Assembly (NCBI RefSeq): GCF_014204325.1
Contig: NZ_JACHKT010000036.1
Span: 1 to 53,519, forward strand
DNA: 53,519 nt
Source of the DNA: Arcicella rosea
Lineage (GTDB): Bacteria; Bacteroidota; Bacteroidia; Cytophagales; Spirosomataceae
Direction of reading: 5' to 3'
The position numbers and the translations under genes were made by a program. Of the stretch, positions 1 to 53,519 are shown piece by piece (position 1 is the first letter of the stretch; each line of letters opens with the position of its first letter). Under the pieces are notes generated by a model. It was given only the letters and a program-made list of their open reading frames with translations. It did not search any database and was not told where the DNA came from.

Positions 1-109
1 AACCCCGAAATTTGCCAGTATTGACACTTTTTCGGGGTTATTTTATTGGTAATATATTGATTATTAAAAGATTACACTCATAAAGGGAAGCCTAATTATA
101 TTTTTATTA

Positions 110-150
110 ATCAAAAAGCCTTGAACGTCTAGCGTTCAAGGCTTTTTGAT
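110..150 (-). terminator. Intrinsic terminator of the small protein gene at 173-463
   Basis: An 18-bp perfect stem (110-127 with 133-150) closes a 5-nt loop. The outer part is A/T-rich on both sides, so it could stop transcription from either direction. It lies just past the stop codon of the minus-strand gene at 173-463. Confidence 0.8.
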
Positions 151-172
151 TTTATGACAGATAGGTTTCTAT

Positions 173-463
173 CTAATTCATAACCATTTTAGGAAAACGA
201 TATGATTGAGAATCATAAACCATCAATTGGTCTATCTCTAATTCAAAGTAGCTATACAATGGTGACCGTTCCAGATATTTGTGAACACTTTCTTTACTTT
301 TAGCATTGACAATTATCCAGCCACGACCTACTTCAGCTGAGATAGCATAAGAATCTATTACTCCTTTTAGAATTAAATCATTAATCACACTTCTATGTTC
401 AGGGATTAATTTCATGAATTCCTGATCTACACTAAAATATACAGTTGTTTGGTATTTGTTCAT
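173..463 (-). CDS. Small muconolactone isomerase-like / YciI-like ferredoxin-fold protein
   Basis: A 96-residue cytoplasmic protein with no signal peptide or membrane segment. The order strand (TTVYFSV) - helix (FMKLIPEHRSVINDLI) - strand - glycine turn (GRGWIIVNA) - helix - strand resembles the dimeric alpha/beta-barrel families around muconolactone delta-isomerase and YciI. The resemblance is in overall pattern; no catalytic residue set identifies a reaction. The frame stays open further upstream, but the ATG at 461-463 begins the recognisable fold, so I chose it. The upstream extension overlaps the terminator of the neighbouring cytochrome gene. It is probably transcribed alone, between its own terminator and that of the upstream gene. 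Function unknown; fold assignment moderate. Confidence 0.7.
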   Translation of the reverse strand: MNKYQTTVYFSVDQEFMKLIPEHRSVINDLILKGVIDSYAISAEVGRGWIIVNAKSKESVHKYLERSPLYSYFELEIDQLMVYDSQSYRFPKMVMN

Positions 464-510
464 ATCAATAAAAATTGTGGTGCTGCTAAAAATTACTAAT
501 ATTGAGCGAA

Positions 511-553
511 CAAAAAAAATACCTTGACAGTTCGTTGGAGATGTCAAGGTATT
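511..553 (-). terminator. Intrinsic terminator of the cytochrome c gene
   Basis: A 12-bp perfect stem (518-529 with 542-553) is followed, on the minus strand, by a run of eight T residues. It lies 20 bp beyond the stop of the cytochrome gene and separates it from the next minus-strand gene. Confidence 0.85.
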
Positions 554-572
554 TTGAAATTGTTAAAAAGTA

Positions 573-914
573 TTAGCTCTTTTTACCTTTTGCTTTTGAT
601 TTTCCAGCTAAAGAATTAATCCATCCTGCAATTTTCAAAGCGTCTTCTTTAGGTACTTTTAAAGCAGCCATCGGAGGATAACCTGGCCAGTTAGAAGGCT
701 TAGGAGCACCGATTAATTCTACGATTTTCTCGTTAGTATATTTCTTTTTTGCAACATCAGTATATGCAGGACCAACAAGTCTAGCATCAACTTTATGACA
801 TGCAGTACAAGCGTACTTCGTTACAAGTGGTTTAATATCCTCTGGAAAATCCTGAGCTTTTGCATTAATTGCTAAACCTGCAAGCAATAGTGCGCTAAAT
901 ATCGTTTTTTTCAT
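573..914 (-). CDS. Small class I c-type cytochrome, exported
   Basis: A 113-residue periplasmic electron carrier. Residues 1-20 form a signal peptide (positive start, hydrophobic core, AKA before Q). The haem-binding CTACH motif is at residues 36-40, with His40 as one axial ligand. The segment GYPPMAAL supplies Met82 as the likely second ligand, as in cytochrome c551-type proteins. The tail is Lys-rich (KSKAKGKKS). Length and arrangement fit single-haem cytochromes that pass electrons between respiratory complexes or to a periplasmic enzyme; the partner cannot be told from context, since the neighbours are unrelated. A strong terminator follows, so it is probably a single-gene transcript. Confidence 0.9.
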   Translation of the reverse strand: MKKTIFSALLLAGLAINAKAQDFPEDIKPLVTKYACTACHKVDARLVGPAYTDVAKKKYTNEKIVELIGAPKPSNWPGYPPMAALKVPKEDALKIAGWINSLAGKSKAKGKKS

Positions 915-1065
915 AATAAAGAAAAGAAAGGGTTACTGGTATATTGATTAAATCTTATTTGTTCGGAAAATTATAATTAGCAATAAGACTTGTTTATGGT
1001 TTAAGTAATTTCACTTATAACGACAAACATAGTCGCTTGTTTTAATACTTGCTGTTAACGATATG

Positions 1066-1896
1066 TTAATGGCTGGCTCTGTAGGCATCTACCGAAGCTC
1101 GTACACTTCCGTGTTTTTGTAATAAATTTTCGGCTTCGTCACGAGTAATCCCTAATTCTTCCATGACCATATTCTCTGCTCTGACAACCAATTTATGATT
1201 ACTCAGTTGCATATCAACCATTCTGTTTCCTCTTACTCTTCCCAATTGAATCATCACAGAGGTTGAAATCATGTTTAGAATTAACTTTTGAGCCGTACCT
1301 GATTTCATACGAGTACTTCCCGTTACGAATTCTGGCCCTGAAATGGCTTCAATTTTAAATTCAGCAGCTTTTGAAATTTCACTATCTTCATTACAAGAAA
1401 TAGAACCTGTCAATAATCCATTTTCACGAGCTTTGTTTAAACCACCAATAACATAAGGTGTTCTTCCAGAAGCTGCTATACCAATTACTGTATCTAGTTC
1501 ATGAATATCATAAGCTTCTAAATCTTTCCAAGCTTGTTCAATATCATCTTCTGCATTTTCAACTGCTTTACGAATAGCACCATCACCTCCAGCAATTAGT
1601 CCAATTACTAAATCAAAAGGTACACCAAAAGTAGGTGGGCATTCTGAGGCATCTACGATTCCTAAACGTCCGCTCGTTCCAGCACCGATATAGAAAAGCC
1701 TTCCTCCTTTTTTCATTCTAGGAACAATCTCTGCAACTAGTTTCTCTATTTGTGGAATAGCTTTTTCTACAGCATAAGGCACTGTTTTGTCCTCATTATT
1801 AATACCTTCTAAAATCTCACGAATAGACATTTCATCAAGGTTGTCATACCGTGAGGTTTCTTCTGTTGTAAGAGCGTCTAAATTAATTTCGGTCAT
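1066..1896 (-). CDS. murQ: N-acetylmuramic acid 6-phosphate etherase
   Basis: This cytoplasmic enzyme cleaves the lactyl ether of N-acetylmuramate 6-phosphate, giving GlcNAc 6-phosphate and D-lactate, in recycling of peptidoglycan sugars. The 276-residue protein is one SIS (sugar isomerase) domain. The phosphosugar loop GAGTSGRLG is at residues 71-79, the family signature DASECPPTFG follows with a conserved Glu at residue 85, and a second SIS motif ASGRTPYVIG is in the middle. It is somewhat shorter than the E. coli enzyme because the C-terminal extension is reduced. No other recycling gene (anmK, murP, nagA) is adjacent, so here it stands alone. Confidence 0.93.
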   Translation of the reverse strand: MTEINLDALTTEETSRYDNLDEMSIREILEGINNEDKTVPYAVEKAIPQIEKLVAEIVPRMKKGGRLFYIGAGTSGRLGIVDASECPPTFGVPFDLVIGLIAGGDGAIRKAVENAEDDIEQAWKDLEAYDIHELDTVIGIAASGRTPYVIGGLNKARENGLLTGSISCNEDSEISKAAEFKIEAISGPEFVTGSTRMKSGTAQKLILNMISTSVMIQLGRVRGNRMVDMQLSNHKLVVRAENMVMEELGITRDEAENLLQKHGSVRASVDAYRASH

Positions 1897-2104
1897 GATG
1901 ATTATAATTCAATTCTTTCAGAAAGGGCAAAAATCAACACTTATACCTCTCTTTAATCTTTGTATTAAGATATTTTATTACGTAGCAACGCTTCTATCTT
2001 TTTGCAAATATAACAATTTGCCTTTTTAATTAAGCACAGTATTGTCTTGACTATAATGGTTTTGCCATAAAAACAAAAGACCTCTGCAATATTTTACTGA
2101 ATCC

Positions 2105-3460
2105 TTATGATTCTGCATAATACTTAAAAAATAAAGGTATCGTTTCTATTCCTTTATAAAAGTTAAATAAACCATAATGTTCGTTAGGCGAGTGAATAGC
2201 GTCTGAATCTAAACCAAATCCCATTAATACAGTTTTTAAACCTAATTCTTTTTCAAATAAAGCCACAATTGGAATACTTCCACCACCACGAGTAGGTACT
2301 GGTTTTTTACCAAAACTTTCTTCCATTGCCTTTTCAGCCGCTCTGTATTCTTTAGAATCAGTTGGGGTAACATAAGGTTCTCCACCATGGTGTGGACGAA
2401 CAGTTACTGTTACTCCTGCTGGTGCAATTGACTGAAAATGCTTTGTAAACAATTCTGTAATTTTATCTGATTGCTGATTAGGCACCAATCTCATTGAAAT
2501 TTTTGCAGAAGCTTTTGAAGGCAATACCGTTTTTGCACCTTCTCCGATATAACCTCCCCAAATACCATTTACATCCAAAGTCGGGCGAATAGATGCTCTT
2601 TCCAAAGTTGAATAACCAGCTTCTCCTCTTACATCATCAATGGATAAATCTTTTTTATAAGCTTCTAAATCAAATGGCGTTTGTGCCATTGCTTCACGCT
2701 GAGCAGGCGTTAATTCAACCACATCATCATAAAAAGTAGGAATGGTAATATGGTTATTTTCATCATGTAAAGAAGCAATCATTTTACTCAACACATTGAT
2801 TGGATTTGCTACTGCTCCACCATACACACCCGAGTGTAAATCTCTATTTGAACCTGTTACTTCTACTTCTAAATAGCTCAACCCTCTTAAACCAACATCA
2901 ATTGAAGGAATATCATTAGCAATAATTGCTGTATCAGAAATCAAAATAACATCAGCAGTTAATCTTTGTTTATTGGCTTTTACAAAAGTACCCAAGTTAT
3001 CAGACCCAACTTCTTCTTCTCCTTCAATCATGAACTTTACATTACATGGTAAAGCATTTGTAGCCATCATTGTTTCAAAAGCTTTGATGTGCATATATAC
3101 TTGTCCTTTGTCATCGCAAGCTCCACGAGCATAAATTTTTTCGTCTTTTACAACTGGCTCAAATGGTGGAGAATCCCAAAGATTTAATGGATCAGCAGGT
3201 TGTACATCGTAATGTCCATACACCAAAACCGTTGGTAAAGATTCATCTATGATTTTTTGTCCAAATACAATTGGATAACCAGCCGTTTCACAGATTTCTA
3301 CGAAATCTGCACCAGCAGATTGAATTTTTTCAGCAATAAATTCGGCGGCTTCTCTGACATCATCTTTGTATTTGCTATCAGCACTTATCGATGGAATTCT
3401 TAATAAATCAAGTAATTCAGCTAAAAAACGCTCTTTATTTGCTTCAATATAGTTTTTCAT
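2105..3460 (-). CDS. M20-family dipeptidase / metallopeptidase
   Basis: A 451-residue cytoplasmic peptidase of the M20 (carnosinase/PepV-like) family, which cleaves dipeptides or short peptides with two zinc ions. Visible metal-site motifs are VLVYGHYDVQPA (His, then Asp), GACDDKGQ (bridging Asp), EGEEEVGS (catalytic Glu pair) and, near the end, SPNEHYG (final His). The lid/dimerisation domain lies between the two halves, roughly residues 190-310. I start at the ATG at 3458-3460, where the conserved MKNYIEANKERF begins; the reading frame extends upstream without family similarity. A short gap separates it from plsY, whose terminator at 3528-3557 isolates it. Substrate not predictable. Confidence 0.9.
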   Translation of the reverse strand: MKNYIEANKERFLAELLDLLRIPSISADSKYKDDVREAAEFIAEKIQSAGADFVEICETAGYPIVFGQKIIDESLPTVLVYGHYDVQPADPLNLWDSPPFEPVVKDEKIYARGACDDKGQVYMHIKAFETMMATNALPCNVKFMIEGEEEVGSDNLGTFVKANKQRLTADVILISDTAIIANDIPSIDVGLRGLSYLEVEVTGSNRDLHSGVYGGAVANPINVLSKMIASLHDENNHITIPTFYDDVVELTPAQREAMAQTPFDLEAYKKDLSIDDVRGEAGYSTLERASIRPTLDVNGIWGGYIGEGAKTVLPSKASAKISMRLVPNQQSDKITELFTKHFQSIAPAGVTVTVRPHHGGEPYVTPTDSKEYRAAEKAMEESFGKKPVPTRGGGSIPIVALFEKELGLKTVLMGFGLDSDAIHSPNEHYGLFNFYKGIETIPLFFKYYAES

Positions 3461-3520
3461 GTTGTTGTGATTGTGTAATGATGAGCCTTTATTTTGTATT
3501 TGATGCTCCAATATTCAGTC

Positions 3521-3557
3521 AAAAAAATACCTTCCGTCAATTTTCTGACAGAAGGTA
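3521..3557 (-). terminator. Intrinsic terminator of plsY
   Basis: A 12-bp stem with one G-U type mismatch (3528-3539 with 3546-3557) is followed on the minus strand by a seven-T run. It lies just past the plsY stop codon. Confidence 0.85.
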
Positions 3558-3580
3558 CAAATATAATATCTTCTAACGAT

Positions 3581-4231
3581 TTAAACGGATTCTTTCTTCG
3601 GACGAAGGTAAATTCTATTTTCTTGCCCTTTGAACAATCTCACTACATTTTTACGATGCGTAATCAGGATAAGTAAAAATAAAATAAAACCGAAGACGAT
3701 TACTAAATCGTTTTCTTTTCCAAATGTTTTTAATAAAAGTAAAATAGGAAACGACAACGAAGCGATGATAGCACCTAATGAAACATAATGAAATGAAATA
3801 AATACTAAAAAGAAAATCACCATGCAAACTAAAGCTGCTTCTGGATGCACTGACATCACCATTCCTAATAAAGTTGCTACTCCTTTGCCACCTTTAAAAT
3901 TAGAAAATACTGGAAAGATATGACCTAAAACCGCTGCAAAACCAAAAAGTAGTTTAAGATTTTGGCACTCAGACCATTCAATAAGATGCCCGTAATAAAT
4001 CATTAAAGCTAAAGATGTTGCAATCCAGCCTTTGATGGCATCAATTAATAATACGATTGTCCCTGCTCTTTTTCCTAGTACTCTAAAAGTATTGGTAGCA
4101 CCTGCATTCCCACTTCCATGTTTACGAATATCAAAACCAAAATAAGCTTCACCATACCAAATTGCCGTTGGAATTGAACCAAGTAAATATGCAGCAATTG
4201 TGCAAGAAATTATAAGTACTAAAATTGACAT
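3581..4231 (-). CDS. plsY: Glycerol-3-phosphate acyltransferase PlsY
   Basis: An inner-membrane enzyme that transfers an acyl group from acyl phosphate to glycerol 3-phosphate, the first step of phospholipid synthesis. The 216-residue protein has the three PlsY signature motifs: YLLGSIPTA in the first loop, GSGNAGATNTFR in the second and GGKGVATLLG in the third. Five or more hydrophobic segments are visible. The start is the ATG at 4229-4231, giving the usual N-terminus of a transmembrane helix ending in LLGSIP; the upstream in-frame extension is not family-like. No plsX is near. It is flanked by terminators and probably monocistronic. Confidence 0.93.
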   Translation of the reverse strand: MSILVLIISCTIAAYLLGSIPTAIWYGEAYFGFDIRKHGSGNAGATNTFRVLGKRAGTIVLLIDAIKGWIATSLALMIYYGHLIEWSECQNLKLLFGFAAVLGHIFPVFSNFKGGKGVATLLGMVMSVHPEAALVCMVIFFLVFISFHYVSLGAIIASLSFPILLLLKTFGKENDLVIVFGFILFLLILITHRKNVVRLFKGQENRIYLRPKKESV

Positions 4232-4447
4232 TGATTGAAAATTAATTAATGTTAGGCAAACAGTGCTATATTTTTTTTCTCTAAAACAAATATAAATCAA
4301 AAATTATTAAAACACGAAAGCCTCCAAAAGTTCTTCAAATTGTACAAATTGGCTCTTTTAAATGTTTTATTTTTGAAAAACTGTTAAGATTATTGTGTTC
4401 TTCAAGGTCTTTCATGAATTAGCTATAGCACAGTTTAGTCATTTATA

Positions 4448-4492
4448 AAAAAGCATAAAGCCTTGGTACATTGAAGTTACCAAGGCTTTATG
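4448..4492 (-). terminator. Intrinsic terminator of the LytS/LytTR operon
   Basis: A 15-bp perfect stem (4454-4468 with 4478-4492) and a 9-nt loop, with a T-run on the minus strand after the second arm. It follows the response regulator stop codon by 24 bp. Confidence 0.9.
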
Positions 4493-4515
4493 ATAATAAA
4501 ATATCTATTTATTAA

Positions 4516-5307
4516 TTATTTGTCTCCACCAATTTTTCTATAAACCAAGGTAGCACTATCTTTTTCTTTATAGTAAATACTTCCTTCAATCGCTTTCGTA
4601 AATTCATCTGCATAAGTATCTCCAACAGGAATTCTCACTACTTTATCAAGGATTACTTCGTCGCCTTCAATACCTGTGATTTTTTCCGTTGAGATGATAT
4701 AAGAACGGTGAATTCTCATAAAACGGTCTGGCGGTAAACGTTTTTCTAAATCCGAAAGCGTTAGATTGGTCGTAATACGTTCTTCTTTCGTATAAATAGA
4801 AGCATAGCTTTTTTGAGCTTCCATATATACAACATCCTTGTAGAGTACTTTATGAAATTTACCTTTTACATCTACTTTTACAAAAATAAACTCTTCTCTT
4901 TTTACAGGAGGCTCTGGAGCAGACTCAACTGATTTAGTTGGGTCATCAACCAAAGTCATACTGAAAGGCATTTTATTGACAGCCTTCAAGAATCTTTGAT
5001 ATGAAAATGGTTTAACCAGATAATCTAATACACCATATTCAAAGCTTTTCAAAGCATATTCCTGATAGCCAGTCGTCATCACGAATTTTACTTTATTTTC
5101 AAATAGACTGACCAAATTCAAGCCATTCATTCTTGGCATTTGAATATCTGCAAATACCAAATCAACCTCCCTAGATTGAATAATACCAACAGCTTCCATA
5201 GGGTTGGTTGTCGCAGCCACTAAATTAAGGAACGGGGTATCATTAATATAATCTACCACAAGATCTAATGCAGATTGTTCATCATCTACTACAACACAAT
5301 TAATCAT
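4516..5307 (-). CDS. LytTR-family response regulator
   Basis: A 263-residue transcription regulator. Residues 1-120 are a receiver domain with the acidic pair Asp8-Asp9, phospho-acceptor Asp54 (motif ADIQMPRMNG), the conserved Thr in MTTGYQEYA and Lys in LVKPF. A flexible linker near 120-137 (SAPEPPVKREE) leads to a LytTR DNA-binding domain (about 140-240: YMEAQKSYASIYT, RIHRSYIIS). The C-terminal 25 residues are an uncommon extension. Its start overlaps the end of the histidine kinase gene by 4 bp, so the two are translationally coupled and form a pair. Targets are unknown; the divergent small peptide gene at 6651 is the nearest candidate. Confidence 0.93.
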   Translation of the reverse strand: MINCVVVDDEQSALDLVVDYINDTPFLNLVAATTNPMEAVGIIQSREVDLVFADIQMPRMNGLNLVSLFENKVKFVMTTGYQEYALKSFEYGVLDYLVKPFSYQRFLKAVNKMPFSMTLVDDPTKSVESAPEPPVKREEFIFVKVDVKGKFHKVLYKDVVYMEAQKSYASIYTKEERITTNLTLSDLEKRLPPDRFMRIHRSYIISTEKITGIEGDEVILDKVVRIPVGDTYADEFTKAIEGSIYYKEKDSATLVYRKIGGDK

Positions 5308-6416
5308 TTCTTCAGAAGGTTAAAATTTACTGTAAATACTACTGTATAGTCCTCTTCGCTTTCTATTATTTCTAAACTATGCGCTTCGGCCGGATATGTT
5401 GTTAAAAGTCTTTTTTTAATATTTTTTATTCCTATTCCAGTCTGTCCAGCATCCGCAATGGCATTAGGATATGGATTTTTCTTGTTTGTCGCCGTAAATA
5501 CAAATACTTCATCCATTAAAGTTGCTCTGATTCTAAAGGCAATGTCTGGCTCATCAAAAAAACCGTGTTTGATACCATTTTCTACAATCGTAATCAAGAC
5601 CATCGGAACGATTCTGTGGTAAGAGAAATCGCCATCTTCTTCAAAGTCGATATAAACTTTATAATGAAATCTTTGTAAATGTAATTCAATATATTGTTTT
5701 ACAAAATCTAATTCACCCCCTAAATCTACTTCATCTTCTTGCGACTTTGTACTAGTTGCATAACGTAACATTTCAGCAAAAGCTAGAACAATATCTCCAG
5801 CCTCACGAGAAGCCTTTCTTACCCTTTCAAAAATCATATTAAGGGTATTGTACATAAAGTGCGGATTAATTTGGGCTCTTAAAAAAGCCATTTCCGCCAA
5901 AGCTTTTTCTTTCGCTAAGATAGCTATTTCCAATTCTTGTTTAGCAATTTTCGCCTCCTTTTCTGCAATGGCAATTTTTTGTTCAGCAATTTCTCTATCT
6001 CTGGCTGCTATTTCAATTTGTTGATTAATTGATTTTTGTGCGAAATAATAGCCTAGTGCGTAAATAGTAAAAATCTGACAGCCCCAAAAATGTCGAATTA
6101 CTTCCAATACATCAAATGCAACGCTTGGATAATCAGGAAAAAGTAGAGTTATTATATAAAGGTTAACAATTGTAATTATTGAACTATTTATTACACATAA
6201 AAAGGTTGTTGCAGTATATCTTTTTGTTTTTAAAAATTTCGGAAAAATAAATAATGAGCAATTATAGAAAATAATTATCCAACAAGAACAATTTATTAAG
6301 ATTATTAACCCAGTAGCCAATTCATACTTTTCTCTGTATGCAATTACATAACTCAACTGATAATAAATCACATATAAAACCCAAACAACTATGTGTATTT
6401 TTTTTCTCCCATTCAT
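5304..6416 (-). CDS. LytS/YehU-type sensor histidine kinase
   Basis: A 370-residue membrane sensor kinase partnered with the downstream LytTR regulator. Four hydrophobic helices fill residues 7-125 with little extracytoplasmic sequence, so the signal is probably membrane-embedded or a small molecule or peptide. Residues 130-178 are a strongly charged Ile/Ala/Glu/Lys heptad repeat, a signalling coiled coil. The His_kinase motif INPHFMYNTLN follows, with phospho-acceptor His186, then a HATPase domain with the N-box VENGIKHG (Asn280) and the glycine motif GQTGIGIKNI. It overlaps the regulator by 4 bp. The gene is divergent from the peptide gene at 6651, with a 234-bp gap that must hold both promoters. 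Confidence 0.93.
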   Translation of the reverse strand: MNGRKKIHIVVWVLYVIYYQLSYVIAYREKYELATGLIILINCSCWIIIFYNCSLFIFPKFLKTKRYTATTFLCVINSSIITIVNLYIITLLFPDYPSVAFDVLEVIRHFWGCQIFTIYALGYYFAQKSINQQIEIAARDREIAEQKIAIAEKEAKIAKQELEIAILAKEKALAEMAFLRAQINPHFMYNTLNMIFERVRKASREAGDIVLAFAEMLRYATSTKSQEDEVDLGGELDFVKQYIELHLQRFHYKVYIDFEEDGDFSYHRIVPMVLITIVENGIKHGFFDEPDIAFRIRATLMDEVFVFTATNKKNPYPNAIADAGQTGIGIKNIKKRLLTTYPAEAHSLEIIESEEDYTVVFTVNFNLLKK

Positions 6417-6650
6417 TTTATAAAATTTTAAAAATTATGAACCCGAATATCCTTTACTTTTCATCAAATACATTAAAACTTATCAACTTATTATTTATTA
6501 TTCAAATCTATAATATTACTATTTAGACTGAGAATAGTTTGGTTAAGACCGACCACCTCTAACAAGATATTTTTTTGTGCAATTTTGAACCATCAAACAA
6601 CTCAAAACAGAGTTGATTTCTAATCAAAGACATTTTAAACATTTCACAAA
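6417..6650. other. Intergenic region between the divergent histidine kinase and peptide genes
   Basis: An AT-rich gap with no open frame of note. It must hold the promoters for both directions. No clear TTTG / TAnnTTTG pair or inverted repeat stands out; a TAGTTTG near 6535 is a poor match. No LytTR operator could be assigned by eye. Confidence 0.4.
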
Positions 6651-6776
6651 ATGAAAAACAGTAAATTAAATATCTCGAAAAAAACAGTTTCAAGTTTATC
6701 TTTAAAGGCTCATGCTCCTAAAAGTGGTAAAACAAATTTAGTTACAGCTGATACGATGGTTACATTTATAATATAA
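6651..6776 (+). CDS. Putative leader-type precursor peptide (41 aa, RiPP-like)
   Basis: A 41-residue peptide read from the ATG at 6651 to TAA at 6776. Its start, KLNISKKTVSSLSLK, matches by eye the leader pattern K-L-x-[IL]-x-K-K-T-[IV]-x-x-L seen in Bacteroidota ribosomally made peptide precursors, often labelled class I lanthipeptide leaders. The remaining part (from about residue 20) is rich in Thr, Ser, Lys and hydrophobic residues and ends in VTFII. It has no Cys, so lanthionine rings are impossible. No modification enzyme, C39 transporter or LanBC gene is adjacent. It is divergent from the LytS/LytTR operon and convergent with the DUF5686 gene. It may be a signalling peptide, an orphan precursor, or chance; the leader match makes chance less likely. 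Confidence 0.5.
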   Translation: MKNSKLNISKKTVSSLSLKAHAPKSGKTNLVTADTMVTFII

Positions 6777-6808
6777 TTATACAACCCATTATAGTTACTT
6801 ACTAACAA

Positions 6809-6857
6809 AAAATCCCACCTCACAGCTATGTATTCTGTAAAGTAGGAGCTTTTTGTA
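6809..6857 (+). terminator. Weak terminator-like structure after the peptide gene
   Basis: An A5 run (6809-6813) pairs with a T5 run (6851-6855), with interrupted pairing inside (ACAG with CTGT closing the centre). The GC-poor, broken stem makes this a weak call; it may serve the peptide gene, the converging DUF5686 gene, or both. Confidence 0.3.
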
Positions 6858-6874
6858 AAACTAGTAAGTTTGTC

Positions 6875-9427
6875 TTAAAAAGAGAAATGTACAGACGCTT
6901 TTAATGCAAAAGGTCTTGGACTTTTCCCTGATGGTGAAAGATGATCTAGGTAAGAAAGGCGATGAAATGCCTGAATCCTAAATATCTTAAAGATGTTATC
7001 AATACCGTATCCAACTTCAATATAAGGTTTGTTGGGGTCTAGTCCTGAAAAACTATATCTTGGCTGTAATTCTCCTTTAGTATGTTTTGGATTAATTACT
7101 GGTATCGCTTCTTGCATCAGTTCTTTATTTTCTTCTCGCTGACTTCCTAGAAGTACATTAGCAGAAGCAATCAAACGCCATTTTAATTGACGAATGGCAG
7201 GAATACGGTTAAAGAGTAATCCATCAAAATTGTGGTTATAATTTAACGAAACGTATTTATCACTTACAAATTCAAAATAGTGCATTGTATTAAATGCGGC
7301 ACGATTATAAAAAAAGGTTTCGTTCCCTAAATGTGGGAACAAAAGCGGTGCTGGCAAAGCTGTTGGAATATAGCCTGCCTGCAAAGTATAATCTGAGCGA
7401 CCAATTGTTCCAATACGAAACGATTGAAATACTTTTGCCATAAACTTATCATAACGAAAATCTCCGTTAAGGACTTTCATTCCATGTTGATAAGTTAGCG
7501 TAACAGTAGGAGTACGTTTACTTCCAAGCGTTATGCGTTCATTACCATCCATTAAGAATGTTTCATTCTTTGCGAAGCGTGCTTCAAACGTAAAAAATGT
7601 ATCGTCGTAATGATCGACCGTTGGTGAATGTTTGCCTTGGTCGGGATGTGTGCGGTATTGAAACTCAAAAAGTGGGTCAAAACCTCTTGTTGTGAGTGAA
7701 CTCGTGAAAGTGATACCTTTTGTAGGTTCTGTTTTATAGAATACTTCACTTTCTCTTCGGTAGAAAGCACCAGAAAATGCACCCCAGCGTGTAAAAGCAT
7801 AAAATATTTTATTGTCGCCAATTAATTCTGGTGTCAATCCTATGCGTTCTAAATCATAACTGTGTTTTATTCCAGCGACAGTCCAATGTCTGCGTGAAAT
7901 AATATAGTCAACTTCTCCGCCATATTTAAGTGTTAAATCTCTAGTTCCAAATCCTGCCCAGCCTTTTAGAATCCATTCTTTGCTAAAATCTGAGTTTGTT
8001 TTAAAACCCAATCTTGTTCTGATTCCTTCAATTTTATTGACAGATAAAAGTGAAATGTAGGGACCTATTCCAAATTTATTGAATCTTTTATAGCCACTTG
8101 CCACAATTTCTGCGATTTCGACATAAGTTTTCACGATTGGAACATTCCTTACAGTATCAATTAGTTTTGAAGCTAAAATATCTTGTGCAGAAAGTGATTC
8201 ATGTCTTGCTTCTAGCCAAAATTTAGGGTCAGGTTCTTTAGAATCTTCTGCTACTTCAATCGGTAAGTCATAAAAGCTTAGTTCTTTTGGTTGATTTACG
8301 ACAAAATCCTTATTTGAAATATACATTTTCAACAACATCCCCGCCGAATTTTTAGTTAATTCAGCAATATCAATTAAAAATCGTGTTTTTGATGGCAACC
8401 AAGCTCCTTCAGAAGTCTGTTCTAATTCTTGAGATATTTTTATTTTGTCAATAAAGTTGATATTTGCCTCTTTTCCAACAGTAGCATCAATTTGTACTAA
8501 AGCATACGAAGTAGTATCAATATAAGCTTTCCCTATAAAAACTAAATCTTTATCATTTTTAGGGTCAAATTCCATTCCGTAACAAATATGACCGTCAACA
8601 TTTGTTGTATCTGACAAAAACCACTTGTATGTTCCTTTCCAATTATCACCAAATGGAGAAATAATATCTTTGCCTAAAAATGGCACATAATTATCGTAGA
8701 AATTGTAATTAGCAAAAATGTTTCCTCCAACAAGTTGCGAGACAAAACCTCCTTCTTTTACACCAACACCTTTGATATTATTTTTCAAGATAATTTCTTT
8801 CTTTCTTGAAGGATTTTCACGGAAGTAATATTTTGAAAGCGTTTCGGAAATAAAAGTTGGAATTACAGCTTTGCCGTCTTCACCTGCTAGTTTTTCAAAT
8901 TTTTCAATCGCTCCCTGTATTTGCTTCATCACCTTTCTTTCTTTAAATTTTTCAGAAAGGTTATCCACATCCAATTCCATTTTTGAATAAGAATTATACT
9001 CAAAAGCATTCAGTCGCTTTCTATCATTCTTGTTTTTATTTTCACTAAGTTTTCTAAGAATTTTAAATGCAGGATTTTCACCAGAATATACCACTACTTC
9101 ATCTAAAGATTTGGCTTCTCCTTGTAATTGGAAGTCTATCGTTTGAGTAAATATTTTTTTATCAAGTACTTTCATTCTCCTTTTATAATTAATAGTACTT
9201 ACATAAATGGAGTCGGAAAGCACTTTTGTTTTGATAACATAAATGCCTTCAAAATTTGTTTGTGCACCTACATTCATACCTTTCAAGCCAACTGTTGCAA
9301 AAGGCAAAGGGTCTCCATTTTTGGCATCAGTTACAACTCCAGTAATAGTGTATTGGGCATTGGCGTTTTGGTAAGCTAAAGCAACGATTATAACAATTAG
9401 CAGTTTTAAAGTTTTTGGGTAAATCAT
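6875..9427 (-). CDS. Outer-membrane DUF5686 protein with N-terminal carboxypeptidase-regulatory-like domain
   Basis: An 850-residue outer-membrane protein common in Bacteroidota, role unknown. From the ATG at 9425-9427 there is a signal peptide (LLIVIIVALAYQNANA). A CarboxypepD_reg-like beta-sandwich follows (about residues 26-105: YTITGVVTDAKNGDPLPFAT), the same module that opens TonB-dependent receptors. The rest is a DUF5686-type region ending in aromatic-alternating strands and a C-terminal Phe (KASVHFSF), typical of a barrel inserted by the BAM machinery. No TonB box or plug is visible, so it is not a TonB receptor. It seems to be a single-gene unit. Confidence 0.85.
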   Translation of the reverse strand: MIYPKTLKLLIVIIVALAYQNANAQYTITGVVTDAKNGDPLPFATVGLKGMNVGAQTNFEGIYVIKTKVLSDSIYVSTINYKRRMKVLDKKIFTQTIDFQLQGEAKSLDEVVVYSGENPAFKILRKLSENKNKNDRKRLNAFEYNSYSKMELDVDNLSEKFKERKVMKQIQGAIEKFEKLAGEDGKAVIPTFISETLSKYYFRENPSRKKEIILKNNIKGVGVKEGGFVSQLVGGNIFANYNFYDNYVPFLGKDIISPFGDNWKGTYKWFLSDTTNVDGHICYGMEFDPKNDKDLVFIGKAYIDTTSYALVQIDATVGKEANINFIDKIKISQELEQTSEGAWLPSKTRFLIDIAELTKNSAGMLLKMYISNKDFVVNQPKELSFYDLPIEVAEDSKEPDPKFWLEARHESLSAQDILASKLIDTVRNVPIVKTYVEIAEIVASGYKRFNKFGIGPYISLLSVNKIEGIRTRLGFKTNSDFSKEWILKGWAGFGTRDLTLKYGGEVDYIISRRHWTVAGIKHSYDLERIGLTPELIGDNKIFYAFTRWGAFSGAFYRRESEVFYKTEPTKGITFTSSLTTRGFDPLFEFQYRTHPDQGKHSPTVDHYDDTFFTFEARFAKNETFLMDGNERITLGSKRTPTVTLTYQHGMKVLNGDFRYDKFMAKVFQSFRIGTIGRSDYTLQAGYIPTALPAPLLFPHLGNETFFYNRAAFNTMHYFEFVSDKYVSLNYNHNFDGLLFNRIPAIRQLKWRLIASANVLLGSQREENKELMQEAIPVINPKHTKGELQPRYSFSGLDPNKPYIEVGYGIDNIFKIFRIQAFHRLSYLDHLSPSGKSPRPFALKASVHFSF

Positions 9428-9592
9428 TCTATTTGTGAATGTTAAAGAAATTAGCATTTATACTCGAATTTACATGATTTAGAGGCAATATCAAATTTGC
9501 TCGCATAATACAGACATTTCATCTATTCAAAACCCCTATTTAAAGCATAAATCTTTAAAAAAAACAATTATCTTATCCGTTACAACCCATAA

Positions 9593-9647
9593 AGTAAAAT
9601 AGCCACAAGGCTAAGTTTTTTTCACTTAACCTTGTGGCTATTTTACT
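9593..9647. terminator. Bidirectional intrinsic terminator downstream of rdgB
   Basis: An 18-bp perfect stem (9593-9610 with 9630-9647), extended inward by TAAG/CTTA after one mismatch. It lies 13 bp past the rdgB stop codon. Confidence 0.85.
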
Positions 9648-9659
9648 GTCTTTTTATAT

Positions 9660-10232
9660 TTATTTTAAAAAGCTAATTAATTTTTCAACAGCTTTTGCAC
9701 GATGCGAAATTTCACCTTTTTCCTCTATACTCATTTCTGCAAAAGTTACTTCATAACCTTCGGGCATAAAAATTGGGTCATACCCAAAGCCTTCGCTTCC
9801 TTTTAATTCTTCAATAATTTTACCTTTAATAATCCCTTCAAACTGATTTACTTTCCCATCTAAAATCAGTGTAATAACCGTCCTGAACTGAGCTGAACGG
9901 TCTTCTACTCCTGATAAGTTTTTTAAAAGTAAAGCGATATTATCAGCATGGCTTCTTTGCTCTCCAGCATATCGAGCAGAAAATACTCCTGGTTCACCGT
10001 TCAATGCAGTTACTTCCAAACCCGAATCATCTGCAAAACAATCTACCTGATAATGATCAAAAAGATATTGAGCTTTTTGTAAAGAATTGGCTTCTAAGGT
10101 ATTTCCTGTTTCAGGCAATTCTTCTTGACAACCAATTTGATTGAGCGTCAATAACTCAAAATGTTGTCCTAAAATCGCTTGAACTTCTTCTACTTTATGA
10201 GCATTGTTCGTTGCAAAACATAGTTTTTTCAT
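9660..10232 (-). CDS. rdgB: XTP/dITP diphosphatase (HAM1/RdgB family)
   Basis: This cytoplasmic house-cleaning enzyme hydrolyses non-canonical purine triphosphates (dITP, XTP) to monophosphate and pyrophosphate, keeping them out of DNA. The 190-residue protein has the family motifs: [10 protein letters not shown] at the N-terminus, ADDSGLEV and GVFSARYAG in the middle (metal-binding Asp), and EGFGYDPIF near residue 150. I start at the ATG at 10230-10232, directly before KKLCFATNN. The terminator of the upstream FKBP operon lies in its leader, so it has its own promoter or depends on read-through. Confidence 0.93.
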
Positions 10233-10240
10233 GATAAAAT

Positions 10241-10277
10241 AAATAAAAAACCTCCTCATTTCTACGTGAGGAGGCTC
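10241..10277 (-). terminator. Intrinsic terminator of the FKBP lipoprotein genes
   Basis: CCTCCTCA (10251-10258) pairs with TGAGGAGG (10267-10274) around an 8-nt loop; on the minus strand the second arm runs into TTTTTTATT. It follows the FKBP gene stop by 18 bp and sits immediately upstream of the rdgB start. Confidence 0.9.
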
Positions 10278-10294
10278 TTAATGAAAATATAAAT

Positions 10295-11170
10295 TTATTT
10301 AACCGCAGTTACTTCTATTTCAAAATTTAATGGTGAATATGGAGGAATTACGTAAACGTTTAAATTATTAAGGCTTCCATTTTTACTATAACCTAATGAA
10401 GAGGGAAAAACAAAATTCCCTTTATCACCTACTTTTAGTTTTGAAACACTTTCTTCAAAACCTGGCACCACTGAACCTTGTCCTATTACAAAACTAAGAC
10501 TTCCTGTATCAAATTGTTCGTTGTAAATATAGAAACCATTAAGGTCTCTTTTTCGAGTTTTAAAAAGTAAATTTCCTGTATAAGCTACCGTAACAGTTTG
10601 TCCAGCTTTAACCAATTCTCCAGTAGAGTTTGATTTCGTAATTACATATTGTAAACCTGTACTGGTTGAATTAACATTTAATCCTGCAAATTTACTTTGA
10701 ACGAATTCACCAATCTGTTCCGTTTCATTACGAGTTGAAATCAATTGAATACTTAAGATTGTAGGTTCAGTATATTGGCTTGTTTCTGGAAAAATAATTA
10801 TTCCTTTTTCACCTTCTTTTAATAATGCAGCAGCAATGCTATAAATAGAATTATAAGTAAAATAAGTAAAACCTAACGGTACTGTTGTGGTACTATCAAG
10901 TAATGTTCCGTCTAATTTTCTATATGTATAAAAAAACTTTACTAATTCCGTTTCTTTTGCACTCCTGCCTGAAGCATTTGGAGTAGTTACTGTATAATAA
11001 GCTCCAGAATTGGCTTCCTTGGTAAGTGTCAGATTATTAGCTTTACCGTATTGAATTACTTTGTTTTCATTCTCTATGTATCGCTTACTTGTATCTTCAA
11101 GGCCACTCGAACATGAACTTAGCAACCCAACAACACCAAATAACATTACCCAAAATATACTTTTATTCAT
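10295..11170 (-). CDS. FKBP-type peptidyl-prolyl isomerase lipoprotein (third of three)
   Basis: A 291-residue lipoprotein anchored in an envelope membrane. The lipobox LLSSC is at residues 16-20. The C-terminal third is a recognisable FKBP domain: VAYTGNLLF, then FVIGQGSVVPGFEESVSKLKVGD and PPYSPLNFEIEV. The middle (about residues 50-150) has the same layout in decayed form (LVKFFYTYRKLDGTLLDST, LLKEGEKGIIIFP), so it looks like two FKBP-like repeats, the first probably inactive. An 11-residue insertion (TRKRDLNGFYI) lies in the active-domain flap. The gap to the upstream FKBP gene is only 16 bp, so they are one operon. These proteins fold or hold periplasmic proteins; the context is like that of gliding protein GldI in flavobacteria. 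Confidence 0.85.
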   Translation of the reverse strand: MNKSIFWVMLFGVVGLLSSCSSGLEDTSKRYIENENKVIQYGKANNLTLTKEANSGAYYTVTTPNASGRSAKETELVKFFYTYRKLDGTLLDSTTTVPLGFTYFTYNSIYSIAAALLKEGEKGIIIFPETSQYTEPTILSIQLISTRNETEQIGEFVQSKFAGLNVNSTSTGLQYVITKSNSTGELVKAGQTVTVAYTGNLLFKTRKRDLNGFYIYNEQFDTGSLSFVIGQGSVVPGFEESVSKLKVGDKGNFVFPSSLGYSKNGSLNNLNVYVIPPYSPLNFEIEVTAVK

Positions 11171-11186
11171 TGTTTTGTATTTATTT

Positions 11187-12080
11187 TTATTTATCCTTCA
11201 TTGCTACAATTTCTAATTCAAAAATAAGTGGTGTGTATGGTGGAATTCTTCCGCCATCTCTTGAATCTCCGGTTGCACCATAACCAAGTGCAGACCTAAA
11301 GATGATTGTTGCTTTTTCGCCTAGTTTCATTTTATTTGCACCTATCATAAAACCTGTCACAAACGATGCTGCTGTAGAACCTACTGTTAAACTTAAAGAA
11401 TCTGTTGTATTTAGATTAGTATCGAAGATTTCGCCATTCAAAAATTTACCAGTGTATTTAATTTTTGCTACTTTCCCTGCTATTAAATCCGCAGAACCAT
11501 CTCTTGTTTTGATATATCGTACTCCTTCTGTGGTTTTTTCTGTAACTGTAATGTTCTTTTCTTTTATATAGCGGTCAATGGCTGCTTCTTCTCCAGAAGT
11601 TTGGAAATAAGATATATCACAACGTACAGGTTGATTAGCGGCTAAATTAGGAAAAGCTACACCACCACCCACTAATCTTGAAGGTAAAATAAAAGTACCT
11701 TTTTCACCTTCGTGCATTAATGAAATGAATTTCAAAAAGATATTAGTATTTACTCCGTTGTGGTAAAACGTAAAAGGCTTGTTCGTTAGTACAGATGAAC
11801 TATCGATTTTAACACCGTCTAGCCTAGTAATGACATAATGCAAGTGGATAGTATCGCCTAAAATCATTTGGCGACCATTCGCATTCGACTGAGTAATTGT
11901 ATAATAAACCCCATTTCCAGCTTTTTGCATCGTTAGGCTTTTACTACTGATATATTGCTGGATTTGTGTTTCGTTTTGTTGGTCGATTACATTTTCTTCC
12001 AAAACAACCGAAGAAAGACATGAACTGAGCAAACTCACTACCGCCCCAAACACTAAAAAGTTTAATAATTTGAACTTCAT
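11187..12080 (-). CDS. FKBP-type peptidyl-prolyl isomerase lipoprotein (second of three)
   Basis: A 297-residue lipoprotein with lipobox LLSSC at residues 17-21. A conserved C-terminal FKBP domain is present: KIKYTGKFLNGEIFDTN, FVTGFMIGANKMKLGEKATI, then GGRIPPYTPLIFELEI. The N-terminal half repeats the fold imperfectly (LHYVITRLDGVKIDSS, LMHEGEKGTFILPS). It is a close paralogue of the next gene downstream, which starts 16 bp after its stop, so the pair arose by tandem duplication and is co-transcribed. Expected to act in the periplasm on secreted or outer-membrane proteins. Confidence 0.87.
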   Translation of the reverse strand: MKFKLLNFLVFGAVVSLLSSCLSSVVLEENVIDQQNETQIQQYISSKSLTMQKAGNGVYYTITQSNANGRQMILGDTIHLHYVITRLDGVKIDSSSVLTNKPFTFYHNGVNTNIFLKFISLMHEGEKGTFILPSRLVGGGVAFPNLAANQPVRCDISYFQTSGEEAAIDRYIKEKNITVTEKTTEGVRYIKTRDGSADLIAGKVAKIKYTGKFLNGEIFDTNLNTTDSLSLTVGSTAASFVTGFMIGANKMKLGEKATIIFRSALGYGATGDSRDGGRIPPYTPLIFELEIVAMKDK

Positions 12081-12326
12081 CGTTACTGACTGTTATTTGA
12101 TTATCAGTTATTCGTTAAAATCATAACGAAACTAAACTCTTATTTGAAACGCAAAATAACGAAATCCATTGTTGGAAATTCGTTAAAAACTGTTAAAATG
12201 GCATAAAGCCAAAAAGGTAAGTAAAAAAGTACAACAAAATCTTAGAAATAAATAAATTAAAAACCTTTAGGCTAAAAGATTTACATATTTCATTTTACTG
12301 TCTTCTTTACTTACCTTCTGTGAAAT

Positions 12327-13193
12327 CTATTGTCCGCCTTTTTTGAAATCTACCACTTCAACATCAAAAACTAAAGCAGAGTTGGCAGGAATTGGTCCTT
12401 GAGCAGCCTCGCCATAGCCAATTGTTGGTGGAATCAAGAAAGTACCTTTCCCTCCTTTTTTCATCATCAATAATGCTTCATTGAAACCTGGAATCATACT
12501 TCCGATTGGCATATCTAATGGGCTTGGGCTTTTATCAAACTCTTTTCCATCTAAAAACTTACCAACATACATACATTTACAAACGTCACCAGTTTTAGGT
12601 GTTTCGCCTGTTCCTTCTTTCGTGATTACATATTGTAAACCAGAAGCAGTAGTTTTGAATGTTAAGCCAGATTTTTTAACATAATCAGCCATCATTTGTG
12701 GCAATTTAGTTTTACGATCTTCAGCATCAGCTTTTGCTTTTGCTTGTTCAGCAGCCATATCTTTTTCAAATTCAGCTTTCGACTGTACTTTCAAAATCTT
12801 AACTGTGTATTTTAAATCTGTTCCTTTTTTGATAAATGGAGGTAATTGCTGACCACCTTTTGCTAAAGAATCTACTGGAACATAAATTGTTGCACTATCT
12901 CCTAATGAAAGTAAACGTAAGCCATCTTCAAAAGAACCTTTGAAGCCTGATAAGCCAGCTGGTTGTAACATAGCACGTGCTGGTTGTGAAGCTGGCGACT
13001 CTTGAAGTACTGAGTCTGTAGAATTTTGAATTTTAGCAGTAAACGAAATAATATCTCCGTCTTTTAATTTTCTTGCTTTGTCGTCGTGGCTATGAATTTG
13101 GATTTTCACACCTTCTTTTACTTCTACACGATTCTTGTTACATGCAACCATCATACTGGCAGCAAACAATACAACACTGATTCTTTTGAACAT
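12327..13193 (-). CDS. FKBP-type peptidyl-prolyl isomerase lipoprotein (first of three)
   Basis: A 288-residue lipoprotein with lipobox MMVAC at residues 14-18. An N-terminal FKBP-like half (residues 40-145, ISFTAKIQN, GDSATIYVP) is joined by a charged Lys/Ala-rich helix (EFEKDMAAEQAKAKADAEDR, about 147-166) to a complete FKBP domain (GLQYVITKEGTG, CKCMYVGKFLDGKEFD, MIPGFNEALLMMKKGGKG, IPANSALVFDVEV). This Mip/FkpA-like layout, with helix then catalytic domain, suggests chaperone plus isomerase activity. It is more distant from the other two FKBP genes and is separated from them by about 245 bp. The neighbouring DHH phosphoesterase and ndk match the gldI neighbourhood I recall from flavobacteria, so a GldI-like role is possible but unproven. 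Confidence 0.87.
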   Translation of the reverse strand: MFKRISVVLFAASMMVACNKNRVEVKEGVKIQIHSHDDKARKLKDGDIISFTAKIQNSTDSVLQESPASQPARAMLQPAGLSGFKGSFEDGLRLLSLGDSATIYVPVDSLAKGGQQLPPFIKKGTDLKYTVKILKVQSKAEFEKDMAAEQAKAKADAEDRKTKLPQMMADYVKKSGLTFKTTASGLQYVITKEGTGETPKTGDVCKCMYVGKFLDGKEFDKSPSPLDMPIGSMIPGFNEALLMMKKGGKGTFLIPPTIGYGEAAQGPIPANSALVFDVEVVDFKKGGQ

Positions 13194-13340
13194 TTTTGTT
13201 TGATTTTATTGATTTTATTTTAGTTTTTTTGCTCGATGAGCGATTATTTAAGCCCTGTTTAAAATAAACGAGTTAGTGTATAAATTAAAGTAATGTATAT
13301 CAATATTTTAGACTCAAAACTCATCACTCACAATTCTTAC

Positions 13341-14366
13341 TTAAATGGGTACTGCTAATAATTCTGCCTGATACTCTGGTAAAATACCAATAAATTTTTC
13401 TACGGTTGCTTCTAAACCAATACCCGATGTTTTACCGCCAGAGGCATTTTTGTGTCCGCCTCCGCTGAAATATTTTGAAGCAATTTGATTCACAGCAAAT
13501 TCTTCTACCGAACGGAATGACATTTTTACTGCCTCCGGACGGTCAACAATGATTACTGACATTACTACTCCTTCAATTTGTAAACCATAATTTACAATTC
13601 CTTCAGTATCGCCAGTTTGCGAATTAAAACGTTTTAGTTCTTCTTCTGTAACGGTAAAATAAGCGACTCTGTATTCTGGTAAAATGACTAATTTTTCTGA
13701 AAGAACATATCCTAAAAAATTCAATCTTTCAGCGGTTGTACTATCATAAATTCGGCGATGAATCAGGTTTGTATTCACGCCAATTTCCATAATATCAGCT
13801 ACAATTCTGTGTACTGCTGGCGTTGTACTTGGATGACGGAAAGAACCTGTATCCGTCATAATTCCAGCATATAAACATTCACAAATAGCGACGTCTAGTA
13901 AAGATTCATCTCCTAAAAGTACTATTAATTGAAATATCAATTGTGCTGTAGCAGCCGCTTTGGTATCATGATAAGAAAACTGTGCAAAATCTTCAGGAAA
14001 AGTATGATGATCAATCATTACTTTTATGGCATCCGATTGTTTGACAGGGTCAGCCATTGCTTCAATACGAGACAATGCTGAAAAATCTAGACAAAATATT
14101 ATATCCGCCTCAGCTATTAATTTATTAGATTTGCCTCTTAATTTATAATCTTCATAATTAATAACTTCCTCATTATTAGGCATCCAGAATAGGAATTTAG
14201 GATAATCAGAAGGAGTAATAACTGTGATATGATGTCCTTTTTTTCTTAAATATCCTGCTAAACCTAATGCAGACCCAAGTGCATCGGCATCGGGTTTAAA
14301 ATGGGTTGTAATTACAATTTTTTTGGGCGTATTAATCAACTCACGAAAGGCTTCAAGATTTTGCAT
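13341..14366 (-). CDS. nrnA: DHH/DHHA1 phosphoesterase, NrnA-like (oligoribonuclease / pAp phosphatase)
   Basis: A 341-residue cytoplasmic enzyme. In this family the DHH domain cleaves very short RNAs (nanoRNA) or 3'-phosphoadenosine 5'-phosphate using two manganese ions. The metal motifs are visible: TTHFKPDADALGSALGL, then CLDFSALSR, MIDHHTFPED (the DHH triad) and MTDTGSFRHPST. The C-terminal DHHA1 substrate-binding motif is GGGHKNASGG near residue 310. The FKBP lipoprotein gene follows on the same strand after about 150 bp. A terminator-shaped hairpin lies in its leader (see 14438-14476). Confidence 0.9.
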   Translation of the reverse strand: MQNLEAFRELINTPKKIVITTHFKPDADALGSALGLAGYLRKKGHHITVITPSDYPKFLFWMPNNEEVINYEDYKLRGKSNKLIAEADIIFCLDFSALSRIEAMADPVKQSDAIKVMIDHHTFPEDFAQFSYHDTKAAATAQLIFQLIVLLGDESLLDVAICECLYAGIMTDTGSFRHPSTTPAVHRIVADIMEIGVNTNLIHRRIYDSTTAERLNFLGYVLSEKLVILPEYRVAYFTVTEEELKRFNSQTGDTEGIVNYGLQIEGVVMSVIIVDRPEAVKMSFRSVEEFAVNQIASKYFSGGGHKNASGGKTSGIGLEATVEKFIGILPEYQAELLAVPI

Positions 14367-14437
14367 TATATACGATTGATTATCAGGATATTATGTTTTA
14401 TTCTAAATTTGAATGGCAAAGTTAGCGAGAATTCTCC

Positions 14438-14476
14438 ACAAAAAAAGCTGCTAGGTTTCTAAAACCTTACAGCTTT
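14438..14476 (-). terminator. Terminator-like hairpin in the leader of the DHH gene
   Basis: AAAGCTG (14444-14450) and AGGTTT (14453-14458) pair with CAGCTTT (14470-14476) and AAACCT (14462-14467), separated by a 2-nt internal loop. On the minus strand the structure is followed by a seven-T run. No minus-strand gene lies directly upstream, so it is either a leader attenuator or a block to antisense transcription. Confidence 0.6.
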
Positions 14477-14592
14477 GTCGTAATTTTACATAAATTATCT
14501 ATTTTAATAGGGGTTTAATTGCTTTTCAATAAGCTTTAAAACTATTTGGCACATAGAAATATCACATTCCACACATTTCATAAATTCAAAAT

Positions 14593-15012
14593 ATGGCAAC
14601 TAATAGAACTTTTACAATGATTAAGCCTGATGCAGTAGCAGAAGGTAACTCTGGCGCAATTATTAAAATGATTGAAGAAGCGGGTTTCCGTATTGTAGCC
14701 ATTAAAAAAACGCTACTTACCAAGGAAAGAGCTGGAGAATTTTATGCAGTTCACGCTGAAAGACCTTTTTATGGTGAATTATGCGACTATATGTCGTCGG
14801 GACCAATCATTCCAATGATTTTGGAGAAAGAGAATGCAGTGCTGGATTTCCGTACATTAATCGGAGCAACCAATCCAGCTCAGGCAGCTGAAGGTACAAT
14901 TCGTAAAGTTTTCGCTAAATCGGTACAGGCTAACGCAATTCACGGTTCTGACTCTGATGAAAATGCAGCTATTGAAGGGTTTTTCTTTTTTGCTGGTGTA
15001 GAGCAGTTTTAA
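14593..15012 (+). CDS. ndk: Nucleoside diphosphate kinase
   Basis: Exchanges the terminal phosphate between nucleoside triphosphates and diphosphates, keeping NTP pools balanced; cytoplasmic and usually hexameric or tetrameric. The 139-residue protein starts with the family segment [11 protein letters not shown] and has [14 protein letters not shown] and RTLIGATNP. The active-site histidine is in [12 protein letters not shown]. Length is standard. It is a lone plus-strand gene between the minus-strand DHH gene and ftsA. Confidence 0.96.
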
Positions 15013-15030
15013 TAATGCTGTTATACATCA

Positions 15031-15072
15031 ATATGAGTAGTAATATGTTTTATTCCATGCTACTACTCATAT
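15031..15072. terminator. Inverted repeat between convergent ndk and ftsA
   Basis: A 12-bp perfect stem (15031-15042 with 15061-15072) with an 18-nt loop. The right arm covers the last codons and stop of ftsA. It has no good T-run on either side, so it is only a possible shared terminator. Confidence 0.45.
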
Positions 15073-16439
15073 TTATCGTTATCCCCTAAATCCTCCCCAA
15101 TAATTCTACTTGCTGCTTGCTTTAGTTTTCCAAAGAATCCTAAACTGCTTTTCTTTCCATTGGTTTCAGCAGACTTAGTATTTTCTCTACCATTTTTATT
15201 GATGGTTGTATTAACAGGTACTACTGGTATAATTACTGGAGCATCCTTTCTAAGTATTTTATAACCTTCTTCACGCTCGTCAATATCTCTGATGCCTCTC
15301 CAAACCAATCCAACAGCTGTTGAATAAGTAGGGTTTTTAATTTCTTCTGTAAATGTTTTTCCTAAATTTTCGTTTGGATAACCAATTCTAACATCTCTCT
15401 GTGCTACTCTTTCAAAAAGTTGATCAATGTAAGGCATTTGAGCAGTTCCCCCAGTAATCACAATTCCGCAGTTAATTCTATTCAAATAACCAGACCGTGT
15501 AATTTCAGCCACAACCAATGCTACAATTTCTTTTAATCTCTCTTCAATGATGATTGCAACATTTTTTACAGAAACAATTTTAGGTTTACGTCCATTAGCA
15601 CTTGGAATGGAAACAACTTCTTCGACAGCTACTTCGTCAGCAATAGCTGAGCCAAATCTTACTTTCAATTGTTCTGCTTGTTCAATAGAAACCCCACAGC
15701 CTTGTTCAATATCTGTTGTGATTGAATCTCCAGCAAATGGTAATACAGCTACGTGTCTTACAATATTCTTATAATAGATTACAATTTCAGTAATTCCACT
15801 TCCAATATCTACTAAGGCTACGCCTGTTTTCTTTTCTTGTTCGGTTAATACGGCTAAAGAAGCGGCTAAAGGCGAGTGCACTAATCCGCCTTCAATCTCC
15901 ATTTTATCTTTAGAGCGTTCAATACATCTTTTAGTTTTGTCTAATTCTGCTTGTGGAGAAACAATCATCAAAAAATCTCCTTTTAGTTTCAAACCACTAA
16001 TTCCTACTGGTTCTTGGATACCATTCGCAGAATCTACAGAATATTCCTGGGGTAAATTGTGCACAATAGCATTACCCTGCGAAACGAAAGTCCGCTGGGC
16101 ATCATTAGCTACTTGATCTACGTCCGTAACTGTTACTTCTTCTCCACGAGTTTGTCTGGTAATATCAGCCTTATGTTTTAAACTACGAATATTCGGGCCA
16201 GCGATACTAGCAACAACACCTCTGATATGAATATTGGCTTGGTTTTCAACTTGCTCGATAGCAGACTGAACGGCTTCTATCGTTTTATTGACATTCAAAA
16301 CGACACCCTTAGAGACTCTTCCTGTGGTATCGGCTTTACCCAAACCAAGAATCTCCAACTTGCCAAAACTGTCAAGTCTGCCAGCAACTACACTTACTTG
16401 CTTGCTGCCTATGTCAAGTCCAACGATTATTTCATTCAT
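15063..16439 (-). CDS. ftsA: Cell division protein FtsA
   Basis: An actin-like ATPase that ties the FtsZ ring to the inner membrane and recruits later division proteins. The 458-residue protein has the phosphate-1 motif IVGLDIGSKQVSVVAG, the 1C subdomain (about residues 80-165), phosphate-2 VALVDIGSGITEI and the adenosine motif GIVITGGTAQMP. A variable linker (about residues 395-430) leads to the C-terminal amphipathic helix GFFGKLKQAASRIIG, which binds the membrane. ftsQ lies upstream with a gap of about 130 bp. ftsZ does not follow; ndk converges instead. Confidence 0.95.
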   Translation of the reverse strand: MNEIIVGLDIGSKQVSVVAGRLDSFGKLEILGLGKADTTGRVSKGVVLNVNKTIEAVQSAIEQVENQANIHIRGVVASIAGPNIRSLKHKADITRQTRGEEVTVTDVDQVANDAQRTFVSQGNAIVHNLPQEYSVDSANGIQEPVGISGLKLKGDFLMIVSPQAELDKTKRCIERSKDKMEIEGGLVHSPLAASLAVLTEQEKKTGVALVDIGSGITEIVIYYKNIVRHVAVLPFAGDSITTDIEQGCGVSIEQAEQLKVRFGSAIADEVAVEEVVSIPSANGRKPKIVSVKNVAIIIEERLKEIVALVVAEITRSGYLNRINCGIVITGGTAQMPYIDQLFERVAQRDVRIGYPNENLGKTFTEEIKNPTYSTAVGLVWRGIRDIDEREEGYKILRKDAPVIIPVVPVNTTINKNGRENTKSAETNGKKSSLGFFGKLKQAASRIIGEDLGDNDKYE

Positions 16440-16571
16440 GGAAGGTAGAATTTAGGAAACTTGGGATTAAGAATCTGAAAAATACAACATTATTAAAATA
16501 AACCGCCAATATAAGTACTCTTATTGGATAATCGTTTACCGTTTAATAAAGTCTATATTGAAACATCATCT

Positions 16572-17360
16572 TTACTCACAAATAATCTGGTTTCTGTATT
16601 TTACACTTACTTTGTGATAGGTATCCCAGCCTTTAGCAGGTAGAATATCTTTATAAAAAAATTTAATTTTCTTGAATTTAGATTCAATATCAATCCCCAT
16701 GCCAAATTCAATTACATGGTTGCCTATCTCAGGCACCATAGTAATACCCCCATCTTTCTCAACGATTAGTTGGGTTATTTGTGCTTTCCAAAAAGGATCG
16801 ACATTGATAGCATTGATTAAGTCCAAAACAGGTTTACTTTTCACTTCTTTTAAATCCTGTATTTTATCAAAATACCTTCCCGAGAGTAATAAAACTCTGG
16901 GAGTAAAGTGCTGAGAAATACCGATAAAATCGCCTTTCTCTGTGACGTAACTATCTGAACTTTTATTATATAATACTCGGGCGAGTGGTGTGTGTTCTAC
17001 AATATCAATTGTCATTTCTCCGCTTAAATCACGATGAACTTGACAAGATTTTACTAATTTATTTAAACAAACTCTTTTTTCAATCTTTTTAAAGTCAATC
17101 TTGTCAAAAGGTTTTCCTTCTGGACTATCAACAACATTTGGACTAACAATGGCTAAAATCTCATCAGGAGTAACTAATTGGCTTTCGTTAGCACCTTCAA
17201 TGTTTACATTGATATTCTTACATTTCTGATGATGATGAACATTTTCAGCATAAATTACAATCGACAGTAGAACCACAGTTAGTACCGTCGGCCAAATCCA
17301 TTTCTTAATTTTTCGTAAGGGGTTCAATGTAATTGAATTAAAGATATTGTTTTCAAGCAA
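16572..17360 (-). CDS. ftsQ: Cell division protein FtsQ
   Basis: A 262-residue bitopic inner-membrane protein of the divisome. A short cytoplasmic N-terminus (residues 1-20, basic) precedes one transmembrane helix (WPTVLTVVLLSIVIYAENV). A periplasmic POTRA-like region begins at KNINVNIEGANESQLVTPDEI, followed by the FtsQ beta domain (TIDIVEHTPLARVLYN). Sequence is weakly conserved in this phylum, so the call rests on topology, POTRA pattern and its place before ftsA. murC, usually just upstream in the dcw cluster, is absent; the next upstream gene is the E1 dehydrogenase. Confidence 0.85.
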   Translation of the reverse strand: MLENNIFNSITLNPLRKIKKWIWPTVLTVVLLSIVIYAENVHHHQKCKNINVNIEGANESQLVTPDEILAIVSPNVVDSPEGKPFDKIDFKKIEKRVCLNKLVKSCQVHRDLSGEMTIDIVEHTPLARVLYNKSSDSYVTEKGDFIGISQHFTPRVLLLSGRYFDKIQDLKEVKSKPVLDLINAINVDPFWKAQITQLIVEKDGGITMVPEIGNHVIEFGMGIDIESKFKKIKFFYKDILPAKGWDTYHKVSVKYRNQIICE

Positions 17361-17573
17361 TTTGAAAAAGCTTATTCAGCTACCTATAAAATTACTCATT
17401 ATATTAATGAACTTTCTAAAAGTTTGAAAAAACCATACGAAATTAAATAAAATAACTTAAAACCTTAGCATTATTTATTAAAAGGCAATTAAGTACACAA
17501 AAAAACAAAAAAGTTTCAATTCTCAACATATTTAAGGCTGAAAAAATAAAAAACTTAATATTGACTCATTTTT

Positions 17574-19982
17574 CTAATAAATCGGAGGAAACTTTAGTGG
17601 ATAGCATTCCGACATCAGTTCATAAGCGGTATCTACAACATTCTCTACATTTGGTTTTGAAAAATAATCTCCATCAGAACTATAAGCAGGGCGGTGAGGC
17701 ACTGCTGCCATACAAACTGGTTTGGCATCTAAATACCGATAAGCATTTTGTTCATCCAATACTTGTTGCATCATATATGCCGAACCTCCTCCTGGCATAT
17801 CTTCATCTGCAAAAATCACTCTATTCGTTTTTTTAATTGATTCTACGATAAGATGTGAAATATCAAAAGGCATTAGTGTTTGTACATCTATCACTTCTAC
17901 CGAAATATCCATATTTTCTAATTGACGAGCGGCTTCCATCACAATTCTGCACATTGAACCATAGGTAACAATGGTAATATCTCGTCCTTCTCTGATTACT
18001 TCTGGCACTCCTAATGCTACTCTTGTTTCATGTAAATTCGTTGGTAATTTTTCTTTTAAACGATAACCATTCAAGCATTCGATGACAATAGCTGGGTCGT
18101 CGGAATTTAATAAAGTATTGTACATTCCAGCGGCTTGCGTCATATTTCTTGGTACGCAGAGATGAATTCCTTTTAAACCACCTAATAAAACAGACATTGG
18201 TGAACCTGAATGCCAAATTCCTTCTAAACGATGTCCTCTGGTTCTGACAATCAATGGTGCTTTTTGTCCGCCTACCGTTCTGTATTGTAAACAAGCCAAA
18301 TCATCCGACAAAGTAGCGAATGGGTAAAATATATAATCTAAATATTGAATTTCAATAATTGGTCTTAATCCTCTCATTGCTGCTCCAATTCCTTGACCAA
18401 CAATCGTCATTTCTCGGATTCCAGTATCAGTTACTCTTAATTCCCCAAATTTTTCTTGTAAACCTGCTAATGTTTGATTGACATCCCCAATTTTCCCCAC
18501 ATCTTCTCCTAAAATGAAAATTCTAGGATTTGTACTGAATAAATGGTCGAAATTTTTATTTAATATTTCTCTACCATCTACTAATGGTGAATTCGCATCG
18601 TATTCTGGCTGAATAGCCTGTACTTTCAAAGGCGAATGTTTTGAAATACTAAACTGACTTGAATTAAACCTTTGGTCATTACTTGCATCGGTTTGCTCTA
18701 ACCACTTTTTTAATCCTTTTTTGGCTGGAGAATCCTCAAATCGTAAAGCTCTGAGTACTTTTCTCGCTGCTACTACATTTTCATGGTGAATCGGATTTAC
18801 AGCTTTGCGTAATTCTTCTGCTATTTTTTTTACTTCTGCACCATTCTCGGTTTCAGCGGCTGCCTGATATAATAATGAAAGTAAATCTTCTCTTTCTGGC
18901 TTGATTGAACTCATATAAGCATTCCAAGCTGCTTTTTGACAAGCCTTTGCTTCTTTGATAGCTTCTTCGTCAATACTTTTTAGTTCTTCTTCAGTAGCCA
19001 AATCTTCTGCTAAAATCCAATTTCTGAATTTTATATTACAATCATAGTCTAATTCAAATTGTAATCTTTTCGAAGATTTATATCTTTCGTGTGAACCCGA
19101 GGCTGAATGTCCTTGCTGTTGTGTTACTTCTTCTACGTGAATTAAAGATGGAATATGATACTCACGAGCTAAAGTTGCTGCTTTTTGGTAAGTTTCCATC
19201 AAAGCCACATAATCCCATGCCTTTACTGTAAAAATTTCTATGCCAGCACCATCTTCATTTCTTTGATAACCTGCCAAAGCTTTTGAAATAGAAGATTTTG
19301 TAGTTTGGTATTCTGAAGGAACTGAAATGCCATAACCATCATCCCAAACAGACATTACCAAAGGAATTTGTAAAACACCCGAAGCATTTACACACTCCAG
19401 AAACATCCCTTCTGAAGTAGAAGCATCGCCAATGGTAGAGAAACATACTTCTCTGCCATTACGAGTAAATTTTTCTGAAATTTCTTGAAGATTAGGTAAC
19501 TGTCTGTATAATTTAGAAGAATAAGCTAAGCCCACAGCTCTTGGCATTTGCCCAGCCGTTGAAGATACTCCAGCCGCAGAATTAAATAATTTTGTTTGAT
19601 CAACCCATTCTCCTTCTTCGTCCAACCATCTAGTAGCATGATGATTATTCATTGCTCTTCCACCAGTGTGTGGGTCGAAATTAATATCTGGATGTCCGTA
19701 AAGTTGGGAGAAGTACTGTGTCCAAGTCATATCACCGACTGCTGCAACAATAGTTTGATCTCGATAATATCCTGAAATAAAATCTCCTGCTTTCATAGCT
19801 CTTGCCAAAGCAAGTTGGCAGAGTTCTTTTCCGTCTCCGTAAATTCCAAACTTAGCACGACCTGCAAAAACTTCTTTCCTTACAAGAAGGCTACACTCAC
19901 GACTCATGCGAGCAACCCGGTAATCAGTCAAGACTGATTCTTTGGTGAATACAATAGTTTCTGACAGAAGTGTGTTTTCCAA
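17574..19982 (-). CDS. Fused 2-oxoacid dehydrogenase E1 (alpha + beta), branched-chain type
   Basis: A thiamine-diphosphate enzyme that decarboxylates a 2-oxoacid (probably branched-chain, possibly pyruvate) and passes the acyl group to lipoyl E2. About 800 residues: alpha half first (GYYRDQT, TPP/Mg loop IGDASTSEGMFLECVN, then WDDGYGIS), a helical linker, then the beta half (RIFILGEDVGKIGD, MRGLRPIIEIQYLDY, FADEDMPGGGSAYMMQQ). The gene fusion is common in Bacteroidota. No ATG lies before the conserved start (SETIVFTKESVLTDYRVA): the frame offers TTG at 19980-19982 or TTG at 20007-20009. I favour the shorter one for length, but 20009 is also possible. A TATATTTG box lies upstream at 20058-20065 (minus). 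No E2 or E3 gene is adjacent. Confidence 0.88.
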   Translation of the reverse strand: MENTLLSETIVFTKESVLTDYRVARMSRECSLLVRKEVFAGRAKFGIYGDGKELCQLALARAMKAGDFISGYYRDQTIVAAVGDMTWTQYFSQLYGHPDINFDPHTGGRAMNNHHATRWLDEEGEWVDQTKLFNSAAGVSSTAGQMPRAVGLAYSSKLYRQLPNLQEISEKFTRNGREVCFSTIGDASTSEGMFLECVNASGVLQIPLVMSVWDDGYGISVPSEYQTTKSSISKALAGYQRNEDGAGIEIFTVKAWDYVALMETYQKAATLAREYHIPSLIHVEEVTQQQGHSASGSHERYKSSKRLQFELDYDCNIKFRNWILAEDLATEEELKSIDEEAIKEAKACQKAAWNAYMSSIKPEREDLLSLLYQAAAETENGAEVKKIAEELRKAVNPIHHENVVAARKVLRALRFEDSPAKKGLKKWLEQTDASNDQRFNSSQFSISKHSPLKVQAIQPEYDANSPLVDGREILNKNFDHLFSTNPRIFILGEDVGKIGDVNQTLAGLQEKFGELRVTDTGIREMTIVGQGIGAAMRGLRPIIEIQYLDYIFYPFATLSDDLACLQYRTVGGQKAPLIVRTRGHRLEGIWHSGSPMSVLLGGLKGIHLCVPRNMTQAAGMYNTLLNSDDPAIVIECLNGYRLKEKLPTNLHETRVALGVPEVIREGRDITIVTYGSMCRIVMEAARQLENMDISVEVIDVQTLMPFDISHLIVESIKKTNRVIFADEDMPGGGSAYMMQQVLDEQNAYRYLDAKPVCMAAVPHRPAYSSDGDYFSKPNVENVVDTAYELMSECYPLKFPPIY

Positions 19983-20124
19983 GATAATGAGAGGGGTATA
20001 AATGAACAATAAAATATAAGTTTCAGTACCAAAAATAACAAAAATTAATTAGGGTAGCAAATATAGATTTTGGAAGCAAAGAAATTCTGCTCTTGTTAAT
20101 GATTTGTTAAAACCTATGAAACAT

Positions 20125-20155
20125 TTTGCGAAGCATCTACAAGACTTTACTTTTG
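20125..20155 (+). promoter_or_regulatory. Bacteroidota-type promoter upstream of the DUF1573 gene
   Basis: TTTG (about 20125-20128) and TACTTTTG (20148-20155) are spaced 19 nt apart, matching the -33 TTTG / -7 TAnnTTTG consensus of this phylum. The predicted transcript starts near 20162, leaving a leader of about 128 nt before the start codon at 20290. Confidence 0.45.
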
Positions 20156-20289
20156 TTTTGTGAATTAAGGGTATTTTTTATTAAATTAAACGAAATTTTA
20201 ATTTTAAGACATCGTTTAAAACTTTGTTCAGGTTATAATATTTTTACAATTATCTTAAACATCATTAAAACAAAACAATTAAATCTAGT

Positions 20290-20721
20290 ATGAAAAAGTT
20301 ATTTTTCGTTTTCGCATTGGTATTTGTTGCTTCTTTTGCAAATGCTCAAGGAGTAATTAAATTCAAATCAGAATCTCATGATTTTGGTAAAATAGAAGAA
20401 GGTGTTGTGGCAACTCACGTTTTTGAATTTACAAATACTGGTACTGCACCAGTTGTTATTTCAAATGCTTCGCCTTCATGTGGTTGTACTACTCCTGACT
20501 GGACGAAAGAACCTGTAATGCCAGGAAAAACTGGTAAAGTAACGGCAGCATTTAGTTCGGCTGGTCGCCCAGGTGGTTTTTCAAAAACAGTTACTGTAAT
20601 CAGTAATGCTGAAACGCCACAAATTGTATTATCATTCAAAGGAGAAGTTGTTCCAAAAGGTACTGTTATTGAAGCTCCTGCTCCAGCGAAAGCTCCAGCA
20701 AAGAAAAAATCAACGAAGTAA
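20290..20721 (+). CDS. Exported DUF1573 domain protein
   Basis: A 143-residue secreted or periplasmic protein. Signal peptide residues 1-19 end in ANA before Q. The body is an immunoglobulin-like DUF1573 domain with its usual pattern: HDFGKIEEGVVATHVFEFTN, then the SCGCT motif and GKTGKVTAAFSS. The tail (PAPAKAPAKKKSTK) is Ala/Pro/Lys-rich and probably unstructured. DUF1573 proteins are frequent in Bacteroidota; their function is not established. A strong terminator follows, so it is a single-gene transcript. Confidence 0.9.
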   Translation: MKKLFFVFALVFVASFANAQGVIKFKSESHDFGKIEEGVVATHVFEFTNTGTAPVVISNASPSCGCTTPDWTKEPVMPGKTGKVTAAFSSAGRPGGFSKTVTVISNAETPQIVLSFKGEVVPKGTVIEAPAPAKAPAKKKSTK

Positions 20722-20743
20722 TATTTCTTGAAGTAATTTAAAG

Positions 20744-20777
20744 AAAGGCGTAGGCAGTAATGTTTACGCCTTTTTTT
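20744..20777 (+). terminator. Intrinsic terminator of the DUF1573 gene
   Basis: AAAGGCGTA (20744-20752) pairs with TACGCCTTT (20765-20773) across a 12-nt loop and runs into a seven-T stretch. Confidence 0.9.
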
Positions 20778-20857
20778 GTTTTTTATCAATATCAACAATC
20801 CAAAACTTTATTACTTCCGTAAATCTGTTTGAAACGATATTTAAACAATCAAATAAA

Positions 20858-21409
20858 ATGAAAAAGGTAATATTAGGATTGGGATTAGCATTTTGTGCTA
20901 TGGCATTTACAAGTAATGCACAAACAGTAACTGTAGGAAATGAAGCAATGTTTCCTGCAAAAAACATTGTTGAAAACGCCGTTAACTCTAAGGCTCACAC
21001 TACTTTAGTAGCCGCTGTAAAAGCAGCTGATTTAGTAAGTACTTTACAAACAAAAGGTCCTTTCACAGTCTTTGCTCCTGTAAACGATGCTTTTGAAAAT
21101 CTTCCAGCGGGTACTGTTGAAACTTTATTAAAACCTGAGAACAAGGCAACCTTAGCCAAAGTTTTAACGTATCATGTTGTAGCAGGTAAATTAGATTTCG
21201 ATGCTATTTCAAAAGCCATCAAAGCGGGTAACGGAACTGCTACATTAAACACTGTAAGTGGTGGCAAATTATATGCAATGATGAATGGTTCACACAACAT
21301 CATGCTGAAAGATGAAAATGGTGGAACGTCAAACATCAGTACTTATGATGTTTATCAATCAAACGGCGTAATTCATGTATTGGATGCCGTGGTATTACCT
21401 AAAATGTAA
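20858..21409 (+). CDS. Secreted fasciclin (FAS1) domain protein
   Basis: A 183-residue exported protein with one fasciclin domain, a fold used in cell adhesion and surface interactions. The signal peptide (residues 1-21, AFTSNA before Q) is followed by a short spacer and the FAS1 H1 motif GPFTVFAPVNDAFENLP. The H2 region YHVVAGKLDF comes next, and the domain closes with GVIHVLDAVVLP. Length equals one domain plus export signal, with no membrane anchor. An ECF sigma factor and RskA-like anti-sigma factor follow on the same strand after about 420 bp. That context recalls the SigK-controlled fasciclin proteins MPT70 and MPT83 of mycobacteria, suggesting this gene may be a target of that sigma factor. 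Confidence 0.93.
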   Translation: MKKVILGLGLAFCAMAFTSNAQTVTVGNEAMFPAKNIVENAVNSKAHTTLVAAVKAADLVSTLQTKGPFTVFAPVNDAFENLPAGTVETLLKPENKATLAKVLTYHVVAGKLDFDAISKAIKAGNGTATLNTVSGGKLYAMMNGSHNIMLKDENGGTSNISTYDVYQSNGVIHVLDAVVLPKM

Positions 21410-21828
21410 TTCACAGAAATAGGGGTATGAAGTTAGTTATCAATACTTCCTTCACGCCTAATAGACAGGTGTGGTTTAATAATGGGTAATGTACAAAGGG
21501 CTTTCTCTTTGTTGGAAAGTCCTTAGTTTTCAATACTTATATTACCTCGCCATCTCCAGCAAATAACTTTATCATAAATTTCTGTACAATAAAATCTCTT
21601 TAATACTTCCTTATTTATAAACAATATATTGTTAAACCTCCTTCTCCTCAATTTTATAAACACATATTATTTTCAATTATAGATTATTTAAATTATCCCA
21701 TTATCTTTATTAAGCCCTTTAACAAGAAGGTAAAATATGAAAAAACTTGTTTAAACATAACGTTGCTTTTGGCGTTGTAAAAAAAGTTATTCATTCATCA
21801 TCTTACATTCATTGAGAAGAAAACACTC
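21410..21828 (+). other. Noncoding region between the fasciclin and sigma factor genes
   Basis: No open frame longer than about 20 codons. It contains a 10-bp stem with one G-U pair (21496-21505 with 21515-21524), a plausible but T-poor terminator for the fasciclin gene. Just before the sigma gene there is a repeated CGTTG (within 21758-21777), which could belong to its promoter. Confidence 0.45.
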
Positions 21829-22416
21829 ATGTCTAAACGCAAAACCATTATAGCTGAAGAAGCACTCGTGTCCTTATTGCAAAGTAAGGATGAGCGAGGG
21901 TTCTCCATCTTGTATGATAATTATTCCTCAGCACTTTATGGGGTTATTCTGAAAATTGTTCGTTCAGAAGAAGTCGCTGCTGATGTCATGCAAGACTCCT
22001 TTGTGAAGATTTGGCGAAATATAGAAGGCTATAATCGCACAAAAGGTACATTATTTACTTGGATTCTAAACGTGGCAAGAAATACAGCCATTGATAGAAT
22101 TCGTTCACAAGAATTCCAGAATTCTCAGAAAAATCACGACCTTGATGACCATGTAAATTTCATCGATAGCCAAGGAGGAAGTCAGTTTGATATTGATGCC
22201 ATCGGCGTAAAAAAGGTAATAGAAAACCTTCGTCCAGAACATCAGCAAATTATTGATTTACTTTATTTCAAAGGTTACACACAAGCGGAAGTTGCTGAAG
22301 AATTTGGTATTCCATTAGGGACGGTCAAGACAAGAGTAAAATCTGCTATTGTTCAACTAAGGCAATATTTTGTTGAATTCGGATTGATTTTCCTCTCTGG
22401 ATTTTTTGATTTGTAA
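21829..22416 (+). CDS. ECF-type RNA polymerase sigma factor (SigK-like group)
   Basis: A 195-residue sigma factor. Region 2 is at about residues 20-90 (FSILYDNYSSALYGVILKIV, DSFVKIWRNI, GTLFTWILNVARNTAIDRIR, the DNA-melting and -10-binding part). Region 4 is at about 130-185 with a helix-turn-helix (GYTQAEVAEEFGIPLGTVKT). No extra domain. The anti-sigma gene starts 82 bp downstream, so the two form a unit. Such factors recruit polymerase when the anti-sigma factor releases them; likely targets are itself and the upstream fasciclin gene, by analogy. Confidence 0.93.
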   Translation: MSKRKTIIAEEALVSLLQSKDERGFSILYDNYSSALYGVILKIVRSEEVAADVMQDSFVKIWRNIEGYNRTKGTLFTWILNVARNTAIDRIRSQEFQNSQKNHDLDDHVNFIDSQGGSQFDIDAIGVKKVIENLRPEHQQIIDLLYFKGYTQAEVAEEFGIPLGTVKTRVKSAIVQLRQYFVEFGLIFLSGFFDL

Positions 22417-22498
22417 TTGAACGATTGATGATTGCTCAATTCAAGCAAATCAAATATCATTCTTTCACAAACATCAACCACGATTAACGTTTATACAA

Positions 22499-23323
22499 AT
22501 GAACATTCAAGAATACATAGAATCTGGTATTTTGGAGAGCTACTTGCTAGGAGCTACCAATGCTGCGGAAACCGCAGAGGTAGAACGCCTTGCAGAAGAG
22601 TATCCTGCCATTCAGATGGAACTGATGGCTTTACAGGGTACGCTTGAAAATTATGCACTTCAATTTCAACAGGAACCTCCAGTTGCTCTCAAGGATAGAG
22701 TGATGGAAGCCATTAAAAAAGAATATACAAATACTGAAAATACAGGATGGCAAACGTTGGAAATACCAACAGCCTCCAAACCTGAAAGTAATATCAAGCC
22801 GCTCAAAGCAACTAATACTTGGCGAATGGCAGCTTCGTGGGTGCTTTTGGCTTTGAGTATTGCAGGGAACGTTTGGTTCTTTAGTAATTGGCAAAAATCT
22901 GAGGGCAAATTACTTGCTTTGGAAACTCAGAATCAAATTTTAGCCCAAGAAGGACAAACCCTAAAAGCTAATTATCAAGAAGAAATAGCCATTCTTCAAA
23001 ACCCGAATGTAAAAGTAATTCCTCTGGCAGGACAACCTGATTTTCCAAATGCGAAGGCTCTGGTTTATTTCGACAAAACTAGTGAAGCTGTATATTTATC
23101 AGGCCTGAATTTACCAAGTGTGCCTTCTGGTAAACAATATCAACTTTGGGCAATTGTTGATGGCAAGCCTGTAGATGCAGGGATGATTGAAGGCAATGCA
23201 AGTATTTTGAAAATGAAATCTTTCTCAAATGCTGTCGCTTTCGCCATTTCATTAGAAACTACTGGTGGAAGTACTACAGAAGCAGGTCCTAAAGGTGCTA
23301 TTTGTGTAATGGGAGCGGTGTAG
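22499..23323 (+). CDS. RskA-like membrane anti-sigma factor
   Basis: A 274-residue single-pass inner-membrane protein expected to sequester the sigma factor encoded just upstream. The N-terminal cytoplasmic part (1-100) has the anti-sigma helical pattern (YIESGILESYLLGATNAAETAEVERLAEEY cut into helices, with E/A-rich segments). A transmembrane helix (ASWVLLALSIAGNVWFFSNW) is near residues 112-131, followed by a coiled-coil stretch (ALETQNQILAQEGQTLKANY). The periplasmic RskA domain follows (ALVYFDKTSEAVYLSGLNLP, KQYQLWAIVDGKPVDAGM). No zinc-binding HxxxCxxC motif, so it is not a ZAS-type anti-sigma factor. Release is probably by regulated proteolysis, as in SigK/RskA. Confidence 0.9.
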   Translation: MNIQEYIESGILESYLLGATNAAETAEVERLAEEYPAIQMELMALQGTLENYALQFQQEPPVALKDRVMEAIKKEYTNTENTGWQTLEIPTASKPESNIKPLKATNTWRMAASWVLLALSIAGNVWFFSNWQKSEGKLLALETQNQILAQEGQTLKANYQEEIAILQNPNVKVIPLAGQPDFPNAKALVYFDKTSEAVYLSGLNLPSVPSGKQYQLWAIVDGKPVDAGMIEGNASILKMKSFSNAVAFAISLETTGGSTTEAGPKGAICVMGAV

Positions 23324-23363
23324 TAATTATGCTTTTATCTTCTCTGTGAATATTATAGAAAAC

Positions 23364-23409
23364 AGAAAAGCCTCACAAACTGATAATCGTCAATTTGTGA
23401 GGCTTTTCT
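23364..23409. terminator. Intrinsic terminator of the sigma/anti-sigma operon
   Basis: A 16-bp perfect stem (23364-23379 with 23394-23409) with a 14-nt loop lies 40 bp past the anti-sigma stop codon. A- and T-rich arms on both sides could act in both directions. Confidence 0.9.
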
Positions 23410-23485
23410 ATAAAATATCAATAACTAATCTATGATTTTATACCAGAAAACCAGCAGTGCAGTAGAATTCAAATTTTCACCAACA

Positions 23486-23519
23486 AAAAAGCCTTAAATC
23501 GTATGATTTAAGGCTTTTT
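23486..23519 (-). terminator. Probable original terminator of the tRNA-Asn gene
   Basis: A 15-bp perfect stem (23486-23500... with 23505-23519) and a 4-nt loop. It directly abuts the tRNA 3'-end fragment at 23520-23532, reading leftward. On the minus strand it ends in a five-T run. It is best explained as the native terminator of the tRNA gene before the islands were inserted. Confidence 0.65.
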
Positions 23520-23532
23520 GCTCCCTCTCCTG
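23518..23532. repeat. Attachment core, distal copy (attL of element 1)
   Basis: The 15-base TTGCTCCCTCTCCTG is identical to 30725-30739 and 36651-36665. Its last 13 bases are the reverse complement of the 3' end of tRNA-Asn. To the right this copy and the one at 30725 share TGGATRAAAT, while the copy at 36651 continues into the full tRNA. Confidence 0.85.
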
Positions 23533-23591
23533 TGGATGAAATAAAAATATAACTATCTAATAATCAAAATATTACAAGTCAATCTTAAAGA

Positions 23592-23711
23592 GCTTTTCCA
23601 ATTTCTTTCCAATCGTTATTTTACATCCTCATCCATAAAATACATAAAATACTAAAAATCAACACATTAGCCTATTCCAAAATTTTTCAATGCTTTTCCA
23701 GATTCTTTCCA
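23592..23711. repeat. Pair of 20-bp direct repeats near the left end of element 1
   Basis: GCTTTTCCA-(A/G)(T/A)-TTCTTTCCA occurs at 23592-23611 and 23692-23711, with 18 of 20 bases identical and exactly 100 bp between starts. The position near the element end would suit recombinase arm-binding sites, but no protein can be assigned. Confidence 0.45.
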
Positions 23712-23738
23712 TAACTAAACAGGGCATAGCCACTGCTA

Positions 23739-23880
23739 TATATTTATTTATCTTTTTATATTTATTTATCTTACTACCTTACTACCAAAGGGAAAAAACA
23801 AGCTACGTGCTTTAGAAAAGCCTTTTTTAAGTAGTAAGATAGCTTCTTATAAGCTACTACTCTTCTTACGACCTTACTAC
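23739..23880. other. Origin-like patch: AT-rich 16-mers followed by CTTACTAC repeats
   Basis: TATATTTATTTATCTT occurs twice (23739-23754 and 23757-23772), directly followed by tandem CTTACTAC at 23770-23777 and 23778-23785. An inverted GTAGTAAG is at 23831-23838, and a second tandem pair CTTACGAC/CTTACTAC is at 23865-23880. AT-rich 16-mers beside short iterons resemble a replication origin, or an operator region for the gene starting at 23988. The iteron resembles the reverse of the TCGAGTAAG sites in element 2. The rest of the 23533-23987 gap shows no coding frame. Confidence 0.45.
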
Positions 23881-23987
23881 TTTTCAATTTTCTAAATTAA
23901 TATCAAAAGAAAGTTTCATCTGAGCATCAGCCAAAATTTAGTAATTTGCAAAAGATATATTTATCATTGAATATCGTCATTCATTAA

Positions 23988-25661
23988 ATGCAAGAAAAAG
24001 ACTTACATAGCTTACTTGAAGAACTTCTCCAGCAAAACAGTGGAGAGCAAGCTTGGTTGGAATTTAAAAGTAATGTTGCTTCTCAAAAAGCAAGTATTAC
24101 AATTGAGGGAATTGGTGAATATATTTCTGCTTTGGCTAACGGTGCAACGATTAGTAATCAAGATTTTGGTTATTTAATTCTCGGTGTTGAAGACATCACA
24201 AAAAATATCATTGGCACAAATTTTAGACCTTTTGTTCAAAAAGTGGGCAATCAAGATTTTGAGCTTTGGTTACGTTTAATGGTATCTCCTAAAATCAGTT
24301 TTGAAATTTTTGAATTTGAGTACCAAAATCAACATCTTGTATTATTCCGAATTCCTGCCGCTAAAGGTGAACCTGTAAGTTTTCAGAAGAAATTTTTCAT
24401 TAGAATCAATAGTCAGAAAACAGACTTATTGAATTATCCTGCTTATGTTCGGCAGGTTTATAATTCGTTGGAAGATTGGTCAGCTAAGACAATCCCTAAC
24501 GCAAGTATTGCTGATTTGGATGAAATGGCTTTGGCAGTAGCAAGAGCAAAGTTTAAAGAGAAGAATACTCAAGAAGCTTTCTATTCAGAAATTGATAATT
24601 GGGATACCTCGGTATTTCTGGATAAAGCTAAAATAACTATTCATGGTAAAATTACCAATACCGCTATTTTACTTTTGGGTAAACCTGAATCTGTCCATTT
24701 GTTGTCGCCATCCATTGCTGAGATTACATGGAAGCTTGATACAGAAGAAAAAGCTTATGAACACTTTGGAACACCACTTCTGTTGAACACAACTAAGGTT
24801 TTACAGAAAATTAGAAATTATCAATACAAGTTTTTCCCCAACAATGAATTACTTTCTGTGACGGTCAATAAGTACGAAACCAGAGTTATTTTGGAAGCCA
24901 TGCACAACGCCATTGCTCACCAAGACTATACTTTAAATGCTCGAATCATCGTCACCGAAAAGACCGACAAATTGGTTTTTAGTAATATTGGCGGTTTCTA
25001 TTCAGGTACTCCAGAAGAATACTTTTTTGGAGAGAAAACACCTGACCGTTATAGAAATCCGTGGTTAGTAAAAGCAATGGTTAATTTGGGAATGATTGAT
25101 ACTATGGGCTACGGTATTTACACCATGTTAAAGGAACAAAGAAAACGTTTCTTCCCATTACCAGACTATCATCATTCAGATTCAAGGAATGTAGTATTAG
25201 AGATTTATGGACATGAAATAGATACCAACTATTCAAAGCTTTTAATGGAGCATAAAGACCTTTCTTTGGAGACAGTCATACTATTGGATAGAGTACAGAA
25301 AAAACTGCCTATTACGAAAGAAGCATCAGATTCATTGCGTAAACAGAAATTGATAGAAGGAAGGACTCCTAATTATTTCGTATCGGCAAGTATTGCTCAA
25401 GCCACAGGACAAAAAGCCATTTATTCTAAAAACAAAGCGTTTGAAAAATCGTATTATCTTGACTTAATCATTAAGTCAATCACAGAGCATGGATTTTTAG
25501 AGCGTTCAGATGTGGATGAGCTACTATGGAATAAACTCCCTGAATGGATGGATGAAAAGCAGAAAAAAATCAAAATTACAAACCTTTTAGCAGAGTTAAG
25601 AAGTATTGGTAAAATTAGAAATGAAGGAAGTGATACTAAGCCCAAATGGGTTCTTTTATAA
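23988..25661 (+). CDS. Schlafen-type AlbA_2 domain protein with HATPase_c_4 domain
   Basis: A 557-residue soluble protein. Residues about 15-150 form an AlbA_2 (Schlafen-like) domain, starting with the typical EQAWLEFKSN and GEYISALANGATISNQDFGYLILGVED. The middle (about 270-400) is a HATPase_c_4 domain of the type found in RecG-like ATP-binding proteins: EAMHNAIAHQDYTLNARIIV carries the N-box, followed by LVFSNIGGFYSG and MGYGIYTML. The C-terminus looks like winged helices. Such proteins are frequent on mobile elements and near defence genes and are thought to act as regulators or nucleic-acid-binding effectors; the exact role is unknown. It is the only plus-strand gene of element 1 and converges with the STAND gene. 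Its stop codon lies in a tandem 11-nt repeat. Confidence 0.87.
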   Translation: MQEKDLHSLLEELLQQNSGEQAWLEFKSNVASQKASITIEGIGEYISALANGATISNQDFGYLILGVEDITKNIIGTNFRPFVQKVGNQDFELWLRLMVSPKISFEIFEFEYQNQHLVLFRIPAAKGEPVSFQKKFFIRINSQKTDLLNYPAYVRQVYNSLEDWSAKTIPNASIADLDEMALAVARAKFKEKNTQEAFYSEIDNWDTSVFLDKAKITIHGKITNTAILLLGKPESVHLLSPSIAEITWKLDTEEKAYEHFGTPLLLNTTKVLQKIRNYQYKFFPNNELLSVTVNKYETRVILEAMHNAIAHQDYTLNARIIVTEKTDKLVFSNIGGFYSGTPEEYFFGEKTPDRYRNPWLVKAMVNLGMIDTMGYGIYTMLKEQRKRFFPLPDYHHSDSRNVVLEIYGHEIDTNYSKLLMEHKDLSLETVILLDRVQKKLPITKEASDSLRKQKLIEGRTPNYFVSASIAQATGQKAIYSKNKAFEKSYYLDLIIKSITEHGFLERSDVDELLWNKLPEWMDEKQKKIKITNLLAELRSIGKIRNEGSDTKPKWVLL

Positions 25662-25691
25662 GAGATTTATAAGAGATTTATAAGAGATTTA
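25656..25691 (+). repeat. Three tandem 11-nt repeats over the stop codon of the AlbA_2 gene
   Basis: TTATAAGAGAT is repeated three times in direct succession. The TAA of the first unit is the stop codon of the AlbA_2 gene at 25661. Confidence 0.85.
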
Positions 25692-25811
25692 GTTCGACAG
25701 CTCAAAGTCAAAAACTTAACTATCAATACTTTAAGCAAAAAAATCTTTTTAAAAATTTTATAAATTTACAAATAAACGCCCTTGTTTTAAAAGAGCTTAT
25801 AAGAAAGAATC

Positions 25812-28800
25812 TTAATTCTCAACCTCTCTCAAAACCATATCAGAGGTTGAGCGGAATGTATCGTTTTGTAAAATTCTATCAAAAATTGAAATGGCTTTAA
25901 CTAAGTAATGATGATTCTGTTCAGCATCTTCTTCAAAAAGAACATTATAAACACTTAGTATAATTTGAATAACTTCTTTATCATAATAGTTGCCTTCACT
26001 AATACTTGGCTCTTGGTATTTATCGAAATGTTCAACCAATTCTAAGCAATCTTTTGGATATTGTCTTACGCCTGAAAGCAAATATTCATAATAATAACGA
26101 GATACTTTTTTGGTTGCCATCAATTTAGCATACTTCTTAATTGATGGTAATAATAATGAGAATCGTTCTTTAGGAAGCCATAAAAAAGAATGTCCATAAG
26201 CATCTACAACTTCACTATCACAATCATCCATAAACATCTCGAATATTTCAATAGATTTTTCCCAGTATTTTGGTTCACATTCTTTTAGTACTTGAGCACT
26301 GGAATCTACTAATTTAGCCTTTACCTTACTATTGTCATTTGCCATAGACATAAGAAGATTATAAGCTTGGTCATTTCCATTTATCCAGTAATAATATAAT
26401 ATTTCTGCAATCTCTGGCATTACATCTTCATATTCAAAACACATTTTATAAAAATCTTGAAGCTTCTCAAAATGTGTCCAATTAAGTTCTTGAGCTACAA
26501 TACCTGCATATTTGAATACCTCTGGATGAGGTTTGCTTGTTAGTTTTAAAAATATTTCTATAACTTTTTCTTTATCAATAACCAACCAATTTGGTAGCTT
26601 AGTCATAACCGTTGTTTTTAGCATGATATTAGAACCTTCAGCTATTTGTTCAACGGTTTCAACTATTCTAATGTGAAACTCAGGTAAATGTGAGCAGTCC
26701 ATTAAATGCAAAATAGCACTTCCTCTAACCGAATCAATTCTATCCAAAAGTATTTCCTCATCTCTGTTTAAATTTTGTATTTCATATTTTTCATCTAAAC
26801 AGTTGGTAATCATATAAGTGACGATATTGCTGCTTATAGTCCTATTTTTAAGCAAATAGCTGGAAATTCTGTAAACCCTCAACTTAGAATAATCTGATAA
26901 ATGGTTGCACTCAATCACTTGATTAACCATTTTAGTAATTACATTTCCATCATATTCTGCTTCAACAAGCCCTTCAATACCAGCTAAAATATACTCCTCT
27001 TTTACTTTCCAATCGGAGACTAACTTATTTATAAGTGGTAGAAAATAATCTGGTCGCTCTTTTACTTCTTTTGTGAATTGGCTATAATGTTCAATCATAG
27101 AGCCTCTATTAGAATCAATAAATAGTTTGTCACTGTCTATCTTTAAAAAGGTTTTTTCCCAGTGGGTCAAAGTCATTTTGTGATAGCTTCTTTGAGAATA
27201 AGGAGCTGGTACTCCTCTAAAAATACTTTTGCGGGGAGCTTCATTCTTAACATTTGGATGTTTTCTTTTTAGCTCTTGATATTTTTTTTTTAGTACAAGC
27301 TTCTTTAAAATTTCTTCAATGGGAATTGATGATAAGCTCAACAGCTTTTTCCTTCCATACCATGATAAATAATGTATTTTCTTTTCTCCACTTGAATAGC
27401 ATTTTAAATGAAATTTATCTTTTATGTTCAACAGAAATTCATCGACTTGATTTTTTTCTTGTTCTGAAAATCTGGGGTAGCTTATAGCTATTAATTCTCT
27501 AACGTAATAAGTATATTCATCCCTTAATTCAAAACCTTCTTGTTGTCCAAAATTAAAGATGAATAAAAAACACTCTTTGGAATATTCTTGAGGATTTTCA
27601 AGTAATCCTTTTACTAATAATCGTTGAATAATGAGAAAAAGATTATCAATATGAGCATAGAAAAAGGTTCTAAAAGCCTGAGGCTCTTCCTTGGCTATTT
27701 TCTTGACATTATCCATCACAATTCCATAAAAGGTTTCATGATTCACCGAACCTTCAGCCGAATCAATAGACGAATAGCCACTTATGGCAGTATCTCCCAT
27801 GAATGATGATAAAACATCATCGGAATGTCGCTCAATTCTAAATTTTGTCTCCTCTATTACTTTTTTGATTAGATTAACCGAAAATTCCAGTGTTTTATCA
27901 AAGTGTTTTTTAAATAGAAGTGTTAGTAATTTCTTCTCAGAATGTTCAAATTTTATTTCTGCACGACTATACGAATTAGTAGATTTTCTACTATAAAGTT
28001 CGATTTCAAATTGGGTAATTACCCAATCTGGTTGGTCAGATACTGCGTTTTCTAAAATATAGAAAAACCAACGATTACGATTTTCTGGCTTTTGGAAATA
28101 TTTTTCAAATAAATCACAAGCTATTGGGTTAGTCCATACTTTTAAATAGAATAACATATCTGAAATAATACGCTCTTTCCCCTCGTAATCTAATAAACTC
28201 TCAGAAACATATTCTAAAACTATATCTGTACTATTTTGTAAGAATCTATTGAAAATTGAGCTACAAAGAGCTATATCCCTATTTTTATCGGTTTCATAAA
28301 GTTTTAAATCTGGGTTAAGTAAATCATTAAAAATATTCTCTTCAATTAAAAATTGTAACCAGTCTGGGCTATTAACAGATTCTAAGAATGCTTTTTTGAA
28401 GGTTTGAGAAGTCAAGATTTTACTCCTAACAAACGCTTTTTCTTTAATCGAAACCTCCCTTAAAAAACATAAATTAGTGATTAATAAGTGTTTGAGATGG
28501 TACGAAAAAGCGTCCGAAAATAAAACCTCATTTAATAATCTGAGATACTCTTTCGGGTTATTCCCTCTTGTAAAATCAAACACCATTTTTACAACAGTTC
28601 TAATCTTTAATCCTTGATGATTTTCAATAATATATTCTAAAATTGATTTGCCCTTGTGAACAAATGATTTTGCATAAGTAAAATCGTAGAACGTTTGATG
28701 GAAGAATTGGATATAATCCTTTTTAAGGGTTAAAATTCCTTCACTGACGAGATAAGCAAGCTCTCGTTTATATCTAATTTGAAATGGCTCTGATGAAATA

Positions 28801-30377
28801 TTTATGCGTTCTTGCTCATACATTTTTTCTGCAATGTCATAGACAAGCATTATACAGTCAGGAGAAGAAATTCTATTGTTAACTATTCGTTGTTTGAATA
28901 ATTCTTGCTGTAAATCCTGACGTGTAGCCAAACGATTAAAATCTAATGTATCATTTAAAACTCTACAAAATAAGTCAAGGTTTGAAGCATTTTTCAAGAG
29001 TTGTTTCAATGGTTCAGATAGTGTTTGAATATTGAAATTCTTCTTTTGAAGCACTGTTTCTATCTGTTCGATAGTCAAATCTTTCACTTCTATTTTACTT
29101 GCTTTTCGAGATATAACAATTAAATCAGCATCTTCTTGTAAATCAAAAGGTCTTGCAGAAATTACAATACGAACTTGGGGAATAGTTGAAAGCGTATTGA
29201 TAAGAGTACGAAATGTATTTAAAGGTTCTCTCCTGTTAGATTGTGTTTGTGATAAAGCATCAATCTGGTCAATTATGACTACTACTTTATCAATTCCATT
29301 CATTAATAAGGTTTTAATCTCTCTTTCTAATGAATCCTTCAAATTGAGTTGAGCTTCTAAATCCTTCACTGTCTCAGGAGCATATTTATCAGACTTAATA
29401 GCAATTACAGGAACTTCTGAATCCATCAAATGACAGACTAAATCTTTCATTATTACACTTTTGCCTACTCCTGCACCACCAACTAAAAGTAAACTATTAT
29501 TTTTTTTATCATCTGATAAGTCACTATTTAGCCATTCTAAAATTTGAAGAGTTTCATCACGTTCAATGTGTGAACCTTCAATATTATCAAACTCATTCGA
29601 TAACTCACTAACAAAAGTGGATGCTATTTTGAAATCTTGGTTAATTACATCAGGAGATAGTAGATTTGGACTTTGAGGTTCTCGAATTGCATCAATAATT
29701 TCATCTGTTTGCTTACCCAATTCCTTCAACAAAGTCTCACTATCAATTACAGTTCTAACACTCCAAAATTGTCCGATTATTATCTTATTAGCTTCTTTAG
29801 CAAGATAGTTGTCTAATTTTGAAGATATTATTGGCTCAATTTTTATTAATTTTAAGAGAGTTTTTAATCTCTTCTCAACGTTTGCAAAAGTTAGTTGAGC
29901 ATTCTTAAAAGTTTCGTATTTTCTGATAACTGCTTTTGTCCATTTTTCAAAATCTGGTTCACAAACAACTTGATTACTAAAATTTTCGATAAATGGACGT
30001 ACATCCTTTGCAAAACCTTTTGGAGCTGCTAAGAAATAGCTATATGAATTTAAATCAATAAAATTTTCATTATCAAGCATATAATGCAAAACAAACTTGA
30101 TAACTTCTTTGGAAACAGTAGCTTTATCCAATAGTTTACTAACCCATTTGCACTGAATCCCCCCAGCCTTTAAGCCATCTTTATATAAATCTACATCAAT
30201 ACCTTTATCTGCTCCAATCGGTTTTAAATCGGAACAATCAAACACTCCTTTGTACTCCCCCGTCTTAATTTCTTGTGAAAATATAGAGTGTAATAACTCT
30301 TCAAATTTTCTATCATTTTGAAGTGCAAAGTAATTATGAGAAGAATTTGGTGTTTGAGAGATTGGTTTGGTGTTCAT
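25812..30377 (-). CDS. Avs-like antiphage STAND NTPase with N-terminal Mrr-like nuclease
   Basis: A 1521-residue soluble protein with three parts. Residues about 20-140 look like a PD-(D/E)xK nuclease of the Mrr/Cap4 kind: an acidic helix (FEELLHSIF), then KGIDVDLYKDG (Asp61/Asp63) and GIQCKW (Gln75, Lys77). Residues about 265-560 are a STAND P-loop NTPase: Walker A VGGAGVGKS (Lys306), Walker B VVIIDQIDALS (Asp370/Asp373), sensor ISARPF, then a winged-helix-like segment (AYLVSEGILTLKKDYIQFFH). Residues about 600-1521 are helical repeats without known motifs, as in sensor arms. Nuclease-STAND-repeat order and length fit Avs proteins, which bind a phage protein, oligomerise and cut DNA. No partner gene is adjacent. 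The Avs label is from architecture, not from a search. Confidence 0.75.
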   Translation of the reverse strand: MNTKPISQTPNSSHNYFALQNDRKFEELLHSIFSQEIKTGEYKGVFDCSDLKPIGADKGIDVDLYKDGLKAGGIQCKWVSKLLDKATVSKEVIKFVLHYMLDNENFIDLNSYSYFLAAPKGFAKDVRPFIENFSNQVVCEPDFEKWTKAVIRKYETFKNAQLTFANVEKRLKTLLKLIKIEPIISSKLDNYLAKEANKIIIGQFWSVRTVIDSETLLKELGKQTDEIIDAIREPQSPNLLSPDVINQDFKIASTFVSELSNEFDNIEGSHIERDETLQILEWLNSDLSDDKKNNSLLLVGGAGVGKSVIMKDLVCHLMDSEVPVIAIKSDKYAPETVKDLEAQLNLKDSLEREIKTLLMNGIDKVVVIIDQIDALSQTQSNRREPLNTFRTLINTLSTIPQVRIVISARPFDLQEDADLIVISRKASKIEVKDLTIEQIETVLQKKNFNIQTLSEPLKQLLKNASNLDLFCRVLNDTLDFNRLATRQDLQQELFKQRIVNNRISSPDCIMLVYDIAEKMYEQERINISSEPFQIRYKRELAYLVSEGILTLKKDYIQFFHQTFYDFTYAKSFVHKGKSILEYIIENHQGLKIRTVVKMVFDFTRGNNPKEYLRLLNEVLFSDAFSYHLKHLLITNLCFLREVSIKEKAFVRSKILTSQTFKKAFLESVNSPDWLQFLIEENIFNDLLNPDLKLYETDKNRDIALCSSIFNRFLQNSTDIVLEYVSESLLDYEGKERIISDMLFYLKVWTNPIACDLFEKYFQKPENRNRWFFYILENAVSDQPDWVITQFEIELYSRKSTNSYSRAEIKFEHSEKKLLTLLFKKHFDKTLEFSVNLIKKVIEETKFRIERHSDDVLSSFMGDTAISGYSSIDSAEGSVNHETFYGIVMDNVKKIAKEEPQAFRTFFYAHIDNLFLIIQRLLVKGLLENPQEYSKECFLFIFNFGQQEGFELRDEYTYYVRELIAISYPRFSEQEKNQVDEFLLNIKDKFHLKCYSSGEKKIHYLSWYGRKKLLSLSSIPIEEILKKLVLKKKYQELKRKHPNVKNEAPRKSIFRGVPAPYSQRSYHKMTLTHWEKTFLKIDSDKLFIDSNRGSMIEHYSQFTKEVKERPDYFLPLINKLVSDWKVKEEYILAGIEGLVEAEYDGNVITKMVNQVIECNHLSDYSKLRVYRISSYLLKNRTISSNIVTYMITNCLDEKYEIQNLNRDEEILLDRIDSVRGSAILHLMDCSHLPEFHIRIVETVEQIAEGSNIMLKTTVMTKLPNWLVIDKEKVIEIFLKLTSKPHPEVFKYAGIVAQELNWTHFEKLQDFYKMCFEYEDVMPEIAEILYYYWINGNDQAYNLLMSMANDNSKVKAKLVDSSAQVLKECEPKYWEKSIEIFEMFMDDCDSEVVDAYGHSFLWLPKERFSLLLPSIKKYAKLMATKKVSRYYYEYLLSGVRQYPKDCLELVEHFDKYQEPSISEGNYYDKEVIQIILSVYNVLFEEDAEQNHHYLVKAISIFDRILQNDTFRSTSDMVLREVEN

Positions 30378-30680
30378 ACAATTTTATAGTAAAAGGTTAA
30401 TTTCTATTACTTAACTTTCAAAAATCACTTCCTTAATTGGAACAAATTATTACTAAAATACCAATTTCTGTTTAAAAAGGAGGGCTTCACTATATAAGAT
30501 ACCTAAACAATTTATTTTTATTACTTAACCTCAATAAGTGAGCAATGAGAATAGTCTTAAAAGTGAACATTGAAAGAATAAGTTATTTGAAGATTTTCAA
30601 GACAGTACAGAAATTAAACAGAAAATATTCTAATAAAAACTGTTCCAAACCATTTCAAAAAATCTGGAACAGTGGAAAAC
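30378..30680. other. Noncoding right flank of element 1
   Basis: About 300 bp with no credible gene. It must hold the promoter of the minus-strand STAND gene. The one clear structure is an 8-bp inverted repeat CTGTTCCA/TGGAACAG (30640-30647 and 30665-30672), close to the attachment site. Confidence 0.5.
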
Positions 30681-30681
30681 A

Positions 30682-30716
30682 AAAAAGCCTTCATACGTTG
30701 CGTATGAAGGCTTTTT
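30682..30716 (-). terminator. Element-borne terminator, copy at the element 1/2 junction
   Basis: A 16-bp perfect stem with a 3-nt loop (30682-30697 with 30701-30716). The 61-nt block 30679-30739 matches 36605-36665 with one difference. Read leftward, it lies where a tRNA terminator would be needed. Confidence 0.85.
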
Positions 30717-30724
30717 GTAATTAA

Positions 30725-30739
30725 TTGCTCCCTCTCCTG
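30725..30739. repeat. Attachment core, middle copy (junction of elements 1 and 2)
   Basis: Same 15 bases as at 23518 and 36651. To the left it is like the right junction at 36651 (hairpin plus TRATTAATT); to the right it is like the left junction at 23518 (TGGATRAAAT). This hybrid is what is expected when element 2 enters the right junction of element 1. A degenerate second copy, CTCCTTTCTCCTGT, is at 30765-30778. Confidence 0.85.
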
Positions 30740-31022
30740 TGGATAAAATCATCGTTTTATTATTCTCCTTTCTCCTGTAAACCAATGAATTACAGAATAA
30801 AGCCCCCAAATTGTACCTTTATTTGTAACTATTTCTATAAAAAAGCCTTTTATAAACTCTAATTACTACTCATTTATAATTGTGCAAGATTTAAAACTAA
30901 ATAATGCTTTCTCTTTGAATTAAAGCCTTTTTTCTTCCAAAAGTTAATTTTCAGGTACTCACTTTTATTGTACCTCAATACACTTAATGTTTAATAGTGC
31001 ATAGTTGTTCAAATAGATTATT
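30740..31022. other. Noncoding left end of element 2
   Basis: About 280 bp without a gene. It holds a degenerate second copy of the attachment core (30765-30778) and two AAAGCCTTTT motifs (near 30842 and 30924). It is presumably the left arm of the recombination site plus the 3' flank of the repressor gene; no clear terminator for that gene is seen. Confidence 0.45.
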
Positions 31023-31484
31023 TTATTCTTTTGATTTGAGAGCAATTTTTAAAGCATCTATTACCATTTCTTTGTCTTTAATTCTTTCTTCTTTTTCTTT
31101 TATCGTGTTCTTTAAAGACTTTATCTCTTTCTTTAGATTTTCTATTTCTGAATTTTGCTTACTCCATGTTTCAGTATCTTCATTTGATGATAATTCAAAT
31201 TGAGCTTTTAGTGCTTCATATTTTTTCTCAAGTGCTTTGATTTTTTTTATATACTCTTCTACTTCACTATGACCAATCTCTCCACCTTCATAGTTCATTA
31301 GTTCGGTTACAGTCATATCAAATGCTTTCGCTATTTGTTCCATTCTCTCAATAGTTAGTTGAGTTAGTCCAGATTCAATTCTATTGTAATTACTTTGGTT
31401 TGTACCAATCATCTTACCTAAATCTTGCTGACTAAGCTTTTTCTCAATTCTTATTGCTTTAATCTTGGAATATATAGTATTCAT
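31023..31484 (-). CDS. XRE-family repressor with C-terminal coiled coil
   Basis: A 153-residue DNA-binding protein. Residues 1-66 are a lambda-repressor-like helix-turn-helix (IRIEKKLSQQDLGKMIGTNQ, SNYNRIESGLTQLTIERMEQ). From about residue 75 to the end there is a long charged heptad coiled coil (IKALEKKYEALKAQF, EIENLKKEIKSLKNTIKEKE), probably for oligomerisation or for binding an anti-repressor. It is divergent from the other element genes across a palindrome-rich gap, the position of a master repressor such as Stl of phage-inducible islands. It probably keeps integrase and replication genes silent and represses itself. Confidence 0.87.
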   Translation of the reverse strand: MNTIYSKIKAIRIEKKLSQQDLGKMIGTNQSNYNRIESGLTQLTIERMEQIAKAFDMTVTELMNYEGGEIGHSEVEEYIKKIKALEKKYEALKAQFELSSNEDTETWSKQNSEIENLKKEIKSLKNTIKEKEERIKDKEMVIDALKIALKSKE

Positions 31485-31645
31485 TTTTTAGATTATTTGT
31501 TCAACACAAATTTAATTTATTTGAAAACAAGAATGAAATCTAAAATTTAGATTATCTATTATTTTGATTTTAAAAAATAAATCTACAATTTTGATAATCT
31601 AAATAATGATTTAAAGTATTAAATAACTAAAAAATAGATTAAAGC
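31485..31645. promoter_or_regulatory. Divergent operator region of element 2
   Basis: A perfect palindrome AATCTAAA-A-TTTAGATT lies at 31537-31553, midway between the divergent regulator genes. Further half-sites (TAGATTAT or its reverse) occur near 31489, 31552, 31594 and 31635, so the repressor probably binds several spaced sites. It should contain the promoters for 31023-31484 and 31646-31927. Confidence 0.65.
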
Positions 31646-31927
31646 ATGGAAGCAACACAAACATTTTTAGCAAGCCACATAGTAGCATTTGAAAAAGAAA
31701 CTATGCTATTATTCAAACCATCAAAAGCATTTTACGAAACTGTTGGTATTAACAAAAAAAGATTTTGGCAATTGGTCAGAGGTGTAAAGAAGCCATTGAC
31801 AGAAGAAACAGAGAATTTGTCAAAATGCTTAAAAGTGCCTTTGTCTCAATTAATGAATGTAAATGATAGTAAAACATTTTTATCTGGACGTAGGAGCATA
31901 GAGAGCAGCACTAATGAAAATCAATAA
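31646..31927 (+). CDS. Small Cro/HTH-type regulator
   Basis: A 93-residue protein. The central part (ETVGINKKRFWQLVRGVKKPLTEETENLSKCLKVPLSQLM, given here as residues about 28-70) has the order of an XRE-type helix-turn-helix: a start helix, GINKKRFWQL recognition region, and a C-terminal cap. The termini are unstructured. It starts at the far side of the palindrome region and points away from the repressor, so it is likely the counter-regulator (Cro-like) or the first gene of the element's early transcript. A hairpin (31963-31991) separates it from the integrase. Function is inferred from fold and position only. Confidence 0.75.
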   Translation: MEATQTFLASHIVAFEKETMLLFKPSKAFYETVGINKKRFWQLVRGVKKPLTEETENLSKCLKVPLSQLMNVNDSKTFLSGRRSIESSTNENQ

Positions 31928-31962
31928 TTGATAACAAACCATTCACCCGAACCCAAAAAATA

Positions 31963-31991
31963 AGCCGTAACTATTGCGAGTAGTTACGGCT
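31963..31991. terminator. Hairpin between the small regulator and integrase genes
   Basis: An 11-bp perfect stem AGCCGTAACTA (31963-31973) with 31981-31991, loop 7 nt. T-poor on the plus side but T-rich on the minus side, so it may be a weak terminator or attenuator before the integrase gene, which starts 33 bp later. Confidence 0.6.
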
Positions 31992-32023
31992 AAATAAATA
32001 CGGTTCACTAAATAACAATTAAA

Positions 32024-33247
32024 ATGACCAATACAAAGTTACCCATTTCTGACAAAGGAGGAAAAAAAAGAACCTCAACATTTAACGTAACATTCAGAGC
32101 AAGAGAGAATAACGCTAACTTATCAATAAATGTTAGGCTTTCTTATGATGGCAAAACCTTTGATAAGTTCACAGGGGTTAAATGCCAAAAAGGAGAGTTT
32201 AAAAATGGCAAAATCAAAGGCAAACCAGAACAAAATTCGTTACTAAAAACCTATGAAAACAACCTACATAAAGCTTTTATTCAATTGCTTGAGTCTGGTC
32301 AAACGATTGATTTAGAGCGTATTTCTTTTTCAATTTTTGGTAAATCTGTTATTCAAGAAAAACCAAAGCTTTTTGAAGCTATCGACCTGTATATCAAAGA
32401 CATTTATTTGGACAAAGGCAACGATTTTGCAGATAAAACAAAGGATAAAAATCAACGATACGGAAAACATTTGAAACAATGGCTAAAGTTTGTTTTTGAA
32501 CGTGAAGGCATAGACTTAACGGAAATTAAACCAGCTCACGACTTAGAAATAATCAAGTTTATGAAATCTCATAGACAATCAGGACACAACCACGCCACAA
32601 GATACGTAAAATGGTTAAAACGCTTTTTTGATTATGCTATTAGTAAAGAATGGGTATTAAGAAACCCTTTCCTAAACTTTAAACCCAAACACGAGAAAGT
32701 AAAAATAAAATACTTGACAAAAGAAGACATTGAGAAGTTTGAAGCCTTAAAAGTATCTAAGGGGAGTACCTACGAAAGAGTTAGGGACTTTTTCCTGTTT
32801 TCTTGTTACACTGGTCTAAGTTATATAGACTTAGTAAACGTCACTTTCAACCACATAAAAGTTAATGAAAATGGAGTAAAATATCTCGAAGTTCCAAGAC
32901 AAAAAACTGATGTCACTTCAATTGTTCCACTGCTTGAAAAGCCTATTTTTTTGATTGAAAAATATCGTTTTGAAGACAATCAAGTAAAGATTTTTAATGT
33001 ACCTACAAATCAATGTATGAACCGTACATTAAAAGAACTTGCAGAAATGGCAAACCTTTCAATAATGCCTACTTTCCATATTTCTCGCAAAACGTGTGCG
33101 ACACTTCTAATTAGTGAGGGTATAGATGCAACTATAGTCCAAAGGGTTTTAGGACACTCATCACTAAGCACAACGCTAAATCATTACGGTAAAATAGAGG
33201 CAAAACCTATTATTGATTCATTCAATAGAACCTTTAAAAATGCCTAA
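32024..33247 (+). CDS. Tyrosine recombinase (integrase) of element 2
   Basis: A 407-residue site-specific recombinase that presumably joins the element to the tRNA-Asn 3' end. An arm-type DNA-binding domain is near residues 18-110, a phage_int_SAM-like core-binding domain near 115-225, and a catalytic domain follows. Catalytic residues: Lys294 (RQKT), His352-x-x-Arg355 (FHISRKTC), His378 (LGHSS) and the nucleophile Tyr388 (LNHYGK). The first Arg is replaced by Ser266 in SCYTGLSYIDL; a change at this place is known in Bacteroidota integrases of the NBU1 type. The next gene starts inside its last codons. Substrate is inferred from the att repeats. Confidence 0.93.
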   Translation: MTNTKLPISDKGGKKRTSTFNVTFRARENNANLSINVRLSYDGKTFDKFTGVKCQKGEFKNGKIKGKPEQNSLLKTYENNLHKAFIQLLESGQTIDLERISFSIFGKSVIQEKPKLFEAIDLYIKDIYLDKGNDFADKTKDKNQRYGKHLKQWLKFVFEREGIDLTEIKPAHDLEIIKFMKSHRQSGHNHATRYVKWLKRFFDYAISKEWVLRNPFLNFKPKHEKVKIKYLTKEDIEKFEALKVSKGSTYERVRDFFLFSCYTGLSYIDLVNVTFNHIKVNENGVKYLEVPRQKTDVTSIVPLLEKPIFLIEKYRFEDNQVKIFNVPTNQCMNRTLKELAEMANLSIMPTFHISRKTCATLLISEGIDATIVQRVLGHSSLSTTLNHYGKIEAKPIIDSFNRTFKNA

Positions 33248-33485
33248 TGATATGGATTTTTGTGATGAAAACAAGGAGGAAATATTTAATAAATTTTTAG
33301 CTAAAATAGGATGCTATGAGATGTTAGTCAGTGAAATGAAAGATTACATTGAAGAGCTAAAAAGAGTAATTATTAGTAAAGATTTAGAGTTGAAAAACTT
33401 AAATAATTACGTAGATAATTTGGATTTATGGCTTGAAGAGTATGAAGAGATTGCCAATAAATATTCTGATATATTTCAAAATTAG
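33240..33485 (+). CDS. Small coiled-coil protein of unknown function
   Basis: An 81-residue acidic protein whose ATG at 33240 overlaps the integrase stop by 8 bp, implying translational coupling. It is almost entirely helical: YEMLVSEMKDYIEELKRVII and LNNYVDNLDLWLEEYEEIAN form heptad-like stretches. No cysteine motif or helix-turn-helix is visible. A terminator follows at 33507-33534. The place right after the integrase could suit a directionality or accessory factor, but nothing in the sequence proves this. Not recognised. Confidence 0.6.
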   Translation: MPNDMDFCDENKEEIFNKFLAKIGCYEMLVSEMKDYIEELKRVIISKDLELKNLNNYVDNLDLWLEEYEEIANKYSDIFQN

Positions 33486-33506
33486 TACTAAACAATTTTA
33501 AAAAAT

Positions 33507-33534
33507 AGCCCTGTTTTTTCCTCAAAACAGGGCT
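33507..33534 (+). terminator. Intrinsic terminator after the integrase operon
   Basis: An 11-bp perfect stem (33507-33517 with 33524-33534) around a 6-nt loop lies 20 bp past the small coiled-coil gene and just before the VapE gene. A-rich before, T-poor after, so read-through is plausible. Confidence 0.7.
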
Positions 33535-33549
33535 TAATCTTATAAGCAA

Positions 33550-34833
33550 ATGAGCAATATAACAGCACTTAAAGTTACAAAAAATAAAGAACAAAGTCAA
33601 GGGTTATTGGACAAAAGCACTGAAAATAAAGGTGTTACAAAAGAAAGTAACAATAATGCAAATAAACCTTTAATCATTAGATTAGAAAATTTTATTTTTA
33701 GTAAGTATGACCTTAGAGTAAATATAGTTTCCAATGAAATGGACGGTAAACTAAAGAAGGAAAAAGAGTATAATTTGTTTACTGAGGATACAATCACTTA
33801 TGACCTTTATGCCAATGGCTTTAACAAATTCAATCAGATTTTACCCGTCATAATATCTAACAAAGTAGAAAAATACGACCCGATTAAACAGTATTTTGAG
33901 AGCCTTCCAAAATGGGATAATTCACAGCCTGATTACATAACTGAACTAAGTAAATATGTCATCATCGAAGATAAAGTTTGGTGGCAAAGAATGTTTAAAA
34001 AACACCTTGTCAGGATGGTTGCACAAGGCATTTTACATATTCCGTTTAATAAACAATGTTTGACGCTTGTAGGCAAACAGAATGACGGCAAAACATCCTT
34101 TTTAGAGTTTCTCGTTCCTCCTAAATTAAGCAAATACTATCGTAAAGGTTTTGATTTTGGAGGAAACAAAGACGGTAAAATATCACTTTGTCAGAACTTT
34201 ATAATCAATTTGGATGAACTAGCCAGCTTTGAAAAAAGAGAGCTTAATAACGATTTTAAAACTATTCTAACGGAATCAGTAGTGAAGTTTAGACCTCTGT
34301 TTGGAAAGAGTGAAATTACTCATTACCGCCGTGCAAACTTCGTAGCAAGTACAAACCAATATGAGTTTTTAACAGATGAAACAGGAAACGTTAGGTGGTT
34401 GCCATTTGTGGTAAAAGAAATTAAGCACGATAACGGCAAAGCAAAAGGCTATCAGGCTAATATTGATATTGATTTGGTTTGGTCGCAAGCCTATCATTTG
34501 TTGTTATCTGGGAACTTTGAATTTATAATGAGCAAAGAAGACATTGAGATGCAAGAAAAGATAAATCAAAGGTTTATGCGTATCAGTACAGAAATTGAAG
34601 TTATTCAAAGAAACTTTTTACCAAGTGATAAAGATAGCCCGAATAGCGAATTTTTAACGACAAGTGAAATAGAACAAAGATTGGTTGCGGTATCAGGTTT
34701 AAAGCTCAATAGAATTCAAATTGGTAAAGCATTAAAAATATTACATTTCCAAGAATCCCAAAAATACAGTAAAGAATATCAATACAGTATAAAAGGGTAT
34801 TATATAAAAAATATTCAAAATCATCTTACTTAG
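33550..34833 (+). CDS. VapE/VirE-type SF3-like replication helicase
   Basis: A 427-residue replication ATPase. Residues 1-40 are a polar, disordered start. The VapE domain spans about 110-320: FESLPKWDNSQPDYITEL, Walker A VGKQNDGKTS (Gly175-Ser183), Walker B IINLDEL (Asp222, Glu223), sensor FVASTNQYEFL (Asn269) and arginine finger in TGNVRWLPF (Arg282). In phage satellites such proteins load at the element origin and unwind it. The N-terminal primase domain present in some homologues is missing; that function is supplied by the separate primase gene at 35199. The left-most arm of the iteron region covers its final codons. Confidence 0.9.
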   Translation: MSNITALKVTKNKEQSQGLLDKSTENKGVTKESNNNANKPLIIRLENFIFSKYDLRVNIVSNEMDGKLKKEKEYNLFTEDTITYDLYANGFNKFNQILPVIISNKVEKYDPIKQYFESLPKWDNSQPDYITELSKYVIIEDKVWWQRMFKKHLVRMVAQGILHIPFNKQCLTLVGKQNDGKTSFLEFLVPPKLSKYYRKGFDFGGNKDGKISLCQNFIINLDELASFEKRELNNDFKTILTESVVKFRPLFGKSEITHYRRANFVASTNQYEFLTDETGNVRWLPFVVKEIKHDNGKAKGYQANIDIDLVWSQAYHLLLSGNFEFIMSKEDIEMQEKINQRFMRISTEIEVIQRNFLPSDKDSPNSEFLTTSEIEQRLVAVSGLKLNRIQIGKALKILHFQESQKYSKEYQYSIKGYYIKNIQNHLT

Positions 34834-35132
34834 TTACTCGATAAAATATAATATATTAGTAATCAATACATTAAGTGCCAAAAAGTCGAGTAAGATACTT
34901 TTTTTAATCCTACTCGAAATATTTTAAATATATTGATTTCCAGTTACTTATATATTTACTTTCGAGTAAGATACTCATTGTTAGTAAATACTTGCTACTC
35001 GAAAAAAGGGTTAAAATTGGCAGATTTCGAGTAAGTCGAGTAAGATGATTTAAAAGTATCTTACTCGACTTTTTTACTTTAAGTTCTTGATTTTAAATGT
35101 GTTATTTCGTTTCGAGTAACTTAGTAGGATGA
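34821..35132. other. Putative replication origin: nested symmetric TCGAGTAA iterons
   Basis: Nine TCGAGTA-type sites lie in this 312-bp stretch between helicase and primase genes. They pair as nested inverted repeats about one centre: 34821-34841 with 35112-35132 (19 of 21), 34880-34902 with 35052-35074 (23 of 23), 34911-34920 with 35024-35033 (10 of 10), and 34960-34968 with 34996-35004 (9 of 9). All four pairs centre between 34972 and 34982. Site orientation alternates along the stretch except for one extra tandem unit at 35036. No coding frame is present in 34834-35198. Position and structure fit an origin recognised by the VapE helicase, but this is inference. Confidence 0.65.
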
Positions 35133-35198
35133 AATCACGTTTTTAAAAGTTTTCAACAACATTGTTTTTTTTAATTGTAATATTCCGCAAAAAGAAAA

Positions 35199-36053
35199 AT
35201 GGAAATATCCGATTTAAAGCAAATTCAAATAATAGATTATCTCCAAAACTTAGGTTTAGAGCCTGTTAAATCCAGCGGTAAAGAGTTGGTTTACTATTCG
35301 CCCAAAACCAACGAGAATACGCCTTCTTTTTTTGTCAATCCAAGCAAGAATGTATTTTTTGATTATTCCAGTAATGAGAGCGGGGACATTATACGATTAG
35401 TACAATACTTGGAGGGTTTTGATTTTACAACCGCCTGTAAACACTTGGAAACTATCGGAAACGGTTCTATTTTTCAATGTGCTGAAAATTCCTTTTCTTT
35501 TTGCAGAAAATCACCTGAAAACAACACAAACACTATATCAATCAACACCGTAAAGCCTTTACAAGCCAATTCCTTGATAAGTTATTGCGAATCTCGAAAG
35601 ATACCCTTTCAGATTGCATACAAATACCTTAAAGAAGTTCATTACACCAATAACAATAAATCTTATTACTCATTAGGATTTATCAATGATAGGGGAGGTT
35701 TTGAACTGAGAAACCAACATTTCAAAGGATGCACCACACCAAAGGGAATCACAACTTTTGAAGTTCCAGAAAGTAGGGACGTTTATTTATTTGAGGGCTT
35801 TTTTGATTTACTTTCGGCATTCGTTCACTTTGGCACGTCTAAACCTTCAAACACTGTAATTGTGTTAAACTCTATTGTAAATATTGAAAAAGCTAAAGAA
35901 CGACTAAAGGAAGCCGAAAAAATACATTGCTTTCTTGATAGAGATGTTCAAGGAATGAAATCAGTTAAAAAACTATCAGAGAGTTTTCAAGTAATTGATA
36001 GGTCAAAAATTTACGAAGGTTTTAAAGATTTTAATGAATATATAAGTGCTTAA
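35199..36053 (+). CDS. Toprim-type DNA primase with CHC2-like N-terminus
   Basis: A 284-residue primase. Residues 10-80 have the CHC2 fold pattern (YYSPKTNENTPSFFVNPSKN, FDYSSNESGDIIRLVQYLEG) but without the zinc-binding Cys/His set. Residues about 190-275 are a Toprim domain: VYLFEGFFDLLSAF with catalytic Glu199, and HCFLDRDVQGM with Asp247 and Asp249. It lies directly after the iteron region and would lay primers for the helicase-driven fork; with VapE it forms a complete small replication module. Similar proteins are found on Bacteroidota conjugative and mobilisable elements. Confidence 0.88.
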   Translation: MEISDLKQIQIIDYLQNLGLEPVKSSGKELVYYSPKTNENTPSFFVNPSKNVFFDYSSNESGDIIRLVQYLEGFDFTTACKHLETIGNGSIFQCAENSFSFCRKSPENNTNTISINTVKPLQANSLISYCESRKIPFQIAYKYLKEVHYTNNNKSYYSLGFINDRGGFELRNQHFKGCTTPKGITTFEVPESRDVYLFEGFFDLLSAFVHFGTSKPSNTVIVLNSIVNIEKAKERLKEAEKIHCFLDRDVQGMKSVKKLSESFQVIDRSKIYEGFKDFNEYISA

Positions 36054-36077
36054 AGCTATGAGTATTCTAAAGACTGC

Positions 36078-36288
36078 CTGAAAAGTTTCTGAAAGTATCC
36101 TGAATCAGGTCTGAAATAATTCTTAAAGTGTGCTGAAATAGGTCTGAAACATTCTGAAAGCATTCTCAAATGATTCTGAAAGTGTTCTAAAATGACCCTG
36201 AAATTATTCTTAATGATATAGTATAGCTAATAGAAGGCTAAATGAAGGCTAAATGAAAGCTAAATGAAAGCTAAATGAAAGCTAAATG
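36078..36288 (+). repeat. 11-nt periodic array (CTGAAA units, then CTAAAT units)
   Basis: CTGAAA-like units start at 36078, 36089, 36100, 36111, 36122, 36133, 36144, 36154, 36165, 36176, 36187, 36198 and 36209. Spacing is 11 nt with a single 10-nt step. After an 18-nt step, CTAA units continue at 36227, 36238, 36249, 36260, 36271 and 36282, again 11 apart. About 19 units cover 210 bp between the primase stop and the next gene. The final CTAAATG supplies the start codon at 36286. Confidence 0.9.
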
Positions 36289-36543
36289 TACCCCAAAAAA
36301 TACCCCAAAACAAAGATTATGTATAACGGATTTAGTAAGAAAGATTTTTTGAGAATGTACAACGTGAACAGAACTATCTTTAACAATTGGTGTAAGGAGA
36401 TAAAGAAGAATGTTAATATTAAAGACACTAAACAAACCTTTACACCAAAGGAAATAAAAATAATTATTGCCAGCTTTGGACAACCTCCATTTTCAACCGA
36501 ACAAGAGAAAGAATATATTAAGGCAATATTAGAGCAATCTTAG
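36286..36543 (+). CDS. Small helix-turn-helix protein (possible excisionase)
   Basis: An 85-residue basic protein. The segment FSKKDFLRMYNVNRTIFNNW (residues about 16-35) reads as a helix-turn-helix of the type in small excisionase or AlpA-like regulators. The next part (FTPKEIKIIIASFGQPPF) may be a second helical unit. The ATG at 36286 is formed by the last unit of the 11-nt array; an internal ATG at 36319 would remove a YPKK-repeat tail of 11 residues and is an alternative start. As the last gene before the attachment site at the tRNA, an excisionase role is reasonable but not shown. Confidence 0.65.
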   Translation: MYPKKYPKTKIMYNGFSKKDFLRMYNVNRTIFNNWCKEIKKNVNIKDTKQTFTPKEIKIIIASFGQPPFSTEQEKEYIKAILEQS

Positions 36544-36553
36544 TTTAAAGAAT

Positions 36554-36587
36554 AAATAAGGTACTCAAAAAACTGAGTACCTTATTT
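36554..36587 (+). terminator. Intrinsic terminator of the last element 2 gene
   Basis: A 14-bp perfect stem (36554-36567 with 36574-36587), loop 6 nt, starting 11 bp past the stop codon of the helix-turn-helix gene. Confidence 0.8.
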
Positions 36588-36607
36588 GTACCAACTTTTT
36601 TACAACA

Positions 36608-36642
36608 AAAAAGCCTTCATACGTTGCGTATGAAGGCTTTTT
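36608..36642 (-). terminator. Element-borne terminator serving tRNA-Asn
   Basis: A 16-bp perfect stem with a 3-nt loop, identical in structure to 30682-30716. Read on the minus strand it follows the tRNA 3' end by 11 bp and ends in a six-T run. Confidence 0.85.
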
Positions 36643-36650
36643 GTGATTAA

Positions 36651-36665
36651 TTGCTCCCTCTCCTG
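36651..36665. repeat. Attachment core at the intact tRNA (attR of element 2)
   Basis: TTGCTCCCTCTCCTG, identical to 23518-23532 and 30725-30739, but here continuous with the complete tRNA-Asn gene on its right. Confidence 0.85.
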
Positions 36666-36727
36666 GGCTCGAACCAGGGACCCCATGATTAACAGTCATG
36701 TGCTCTAACCGGCTGAGCTAAGAAGGA
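36654..36727 (-). tRNA. tRNA-Asn (anticodon GTT)
   Basis: A complete 74-nt cloverleaf on the minus strand. The acceptor stem is TCCTTCT with AGAGGGA (one T-G wobble); the D stem is GCTC/GAGC. The anticodon stem is CATGA/TCATG around CTGTTAA, so the anticodon is GTT. The T stem is CCTGG/CCAGG with loop TTCGAGC, discriminator base G. CCA is not encoded. Its 3' end is the insertion site of the islands to the left; integration has preserved the full gene. Confidence 0.96.
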
Positions 36728-36888
36728 TTGTTGTTAATCGTGATGCAAAAGTAGTCCGTTTTTGAATATCATGCAAGTGTTTTCTATTAAAAAAACATCA
36801 AAATTTCAAAGAAAAATGTTTATTACTTGATTTTCAGAATATTACAATTGATATTTTTTTTCACTCTTTTACTTATAAAAAGCCCTTT

Positions 36889-37524
36889 TTACTTCATAGG
36901 AACATGAACAACCATTTTTGTTTCAAAAAACTCTTCTTCAAAATAATCAGACAATTCAAATACTCTGGTCTTTTTACCTAATTCTTTCAGTTCTTCTTTC
37001 ATATCGCCACCTTTTAAGTAAAGAATGCCGTTATTTAATTTATTGTAGTTGTTGATGTTGATTTTCCCTTTAACCCAACCATAAAATGGTAAAAGACGAG
37101 TAACTGCACGGCTTACGATAAAGTCATATTCTCCATCAATTTGTTCGGCTCTGATTTGCTCTGCTCGGACATTCTCCAAACCTAAGGCTTTGGCTACTTC
37201 ATTCACCACTTTGATTTTCTTTCCAATGCTATCAACTAAATGAAATTGACAATGTGGAAACATGATTGCTAAAGGAATGCCGGGAAAACCGCCACCTGTA
37301 CCAACGTCAAGAATTTCACTGAAATCTTTGAAAGTAATTACTTTGGCTATGCCTAATGAATGCAAAATATGTTTTTCATAAAGATTATCCATATCTGTTC
37401 TTGAAATCAAATTGATTTGTGCATTCCAATGTGCATATAATTCTCCTAACTGAGCAAATTGCTGTTTTTGCTTTTCAGTAAGTTGCGGAAAATACTTTTC
37501 TATTAATGTATTGTTGTTTGTCAT
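36889..37524 (-). CDS. rsmG: 16S rRNA (guanine-527 N7)-methyltransferase
   Basis: A cytoplasmic SAM-dependent enzyme that methylates G527 of 16S rRNA; its loss gives low-level streptomycin resistance in other bacteria. The 211-residue protein has the typical N-terminal helices (LYAHWNAQINLISRTDMDNLYEKH without its last residues), the SAM motif ILDVGTGGGFPGIPLAI and the FIVSRAVTRL motif. Length is standard. It stands next to the tRNA-Asn gene, outside the island, and marks the return of core chromosome. Confidence 0.95.
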   Translation of the reverse strand: MTNNNTLIEKYFPQLTEKQKQQFAQLGELYAHWNAQINLISRTDMDNLYEKHILHSLGIAKVITFKDFSEILDVGTGGGFPGIPLAIMFPHCQFHLVDSIGKKIKVVNEVAKALGLENVRAEQIRAEQIDGEYDFIVSRAVTRLLPFYGWVKGKININNYNKLNNGILYLKGGDMKEELKELGKKTRVFELSDYFEEEFFETKMVVHVPMK

Positions 37525-37632
37525 GTTCTTTTTTTAATTGTGATTGAGTGAATTAGTGAGTTAATTTTAATTGGCAAATTTTCGGAAAACTATCAAGAAA
37601 CTCTGCACTCGTATTCAAAACTCAAAACTCCC

Positions 37633-38751
37633 TCATTTCCATCTCATTTTTTTCTTTCTAGGAATCAGATTATTTACGCCCATTATCAAGAAATAAAGTG
37701 TAAATAAAAAATCCCAGAGTGGAAATGTGGCTGATTTAAAAATGTTATCAAAACGCTGATTGGCTTTCGCAAAAACTATCCATTGAGTGATTAATCTTAG
37801 TGCAAAAACACCCAATACTGCATATAAAAGTACTGTTTCTAGCGTAAATGGAATTAATACAAACAGTAAAATCCAAGAAAATATTTGAGTGGAAGCCAAA
37901 CTTCCTAAGATTAATTTATTTTCAAAACGATAATATTTACTGACAGATAAATGTCTTGTTTTCTGTCGATACCAAGCGTCCCAAGTACGCTTTGGTACAG
38001 AATACATAAAAGTATCTGGATTCAAACAAACCGCAGTATTTTCGGCTGTGGCTACGTCATTCATAAACAAATCGTCGTCGCCACCTACTATATTAGTATG
38101 TTTTGCAAAACCTTTGTTTTGAAGAAATAATGATTTTCGGTACATCAAATTTCTGCCTACGCCCATGTATGGCTGTCCTTTTATTGCCAGTGAAAAATAT
38201 TGTAATGCTGTAATAAAGGTTTCGTAGCGAATCAATTTATTCAAAAATGACTTTTCTGTATAATAAGGTGAAAAACCCAAAACGATTTGTTTTTCTGGCA
38301 ATAAACATTCCGCCATGCCTTTTATCCATTCTTTACTTTGTGGGCGACAATCGGCATCTGTCAATAAAACAACATCATATTTCGCTGATTTTATGCCTAA
38401 AGTCAACGCATATTTTTTGGCTGAAAGATGTTCTGGAGTTTTTTCTATTTGTATAAATCTTACTCGTTGAAATGCCGAACTTTCTTTCATTAAGTATTCG
38501 TGCGTGCCATCCCAAGAGCGGTCGTCCATGATGATTACTTCAAAATTTGGATAATCTTGTTCATCTAATAATGGAATCAACTCTTTTAAATTTTCTAGTT
38601 CATTCCACGCACAAACAATTACTGATACGCCTTCTGAAGTTATTTCTTCCTGAATCGGACTTTCATGCCTGTTGACTTTAGCGAAAACGAATAAAATGAA
38701 AAACAGTTGAAGACCAACAGAAAATATGTATATGCTAAATAGAAAGGGCAT
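37633..38751 (-). CDS. Membrane-bound family 2 glycosyltransferase
   Basis: A 372-residue inner-membrane glycosyltransferase. An N-terminal transmembrane helix (residues about 3-24) leads to a cytosolic GT-A domain. This begins with VSVIVCAWNELENLKELI, has the nucleotide motifs IIMDDRSWDGT and LLTDADCRP (DxD metal site), the acceptor-site GGDDDLFMND, and a QxxRW-like segment replaced by YRQKTRHLSVSKYYR. Three C-terminal transmembrane helices follow. The layout resembles processive or polyprenyl-linked GT2 enzymes. Sugar and acceptor are unknown. The start is the ATG at 38749-38751; an upstream in-frame TTG is less likely. It is divergent from tgt. Confidence 0.88.
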   Translation of the reverse strand: MPFLFSIYIFSVGLQLFFILFVFAKVNRHESPIQEEITSEGVSVIVCAWNELENLKELIPLLDEQDYPNFEVIIMDDRSWDGTHEYLMKESSAFQRVRFIQIEKTPEHLSAKKYALTLGIKSAKYDVVLLTDADCRPQSKEWIKGMAECLLPEKQIVLGFSPYYTEKSFLNKLIRYETFITALQYFSLAIKGQPYMGVGRNLMYRKSLFLQNKGFAKHTNIVGGDDDLFMNDVATAENTAVCLNPDTFMYSVPKRTWDAWYRQKTRHLSVSKYYRFENKLILGSLASTQIFSWILLFVLIPFTLETVLLYAVLGVFALRLITQWIVFAKANQRFDNIFKSATFPLWDFLFTLYFLIMGVNNLIPRKKKMRWK

Positions 38752-38938
38752 CAAGGTATTAAATATCAGTTGGTTAATCTTTTGGGAGTGCAAAGATAAG
38801 TAAAAGCCTAAAGGCTATCGGTAAAAGAAGAAAGATTTGTTGATAAAACTTGTAATTTTGTAAGATTTCCGTAAAAATAAATTCAGAAAGGATGAGGATA
38901 TTCCTTTTTTGGGTCTTAAAATCCTTTTTGTTCAGCAA

Positions 38939-40072
38939 ATGACTTTCGATATACAACACAATGACCCCAATTCTAAAGCCCGTGCAGGTGTACTTCAAAC
39001 CGACCACGGACAAATAGAAACTCCTATATTTATGCCCGTCGGCACGGCTGGTTCGGTAAAAGCTGTGCATCAGCGTGAACTGAAAGATGATATTCATGCC
39101 CAAATTATCTTGGGAAATACTTATCACCTTTACTTGCGTCCGGGTTTGGATATTATTGAAAAAGCGGGCGGTTTACATAAATTCAACGGTTGGGACAAAC
39201 CTATTCTCACGGATTCAGGTGGCTACCAAGTATATTCTTTGGCAGGAACTGGTAGAAAAATCAAAGAAGAAGGCGTTACTTTCAAATCTCATGTAGATGG
39301 GTCAAAACATTTCTTTAGTCCTGAAGGAGTAATGGATATTCAAAGAACCATCGGTGCAGATATTATCATGGCTTTTGATGAATGTACTCCTTATCCTTGC
39401 GAATACGGCTACGCTCGTGAATCGATGGAAATGACGCACCGTTGGCTAAAACGTTGTTGCGAACATTTCGATAGAACCGAACCGAAATACGGTTATAGCC
39501 AAACACTTTTCCCGATTGTTCAAGGAAGTGTTTACAAAGATTTAAGAGTAAAATCTGCGGAAGTAATCGCTAGTTTTGAGCGTGAAGGAAATGCCATCGG
39601 TGGACTTTCGGTGGGCGAACCTGCCGAAATGATGTACGAAATGACAGAAATGGTAACAGATATTTTGCCAAAAGATAAACCTCGTTACTTGATGGGCGTT
39701 GGTACTCCTGCTAATATTTTAGAAAGTATTGCTTTGGGAATTGATATGTTCGATTGTGTAATGCCGACTAGAAATGCCCGAAACGGAATGCTGTTTACGA
39801 CGGAAGGAACAATTAATATGAGAAACGAAAAATGGAAAGATGATTTCTCGCCAATCGACTCAGGCATTAATTGTTATGCAAGTAATTTTTATACAAAAGC
39901 ATATCTCCGCCATTTATTGAAAGCAGATGAAATGTTAGGAGCAATGATTGCCAGTGTTCATAACCTTAGTTTTTACTTATGGTTGGTTGGTCAGGCAAGA
40001 GAGCAAATTATCGCTGGAACTTTTAAAACTTGGAAAGATGCAATGGTTGTAAAATTGATGCAACGTTTATAA
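38939..40072 (+). CDS. tgt: tRNA-guanine transglycosylase
   Basis: Swaps G34 for preQ1 in tRNAs with GUN anticodons (including tRNA-Asn), a step in queuosine synthesis. The 377-residue protein has the family motifs: MPVGTAGSVKAV, the catalytic Asp region LTDSGGYQVYSL, GGLSVGEPAEMM, and the second Asp in DCVMPTRNARNG. The zinc site near the C-terminus, normally CxCxxC plus His, is reduced to INCYASNFYTKAYLRHL, leaving one Cys; this loss appears typical for Bacteroidota as far as I recall. The start is the ATG at 38939; the in-frame codon upstream is TTG. A TAATTTTG box lies at 38853-38860. Confidence 0.94.
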   Translation: MTFDIQHNDPNSKARAGVLQTDHGQIETPIFMPVGTAGSVKAVHQRELKDDIHAQIILGNTYHLYLRPGLDIIEKAGGLHKFNGWDKPILTDSGGYQVYSLAGTGRKIKEEGVTFKSHVDGSKHFFSPEGVMDIQRTIGADIIMAFDECTPYPCEYGYARESMEMTHRWLKRCCEHFDRTEPKYGYSQTLFPIVQGSVYKDLRVKSAEVIASFEREGNAIGGLSVGEPAEMMYEMTEMVTDILPKDKPRYLMGVGTPANILESIALGIDMFDCVMPTRNARNGMLFTTEGTINMRNEKWKDDFSPIDSGINCYASNFYTKAYLRHLLKADEMLGAMIASVHNLSFYLWLVGQAREQIIAGTFKTWKDAMVVKLMQRL

Positions 40073-40092
40073 TTTAAAAAATATTTAGGCTC

Positions 40093-40138
40093 AACTCTTC
40101 CTTTGAATAATTTTATTTATTATTTTTAAGGAAGAGTT
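40093..40138 (+). terminator. Possible terminator of tgt
   Basis: AACTCTTCCTT (40093-40103) pairs with AAGGAAGAGTT (40128-40138), an 11-bp perfect stem with a 24-nt AT-rich loop. No clear T-run follows, so this is a moderate call. Confidence 0.5.
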
Positions 40139-40174
40139 CTCTATCAATCAGACAGTTGTCACCTGTAAATTGCT

Positions 40175-42532
40175 ATGTTAATGAGCCTACAAACAAAATA
40201 TTGTGGGAAGTACTATTCCTACATTTGGTACATCTTTTTCTTTTCTTTCTTTTTTTGTGCTAAGATTCAAGCACAAAAGAAACTCAATGATTTTAGCGAT
40301 GAACAGCTGAAAGCTTTATTTCTGAAAGCTCAAGCAAATGGCATGTCCGAATCGCAAATCAAAGAAGCCATGTTGTTGAAAGGTTATTCGTCGGCACAGT
40401 TTGATACACTTCAAGAAAGATTTACCAAAAAGTATTTCAACAATCTTCAACCGAATTCTCCAAAAGAAATTATATCTGCTCGACAAGTAATCAAACCAGC
40501 AATTCCTTTTGTCAAAAAAGATTCTTTCGAACATCATTCTCCCAAATCTGCTATTTTCGGAGCATCACTTTTCACGCAAAATAATTTAAGTTTTGAACCC
40601 GACTTACGCATCGCTACGCCTAAAAATTATCAATTAGGGCCAGACGATGAATTGAATATTGATATTTTCGGAAATGCTTTGGATAATTATAAAGTAAAAA
40701 TCAGTCCAGAAGGAACGATAAAAATCCTCAATCTTGCTCCCATTTACATCAACGGATTAAGTATTGAAACGGCTTCCGAGAGAATTATCAAGCATCTTCG
40801 TCAACTTTATCAAGGTATTAATTTGCCCCAAAGTGGCGTTTCTGCCCAAATTACTTTGTCGAATGTTAGAAGTATTAAAGTAACACTTACAGGCGAAGTG
40901 CATCGTCCAGGCACTTATACTATTTCATCTTTAGCAAGTGTTTTTAATGCACTGTACTTGTCGGGTGGACCTTCTGAAAATGGTTCTTTCAGAAATATTC
41001 GGGTCATTAGAAATAACAAAATTGTTAGAATTATTGATTTGTACGACTTTTTACTCCGTGCCGATCAAAAAGATAATATCAGATTACAAGACCAAGATAT
41101 TATCAGAATTGCCGATTATGAAACAAGAGTAGAAATTATTGGCGAAGTAAAACGTCCGATGATTTTTGAAGTAAAATCTACAGAAAACCTCAAAGAAATA
41201 CTCCGTTTCGCTGGCGGATTTACGGATAAAGCTTACACTAATCTAATTTCTCTTAAAAGAAATACGGCAACAGGTTTAAAACTGTTTAACATTACCGAAG
41301 ACGAAGTATTGACTTTTATTCCTAAAAATGGCGATAAATATACGGTTGGTGCAATTCTGGAACGCTACGAAAATAGAGTACAAATAAAAGGAGCTGTTTT
41401 TAGAGCTGGCGAATATGCTTTGGAAAGGGGACTAAGTACAGTAAAAGAATTAATCAAAAAAGCCGAAGGTTTGAAAGAAGAAGCTTTTTTGAATCGTGCT
41501 ACAATTACTCGAAAACAAGAAAATAATGAGCCAATTATCATGGCTTTCGATGTTGGCAAATTGATTAGAAATGAAATTTCGGATATTCCTTTACAAAGAG
41601 AAGATATTGTCGAAATCAGTTCTATTCCTTCACTCCGAGAAAAAAGAACGGTTAGTATTTACGGAGAAGTAAACAAAACTGGCGTGTTTGATTTTGTAGA
41701 AGGCTTAACGATTGAAGATTTGATACTTTTTGCCAATGGTTTTACAGATGCGGCGAGTAATACAGAAATTGAATTATCAAGACGGATATTGGATGATGAT
41801 TCAACAAACACTAATCACGAGCAAGTGAAAATTTTTACGTTTAAAATTGACCGTAACTTGAAATTATCTTCTGAAAATTCAGGATTCAGATTGCAAGCCT
41901 TTGATAGAATTTACGTTCGTAAGTCGCCAAATTATGCCGTCCAGAAATCGGTAAGAATAAACGGCGAAGTGAATTTTTCAGGCGTTTATACGATAAAAGA
42001 TAAAACACAGCGTATTACGGATTTGATTCATTTGGCGGGAGGTTTGAAAAAAGAAGCTTTTCCGAAAGGAGCAAAATTTATGCGTGACAGTTCAGTCTTG
42101 GCGATAGATTTGGCTTATATTTTACAAAATCCCAATAGTTCAGACAACCTTTTATTACTCAATGGCGATTATCTTGAAATTCCAAGAACTTTAGAAACCG
42201 TAAAATTATCTGGGGAATTCTTGAATCCTGTAGCAGTAACTTTTCGTCAACATCTTAACGTAAAAGATTATATCCGACAAGCAGGAGGTTTTACTGACAA
42301 AGCCAACAAAAGAAAATTGTACATAAAATACGCCAATGGCATTTCGGATAAAACCCGAAAATTCTTGATTTTTTATACTTATCCCAAAGTTGAACAAGGG
42401 GCTGAAATTATTGTACCAAGTAAACAAAACGAAAATATACATAAACTTTCTACTGGAGAACGCATCGCTTTAGTTGGGGCAATTACTTCGGTTTCCTATT
42501 TATTAGTCAATATCAGTAATAACTTAAAATAA
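40175..42532 (+). CDS. Polysaccharide export protein with SLBB repeats (Wza-like)
   Basis: A 785-residue exported protein, expected to form the periplasmic/outer-membrane conduit for the polysaccharide made by this cluster. The signal peptide is residues 10-33 (hydrophobic, ending KIQAQ). A helical region follows (LSDEQ-like repeats: EQLKALFLKAQANGMSESQI). The Poly_export domain is near 145-235 (YQLGPDDELNIDIFGNALDN). Several SLBB domains come next, each with the pattern seen in TLTGEVHRPGTYTISSLAS, IIGEVKRPMIFEVKS, IKGAVFRAGEYALERG, SIYGEVNKTGVFDFVEG and RINGEVNFSGVYTIKD. A C-terminal hydrophobic helix ends it. No lipobox is visible, unlike Wza. The Wzz-like gene follows after 9 bp. Confidence 0.9.
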   Translation: MLMSLQTKYCGKYYSYIWYIFFFSFFFCAKIQAQKKLNDFSDEQLKALFLKAQANGMSESQIKEAMLLKGYSSAQFDTLQERFTKKYFNNLQPNSPKEIISARQVIKPAIPFVKKDSFEHHSPKSAIFGASLFTQNNLSFEPDLRIATPKNYQLGPDDELNIDIFGNALDNYKVKISPEGTIKILNLAPIYINGLSIETASERIIKHLRQLYQGINLPQSGVSAQITLSNVRSIKVTLTGEVHRPGTYTISSLASVFNALYLSGGPSENGSFRNIRVIRNNKIVRIIDLYDFLLRADQKDNIRLQDQDIIRIADYETRVEIIGEVKRPMIFEVKSTENLKEILRFAGGFTDKAYTNLISLKRNTATGLKLFNITEDEVLTFIPKNGDKYTVGAILERYENRVQIKGAVFRAGEYALERGLSTVKELIKKAEGLKEEAFLNRATITRKQENNEPIIMAFDVGKLIRNEISDIPLQREDIVEISSIPSLREKRTVSIYGEVNKTGVFDFVEGLTIEDLILFANGFTDAASNTEIELSRRILDDDSTNTNHEQVKIFTFKIDRNLKLSSENSGFRLQAFDRIYVRKSPNYAVQKSVRINGEVNFSGVYTIKDKTQRITDLIHLAGGLKKEAFPKGAKFMRDSSVLAIDLAYILQNPNSSDNLLLLNGDYLEIPRTLETVKLSGEFLNPVAVTFRQHLNVKDYIRQAGGFTDKANKRKLYIKYANGISDKTRKFLIFYTYPKVEQGAEIIVPSKQNENIHKLSTGERIALVGAITSVSYLLVNISNNLK

Positions 42533-42541
42533 ATCTATACC

Positions 42542-43585
42542 ATGAAAACTAACCCTATTTTTAACAATTTTAGGCTATTTCCTTTGCTTCGTTTACTACT
42601 TCAGAAGAAATGGAAAATATTCATTGTTAGTACTTTATTTACTTTTTCAGGGATTTTGATAGCCTATAATATTCCAAATGAATATACTTCGCAAGTTCAG
42701 ATTTTGCCCGAATTGGAAATCAAAGAAGGCACTGAAAGTATGAATAATTTTAAATCTTTGGCTGGACTCGCTGGCGTTGACCTTAGTAGTTTTGGTTCTA
42801 CCGAAGCTGTTCGCCCAGATTTATATCCAAATATTTTGCAGAGTACGCCTTTTTTGATGCAATTACTTCATTTAAAAGTTTTCTCAATTCAACACCAACG
42901 AGAAATGCTAGTTTCGGAATATTTGAAAGAGTGTAGGAAAAAGGAAATACTTGTTAAGCTTGTTGGCGAATCAAATAAAAATGAATTATTGATTTCAAGT
43001 CCCAAGATGTCGGAACTGATTCATTTAAATAAAGAGGAAGATATACAAATTAGAGAATTGCATAAAAGAGTGGTGACTTCTTTAGACAAAAAAACAGGTG
43101 TAATTACCATGTCTGTAAAAATGCAAGACCCTGTAATTGCCGCTACGCTTGCCAAATTTACGCAAGACTATCTACTGAAATATGTGATTCAGTACCGAAC
43201 AGAAAAAACGCAAAAAGACATAGATTTCTTATCCTCTCGAATCAATGAAGCTCAAAAAAATTATGATAAAGCTCTTTTTGCTTACTCTCATTATCAGGAT
43301 ATGAACAGGAATTTATTCTTGAATATCGCAAAAGATGAGGGCAAAAAACTACAACACGAAGTTGAATTGGCTTATAATCTTTATACGCAATTGGCTACTG
43401 AATTGGAAGAAACCAAGATTAGGATTCACCGAGAAACACCCGTTTTTAAAGTCCTAGAACCCGCACAAGTGCCTGTGAAGAAAAGTAGTCCTTCGAGAGG
43501 AATTATCATTGTAGCCTTCACTTTGTTGGGTTTGGTCTTTTCAATTGCTATTATCATAATTAGATACACAAAGTTTTTTAAGTAA
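42542..43585 (+). CDS. Wzz-like polysaccharide chain-length determinant
   Basis: A 347-residue inner-membrane protein of the polysaccharide co-polymerase family. The first transmembrane helix is at about residues 25-45 (WKIFIVSTLFTFSGILIAYN), followed by the Wzz segment (YTSQVQILPEL). A long periplasmic coiled coil (KDIDFLSSRINEAQKNYDKA) leads to the GNVR-type segment (FKVLEPAQVPVKKSSPSR) before the second helix near 322-342. No C-terminal Walker/tyrosine kinase domain, so it controls chain length without its own BY-kinase. It lies between the export protein and the first transferase, with gaps of 9 and 4 bp. Confidence 0.9.
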   Translation: MKTNPIFNNFRLFPLLRLLLQKKWKIFIVSTLFTFSGILIAYNIPNEYTSQVQILPELEIKEGTESMNNFKSLAGLAGVDLSSFGSTEAVRPDLYPNILQSTPFLMQLLHLKVFSIQHQREMLVSEYLKECRKKEILVKLVGESNKNELLISSPKMSELIHLNKEEDIQIRELHKRVVTSLDKKTGVITMSVKMQDPVIAATLAKFTQDYLLKYVIQYRTEKTQKDIDFLSSRINEAQKNYDKALFAYSHYQDMNRNLFLNIAKDEGKKLQHEVELAYNLYTQLATELEETKIRIHRETPVFKVLEPAQVPVKKSSPSRGIIIVAFTLLGLVFSIAIIIIRYTKFFK

Positions 43586-43589
43586 AAAG

Positions 43590-44456
43590 ATGATTTATGT
43601 TTATCCAAAATTTCGTTCCAGAATAGACATTGGCATCAGAATAGGAGGGATGGGCTTGGCTAATTGTCTGCTGGTTTATGCCAGAGCTTTGTGTTTGGCA
43701 AAAAAGCTAAACGCCAAAATGATTGCTCCAACTTGGGAGCAATTCAATTTCGGGCCGTACTTACGACAAGAATCTGACAAAAGACATTACTTCAACATTT
43801 TCAAAAAAGAAGGAATTTCTGGCGGGAAGAAGTATTTTCTGTTGAAAAGTTTACAAAAAATTTCAGAAAACGAATTGTCGGAAATTGAACATTTGAAGTA
43901 TCAAAATCTCCTGATTGAAGTAAAAGGCGTTCAGCCTTATTTCAAGGATTTGATTGCTGAACGAGATTTTATTGTAGAAAATGTGCTAAAACTCATTCAT
44001 CCATTTCGGTTGAATGAAGTACAACACTTTTCATTTTCAAGAAAAATAGGTATTCATATTCGTTTGGGAGACTATCACCATTCGGCACAAAAAAGTTTGG
44101 ATTGGTATCTGGAAATTATCCGTCAAATTGATTTACACACGAATTGCAGTTACAATTTTTTACTTTTTTCAGATGGAAAACCTAAAGAATTAACACAACT
44201 TTTAAATTACTCTTCAAGAATCCAACACATTCATTTTGGTTCTTCGATAGCTGACCTTGTGGCTTTATCGAAATGTGAATTTATTATTGGTTCAAATTCT
44301 ACATTTTCAGCTTGGGCAAGTTTTATGGGCAATAAAATGTTGTTGATTCCAGAACCTAAAGGCTATTTGAATGATTTTTCGGGTTTGGATTATTTTGTTT
44401 TGGATGAAGTACCGATTTTGTCGAGAGAAGTTTTGGGGAGGGTTATTAAAATCTGA
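43590..44456 (+). CDS. Family 11-like (alpha-1,2-fucosyltransferase-type) glycosyltransferase
   Basis: A 288-residue cytosolic transferase. The start (IGGMGLANCLLVYARALCLA) is like the opening of GT11 proteins (GGLGNQLFQYA...). The nucleotide-binding motif IGIHIRLGDY resembles the GT11 HxRRxD motif, and IGSNSTFSAWASFMG matches the usual C-terminal SxFSWWAA-type segment. The donor is therefore probably GDP-fucose or a related GDP sugar, but the second Arg of the motif is missing, so activity on fucose is uncertain. Tightly packed after the Wzz-like gene (4 bp). The twin hairpin element lies directly after it. Confidence 0.75.
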   Translation: MIYVYPKFRSRIDIGIRIGGMGLANCLLVYARALCLAKKLNAKMIAPTWEQFNFGPYLRQESDKRHYFNIFKKEGISGGKKYFLLKSLQKISENELSEIEHLKYQNLLIEVKGVQPYFKDLIAERDFIVENVLKLIHPFRLNEVQHFSFSRKIGIHIRLGDYHHSAQKSLDWYLEIIRQIDLHTNCSYNFLLFSDGKPKELTQLLNYSSRIQHIHFGSSIADLVALSKCEFIIGSNSTFSAWASFMGNKMLLIPEPKGYLNDFSGLDYFVLDEVPILSREVLGRVIKI

Positions 44457-44470
44457 GGTTATGGAAAGTG

Positions 44471-44523
44471 GTGGCTGGTCGGGAGACCAACCACGGAAAA
44501 AGACTGGTCGGGAGACCAGCCAC
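44471..44523 (+). repeat. GC-rich twin hairpins with alternative pairing
   Basis: Two nearly identical units, each with TGGTC-GGGA-GACCA, lie at 44471-44494 and 44502-44523. Each can fold alone. The 5' arm of the first (44471-44480) also pairs perfectly with the 3' arm of the second (44514-44523), with 44485-44489 pairing 44505-44509 inside. The GC content stands out from the surrounding AT-rich cluster. No T-run follows. Confidence 0.8.
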
Positions 44524-44551
44524 GGGAAGTGAGGATTATTAAAATCAAGTC

Positions 44552-45802
44552 ATGAAAAAATCACTACACATAAATACAGACTCAGCTTGGCTTTTGGCAT
44601 ACACTTTTACACAGGTTTGCCTGAATGCCATGATTATCAAATACCTCACCAGTACTTTTTCTACCCAAGAGTACGGCATTATTAGTCTTTTTAATGCTTC
44701 GTTACAATTCTTTTCAATGATATTTTTTGCTTCGTTTAACCAAACTGCCAGTACTTTCGCTTTTCGTTTTCAAAGTTTCAATCGTATTTTTTTGTACTTA
44801 CATCCTCAATTTTTTAAAATTTACGGCTTGGTCGTAGTGGCTGTTTTTGTCTTTATTTTTTGGTCTATTTATCTTCATCAATTTCAATACTTTGCCCTAA
44901 GTCTGTGGCTAATTCCGATTGCCATACTGGAATCGCAGCATGAATTTTATAAAACTCGTTTGCATTTACTCCAACAACGTAAACAAATCGCAATTGCGAT
45001 TACGCTTTACTTTGGGATTCGCCTCTTTTTGTTGATTTTCTTTATTCATTTTTCAAAAAGCCTACACGCTGTTTGGGGAGCTTGGGCGATAAGTACTTTG
45101 CTGAGTCTTTTTTACTTAAAACATATTTTTAGTAAAACTGTAATACCCGAAAATAATGTGCAAGAAAACCCTTCTTGGACAGAAATTGATAGTTTTTCAC
45201 GTTGGTTGATGCTCGTAAATACTTTTGCTTGGGTGCAAGTTTGGCTCGATCGTTGGTTACTCAGTGGCTTTCTGAGTACTTCCGAAACAGGTTTGTACAG
45301 TTCTTATTCTCAGCTTGCTATTCATCCTTTTAGTATTATTTCGGGTTTATTGATGGCGAAATTTAGTCCGTTTTTATACAAAAATGTTGTAGATAAATCT
45401 CAAAGAAATGAATTTATAAAAAATGTAAAATCCTTATTTTCAACCTATTTACTTATCTGTTCAGTAGAAATTTTCTTTATTTTTTTATTGCAAGATTTTC
45501 TATTGGAATTACTCTTGGGGAAAGCCTTTTTGGAACAAAAAGAGCTTTTCATCTGGCTTTGTTTTGCTTGGATGATTTTTCAATTAGGGCATTTACTCAG
45601 TTTTCTATTGAATGTTTTGGGACAAGCCAAAGCTTTATTCGTACCAAATTTTATTACGGCTTTGGTTTCGGTTGTTGCCAATATTTTACTGATTCCCAAA
45701 TTCGGTATTTCGGGAATCGTCATTGCTTTTATTTTGACGGGAATTACTAAAAACCTAAGCCTTTTATCATCGCTGTACTTTTTTAGAAAAACTTTTTGGT
45801 GA
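44552..45802 (+). CDS. Wzx-like polysaccharide flippase
   Basis: A 416-residue integral membrane protein with about twelve hydrophobic helices, of the polysaccharide transporter (MOP/PST) superfamily. The start (DSAWLLAYTFTQVCLNAMII, FSTQEYGIISLFNASLQFFS) has the usual first two helices and the conserved GxxS/N pattern. A mid-protein WLDRWLLSGFLSTSETGLYS matches the flippase family motif around helix 7. It is expected to flip the undecaprenyl-linked repeat unit to the periplasm for the Wzy-like polymerase encoded next. The intergenic gap to that gene is filled by an inverted repeat. Confidence 0.85.
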   Translation: MKKSLHINTDSAWLLAYTFTQVCLNAMIIKYLTSTFSTQEYGIISLFNASLQFFSMIFFASFNQTASTFAFRFQSFNRIFLYLHPQFFKIYGLVVVAVFVFIFWSIYLHQFQYFALSLWLIPIAILESQHEFYKTRLHLLQQRKQIAIAITLYFGIRLFLLIFFIHFSKSLHAVWGAWAISTLLSLFYLKHIFSKTVIPENNVQENPSWTEIDSFSRWLMLVNTFAWVQVWLDRWLLSGFLSTSETGLYSSYSQLAIHPFSIISGLLMAKFSPFLYKNVVDKSQRNEFIKNVKSLFSTYLLICSVEIFFIFLLQDFLLELLLGKAFLEQKELFIWLCFAWMIFQLGHLLSFLLNVLGQAKALFVPNFITALVSVVANILLIPKFGISGIVIAFILTGITKNLSLLSSLYFFRKTFW

Positions 45803-45952
45803 TTAGTTAATAGTGACTGGTGATTATAATTTTAAGAATCTAATTATCAATTACTTACAAAAAAAAGAAACATCTCTTAAATTATATAGCAATCTGAATA
45901 TTCTATAAAACTTAAAAAATCTAATCACCAATCACCATTTACTGATAACTAA
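45803..45952. repeat. Imperfect inverted repeat filling the wzx-wzy gap
   Basis: Arms at 45803-45825 and 45930-45952 match in 19 of 23 positions when one is inverted. GGTGATT-type words are present in both arms and again between them. The repeat begins at the flippase stop codon and ends one base before the next ATG. No gene is inside. Confidence 0.75.
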
Positions 45953-45953
45953 T

Positions 45954-47300
45954 ATGTGGGATAATCTGCTGATTTCTTTGGTCATCGACCTATCGGTTTT
46001 CTTGCTTTGTATTTCGCTTTTGTGGCGTTACGGCAAGTTGTCGGCTTATCATCCTGCTACGATTTATTTGGTTTTTCATTTTCTGATTTTCACCGTTCGT
46101 TTGTTTGCGATTAATCGTGGAGCAGCACTTTTCTTGAGTAATAGCACTTATTTTGTGGGTACAGAAAACCATGAAATTAGTCGTGCTGCTTTTTGGGCAG
46201 ATATGGGTTTTCTGGCAATGACGCTTGCTTGGCTTGTGGAAGCTCAGAAAAATAAAGACGATTTTATTCAGACTGAACAAAGTATTTTGATTGATAGAAA
46301 AGTACTGAATATGATACTTTTTGTGACGATTCCTTTGGGGATTTGGGGGATTTTTTCTCAGCAATATATTCCGATGCTTGGCAAATCAGAACATGATTTT
46401 GGCGATTGGGAACGCTCTTCGTATTTATCGAATACCCAAAATTTTGTGGTGTTGAGTATGATGGCTTTGATTTTTAAAAATGGCTTCAAGAAAATTTACT
46501 TGGCAATTGTCGTGATTTTCCTCCTGATTTTGGCTTTGCAAGGTTATCATCGTTATCGAGTAATTGTTCCGCTGATTTTTTTAGGTTCGTTGTATTTGTA
46601 TCGGCATCAACAAAAGTGGATGCCCAAACGCTATTGGTTTATCGGGATTTTTTGTTTTTTACTTTTTTTGCCTTTGAAGTATATCGGGAAATTGGTGCAA
46701 GAAGGAGCGACGCTGAAAGATTTTTCAGATTTTTTCACGGAATACCAAGAAGTAAGTGGCGACGGGAGTAATGCAGATTTGGCTTTTTTGGATATGTATG
46801 CAGTGTCGATGACTTTGGTGGATGAGGCTGGTTCGTATTATTATGGCAAAACTTTTTTCCCCATTTTAGTTTCACCGATTCCAAGAAATTTTTGGAATGA
46901 AAAACCTTCATTAATGCAGTGGACGTTGGATATTTCTGTTCCAGAACGTGACATTAGTAAACTGGGTGCGGTTTGTTCGATTTATGGCGAAGCTTATGCC
47001 AATTTTGGTTACTTCGGAATTGTGCTGATTCCCTTTCTGTTTGCTCGATTTACGGCTCGCTGTTACTTTAAAGTACTCCGAAGTCCGCCCGATTCTGCTT
47101 TTGTCTTTTTGTACTTTTTATTGATTTCTGTTTTGGTGCAGGTTTATCGAGATGGCTTGGTTTCAATCTTTACTTTTATTGTGATTTATAATATTCCATG
47201 TTTGTTAATTTGGCTTTTTAGTGTTTTGAAAGGGAAACTGTTCTATGAAAAAAACGGAAATTATCTTTTGGATGAATATTCCGAGTTTTCATCAAAATGA
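45954..47300 (+). CDS. Wzy-like O-antigen/exopolysaccharide polymerase
   Basis: A 448-residue inner-membrane protein with eleven or so hydrophobic helices, the hallmark of Wzy-type polymerases that link repeat units in the periplasm. A large loop (about residues 240-330: EYQEVSGDGSNADLAFLDMY, SPIPRNFWNEKPSLMQWTLD) is in the expected place; the PRxxWxxKP segment is found in oligosaccharide repeat-unit polymerases. Sequence conservation is low, so the call depends on topology, that segment and the Wzx/Wzz neighbours. Its last 56 bp overlap the next gene. Confidence 0.8.
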   Translation: MWDNLLISLVIDLSVFLLCISLLWRYGKLSAYHPATIYLVFHFLIFTVRLFAINRGAALFLSNSTYFVGTENHEISRAAFWADMGFLAMTLAWLVEAQKNKDDFIQTEQSILIDRKVLNMILFVTIPLGIWGIFSQQYIPMLGKSEHDFGDWERSSYLSNTQNFVVLSMMALIFKNGFKKIYLAIVVIFLLILALQGYHRYRVIVPLIFLGSLYLYRHQQKWMPKRYWFIGIFCFLLFLPLKYIGKLVQEGATLKDFSDFFTEYQEVSGDGSNADLAFLDMYAVSMTLVDEAGSYYYGKTFFPILVSPIPRNFWNEKPSLMQWTLDISVPERDISKLGAVCSIYGEAYANFGYFGIVLIPFLFARFTARCYFKVLRSPPDSAFVFLYFLLISVLVQVYRDGLVSIFTFIVIYNIPCLLIWLFSVLKGKLFYEKNGNYLLDEYSEFSSK

Positions 47301-48378
47301 TTTTTTGAATGAAATCTCTATTGATTTTGAATTATTCGTAGTTTTTGCTCATAAAATAAATGTTGAAAGAGTACAACAAGGTTGGGATTTTAGCGAAAAT
47401 TCCATGAATTTTTCTTACTGTTATCTTTCAGATAAAAGTGTTTTTCAAATCTTTCAATTCATTTATCAACACAAAAACGCTTTGCATATTTTCGGTGGAA
47501 TTTGGGCTGAAAAGTACTTTTTTATGGCTTTGCTCTTACTAAAATGGTTGAAAGGGAAGTACTTGATTTACTCCGAAGCTCCAATTCCGAATAAAAAACG
47601 AAGTATTTTTAAGCGATTTTTTCTACAAAATGGCTTCAACTTTATCGCTCGAAAACTCCTTCAAGATGCCAAAGGCTGTTTGGCTGTGGGAAAAAGTGGA
47701 GAGGATTTCTTTAAAAAATTGGGGGTTGACGAAAATCGAATTTTGCCTTTTGGCTATTTTAGAAATTTAAGTATTAGTGAAAAGCAAAAAATCAACAAGA
47801 ATACAATTGAATTTATCTTCGTCGGACAATTGATTGAACGAAAAGGAATCACTTTATTGATTGATGCAATTTTTGCTCTGAAACAGCATTTTGATAATTT
47901 TTCTTTGACAATTATCGGTTCTGGGAGACTTGAAAGTACAATTCTTGAACAAATTCAGCATTATCAATTACAGAATCATGTAAAATTACTCGGAACAATT
48001 CCAGCCGATGAAGTACCAACATTCATTCAAAAAGCAGATTTATTAATTCTTCCTTCTGATTTCGATGGTTGGGGAATGGTTGTCAATGAAGCTATTTTAT
48101 GCCAAACGCCCGTTTTGGTTTCGGATGCTTGTGGTGCTTCTTCACTGATAAAAAACAATCAAAATGGCTTTATTTTTCAAGCTGGAGATCTTCATTCTTT
48201 GCTGAATCAGTTGCAGCATTTTATGAATTTATCAGAAAAAGCAAGATTTGAATTAGAGGAGAAAGTACAAGAAACAGCCGAAAAAATTCATACAAAATCA
48301 ATTTCAAGCTATTTTGGTCAATGTATTGATTTTTGCTTAAATCCACATCTACCAAAACCTAAACCTACTTGGCTATGA
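47245..48378 (+). CDS. Family 4 glycosyltransferase
   Basis: A 377-residue GT-B enzyme for assembly of the repeat unit on the cytosolic side. The C-terminal nucleotide-sugar domain is clear: FVGQLIERKGITLLIDA, the glycine-rich TIIGSGRLE, HVKLLGTIPADEVPTFIQ, and the EX7E-like segment DGWGMVVNEAILCQTPVLVS. The N-terminal acceptor half is divergent. It starts inside the polymerase gene (56-bp overlap); an ATG at 47272 would shorten the overlap to 29 bp. The next gene overlaps its stop by 4 bp. Sugar unknown. Confidence 0.9.
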   Translation: MKKTEIIFWMNIPSFHQNDFLNEISIDFELFVVFAHKINVERVQQGWDFSENSMNFSYCYLSDKSVFQIFQFIYQHKNALHIFGGIWAEKYFFMALLLLKWLKGKYLIYSEAPIPNKKRSIFKRFFLQNGFNFIARKLLQDAKGCLAVGKSGEDFFKKLGVDENRILPFGYFRNLSISEKQKINKNTIEFIFVGQLIERKGITLLIDAIFALKQHFDNFSLTIIGSGRLESTILEQIQHYQLQNHVKLLGTIPADEVPTFIQKADLLILPSDFDGWGMVVNEAILCQTPVLVSDACGASSLIKNNQNGFIFQAGDLHSLLNQLQHFMNLSEKARFELEEKVQETAEKIHTKSISSYFGQCIDFCLNPHLPKPKPTWL

Positions 48379-49487
48379 TTTTAGGCATCGACTTAACGAA
48401 TATCAAAAAAGGTGGTGGACTTACGCACATCAGCGAATTACTAAAAGTTGCCCAACCTCAGCGTTATGGTTTCGAGCAAGTAATTGTTTGGGGAAATGCC
48501 GAAACCTTGGCTTTACTTCCTAATTCTGTTTGGCTGAAAACGGCTATTTTTCCACAAACGCAACAACCATTTTTACAATTATTTCAAAGAATTTTCTTTT
48601 TCCCGAACATTGCTCGTAAAAATTGCAATTTACTTTTTTCGCCTGGCGGAAGTTTTTTTAGTACAAAAATGGCTTTCGTTTCGATGTCGCAAAATATGTT
48701 GGTTTTCGAGAAAAAAGAACGTGACCGTTTTCGTTTCCGCTTCAATTGGTTTCGTTATTTGTTTTTATCAGCTTTACAAACTCTGTCATTTCAACAAGCG
48801 AAGGGAATTATTTTTATTTCGGAGTATGCAAAACATTATATTGGTCAATGTTTAAGAAAAGATTTTTCAGATTTTCCCGTCATTTATCATGGCGTTGCGG
48901 ATAGATTTTCGCAAAAACCCAAAATATTTAATCCAAAAGCTACGATTCAACTTTTGTACATTTCTACGATTTCACTTTACAAACATCAATGGAATGTGGT
49001 GGAAGCTGTGGCAAAACTTAGAGAAGATGGTTTTTTAGTGAAACTTGACTTGATTGGTGATTTTTATCCGCCTGCTTGGCAAAAATTGCAACATTCTTTG
49101 GCAAAATTTCCAGCTTCAAAAGATTTTGTTAAGGTTCACGGAGCTGTCAATTTTGAGGAAATCGCTAACTATTACCAACAAGCAGACATTTTTGTATTTG
49201 CTTCTACTTGTGAAAATATGCCAAATATTCTTGTTGAGGCCATGCGAGCAGGTTTGCCGATTGCTTCTTCTGATTATGGACCAATGCCCGAAATTTTAGG
49301 CGATGCAGCTTTTTACTTTGACCCTTTAGATGTTAATTCTATTTATGAAAGCTTGAAAATGATGCTTACTTCACCCGAAAAATGTTTTGAAAAAGCAGAA
49401 AAAGCCTTTGCCAATGCTCAGCAATATTCTTGGCAACGCTGTGCGGACGAAACTTTTACTTTTCTTCAAAAAATGGCAAAAGTATAG
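48375..49487 (+). CDS. Family 4 glycosyltransferase
   Basis: A 370-residue GT-B enzyme. The start ILGIDLTNIKKGGGLTHI holds the glycine loop of the acceptor domain. The C-terminal half has LLYISTISLYKHQWNVVEAV, VHGAVNFEEIANYYQQADIF and the EX7E-like TCENMPNILVEAMRAGLPIA, ending in DYGPMPEILGDAAFYFDP. I chose the ATG at 48375, which overlaps the previous stop in an ATGA; an in-frame TTG lies six bases upstream. Coupling with the preceding transferase suggests that the two add successive sugars. Linkage unknown. Confidence 0.9.
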   Translation: MILGIDLTNIKKGGGLTHISELLKVAQPQRYGFEQVIVWGNAETLALLPNSVWLKTAIFPQTQQPFLQLFQRIFFFPNIARKNCNLLFSPGGSFFSTKMAFVSMSQNMLVFEKKERDRFRFRFNWFRYLFLSALQTLSFQQAKGIIFISEYAKHYIGQCLRKDFSDFPVIYHGVADRFSQKPKIFNPKATIQLLYISTISLYKHQWNVVEAVAKLREDGFLVKLDLIGDFYPPAWQKLQHSLAKFPASKDFVKVHGAVNFEEIANYYQQADIFVFASTCENMPNILVEAMRAGLPIASSDYGPMPEILGDAAFYFDPLDVNSIYESLKMMLTSPEKCFEKAEKAFANAQQYSWQRCADETFTFLQKMAKV

Positions 49488-49679
49488 AAAATTGAAATTT
49501 GCCTTGCCTGTTCTGAAAAATGATTGAACTTTGTATTCGATTTGAAGATGTGGAAATTTGATGATTTGAAAATTTCTACTTTTAAAATTGGCTATCTTTT
49601 TTAAGATAATTTCAAATTTTTCCTTCAAATTTTTGACATTTAAACAAAAACAAAGCTCAACGCTTCCACAAATATCATT

Positions 49680-50783
49680 ATGATAAAAATCTTGAACATC
49701 GTCGGGGCAAGACCGAATTTTATGAAAGTAGCACCTTTGCACCGTGCTTTTGAACAACGTCCAGAAATTGAATCAAAAATTGTACATACTGGTCAGCATT
49801 TTGATGCAAAAATGAGTGATGTCTTTTTTGAGCAATTGCAAATGCCCAAACCACATTACTTTTTAGGCATTGGCGGTGGTTCGCATACAGAAGTGACGGC
49901 GAAGACGATGCTGGAATTTGAAAAAGTTTTGTTGGAAGAAAAACCTGATTTAGTACTTGTAGTTGGCGACGTAAACGCAACTTTGGCTTGTACTTTGGTG
50001 GCAATAAAATCGCATATTCCTGTGGCTCACGTAGAAGCAGGTTTACGAAGTGGCGACCGTGCCATGCCCGAAGAATTAAACAGAATTTTGACGGATAGCG
50101 TTGCGGAGTACTTATTTATCACCGAACAGTCGGGCGTGGATAATCTGAAACATGAAGGCGTGCCAGACGAAAAAGTGTTTTTTGTAGGTAATGTGATGAT
50201 TGATTCTTTGGTACATTATTTAGAAAAAGCTTGTGAGACCAGCGTTTTAGAAGATTTTGGCTTGCAAAAAGATGAGTACGCTGTCGTGACGATGCACCGC
50301 CCTGCCAATGTGGATACGCCAGAAGGTTTGGAAGCCATTTTGAATATCATTGCCGACACTACTCGCTATAAAAAAGTAGTTTTGCCCATTCACCCACGCA
50401 CGGCGAATAATTTAAAGAAGTTTGGTTTATCTGAAAAATTAGAAGCGATTGAAGGTTTGATTTTGACTGAACCGCAAGGCTATTTAGAGTTTTTACAATT
50501 GATGCAAAATGCCTCAATTATCATTACTGATTCGGGAGGAATTCAAGAAGAAACTACTTTCTTGCAAATTCCTTGTTTGACTTTCAGAGATTCTACTGAA
50601 AGACCGATTACGGTTGAAATTGGTACAAATCAGTTATTGGCTGACTTAAATCCTGTGACGGTTCATGAAAAATTATTAGAAATTTTAGCAGGAAAAACAA
50701 AGAAAGGACAAATTCCACCACTTTGGGACGGACATACTTCTGAACGAATTGCGGATATTTTGATTGAAAAATTGAATAAATAG
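49680..50783 (+). CDS. wecB: UDP-N-acetylglucosamine 2-epimerase (non-hydrolysing)
   Basis: Interconverts UDP-GlcNAc and UDP-ManNAc in the cytosol, supplying ManNAc-type sugars for the surface polysaccharide. The 367-residue protein starts with the family signature LNIVGARPNFMKVAPLHRAF and has VHTGQHFDAKMSDVFF, HVEAGLRSGDRAMPEELNR, MHRPANVDTPEGL, and the UDP-binding ITDSGGIQEETTFLQIPCLT with TERPITVEIGTNQ. Full-length. It follows the last transferase after a 190-bp gap containing AT-rich GATTTGAAAATTT words but no gene. A strong terminator follows. No wecC (UDP-ManNAc dehydrogenase) is next to it. Confidence 0.95.
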   Translation: MIKILNIVGARPNFMKVAPLHRAFEQRPEIESKIVHTGQHFDAKMSDVFFEQLQMPKPHYFLGIGGGSHTEVTAKTMLEFEKVLLEEKPDLVLVVGDVNATLACTLVAIKSHIPVAHVEAGLRSGDRAMPEELNRILTDSVAEYLFITEQSGVDNLKHEGVPDEKVFFVGNVMIDSLVHYLEKACETSVLEDFGLQKDEYAVVTMHRPANVDTPEGLEAILNIIADTTRYKKVVLPIHPRTANNLKKFGLSEKLEAIEGLILTEPQGYLEFLQLMQNASIIITDSGGIQEETTFLQIPCLTFRDSTERPITVEIGTNQLLADLNPVTVHEKLLEILAGKTKKGQIPPLWDGHTSERIADILIEKLNK

Positions 50784-50828
50784 GTTTGGGGGATTTTGGA
50801 TGTAGGATTTCAGCTATTAAAAGTTAAT

Positions 50829-50874
50829 AAAAAAGAGTAAATGATGATTTTTTAAATCTCGTTTACTCTTTTTT
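50829..50874 (+). terminator. Intrinsic terminator after wecB
   Basis: A 13-bp perfect stem (50829-50841 with 50862-50874) whose second arm ends in six T residues. It lies 45 bp beyond the wecB stop. Confidence 0.88.
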
Positions 50875-50937
50875 ATTATATTTATCTCAATGATTATCAG
50901 TCTAATAGTTCAAAGTTTACTCATAAATTCCTTTTCT

Positions 50938-53055
50938 ATGAAACAAATCATACAGCATCTACAAACTGGAGAGACTATTTTAGTTGAAATTCCAGTTCCA
51001 CAAGTTCGTAAAGCTTGTGTTCTCATCAAAACTCATCGTTCTTTAGTCTCGCTGGGAACAGAGAAAATGTTAGTCCAATTCGGAAAGTCAAATCTTCTTT
51101 CAAAAGCCCAACAACAACCCGAAAAAGTAAAGCAGGTTTTAGCAAAAATTAAAACGGATGGTTTCAAACCCACTTTTGATGCCGTCAGACGAAAACTCAA
51201 TGAACCCATTCCTTTGGGTTATTGCAATGTGGGTGAAGTAATTGCCATTGGAACAGAAGTAAGCGAATTTAAAATTGGCGATAGGGTAGTATCCAATGGA
51301 AATCATGCCGAAGTAGTTTGTGTGCCTAAAAATTTGGTCGCCATAATTCCTGACGAAGTTTCTGATGAAGAAGCTACTTTTACGGTTGTGGGAGCGATTG
51401 CTTTACAAAGTATTCGTCTAGTCAACCCAACTTTTGGAGAAACCGTTGTAGTTATTGGTTTAGGTTTAATCGGACAGCTAACAGCAGAATTATTATTAGC
51501 CAATGGTTGTGAAGTTATTGCCTTTGATTTTGAACAAAGTAAGGTTGATTTAGCCATTTCAAAAGGCATAAAAGCCTTTCAAGTAAAGGAAAAAGACGAT
51601 AGTTTGCAGATTGCGAAAACCCTAACAAAGCAAATTGGCGTAGATGCCGTAATCATTACAGCCTCCACAAAATCTAATGAAGTAATTGCCCAAGCTGCAC
51701 AAATGAGCAGAAAAAGGGGAAGAATTGTATTGGTGGGCGTAATCGGTTTGGATATTCAGCGAGCGGATTTTTATGAAAAAGAATTGAGTTTTCAAGTTTC
51801 GTGTTCGTATGGAGCTGGTCGCTATGAGACAAATTATGAGCAAAATGGACAAGATTACCCAATTGGTTTTGTGCGTTGGACGGCAAAACGCAATTTTGAA
51901 GCCGTTTTAAACGCCATTGCCAAGAAAAAACTACAAGTAAATTCCTTGATTACCCAAAAAGTAGCTTTTGAAAATTTTCAAGAAATTTATGCCAATATGG
52001 GCAAAAGCAATGCGATTGCGTCAATTTTGGAGTACTCTGAAAAGAGTTTTTCACTTCAAGACACAATTCAGTTTCAGAATAATACTTTTGAAAAAAGTAA
52101 TGATATTTTAGCCATTATTGGAGCTGGTAATTTTACGAAAAGTACTGTATTGCCCAATTTAAAAAAGCTAAAGGCGAAAATTAAATACATTTCTTCTTCC
52201 AATGGTTTATCAGCAAGCCTTGTTGCCCAACAATTCGGCATTACGAAAGCTACAAGTAATAATGAAATCATTTTTAATGACCCAGCAGTAGGAGCAGTCA
52301 TTATAACTACACAACATAATACTCATGCAAAGCTTTGTATTCAGGCTTTGAAAGCAGGAAAACACGTTTTTGTAGAAAAACCTTTGGCATTGACCCAAGA
52401 AGAAATTGACGAAATCATTGAAGTATATCAGCAATCTGGCAAAACGTTGACTGTTGGTTTTAACCGACGGTTTTCGCCTTTTATACAAGATGCAAAAAAG
52501 CAGTTGGGTAGTAATAATTTACCGATGAATGTGATTGCTACGATGAATGCTGGTTGTATTCCAAGTACGCATTGGACACAGGATATGAGTGTTGGTGGTG
52601 GAAGAATTATTGGGGAAGCTTGTCATTTAATTGATTTAATTAGCTTTATAACAGGCAGTTTGGTAGAAAGCGTGGTGATGAATGCCATGGAACAATCACC
52701 CAGTTTGAACACTGATAATGCTACCATTTTATTAAAATATCAAAATGGTTCGACAGGGGTAATCAATTATTTTTCAAATGGGCATAAAAGTTATTCAAAA
52801 GAACGCATAGAGATTTACTCGCAAGGACGAACGATTATTGTGGATAATTTCAGGAAATCAATTTACTACGGTTTTAAAAATTCTGGCTTTTCACAAAGCC
52901 AAGACAAAGGGCATTTTCAGCAGTTTAAATTATGGTTAGAAAGATTAAAAAATGGGGGAGAGGCAATTATTCCATTTGAAGAGATTATTAATATTTCCAA
53001 GGCGAGTATCGAAGCAGTTTCGTCATTAGTCGTAGGTAAAATCATGTTTATTTAA
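50938..53055 (+). CDS. Fused zinc-type alcohol dehydrogenase / Gfo-Idh-MocA oxidoreductase
   Basis: A 705-residue two-domain cytosolic enzyme. Residues about 1-370 are a medium-chain dehydrogenase-like half (SLVSLGTEKMLVQFGKS, PLGYCNVGEVIAIGTEVSEF, FKIGDRVVSNGNHAEVVCVP, Rossmann motif VVIGLGLIGQLTAELLLANG). Residues about 390-705 are a Gfo/Idh/MocA half (ILAIIGAGNFTKSTVLPNL, HVFVEKPLALTQEEID with the EKP motif, GEACHLIDLISFITG). Both halves bind NAD(P). The fusion is usual in polysaccharide and LPS loci and probably oxidises and/or reduces a sugar nucleotide; the exact substrate is unknown. The ATG at 50938 fits the dehydrogenase start better than an upstream in-frame ATG at 50890. Confidence 0.88.
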   Translation: MKQIIQHLQTGETILVEIPVPQVRKACVLIKTHRSLVSLGTEKMLVQFGKSNLLSKAQQQPEKVKQVLAKIKTDGFKPTFDAVRRKLNEPIPLGYCNVGEVIAIGTEVSEFKIGDRVVSNGNHAEVVCVPKNLVAIIPDEVSDEEATFTVVGAIALQSIRLVNPTFGETVVVIGLGLIGQLTAELLLANGCEVIAFDFEQSKVDLAISKGIKAFQVKEKDDSLQIAKTLTKQIGVDAVIITASTKSNEVIAQAAQMSRKRGRIVLVGVIGLDIQRADFYEKELSFQVSCSYGAGRYETNYEQNGQDYPIGFVRWTAKRNFEAVLNAIAKKKLQVNSLITQKVAFENFQEIYANMGKSNAIASILEYSEKSFSLQDTIQFQNNTFEKSNDILAIIGAGNFTKSTVLPNLKKLKAKIKYISSSNGLSASLVAQQFGITKATSNNEIIFNDPAVGAVIITTQHNTHAKLCIQALKAGKHVFVEKPLALTQEEIDEIIEVYQQSGKTLTVGFNRRFSPFIQDAKKQLGSNNLPMNVIATMNAGCIPSTHWTQDMSVGGGRIIGEACHLIDLISFITGSLVESVVMNAMEQSPSLNTDNATILLKYQNGSTGVINYFSNGHKSYSKERIEIYSQGRTIIVDNFRKSIYYGFKNSGFSQSQDKGHFQQFKLWLERLKNGGEAIIPFEEIINISKASIEAVSSLVVGKIMFI

Positions 53056-53093
53056 GTTTCATTTACCGTTTGATAAATTTTACAGGTAATTAA

Positions 53094-53145
53094 TTGGTAA
53101 ATAATAAAAAAAGATTATATTTAGTTTCTCTTTATTATTTACCAA
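53094..53145 (+). repeat. Perfect inverted repeat abutting the final gene
   Basis: A 15-bp perfect inverted repeat (53094-53108 with 53131-53145) with a 22-nt AT-rich loop. The right arm ends on the base before the ATG at 53146 and 12 bases before the ATG at 53158. It could end the previous transcript or control translation of the outer-membrane gene. Confidence 0.8.
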
Positions 53146-53519
53146 ATGTTAACTAAGATGAACACAAAAACAACTCTCTCAGTATTGCTTTTTTGTTTGT
53201 GTCTGGCAAGTTCTGTGGGTTTCGCACAGGATGCTCCAGAAAACAAACCGCCTAAGGCAAAAACTGCCCACAAACTAGGTCTCTCATTGAATTTAGGCAC
53301 AACGCCTGGTATTGACCTTGCTTATGCCATTAGCCCTAAAATCACTACTCGACTTGGCTTTAGCTATTTTAAGTACAATGTCAATTCTACAACGACTACT
53401 TCAGACGAAGAAGTAAAATTAGCGGGTGATGTAGATATGGCGATGGCAGGATTATCTTTTGAATACCATCCTTTCAAAAAAAGTAGCTTCAAATTATTTG
53501 GAGGTGCTTCGTATATTGA
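53146..53519 (+). CDS. Outer-membrane beta-barrel protein (partial, runs off the window)
   Basis: The first ~120 codons of an exported protein; the 3' end is outside the window. Two in-frame ATGs (53146 and 53158) are possible starts; the second gives the cleaner signal peptide (NTKTTLSVLLFCLCLASSV, ending GFAQ). After a Pro/Lys-rich linker, alternating hydrophobic/polar strands are visible (KLGLSLNLGTTPGIDLAYAI, TTRLGFSYFKYNV, AMAGLSFEYHPF), fitting an OmpA/OprF-like or OMP_b-brl type barrel. Function unknown. Confidence 0.75.
   Translation, partial: MLTKMNTKTTLSVLLFCLCLASSVGFAQDAPENKPPKAKTAHKLGLSLNLGTTPGIDLAYAISPKITTRLGFSYFKYNVNSTTTTSDEEVKLAGDVDMAMAGLSFEYHPFKKSSFKLFGGASYI

Follow-up and report, generated by a model that had tools for sequence, protein, structure and literature searches.

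Arrays of integrated elements at one site have been described in several settings. Passages of PMC5704250 set out a three-step model in which the attR site of a CIME (cis-mobilizable element) takes an incoming element, and the Islander table, in the part of PMC4383910 that presents it, contains 125 tandems of two or more. Tandems at one site are also reported in passages of PMC10111431 for PICI, and defence cargo in passages of PMC10803314 for PICMI; a section of the former describes how the identity block at fis can reach into the terminator. We analysed a 53,519-nucleotide stretch of Arcicella rosea DNA, here called the window, which carries two elements at one tRNA-Asn gene. Arcicella belongs to the Bacteroidota. 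The case is well documented and mostly ordinary: the arrangement is of a known kind, and the replacement terminator is its less ordinary part. Judging from the sequence, we consider it likely that element 1 (E1) and then element 2 (E2) entered the 3′ end of the same tRNA-Asn gene at different times, E2 as an autonomous-looking, satellite-like replicon and E1 as a stranded, CIME-like island.

The array is delimited by a 15-base core, TTGCTCCCTCTCCTG, and the tRNA gene:
23518–23532, plus strand: left core, attL of E1 (exact core search)
30725–30739, plus strand: hybrid core joining the right end of E1 to the left end of E2 (core search, spacing, flank comparison)
36651–36665, plus strand: right core, attR of E2 and 3′ end of the tRNA (core search and ARAGORN)
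36653–36727, minus strand: tRNA-Asn (GTT), the integration target, adjoining rsmG (ARAGORN and rsmG synteny in relatives)

The window holds exactly these three copies of the core; 0.04 are expected with up to two mismatches, and three were reached in 0 of 100 shuffles. ARAGORN finds a single tRNA in the window, and by its position the 3′ end of this tRNA takes up 13 of the core's 15 bases. The exact search and ARAGORN thus agree with the sequence-only reading, which had taken the last 13 bases of three core copies for the end of tRNA-Asn; its unit lengths, 7,207 bp for E1 and 5,926 bp for E2 from core to core, were the same when re-measured. It had also called the middle copy a hybrid, a pattern that flank comparison shows to be real. 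The middle and right copies are identical at 61 of 62 positions (47 nt of left flank plus the core) and at 26 of 100 beyond; the likeness had been put at 61 nt with 60 identical, a figure that includes the core. The right flanks of the middle and left copies, said to be equal, are so for about 10 bases (9/10), not further out (35/100). The left flank of the left copy agrees with the middle copy at 26 of 62 positions, core included, and contains a different hairpin. Three hairpins are relevant here:
23484–23519: displaced native tRNA-Asn terminator, a CTTAAATC hairpin (the same hairpin stands behind tRNA-Asn in genomes G012 and G003)
30682–30716: E1 terminator palindrome of the CTTCATAC type (palindrome search, hairpin folding)
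36608–36642: E2 terminator palindrome, now behind tRNA-Asn (palindrome search, hairpin folding)

An empty site had been predicted to show the native hairpin directly behind the tRNA, and G012, a genome of another genus, has this same hairpin in just that place. Arcicella G003 provides a near-empty site, in which the hairpin follows tRNA-Asn with 14 extra bases. None of the left-flank genes of the window has a counterpart next to the native terminators of G004 and G006, nor next to the tRNA in G003, G012 and G016; agreement with the empty site thus covers the junction but not the adjoining genes. Junctions and empty site support serial integration at one tRNA-Asn gene. The proposal that this gene is an accumulation hotspot is likewise supported: seven of eight Arcicella species genomes have a foreign end there (G002 being counted as occupied only because about 140 nt resemble G006), and four of eight have hybrid junctions at the core (G000, G001, G006 and G007; those of G001 and G006 sit on contigs other than the tRNA contig). 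With three junctions and an empty site that fits them, the locus is a clean case of serial accretion, and the matches listed for the Arcicella literature include no description of one.

The two elements had been described as related, with the same att ends. What they have in common is limited to the core and to a terminator cassette of 47 nt (46 of 47 bases identical). Kinship beyond these parts is not supported: in E1, queries with integrase, VapE and primase gave hits no better than chance, including for gene remnants (best E 0.26), and the inner repeats differ, TTCCA against GTACC. E1 encodes two large proteins:
23988–25661, plus strand: 557-aa SLFN_AlbA_2 + HATPase_c_4 protein (family matches 1.3e-18 and 1.8e-10)
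25812–30377, minus strand: 1,521-aa STAND/NACHT NTPase with an N-terminal PD-(D/E)XK-like domain (domain, PADLOC and structure comparison)

Pfam detects no integrase domain in either, and the E2 integrase is the only one among the nine element proteins scanned. The cargo is of defence type, with a putative role in defence. PADLOC matches are PDC-M54A and mad8; no Avs model matched at E up to 0.01. Among sequences of solved structures, the best hits of the STAND protein were only Clp-type ATPases, and the Schlafen-type protein had nothing below E 0.05; its NCBIfam search was empty. Relatives of the STAND protein occur in 8 of 222 family genomes, this genome included. We rejected a fixed two-gene system, because a Schlafen-type neighbour is present at one of nine STAND loci (L289–L297), that of G001, and at none of five wider stretches. 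The E1 homologue of G001, whose right end falls outside its contig, adjoins a hybrid core with the same TGGATGAA start. Its two genes share 79.8% and 72.6% DNA identity with those of E1, comparable to the 76.9% of rsmG, which speaks against a recent arrival; E1 may date back to the divergence of the species. Defence-type cargo would here be kept between att sites without an integrase of its own.

The features of E2 are the following:
31023–31484, minus strand: HTH_3 repressor, divergent from the other E2 genes (Pfam 2.9e-14)
31646–31927, plus strand: 93-aa protein, its position before the integrase conserved (homologues in relatives, no family match)
32024–33247, plus strand: tyrosine integrase (Phage_integrase 1.3e-15)
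33213–33485, plus strand: 90-aa ORF overlapping the integrase end (ORF list, comparison with relatives)
33550–34833, plus strand: VapE-like replication helicase (family match 2.6e-33)
34834–35198: iteron-rich gap (TACTCGA, nine copies), candidate replication origin (repeat analysis)
35199–36053, plus strand: CHC2 zinc finger/Toprim primase (Pfam)
36225–36288: 11-bp tandem repeats, 5.8 copies (repeat analysis)
36286–36543, plus strand: 85-aa ORF (weak matches below family cut-offs)

With its repressor, integrase, VapE helicase, origin repeats and primase, E2 looks like an autonomous integrating replicon, and the repeats between VapE and primase offer a handle on its mode of replication. The 93-aa protein appears Cro-like by eye only, and the NCBIfam search with VapE was empty. 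We did not accept the 85-aa ORF as a structural gene, as its NCBIfam match to a tail-protein model (19.8 bits) lies below the cut-off of 23.65. Since Pfam reveals no relaxase, which might mark an IME, among the hits of the seven E2 ORFs and no recognised capsid gene, E2 is probably a phage-satellite-like element, and we infer a satellite lifestyle. The integrase scan of genome contigs gave no relative, and the integrase hits in plasmids, 89 records in all, were every one below 60% identity; for the A. aurantiaca (G007) integrase, the E2 integrase was unsurpassed in the genome of the window, at 29%. Six E2 relatives from outside Arcicella, drawn from at least 80 VapE loci in genome contigs, all lie at a tRNA gene whose 3′ end is repeated 6.9–12.2 kb away, with VapE in between; two of the six lie at the same rsmG-linked tRNA-Asn.

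The ends of the elements carry short repeats, located by repeat counts:
23592–23713: E1 left-end TTCCA repeats (TTTCCA subtype), putative arm-type integrase sites
30640–30677: E1 right-end TTCCA repeats (mostly GTTCCA)
30812–30975: E2 left-end GTACC repeats
36560–36595: E2 right-end GTACC repeats

TTCCA occurs eight times at the E1 ends and GTACC six times at the E2 ends; neither count was reached in any of 20,000 chromosomal pairs drawn at random, and in an unbiased list of 5-mers each motif ranks first. These repeats are candidate integrase arm sites. Because the ends differ in this way, different integrases probably inserted the two elements. Among 14 other element ends at the same core, eight have at least three TTCCA, one has two GTACC and five are clear for neither. 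As E1 lacks an integrase and its ends fit another integrase class than that of E2, we take it for a probable CIME-like island, stranded and movable only together with another element. The repeat subtype also differs from one end of E1 to the other, and a fusion by deletion could account for E1 instead of the decay of one element. Junctions, empty site, gene content, hairpins and end repeats were read directly from the sequence.

In the history that we favour, E1 would have landed first and displaced the native terminator, and E2 would later have recombined with the tRNA-side att site (attR) of E1, creating the hybrid middle site. Read outwards, the attP of each element would consist of arm repeats followed by an intrinsic terminator, then a short spacer and finally the terminal 13 tRNA bases, a layout that would leave the tRNA with a correct 3′ end and a new terminator. 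We find it unlikely that E1 and E2 arrived together as one composite, with the E2 integrase moving the whole 13.1 kb through the outer sites. The outer cores do enclose both units, and passages of PMC5704250 report that in Streptococcus agalactiae a composite of a decayed ICE and an IME, with very different att sites, was excised whole; however, the hybrid middle core is intact, the outermost inner ends are of different classes (TTTCCA left, GTACC right), and the G001 homologue of E1 stands in a different array context, on a 9.4-kb contig without an E2 gene. To a similar degree we doubt that the E2 integrase mobilises E1 in trans, as a non-autonomous passenger, as the shared core and cassette and the lack of a second integrase among the scanned proteins might suggest: the end repeats differ, and E1-like ends in G001, G005, G006, G007 and G008 accompany integrases unlike that of E2. 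Repeats of 62 bp can mislead short-read assembly and the window makes up one entire contig among 77, but an assembly error or a tRNA-end duplication without integration is highly improbable: three further Arcicella genomes have junctions of a comparable kind, and all six E2 relatives examined are flanked by a pair of tRNA-end copies.

Under serial integration, each element apparently supplies the tRNA gene that it interrupts with a substitute terminator, the element hairpins being predicted from their folding to terminate transcription. The conserved palindrome CTTCATAC...GTATGAAG is found again at element ends whose repeats differ and beside more than one kind of tRNA; at one of its 16 sites (G007:C11) there is neither a tRNA nor a core nearby. 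It is not the general tRNA terminator of this genome, occurring only at tRNA-Asn and tRNA-Thr(TGT) among 33 tRNAs surveyed (30 loci, out of 37 matches). We also rejected it as the crossover site: the native hairpin at 23484–23519 is whole, which would place strand exchange to its right. Exceptions occur, namely a native-type hairpin in place of the palindrome at the G007 middle junction, a degenerate palindrome with four mismatches in G001:C109, other hairpins at the tRNA-Asn ends of G002, G004 and G006, and, at L203, a hairpin behind the tRNA (−8.3) that is weaker than the inner control hairpin (−9.7). In G002 the palindrome lies at a tRNA-Arg end copy with integrase and VapE alongside. No model-matching integrase was found within 16–19 kb of the palindromes at tRNA-Arg in G005 and G012 and at tRNA-Thr in G000, which may therefore be native or left by lost elements; about 1.7 and 2.3 kb were covered around those at tRNA-Phe in G004 and tRNA-Arg in G006. 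A hairpin resembling the palindrome stands at the native tRNA-Thr terminator of G007. We suggest tentatively, at somewhat short of even chances, that in Arcicella and its kin the tRNA-facing ends form an exchangeable att cassette (palindrome plus tRNA 3′ end), passed among elements that differ in arm repeats, integrase and tRNA target, and possibly captured from a native tRNA-Thr terminator. If so, tRNA genes would receive a new terminator with each landing while their own sequence stays fixed. Elements that target tRNA genes may need to replace the terminator as well as the 3′ end; no title among the matches listed for the attP/tRNA literature names a conserved replacement terminator.

Compared with known systems, the large STAND protein of E1 is Avs-like: it shares with Avs3 (PDB 8dgc) a STAND NTPase and an N-terminal PD-(D/E)XK-like domain, the fold match being weak (TM 0.28 by query, model pLDDT 63). 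E2 resembles the PICI and PICMI satellites, as passages of PMC10111431 and PMC10803314 present them, in being small and in having an integrase, a regulator and a primase/replication module with no recognised capsid genes, the gene content of a PICI-like element. Unlike them, it sits at tRNA-Asn, not fis, and has no recognised AlpA or terminase and no known helper phage; AlpA (PF05930/PF12728), which with the fis site marks PICMI in the relevant part of PMC10803314, does not appear in the listed Pfam hits of any element protein, the repressor being covered by its best 25 of 29. As in the tandem tRNA islands of Islander, in the part of PMC4383910 that defines them, a tRNA gene and displaced 3′ fragments bound the islands of the array; Islander demands that every member have a tRNA fragment and an integrase of its own, and E1 lacks the latter. 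The streptococcal arrays, in the passages of PMC5704250 that treat them, are alike in an att-flanked unit without integration genes, entry through attR with a chimeric middle att site, and distantly related integrases of similar specificity; here no conjugation or relaxase genes are recognised, the cargo is defence-like and the host is Arcicella. E1 is bounded by attL and attR, and its two large genes have no integration or transfer domain, as the definition of a CIME states; as to origin by ICE or IME decay, its end repeats are like those of integrase-bearing elements and it retains no gene remnant. By analogy, E1 resembles a CIME whose attR took the incoming E2.

The 15-base core occurs three times in the window and nowhere else in it, at 23518, 30725 and 36651, and the window's single tRNA-Asn ends, at its 3′ side, in the core's final 13 bases. 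The core-to-core spacings claimed for element 1 (E1; 7,207 bp) and element 2 (E2; 5,926 bp) are exact. Leftward from the end of the core, 61 of 62 positions are identical between the middle and right copies, beyond which identity drops to 26 of 100; rightward, the left and middle copies share 9 of 10 positions and 35 of the next 100. Because the middle copy matches the right copy leftward and the left copy rightward, both matches ending sharply, this two-sided comparison bears out the sequence-only reading that it is a hybrid, and its limits are sharp.

The tRNA-Asn adjoins rsmG in the window and in the seven other Arcicella genomes searched, as it does at 20 of the 24 rsmG loci scanned in relatives. 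In G012, which belongs to another genus, the CTTAAATC hairpin, which we take as the native terminator of tRNA-Asn, lies directly behind the tRNA. It follows after 14 additional bases in Arcicella G003, lies beyond the left core in the window (23484-23519), and is displaced, adjoining a core, in G004:C32 and G006:C333. The predicted empty site thus held at the junction, exactly in G012 and nearly in G003, but not for the genes further left, which the genomes do not share. The tRNA-Asn has a non-native end in seven of the eight Arcicella genomes (the window's own G000, G001, G002, G004, G005, G006 and A. aurantiaca G007), G002 being counted as occupied because its last 140 nt resemble G006; only G003 looks empty. 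Hybrid junctions, defined as a core with element-type sequence on either side, are found in four of the eight: G000, G001 (C323, C109), G006 (C381) and G007 (C2, its core partly decayed). For G001 and G006 the array position is inferred, as these junctions lie on contigs separate from the tRNA. This occupancy upholds the proposal that the locus is a hotspot. Outside Arcicella, Larkinella terrae and Larkinella sp. C7 carry E2-type elements at the same rsmG-linked tRNA-Asn, and the site is also occupied in G008. The element adjoining it there resembles a defence cluster: a broken integrase is accompanied by a Schlafen-type protein, an SNF2-like helicase and an Eco57I-type methylase.

We then considered what stands behind the tRNA. 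Sequence leading away from the tRNA or core was tested at 19 tRNA-Asn sites, and every one shows a hairpin with a T-rich tail behind it (−10.0 to −21.0 kcal/mol). A hairpin also stands behind the tRNA in each of six E2 relatives outside Arcicella (L200-L205), at −16.6 or better in five and at −8.3 in L203. In the control, sequence on the inner, element side of 14 displaced cores (8 at tRNA-Asn, 6 in the relatives), weak hairpins were found in 13, the best at −11.1; L203 and the weakest site, G001:C109 (−10.0), fall within that range. Among the 19 sites, sampled by their core, the CTTCATAC palindrome is present with 0–1 mismatches at eight, with 4 at one and with 6–7 at ten. Its exact form occurs at 16 sites in 9 of 222 family genomes, 15 of them adjoining a tRNA 3′ end or a copy thereof; it accompanies GTACC, GTTCCA and TTTCCA ends and occurs with tRNA-Asn, Thr, Arg and Phe. 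At tRNA-Thr(TGT), 10 of 11 genomes share one tRNA sequence, while several unrelated hairpins, some common to a few species, stand behind it in the nine stretches read; G000 and G006 (one mismatch) have the palindrome, each with two GTACC behind. This second tRNA thus appears to show terminator turnover. We conclude from these sequence comparisons that insertion probably swaps in a new terminator for the tRNA, and that the palindrome apparently moves with element ends.

At three tRNA sites, though, no integrase of the search model lies near the palindrome in the 16–19 kb examined. In the window's own genome (G000:C15), the tRNA-Thr with palindrome and two GTACC, perhaps a leftover element end, has no integrase of the search model in 16 kb. 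Behind a tRNA-Arg with palindrome in G005:C3 comes a type I restriction-modification set (HsdM, DUF1016 nuclease, HsdS); the 19 kb examined there showed no integrase. At a tRNA-Thr array (G005:C45:165500-185000), two of three integrase genes, one a 45% relative of E2's, lie between two palindromes with a 58% relative of the E2 primase; the third lies just outside.

E2 has seven ORFs, including a divergent HTH_3 repressor, a tyrosine integrase, a VapE-like helicase and a CHC2/Toprim primase; their Pfam hits include no relaxase, capsid or terminase domain. With six VapE sequences as queries, 80 of 231 related loci were kept, and L200-L205 are the six that rank highest among those from outside Arcicella. 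Each has a tRNA (Asn, Asn, Arg, Arg, Val, His) with its final 13–17 bases repeated 6.9–12.2 kb off, and an integrase matching the same model; five have a primase. Two repeat regions mark E2:

34834-35198, iteron-rich VapE–primase gap: TACTCGA nine times, in both orientations, and a long predicted hairpin
36225-36288, an 11-bp unit in 5.8 tandem copies, immediately past the primase gene

The A. aurantiaca element likewise has tandem repeats near the corresponding end. Within E2, TACTCGA is confined to the 365-bp gap, the other 5,561 bp having none, and the flanking chromosome has four over 40,277 bp; the corresponding A. aurantiaca gap is similar, with eight copies. All eight VapE–primase gaps listed contain an 8-mer repeated 3 to 10 times, with a different motif in Runella (where the gap taken was wider, since no primase was seen), Fibrivirga and L. 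rosea. The gap is a putative origin on which VapE would act.

E1 has two large convergent genes, encoding a 557-aa SLFN_AlbA_2 and HATPase_c_4 protein and a 1,521-aa STAND/NACHT NTPase; between them lies the 11-bp TTTATAAGAGA in 3.4 copies (25655-25691). The STAND protein matches PADLOC PDC-M54A (1.3e-20). Within its first 300 residues, D57, D61 and Q75-C-K77 are kept in five of five sequences (E1 and four relatives), a pattern that we take to be that expected of a PD-(D/E)XK nuclease. Its structure model, of modest pLDDT (63), best matches the Avs3 structure 8dgc (E 2.6e-4, TM 0.28), followed by Lamassu LmuA, Hachiman and Cap4; no more than two of the matches reach an E of 0.001 or lower. A role in defence is probable. 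G001 has both genes too, their proteins being 67% (STAND) and 89% (Schlafen-type) identical to those of E1. Since this pair adjoins a hybrid core with the same TGGATGAA start and is colinear with E1 to the contig limit, the E1 left end and its genes are one unit present in two species.

The ends were scanned over 200 bp inside the left core and 150 bp inside the right terminator for E1, and 260 and 150 bp for E2. TTCCA occurs eight times in the E1 ends and GTACC six times in the E2 ends, counts not reached among 20,000 random chromosomal pairs; as both motifs were chosen after inspection, an unbiased 5-mer list was made as an offset, and each motif tops it. At least three TTCCA are present in 8 of 14 other element ends at this core (G001, G005, G006, G007, G008), two GTACC in one (G006:C333), and at most one of either in the remaining five. 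The best match in the window's genome to the A. aurantiaca integrase is E2's own (29%); none scores higher. Because the end repeats differ and no better match is present, E1 probably arrived through another integrase, now absent from this genome. Its end subtypes, TTTCCA left and mostly GTTCCA right, would also fit a deletion fusing two older elements.

The accretion model published in PMC5704250 has three steps, in which an att-flanked unit without an integrase is followed by a second element entering its attR. The array in the window has the same architecture. The arrangement is of a known kind, and its less usual detail is the terminator.
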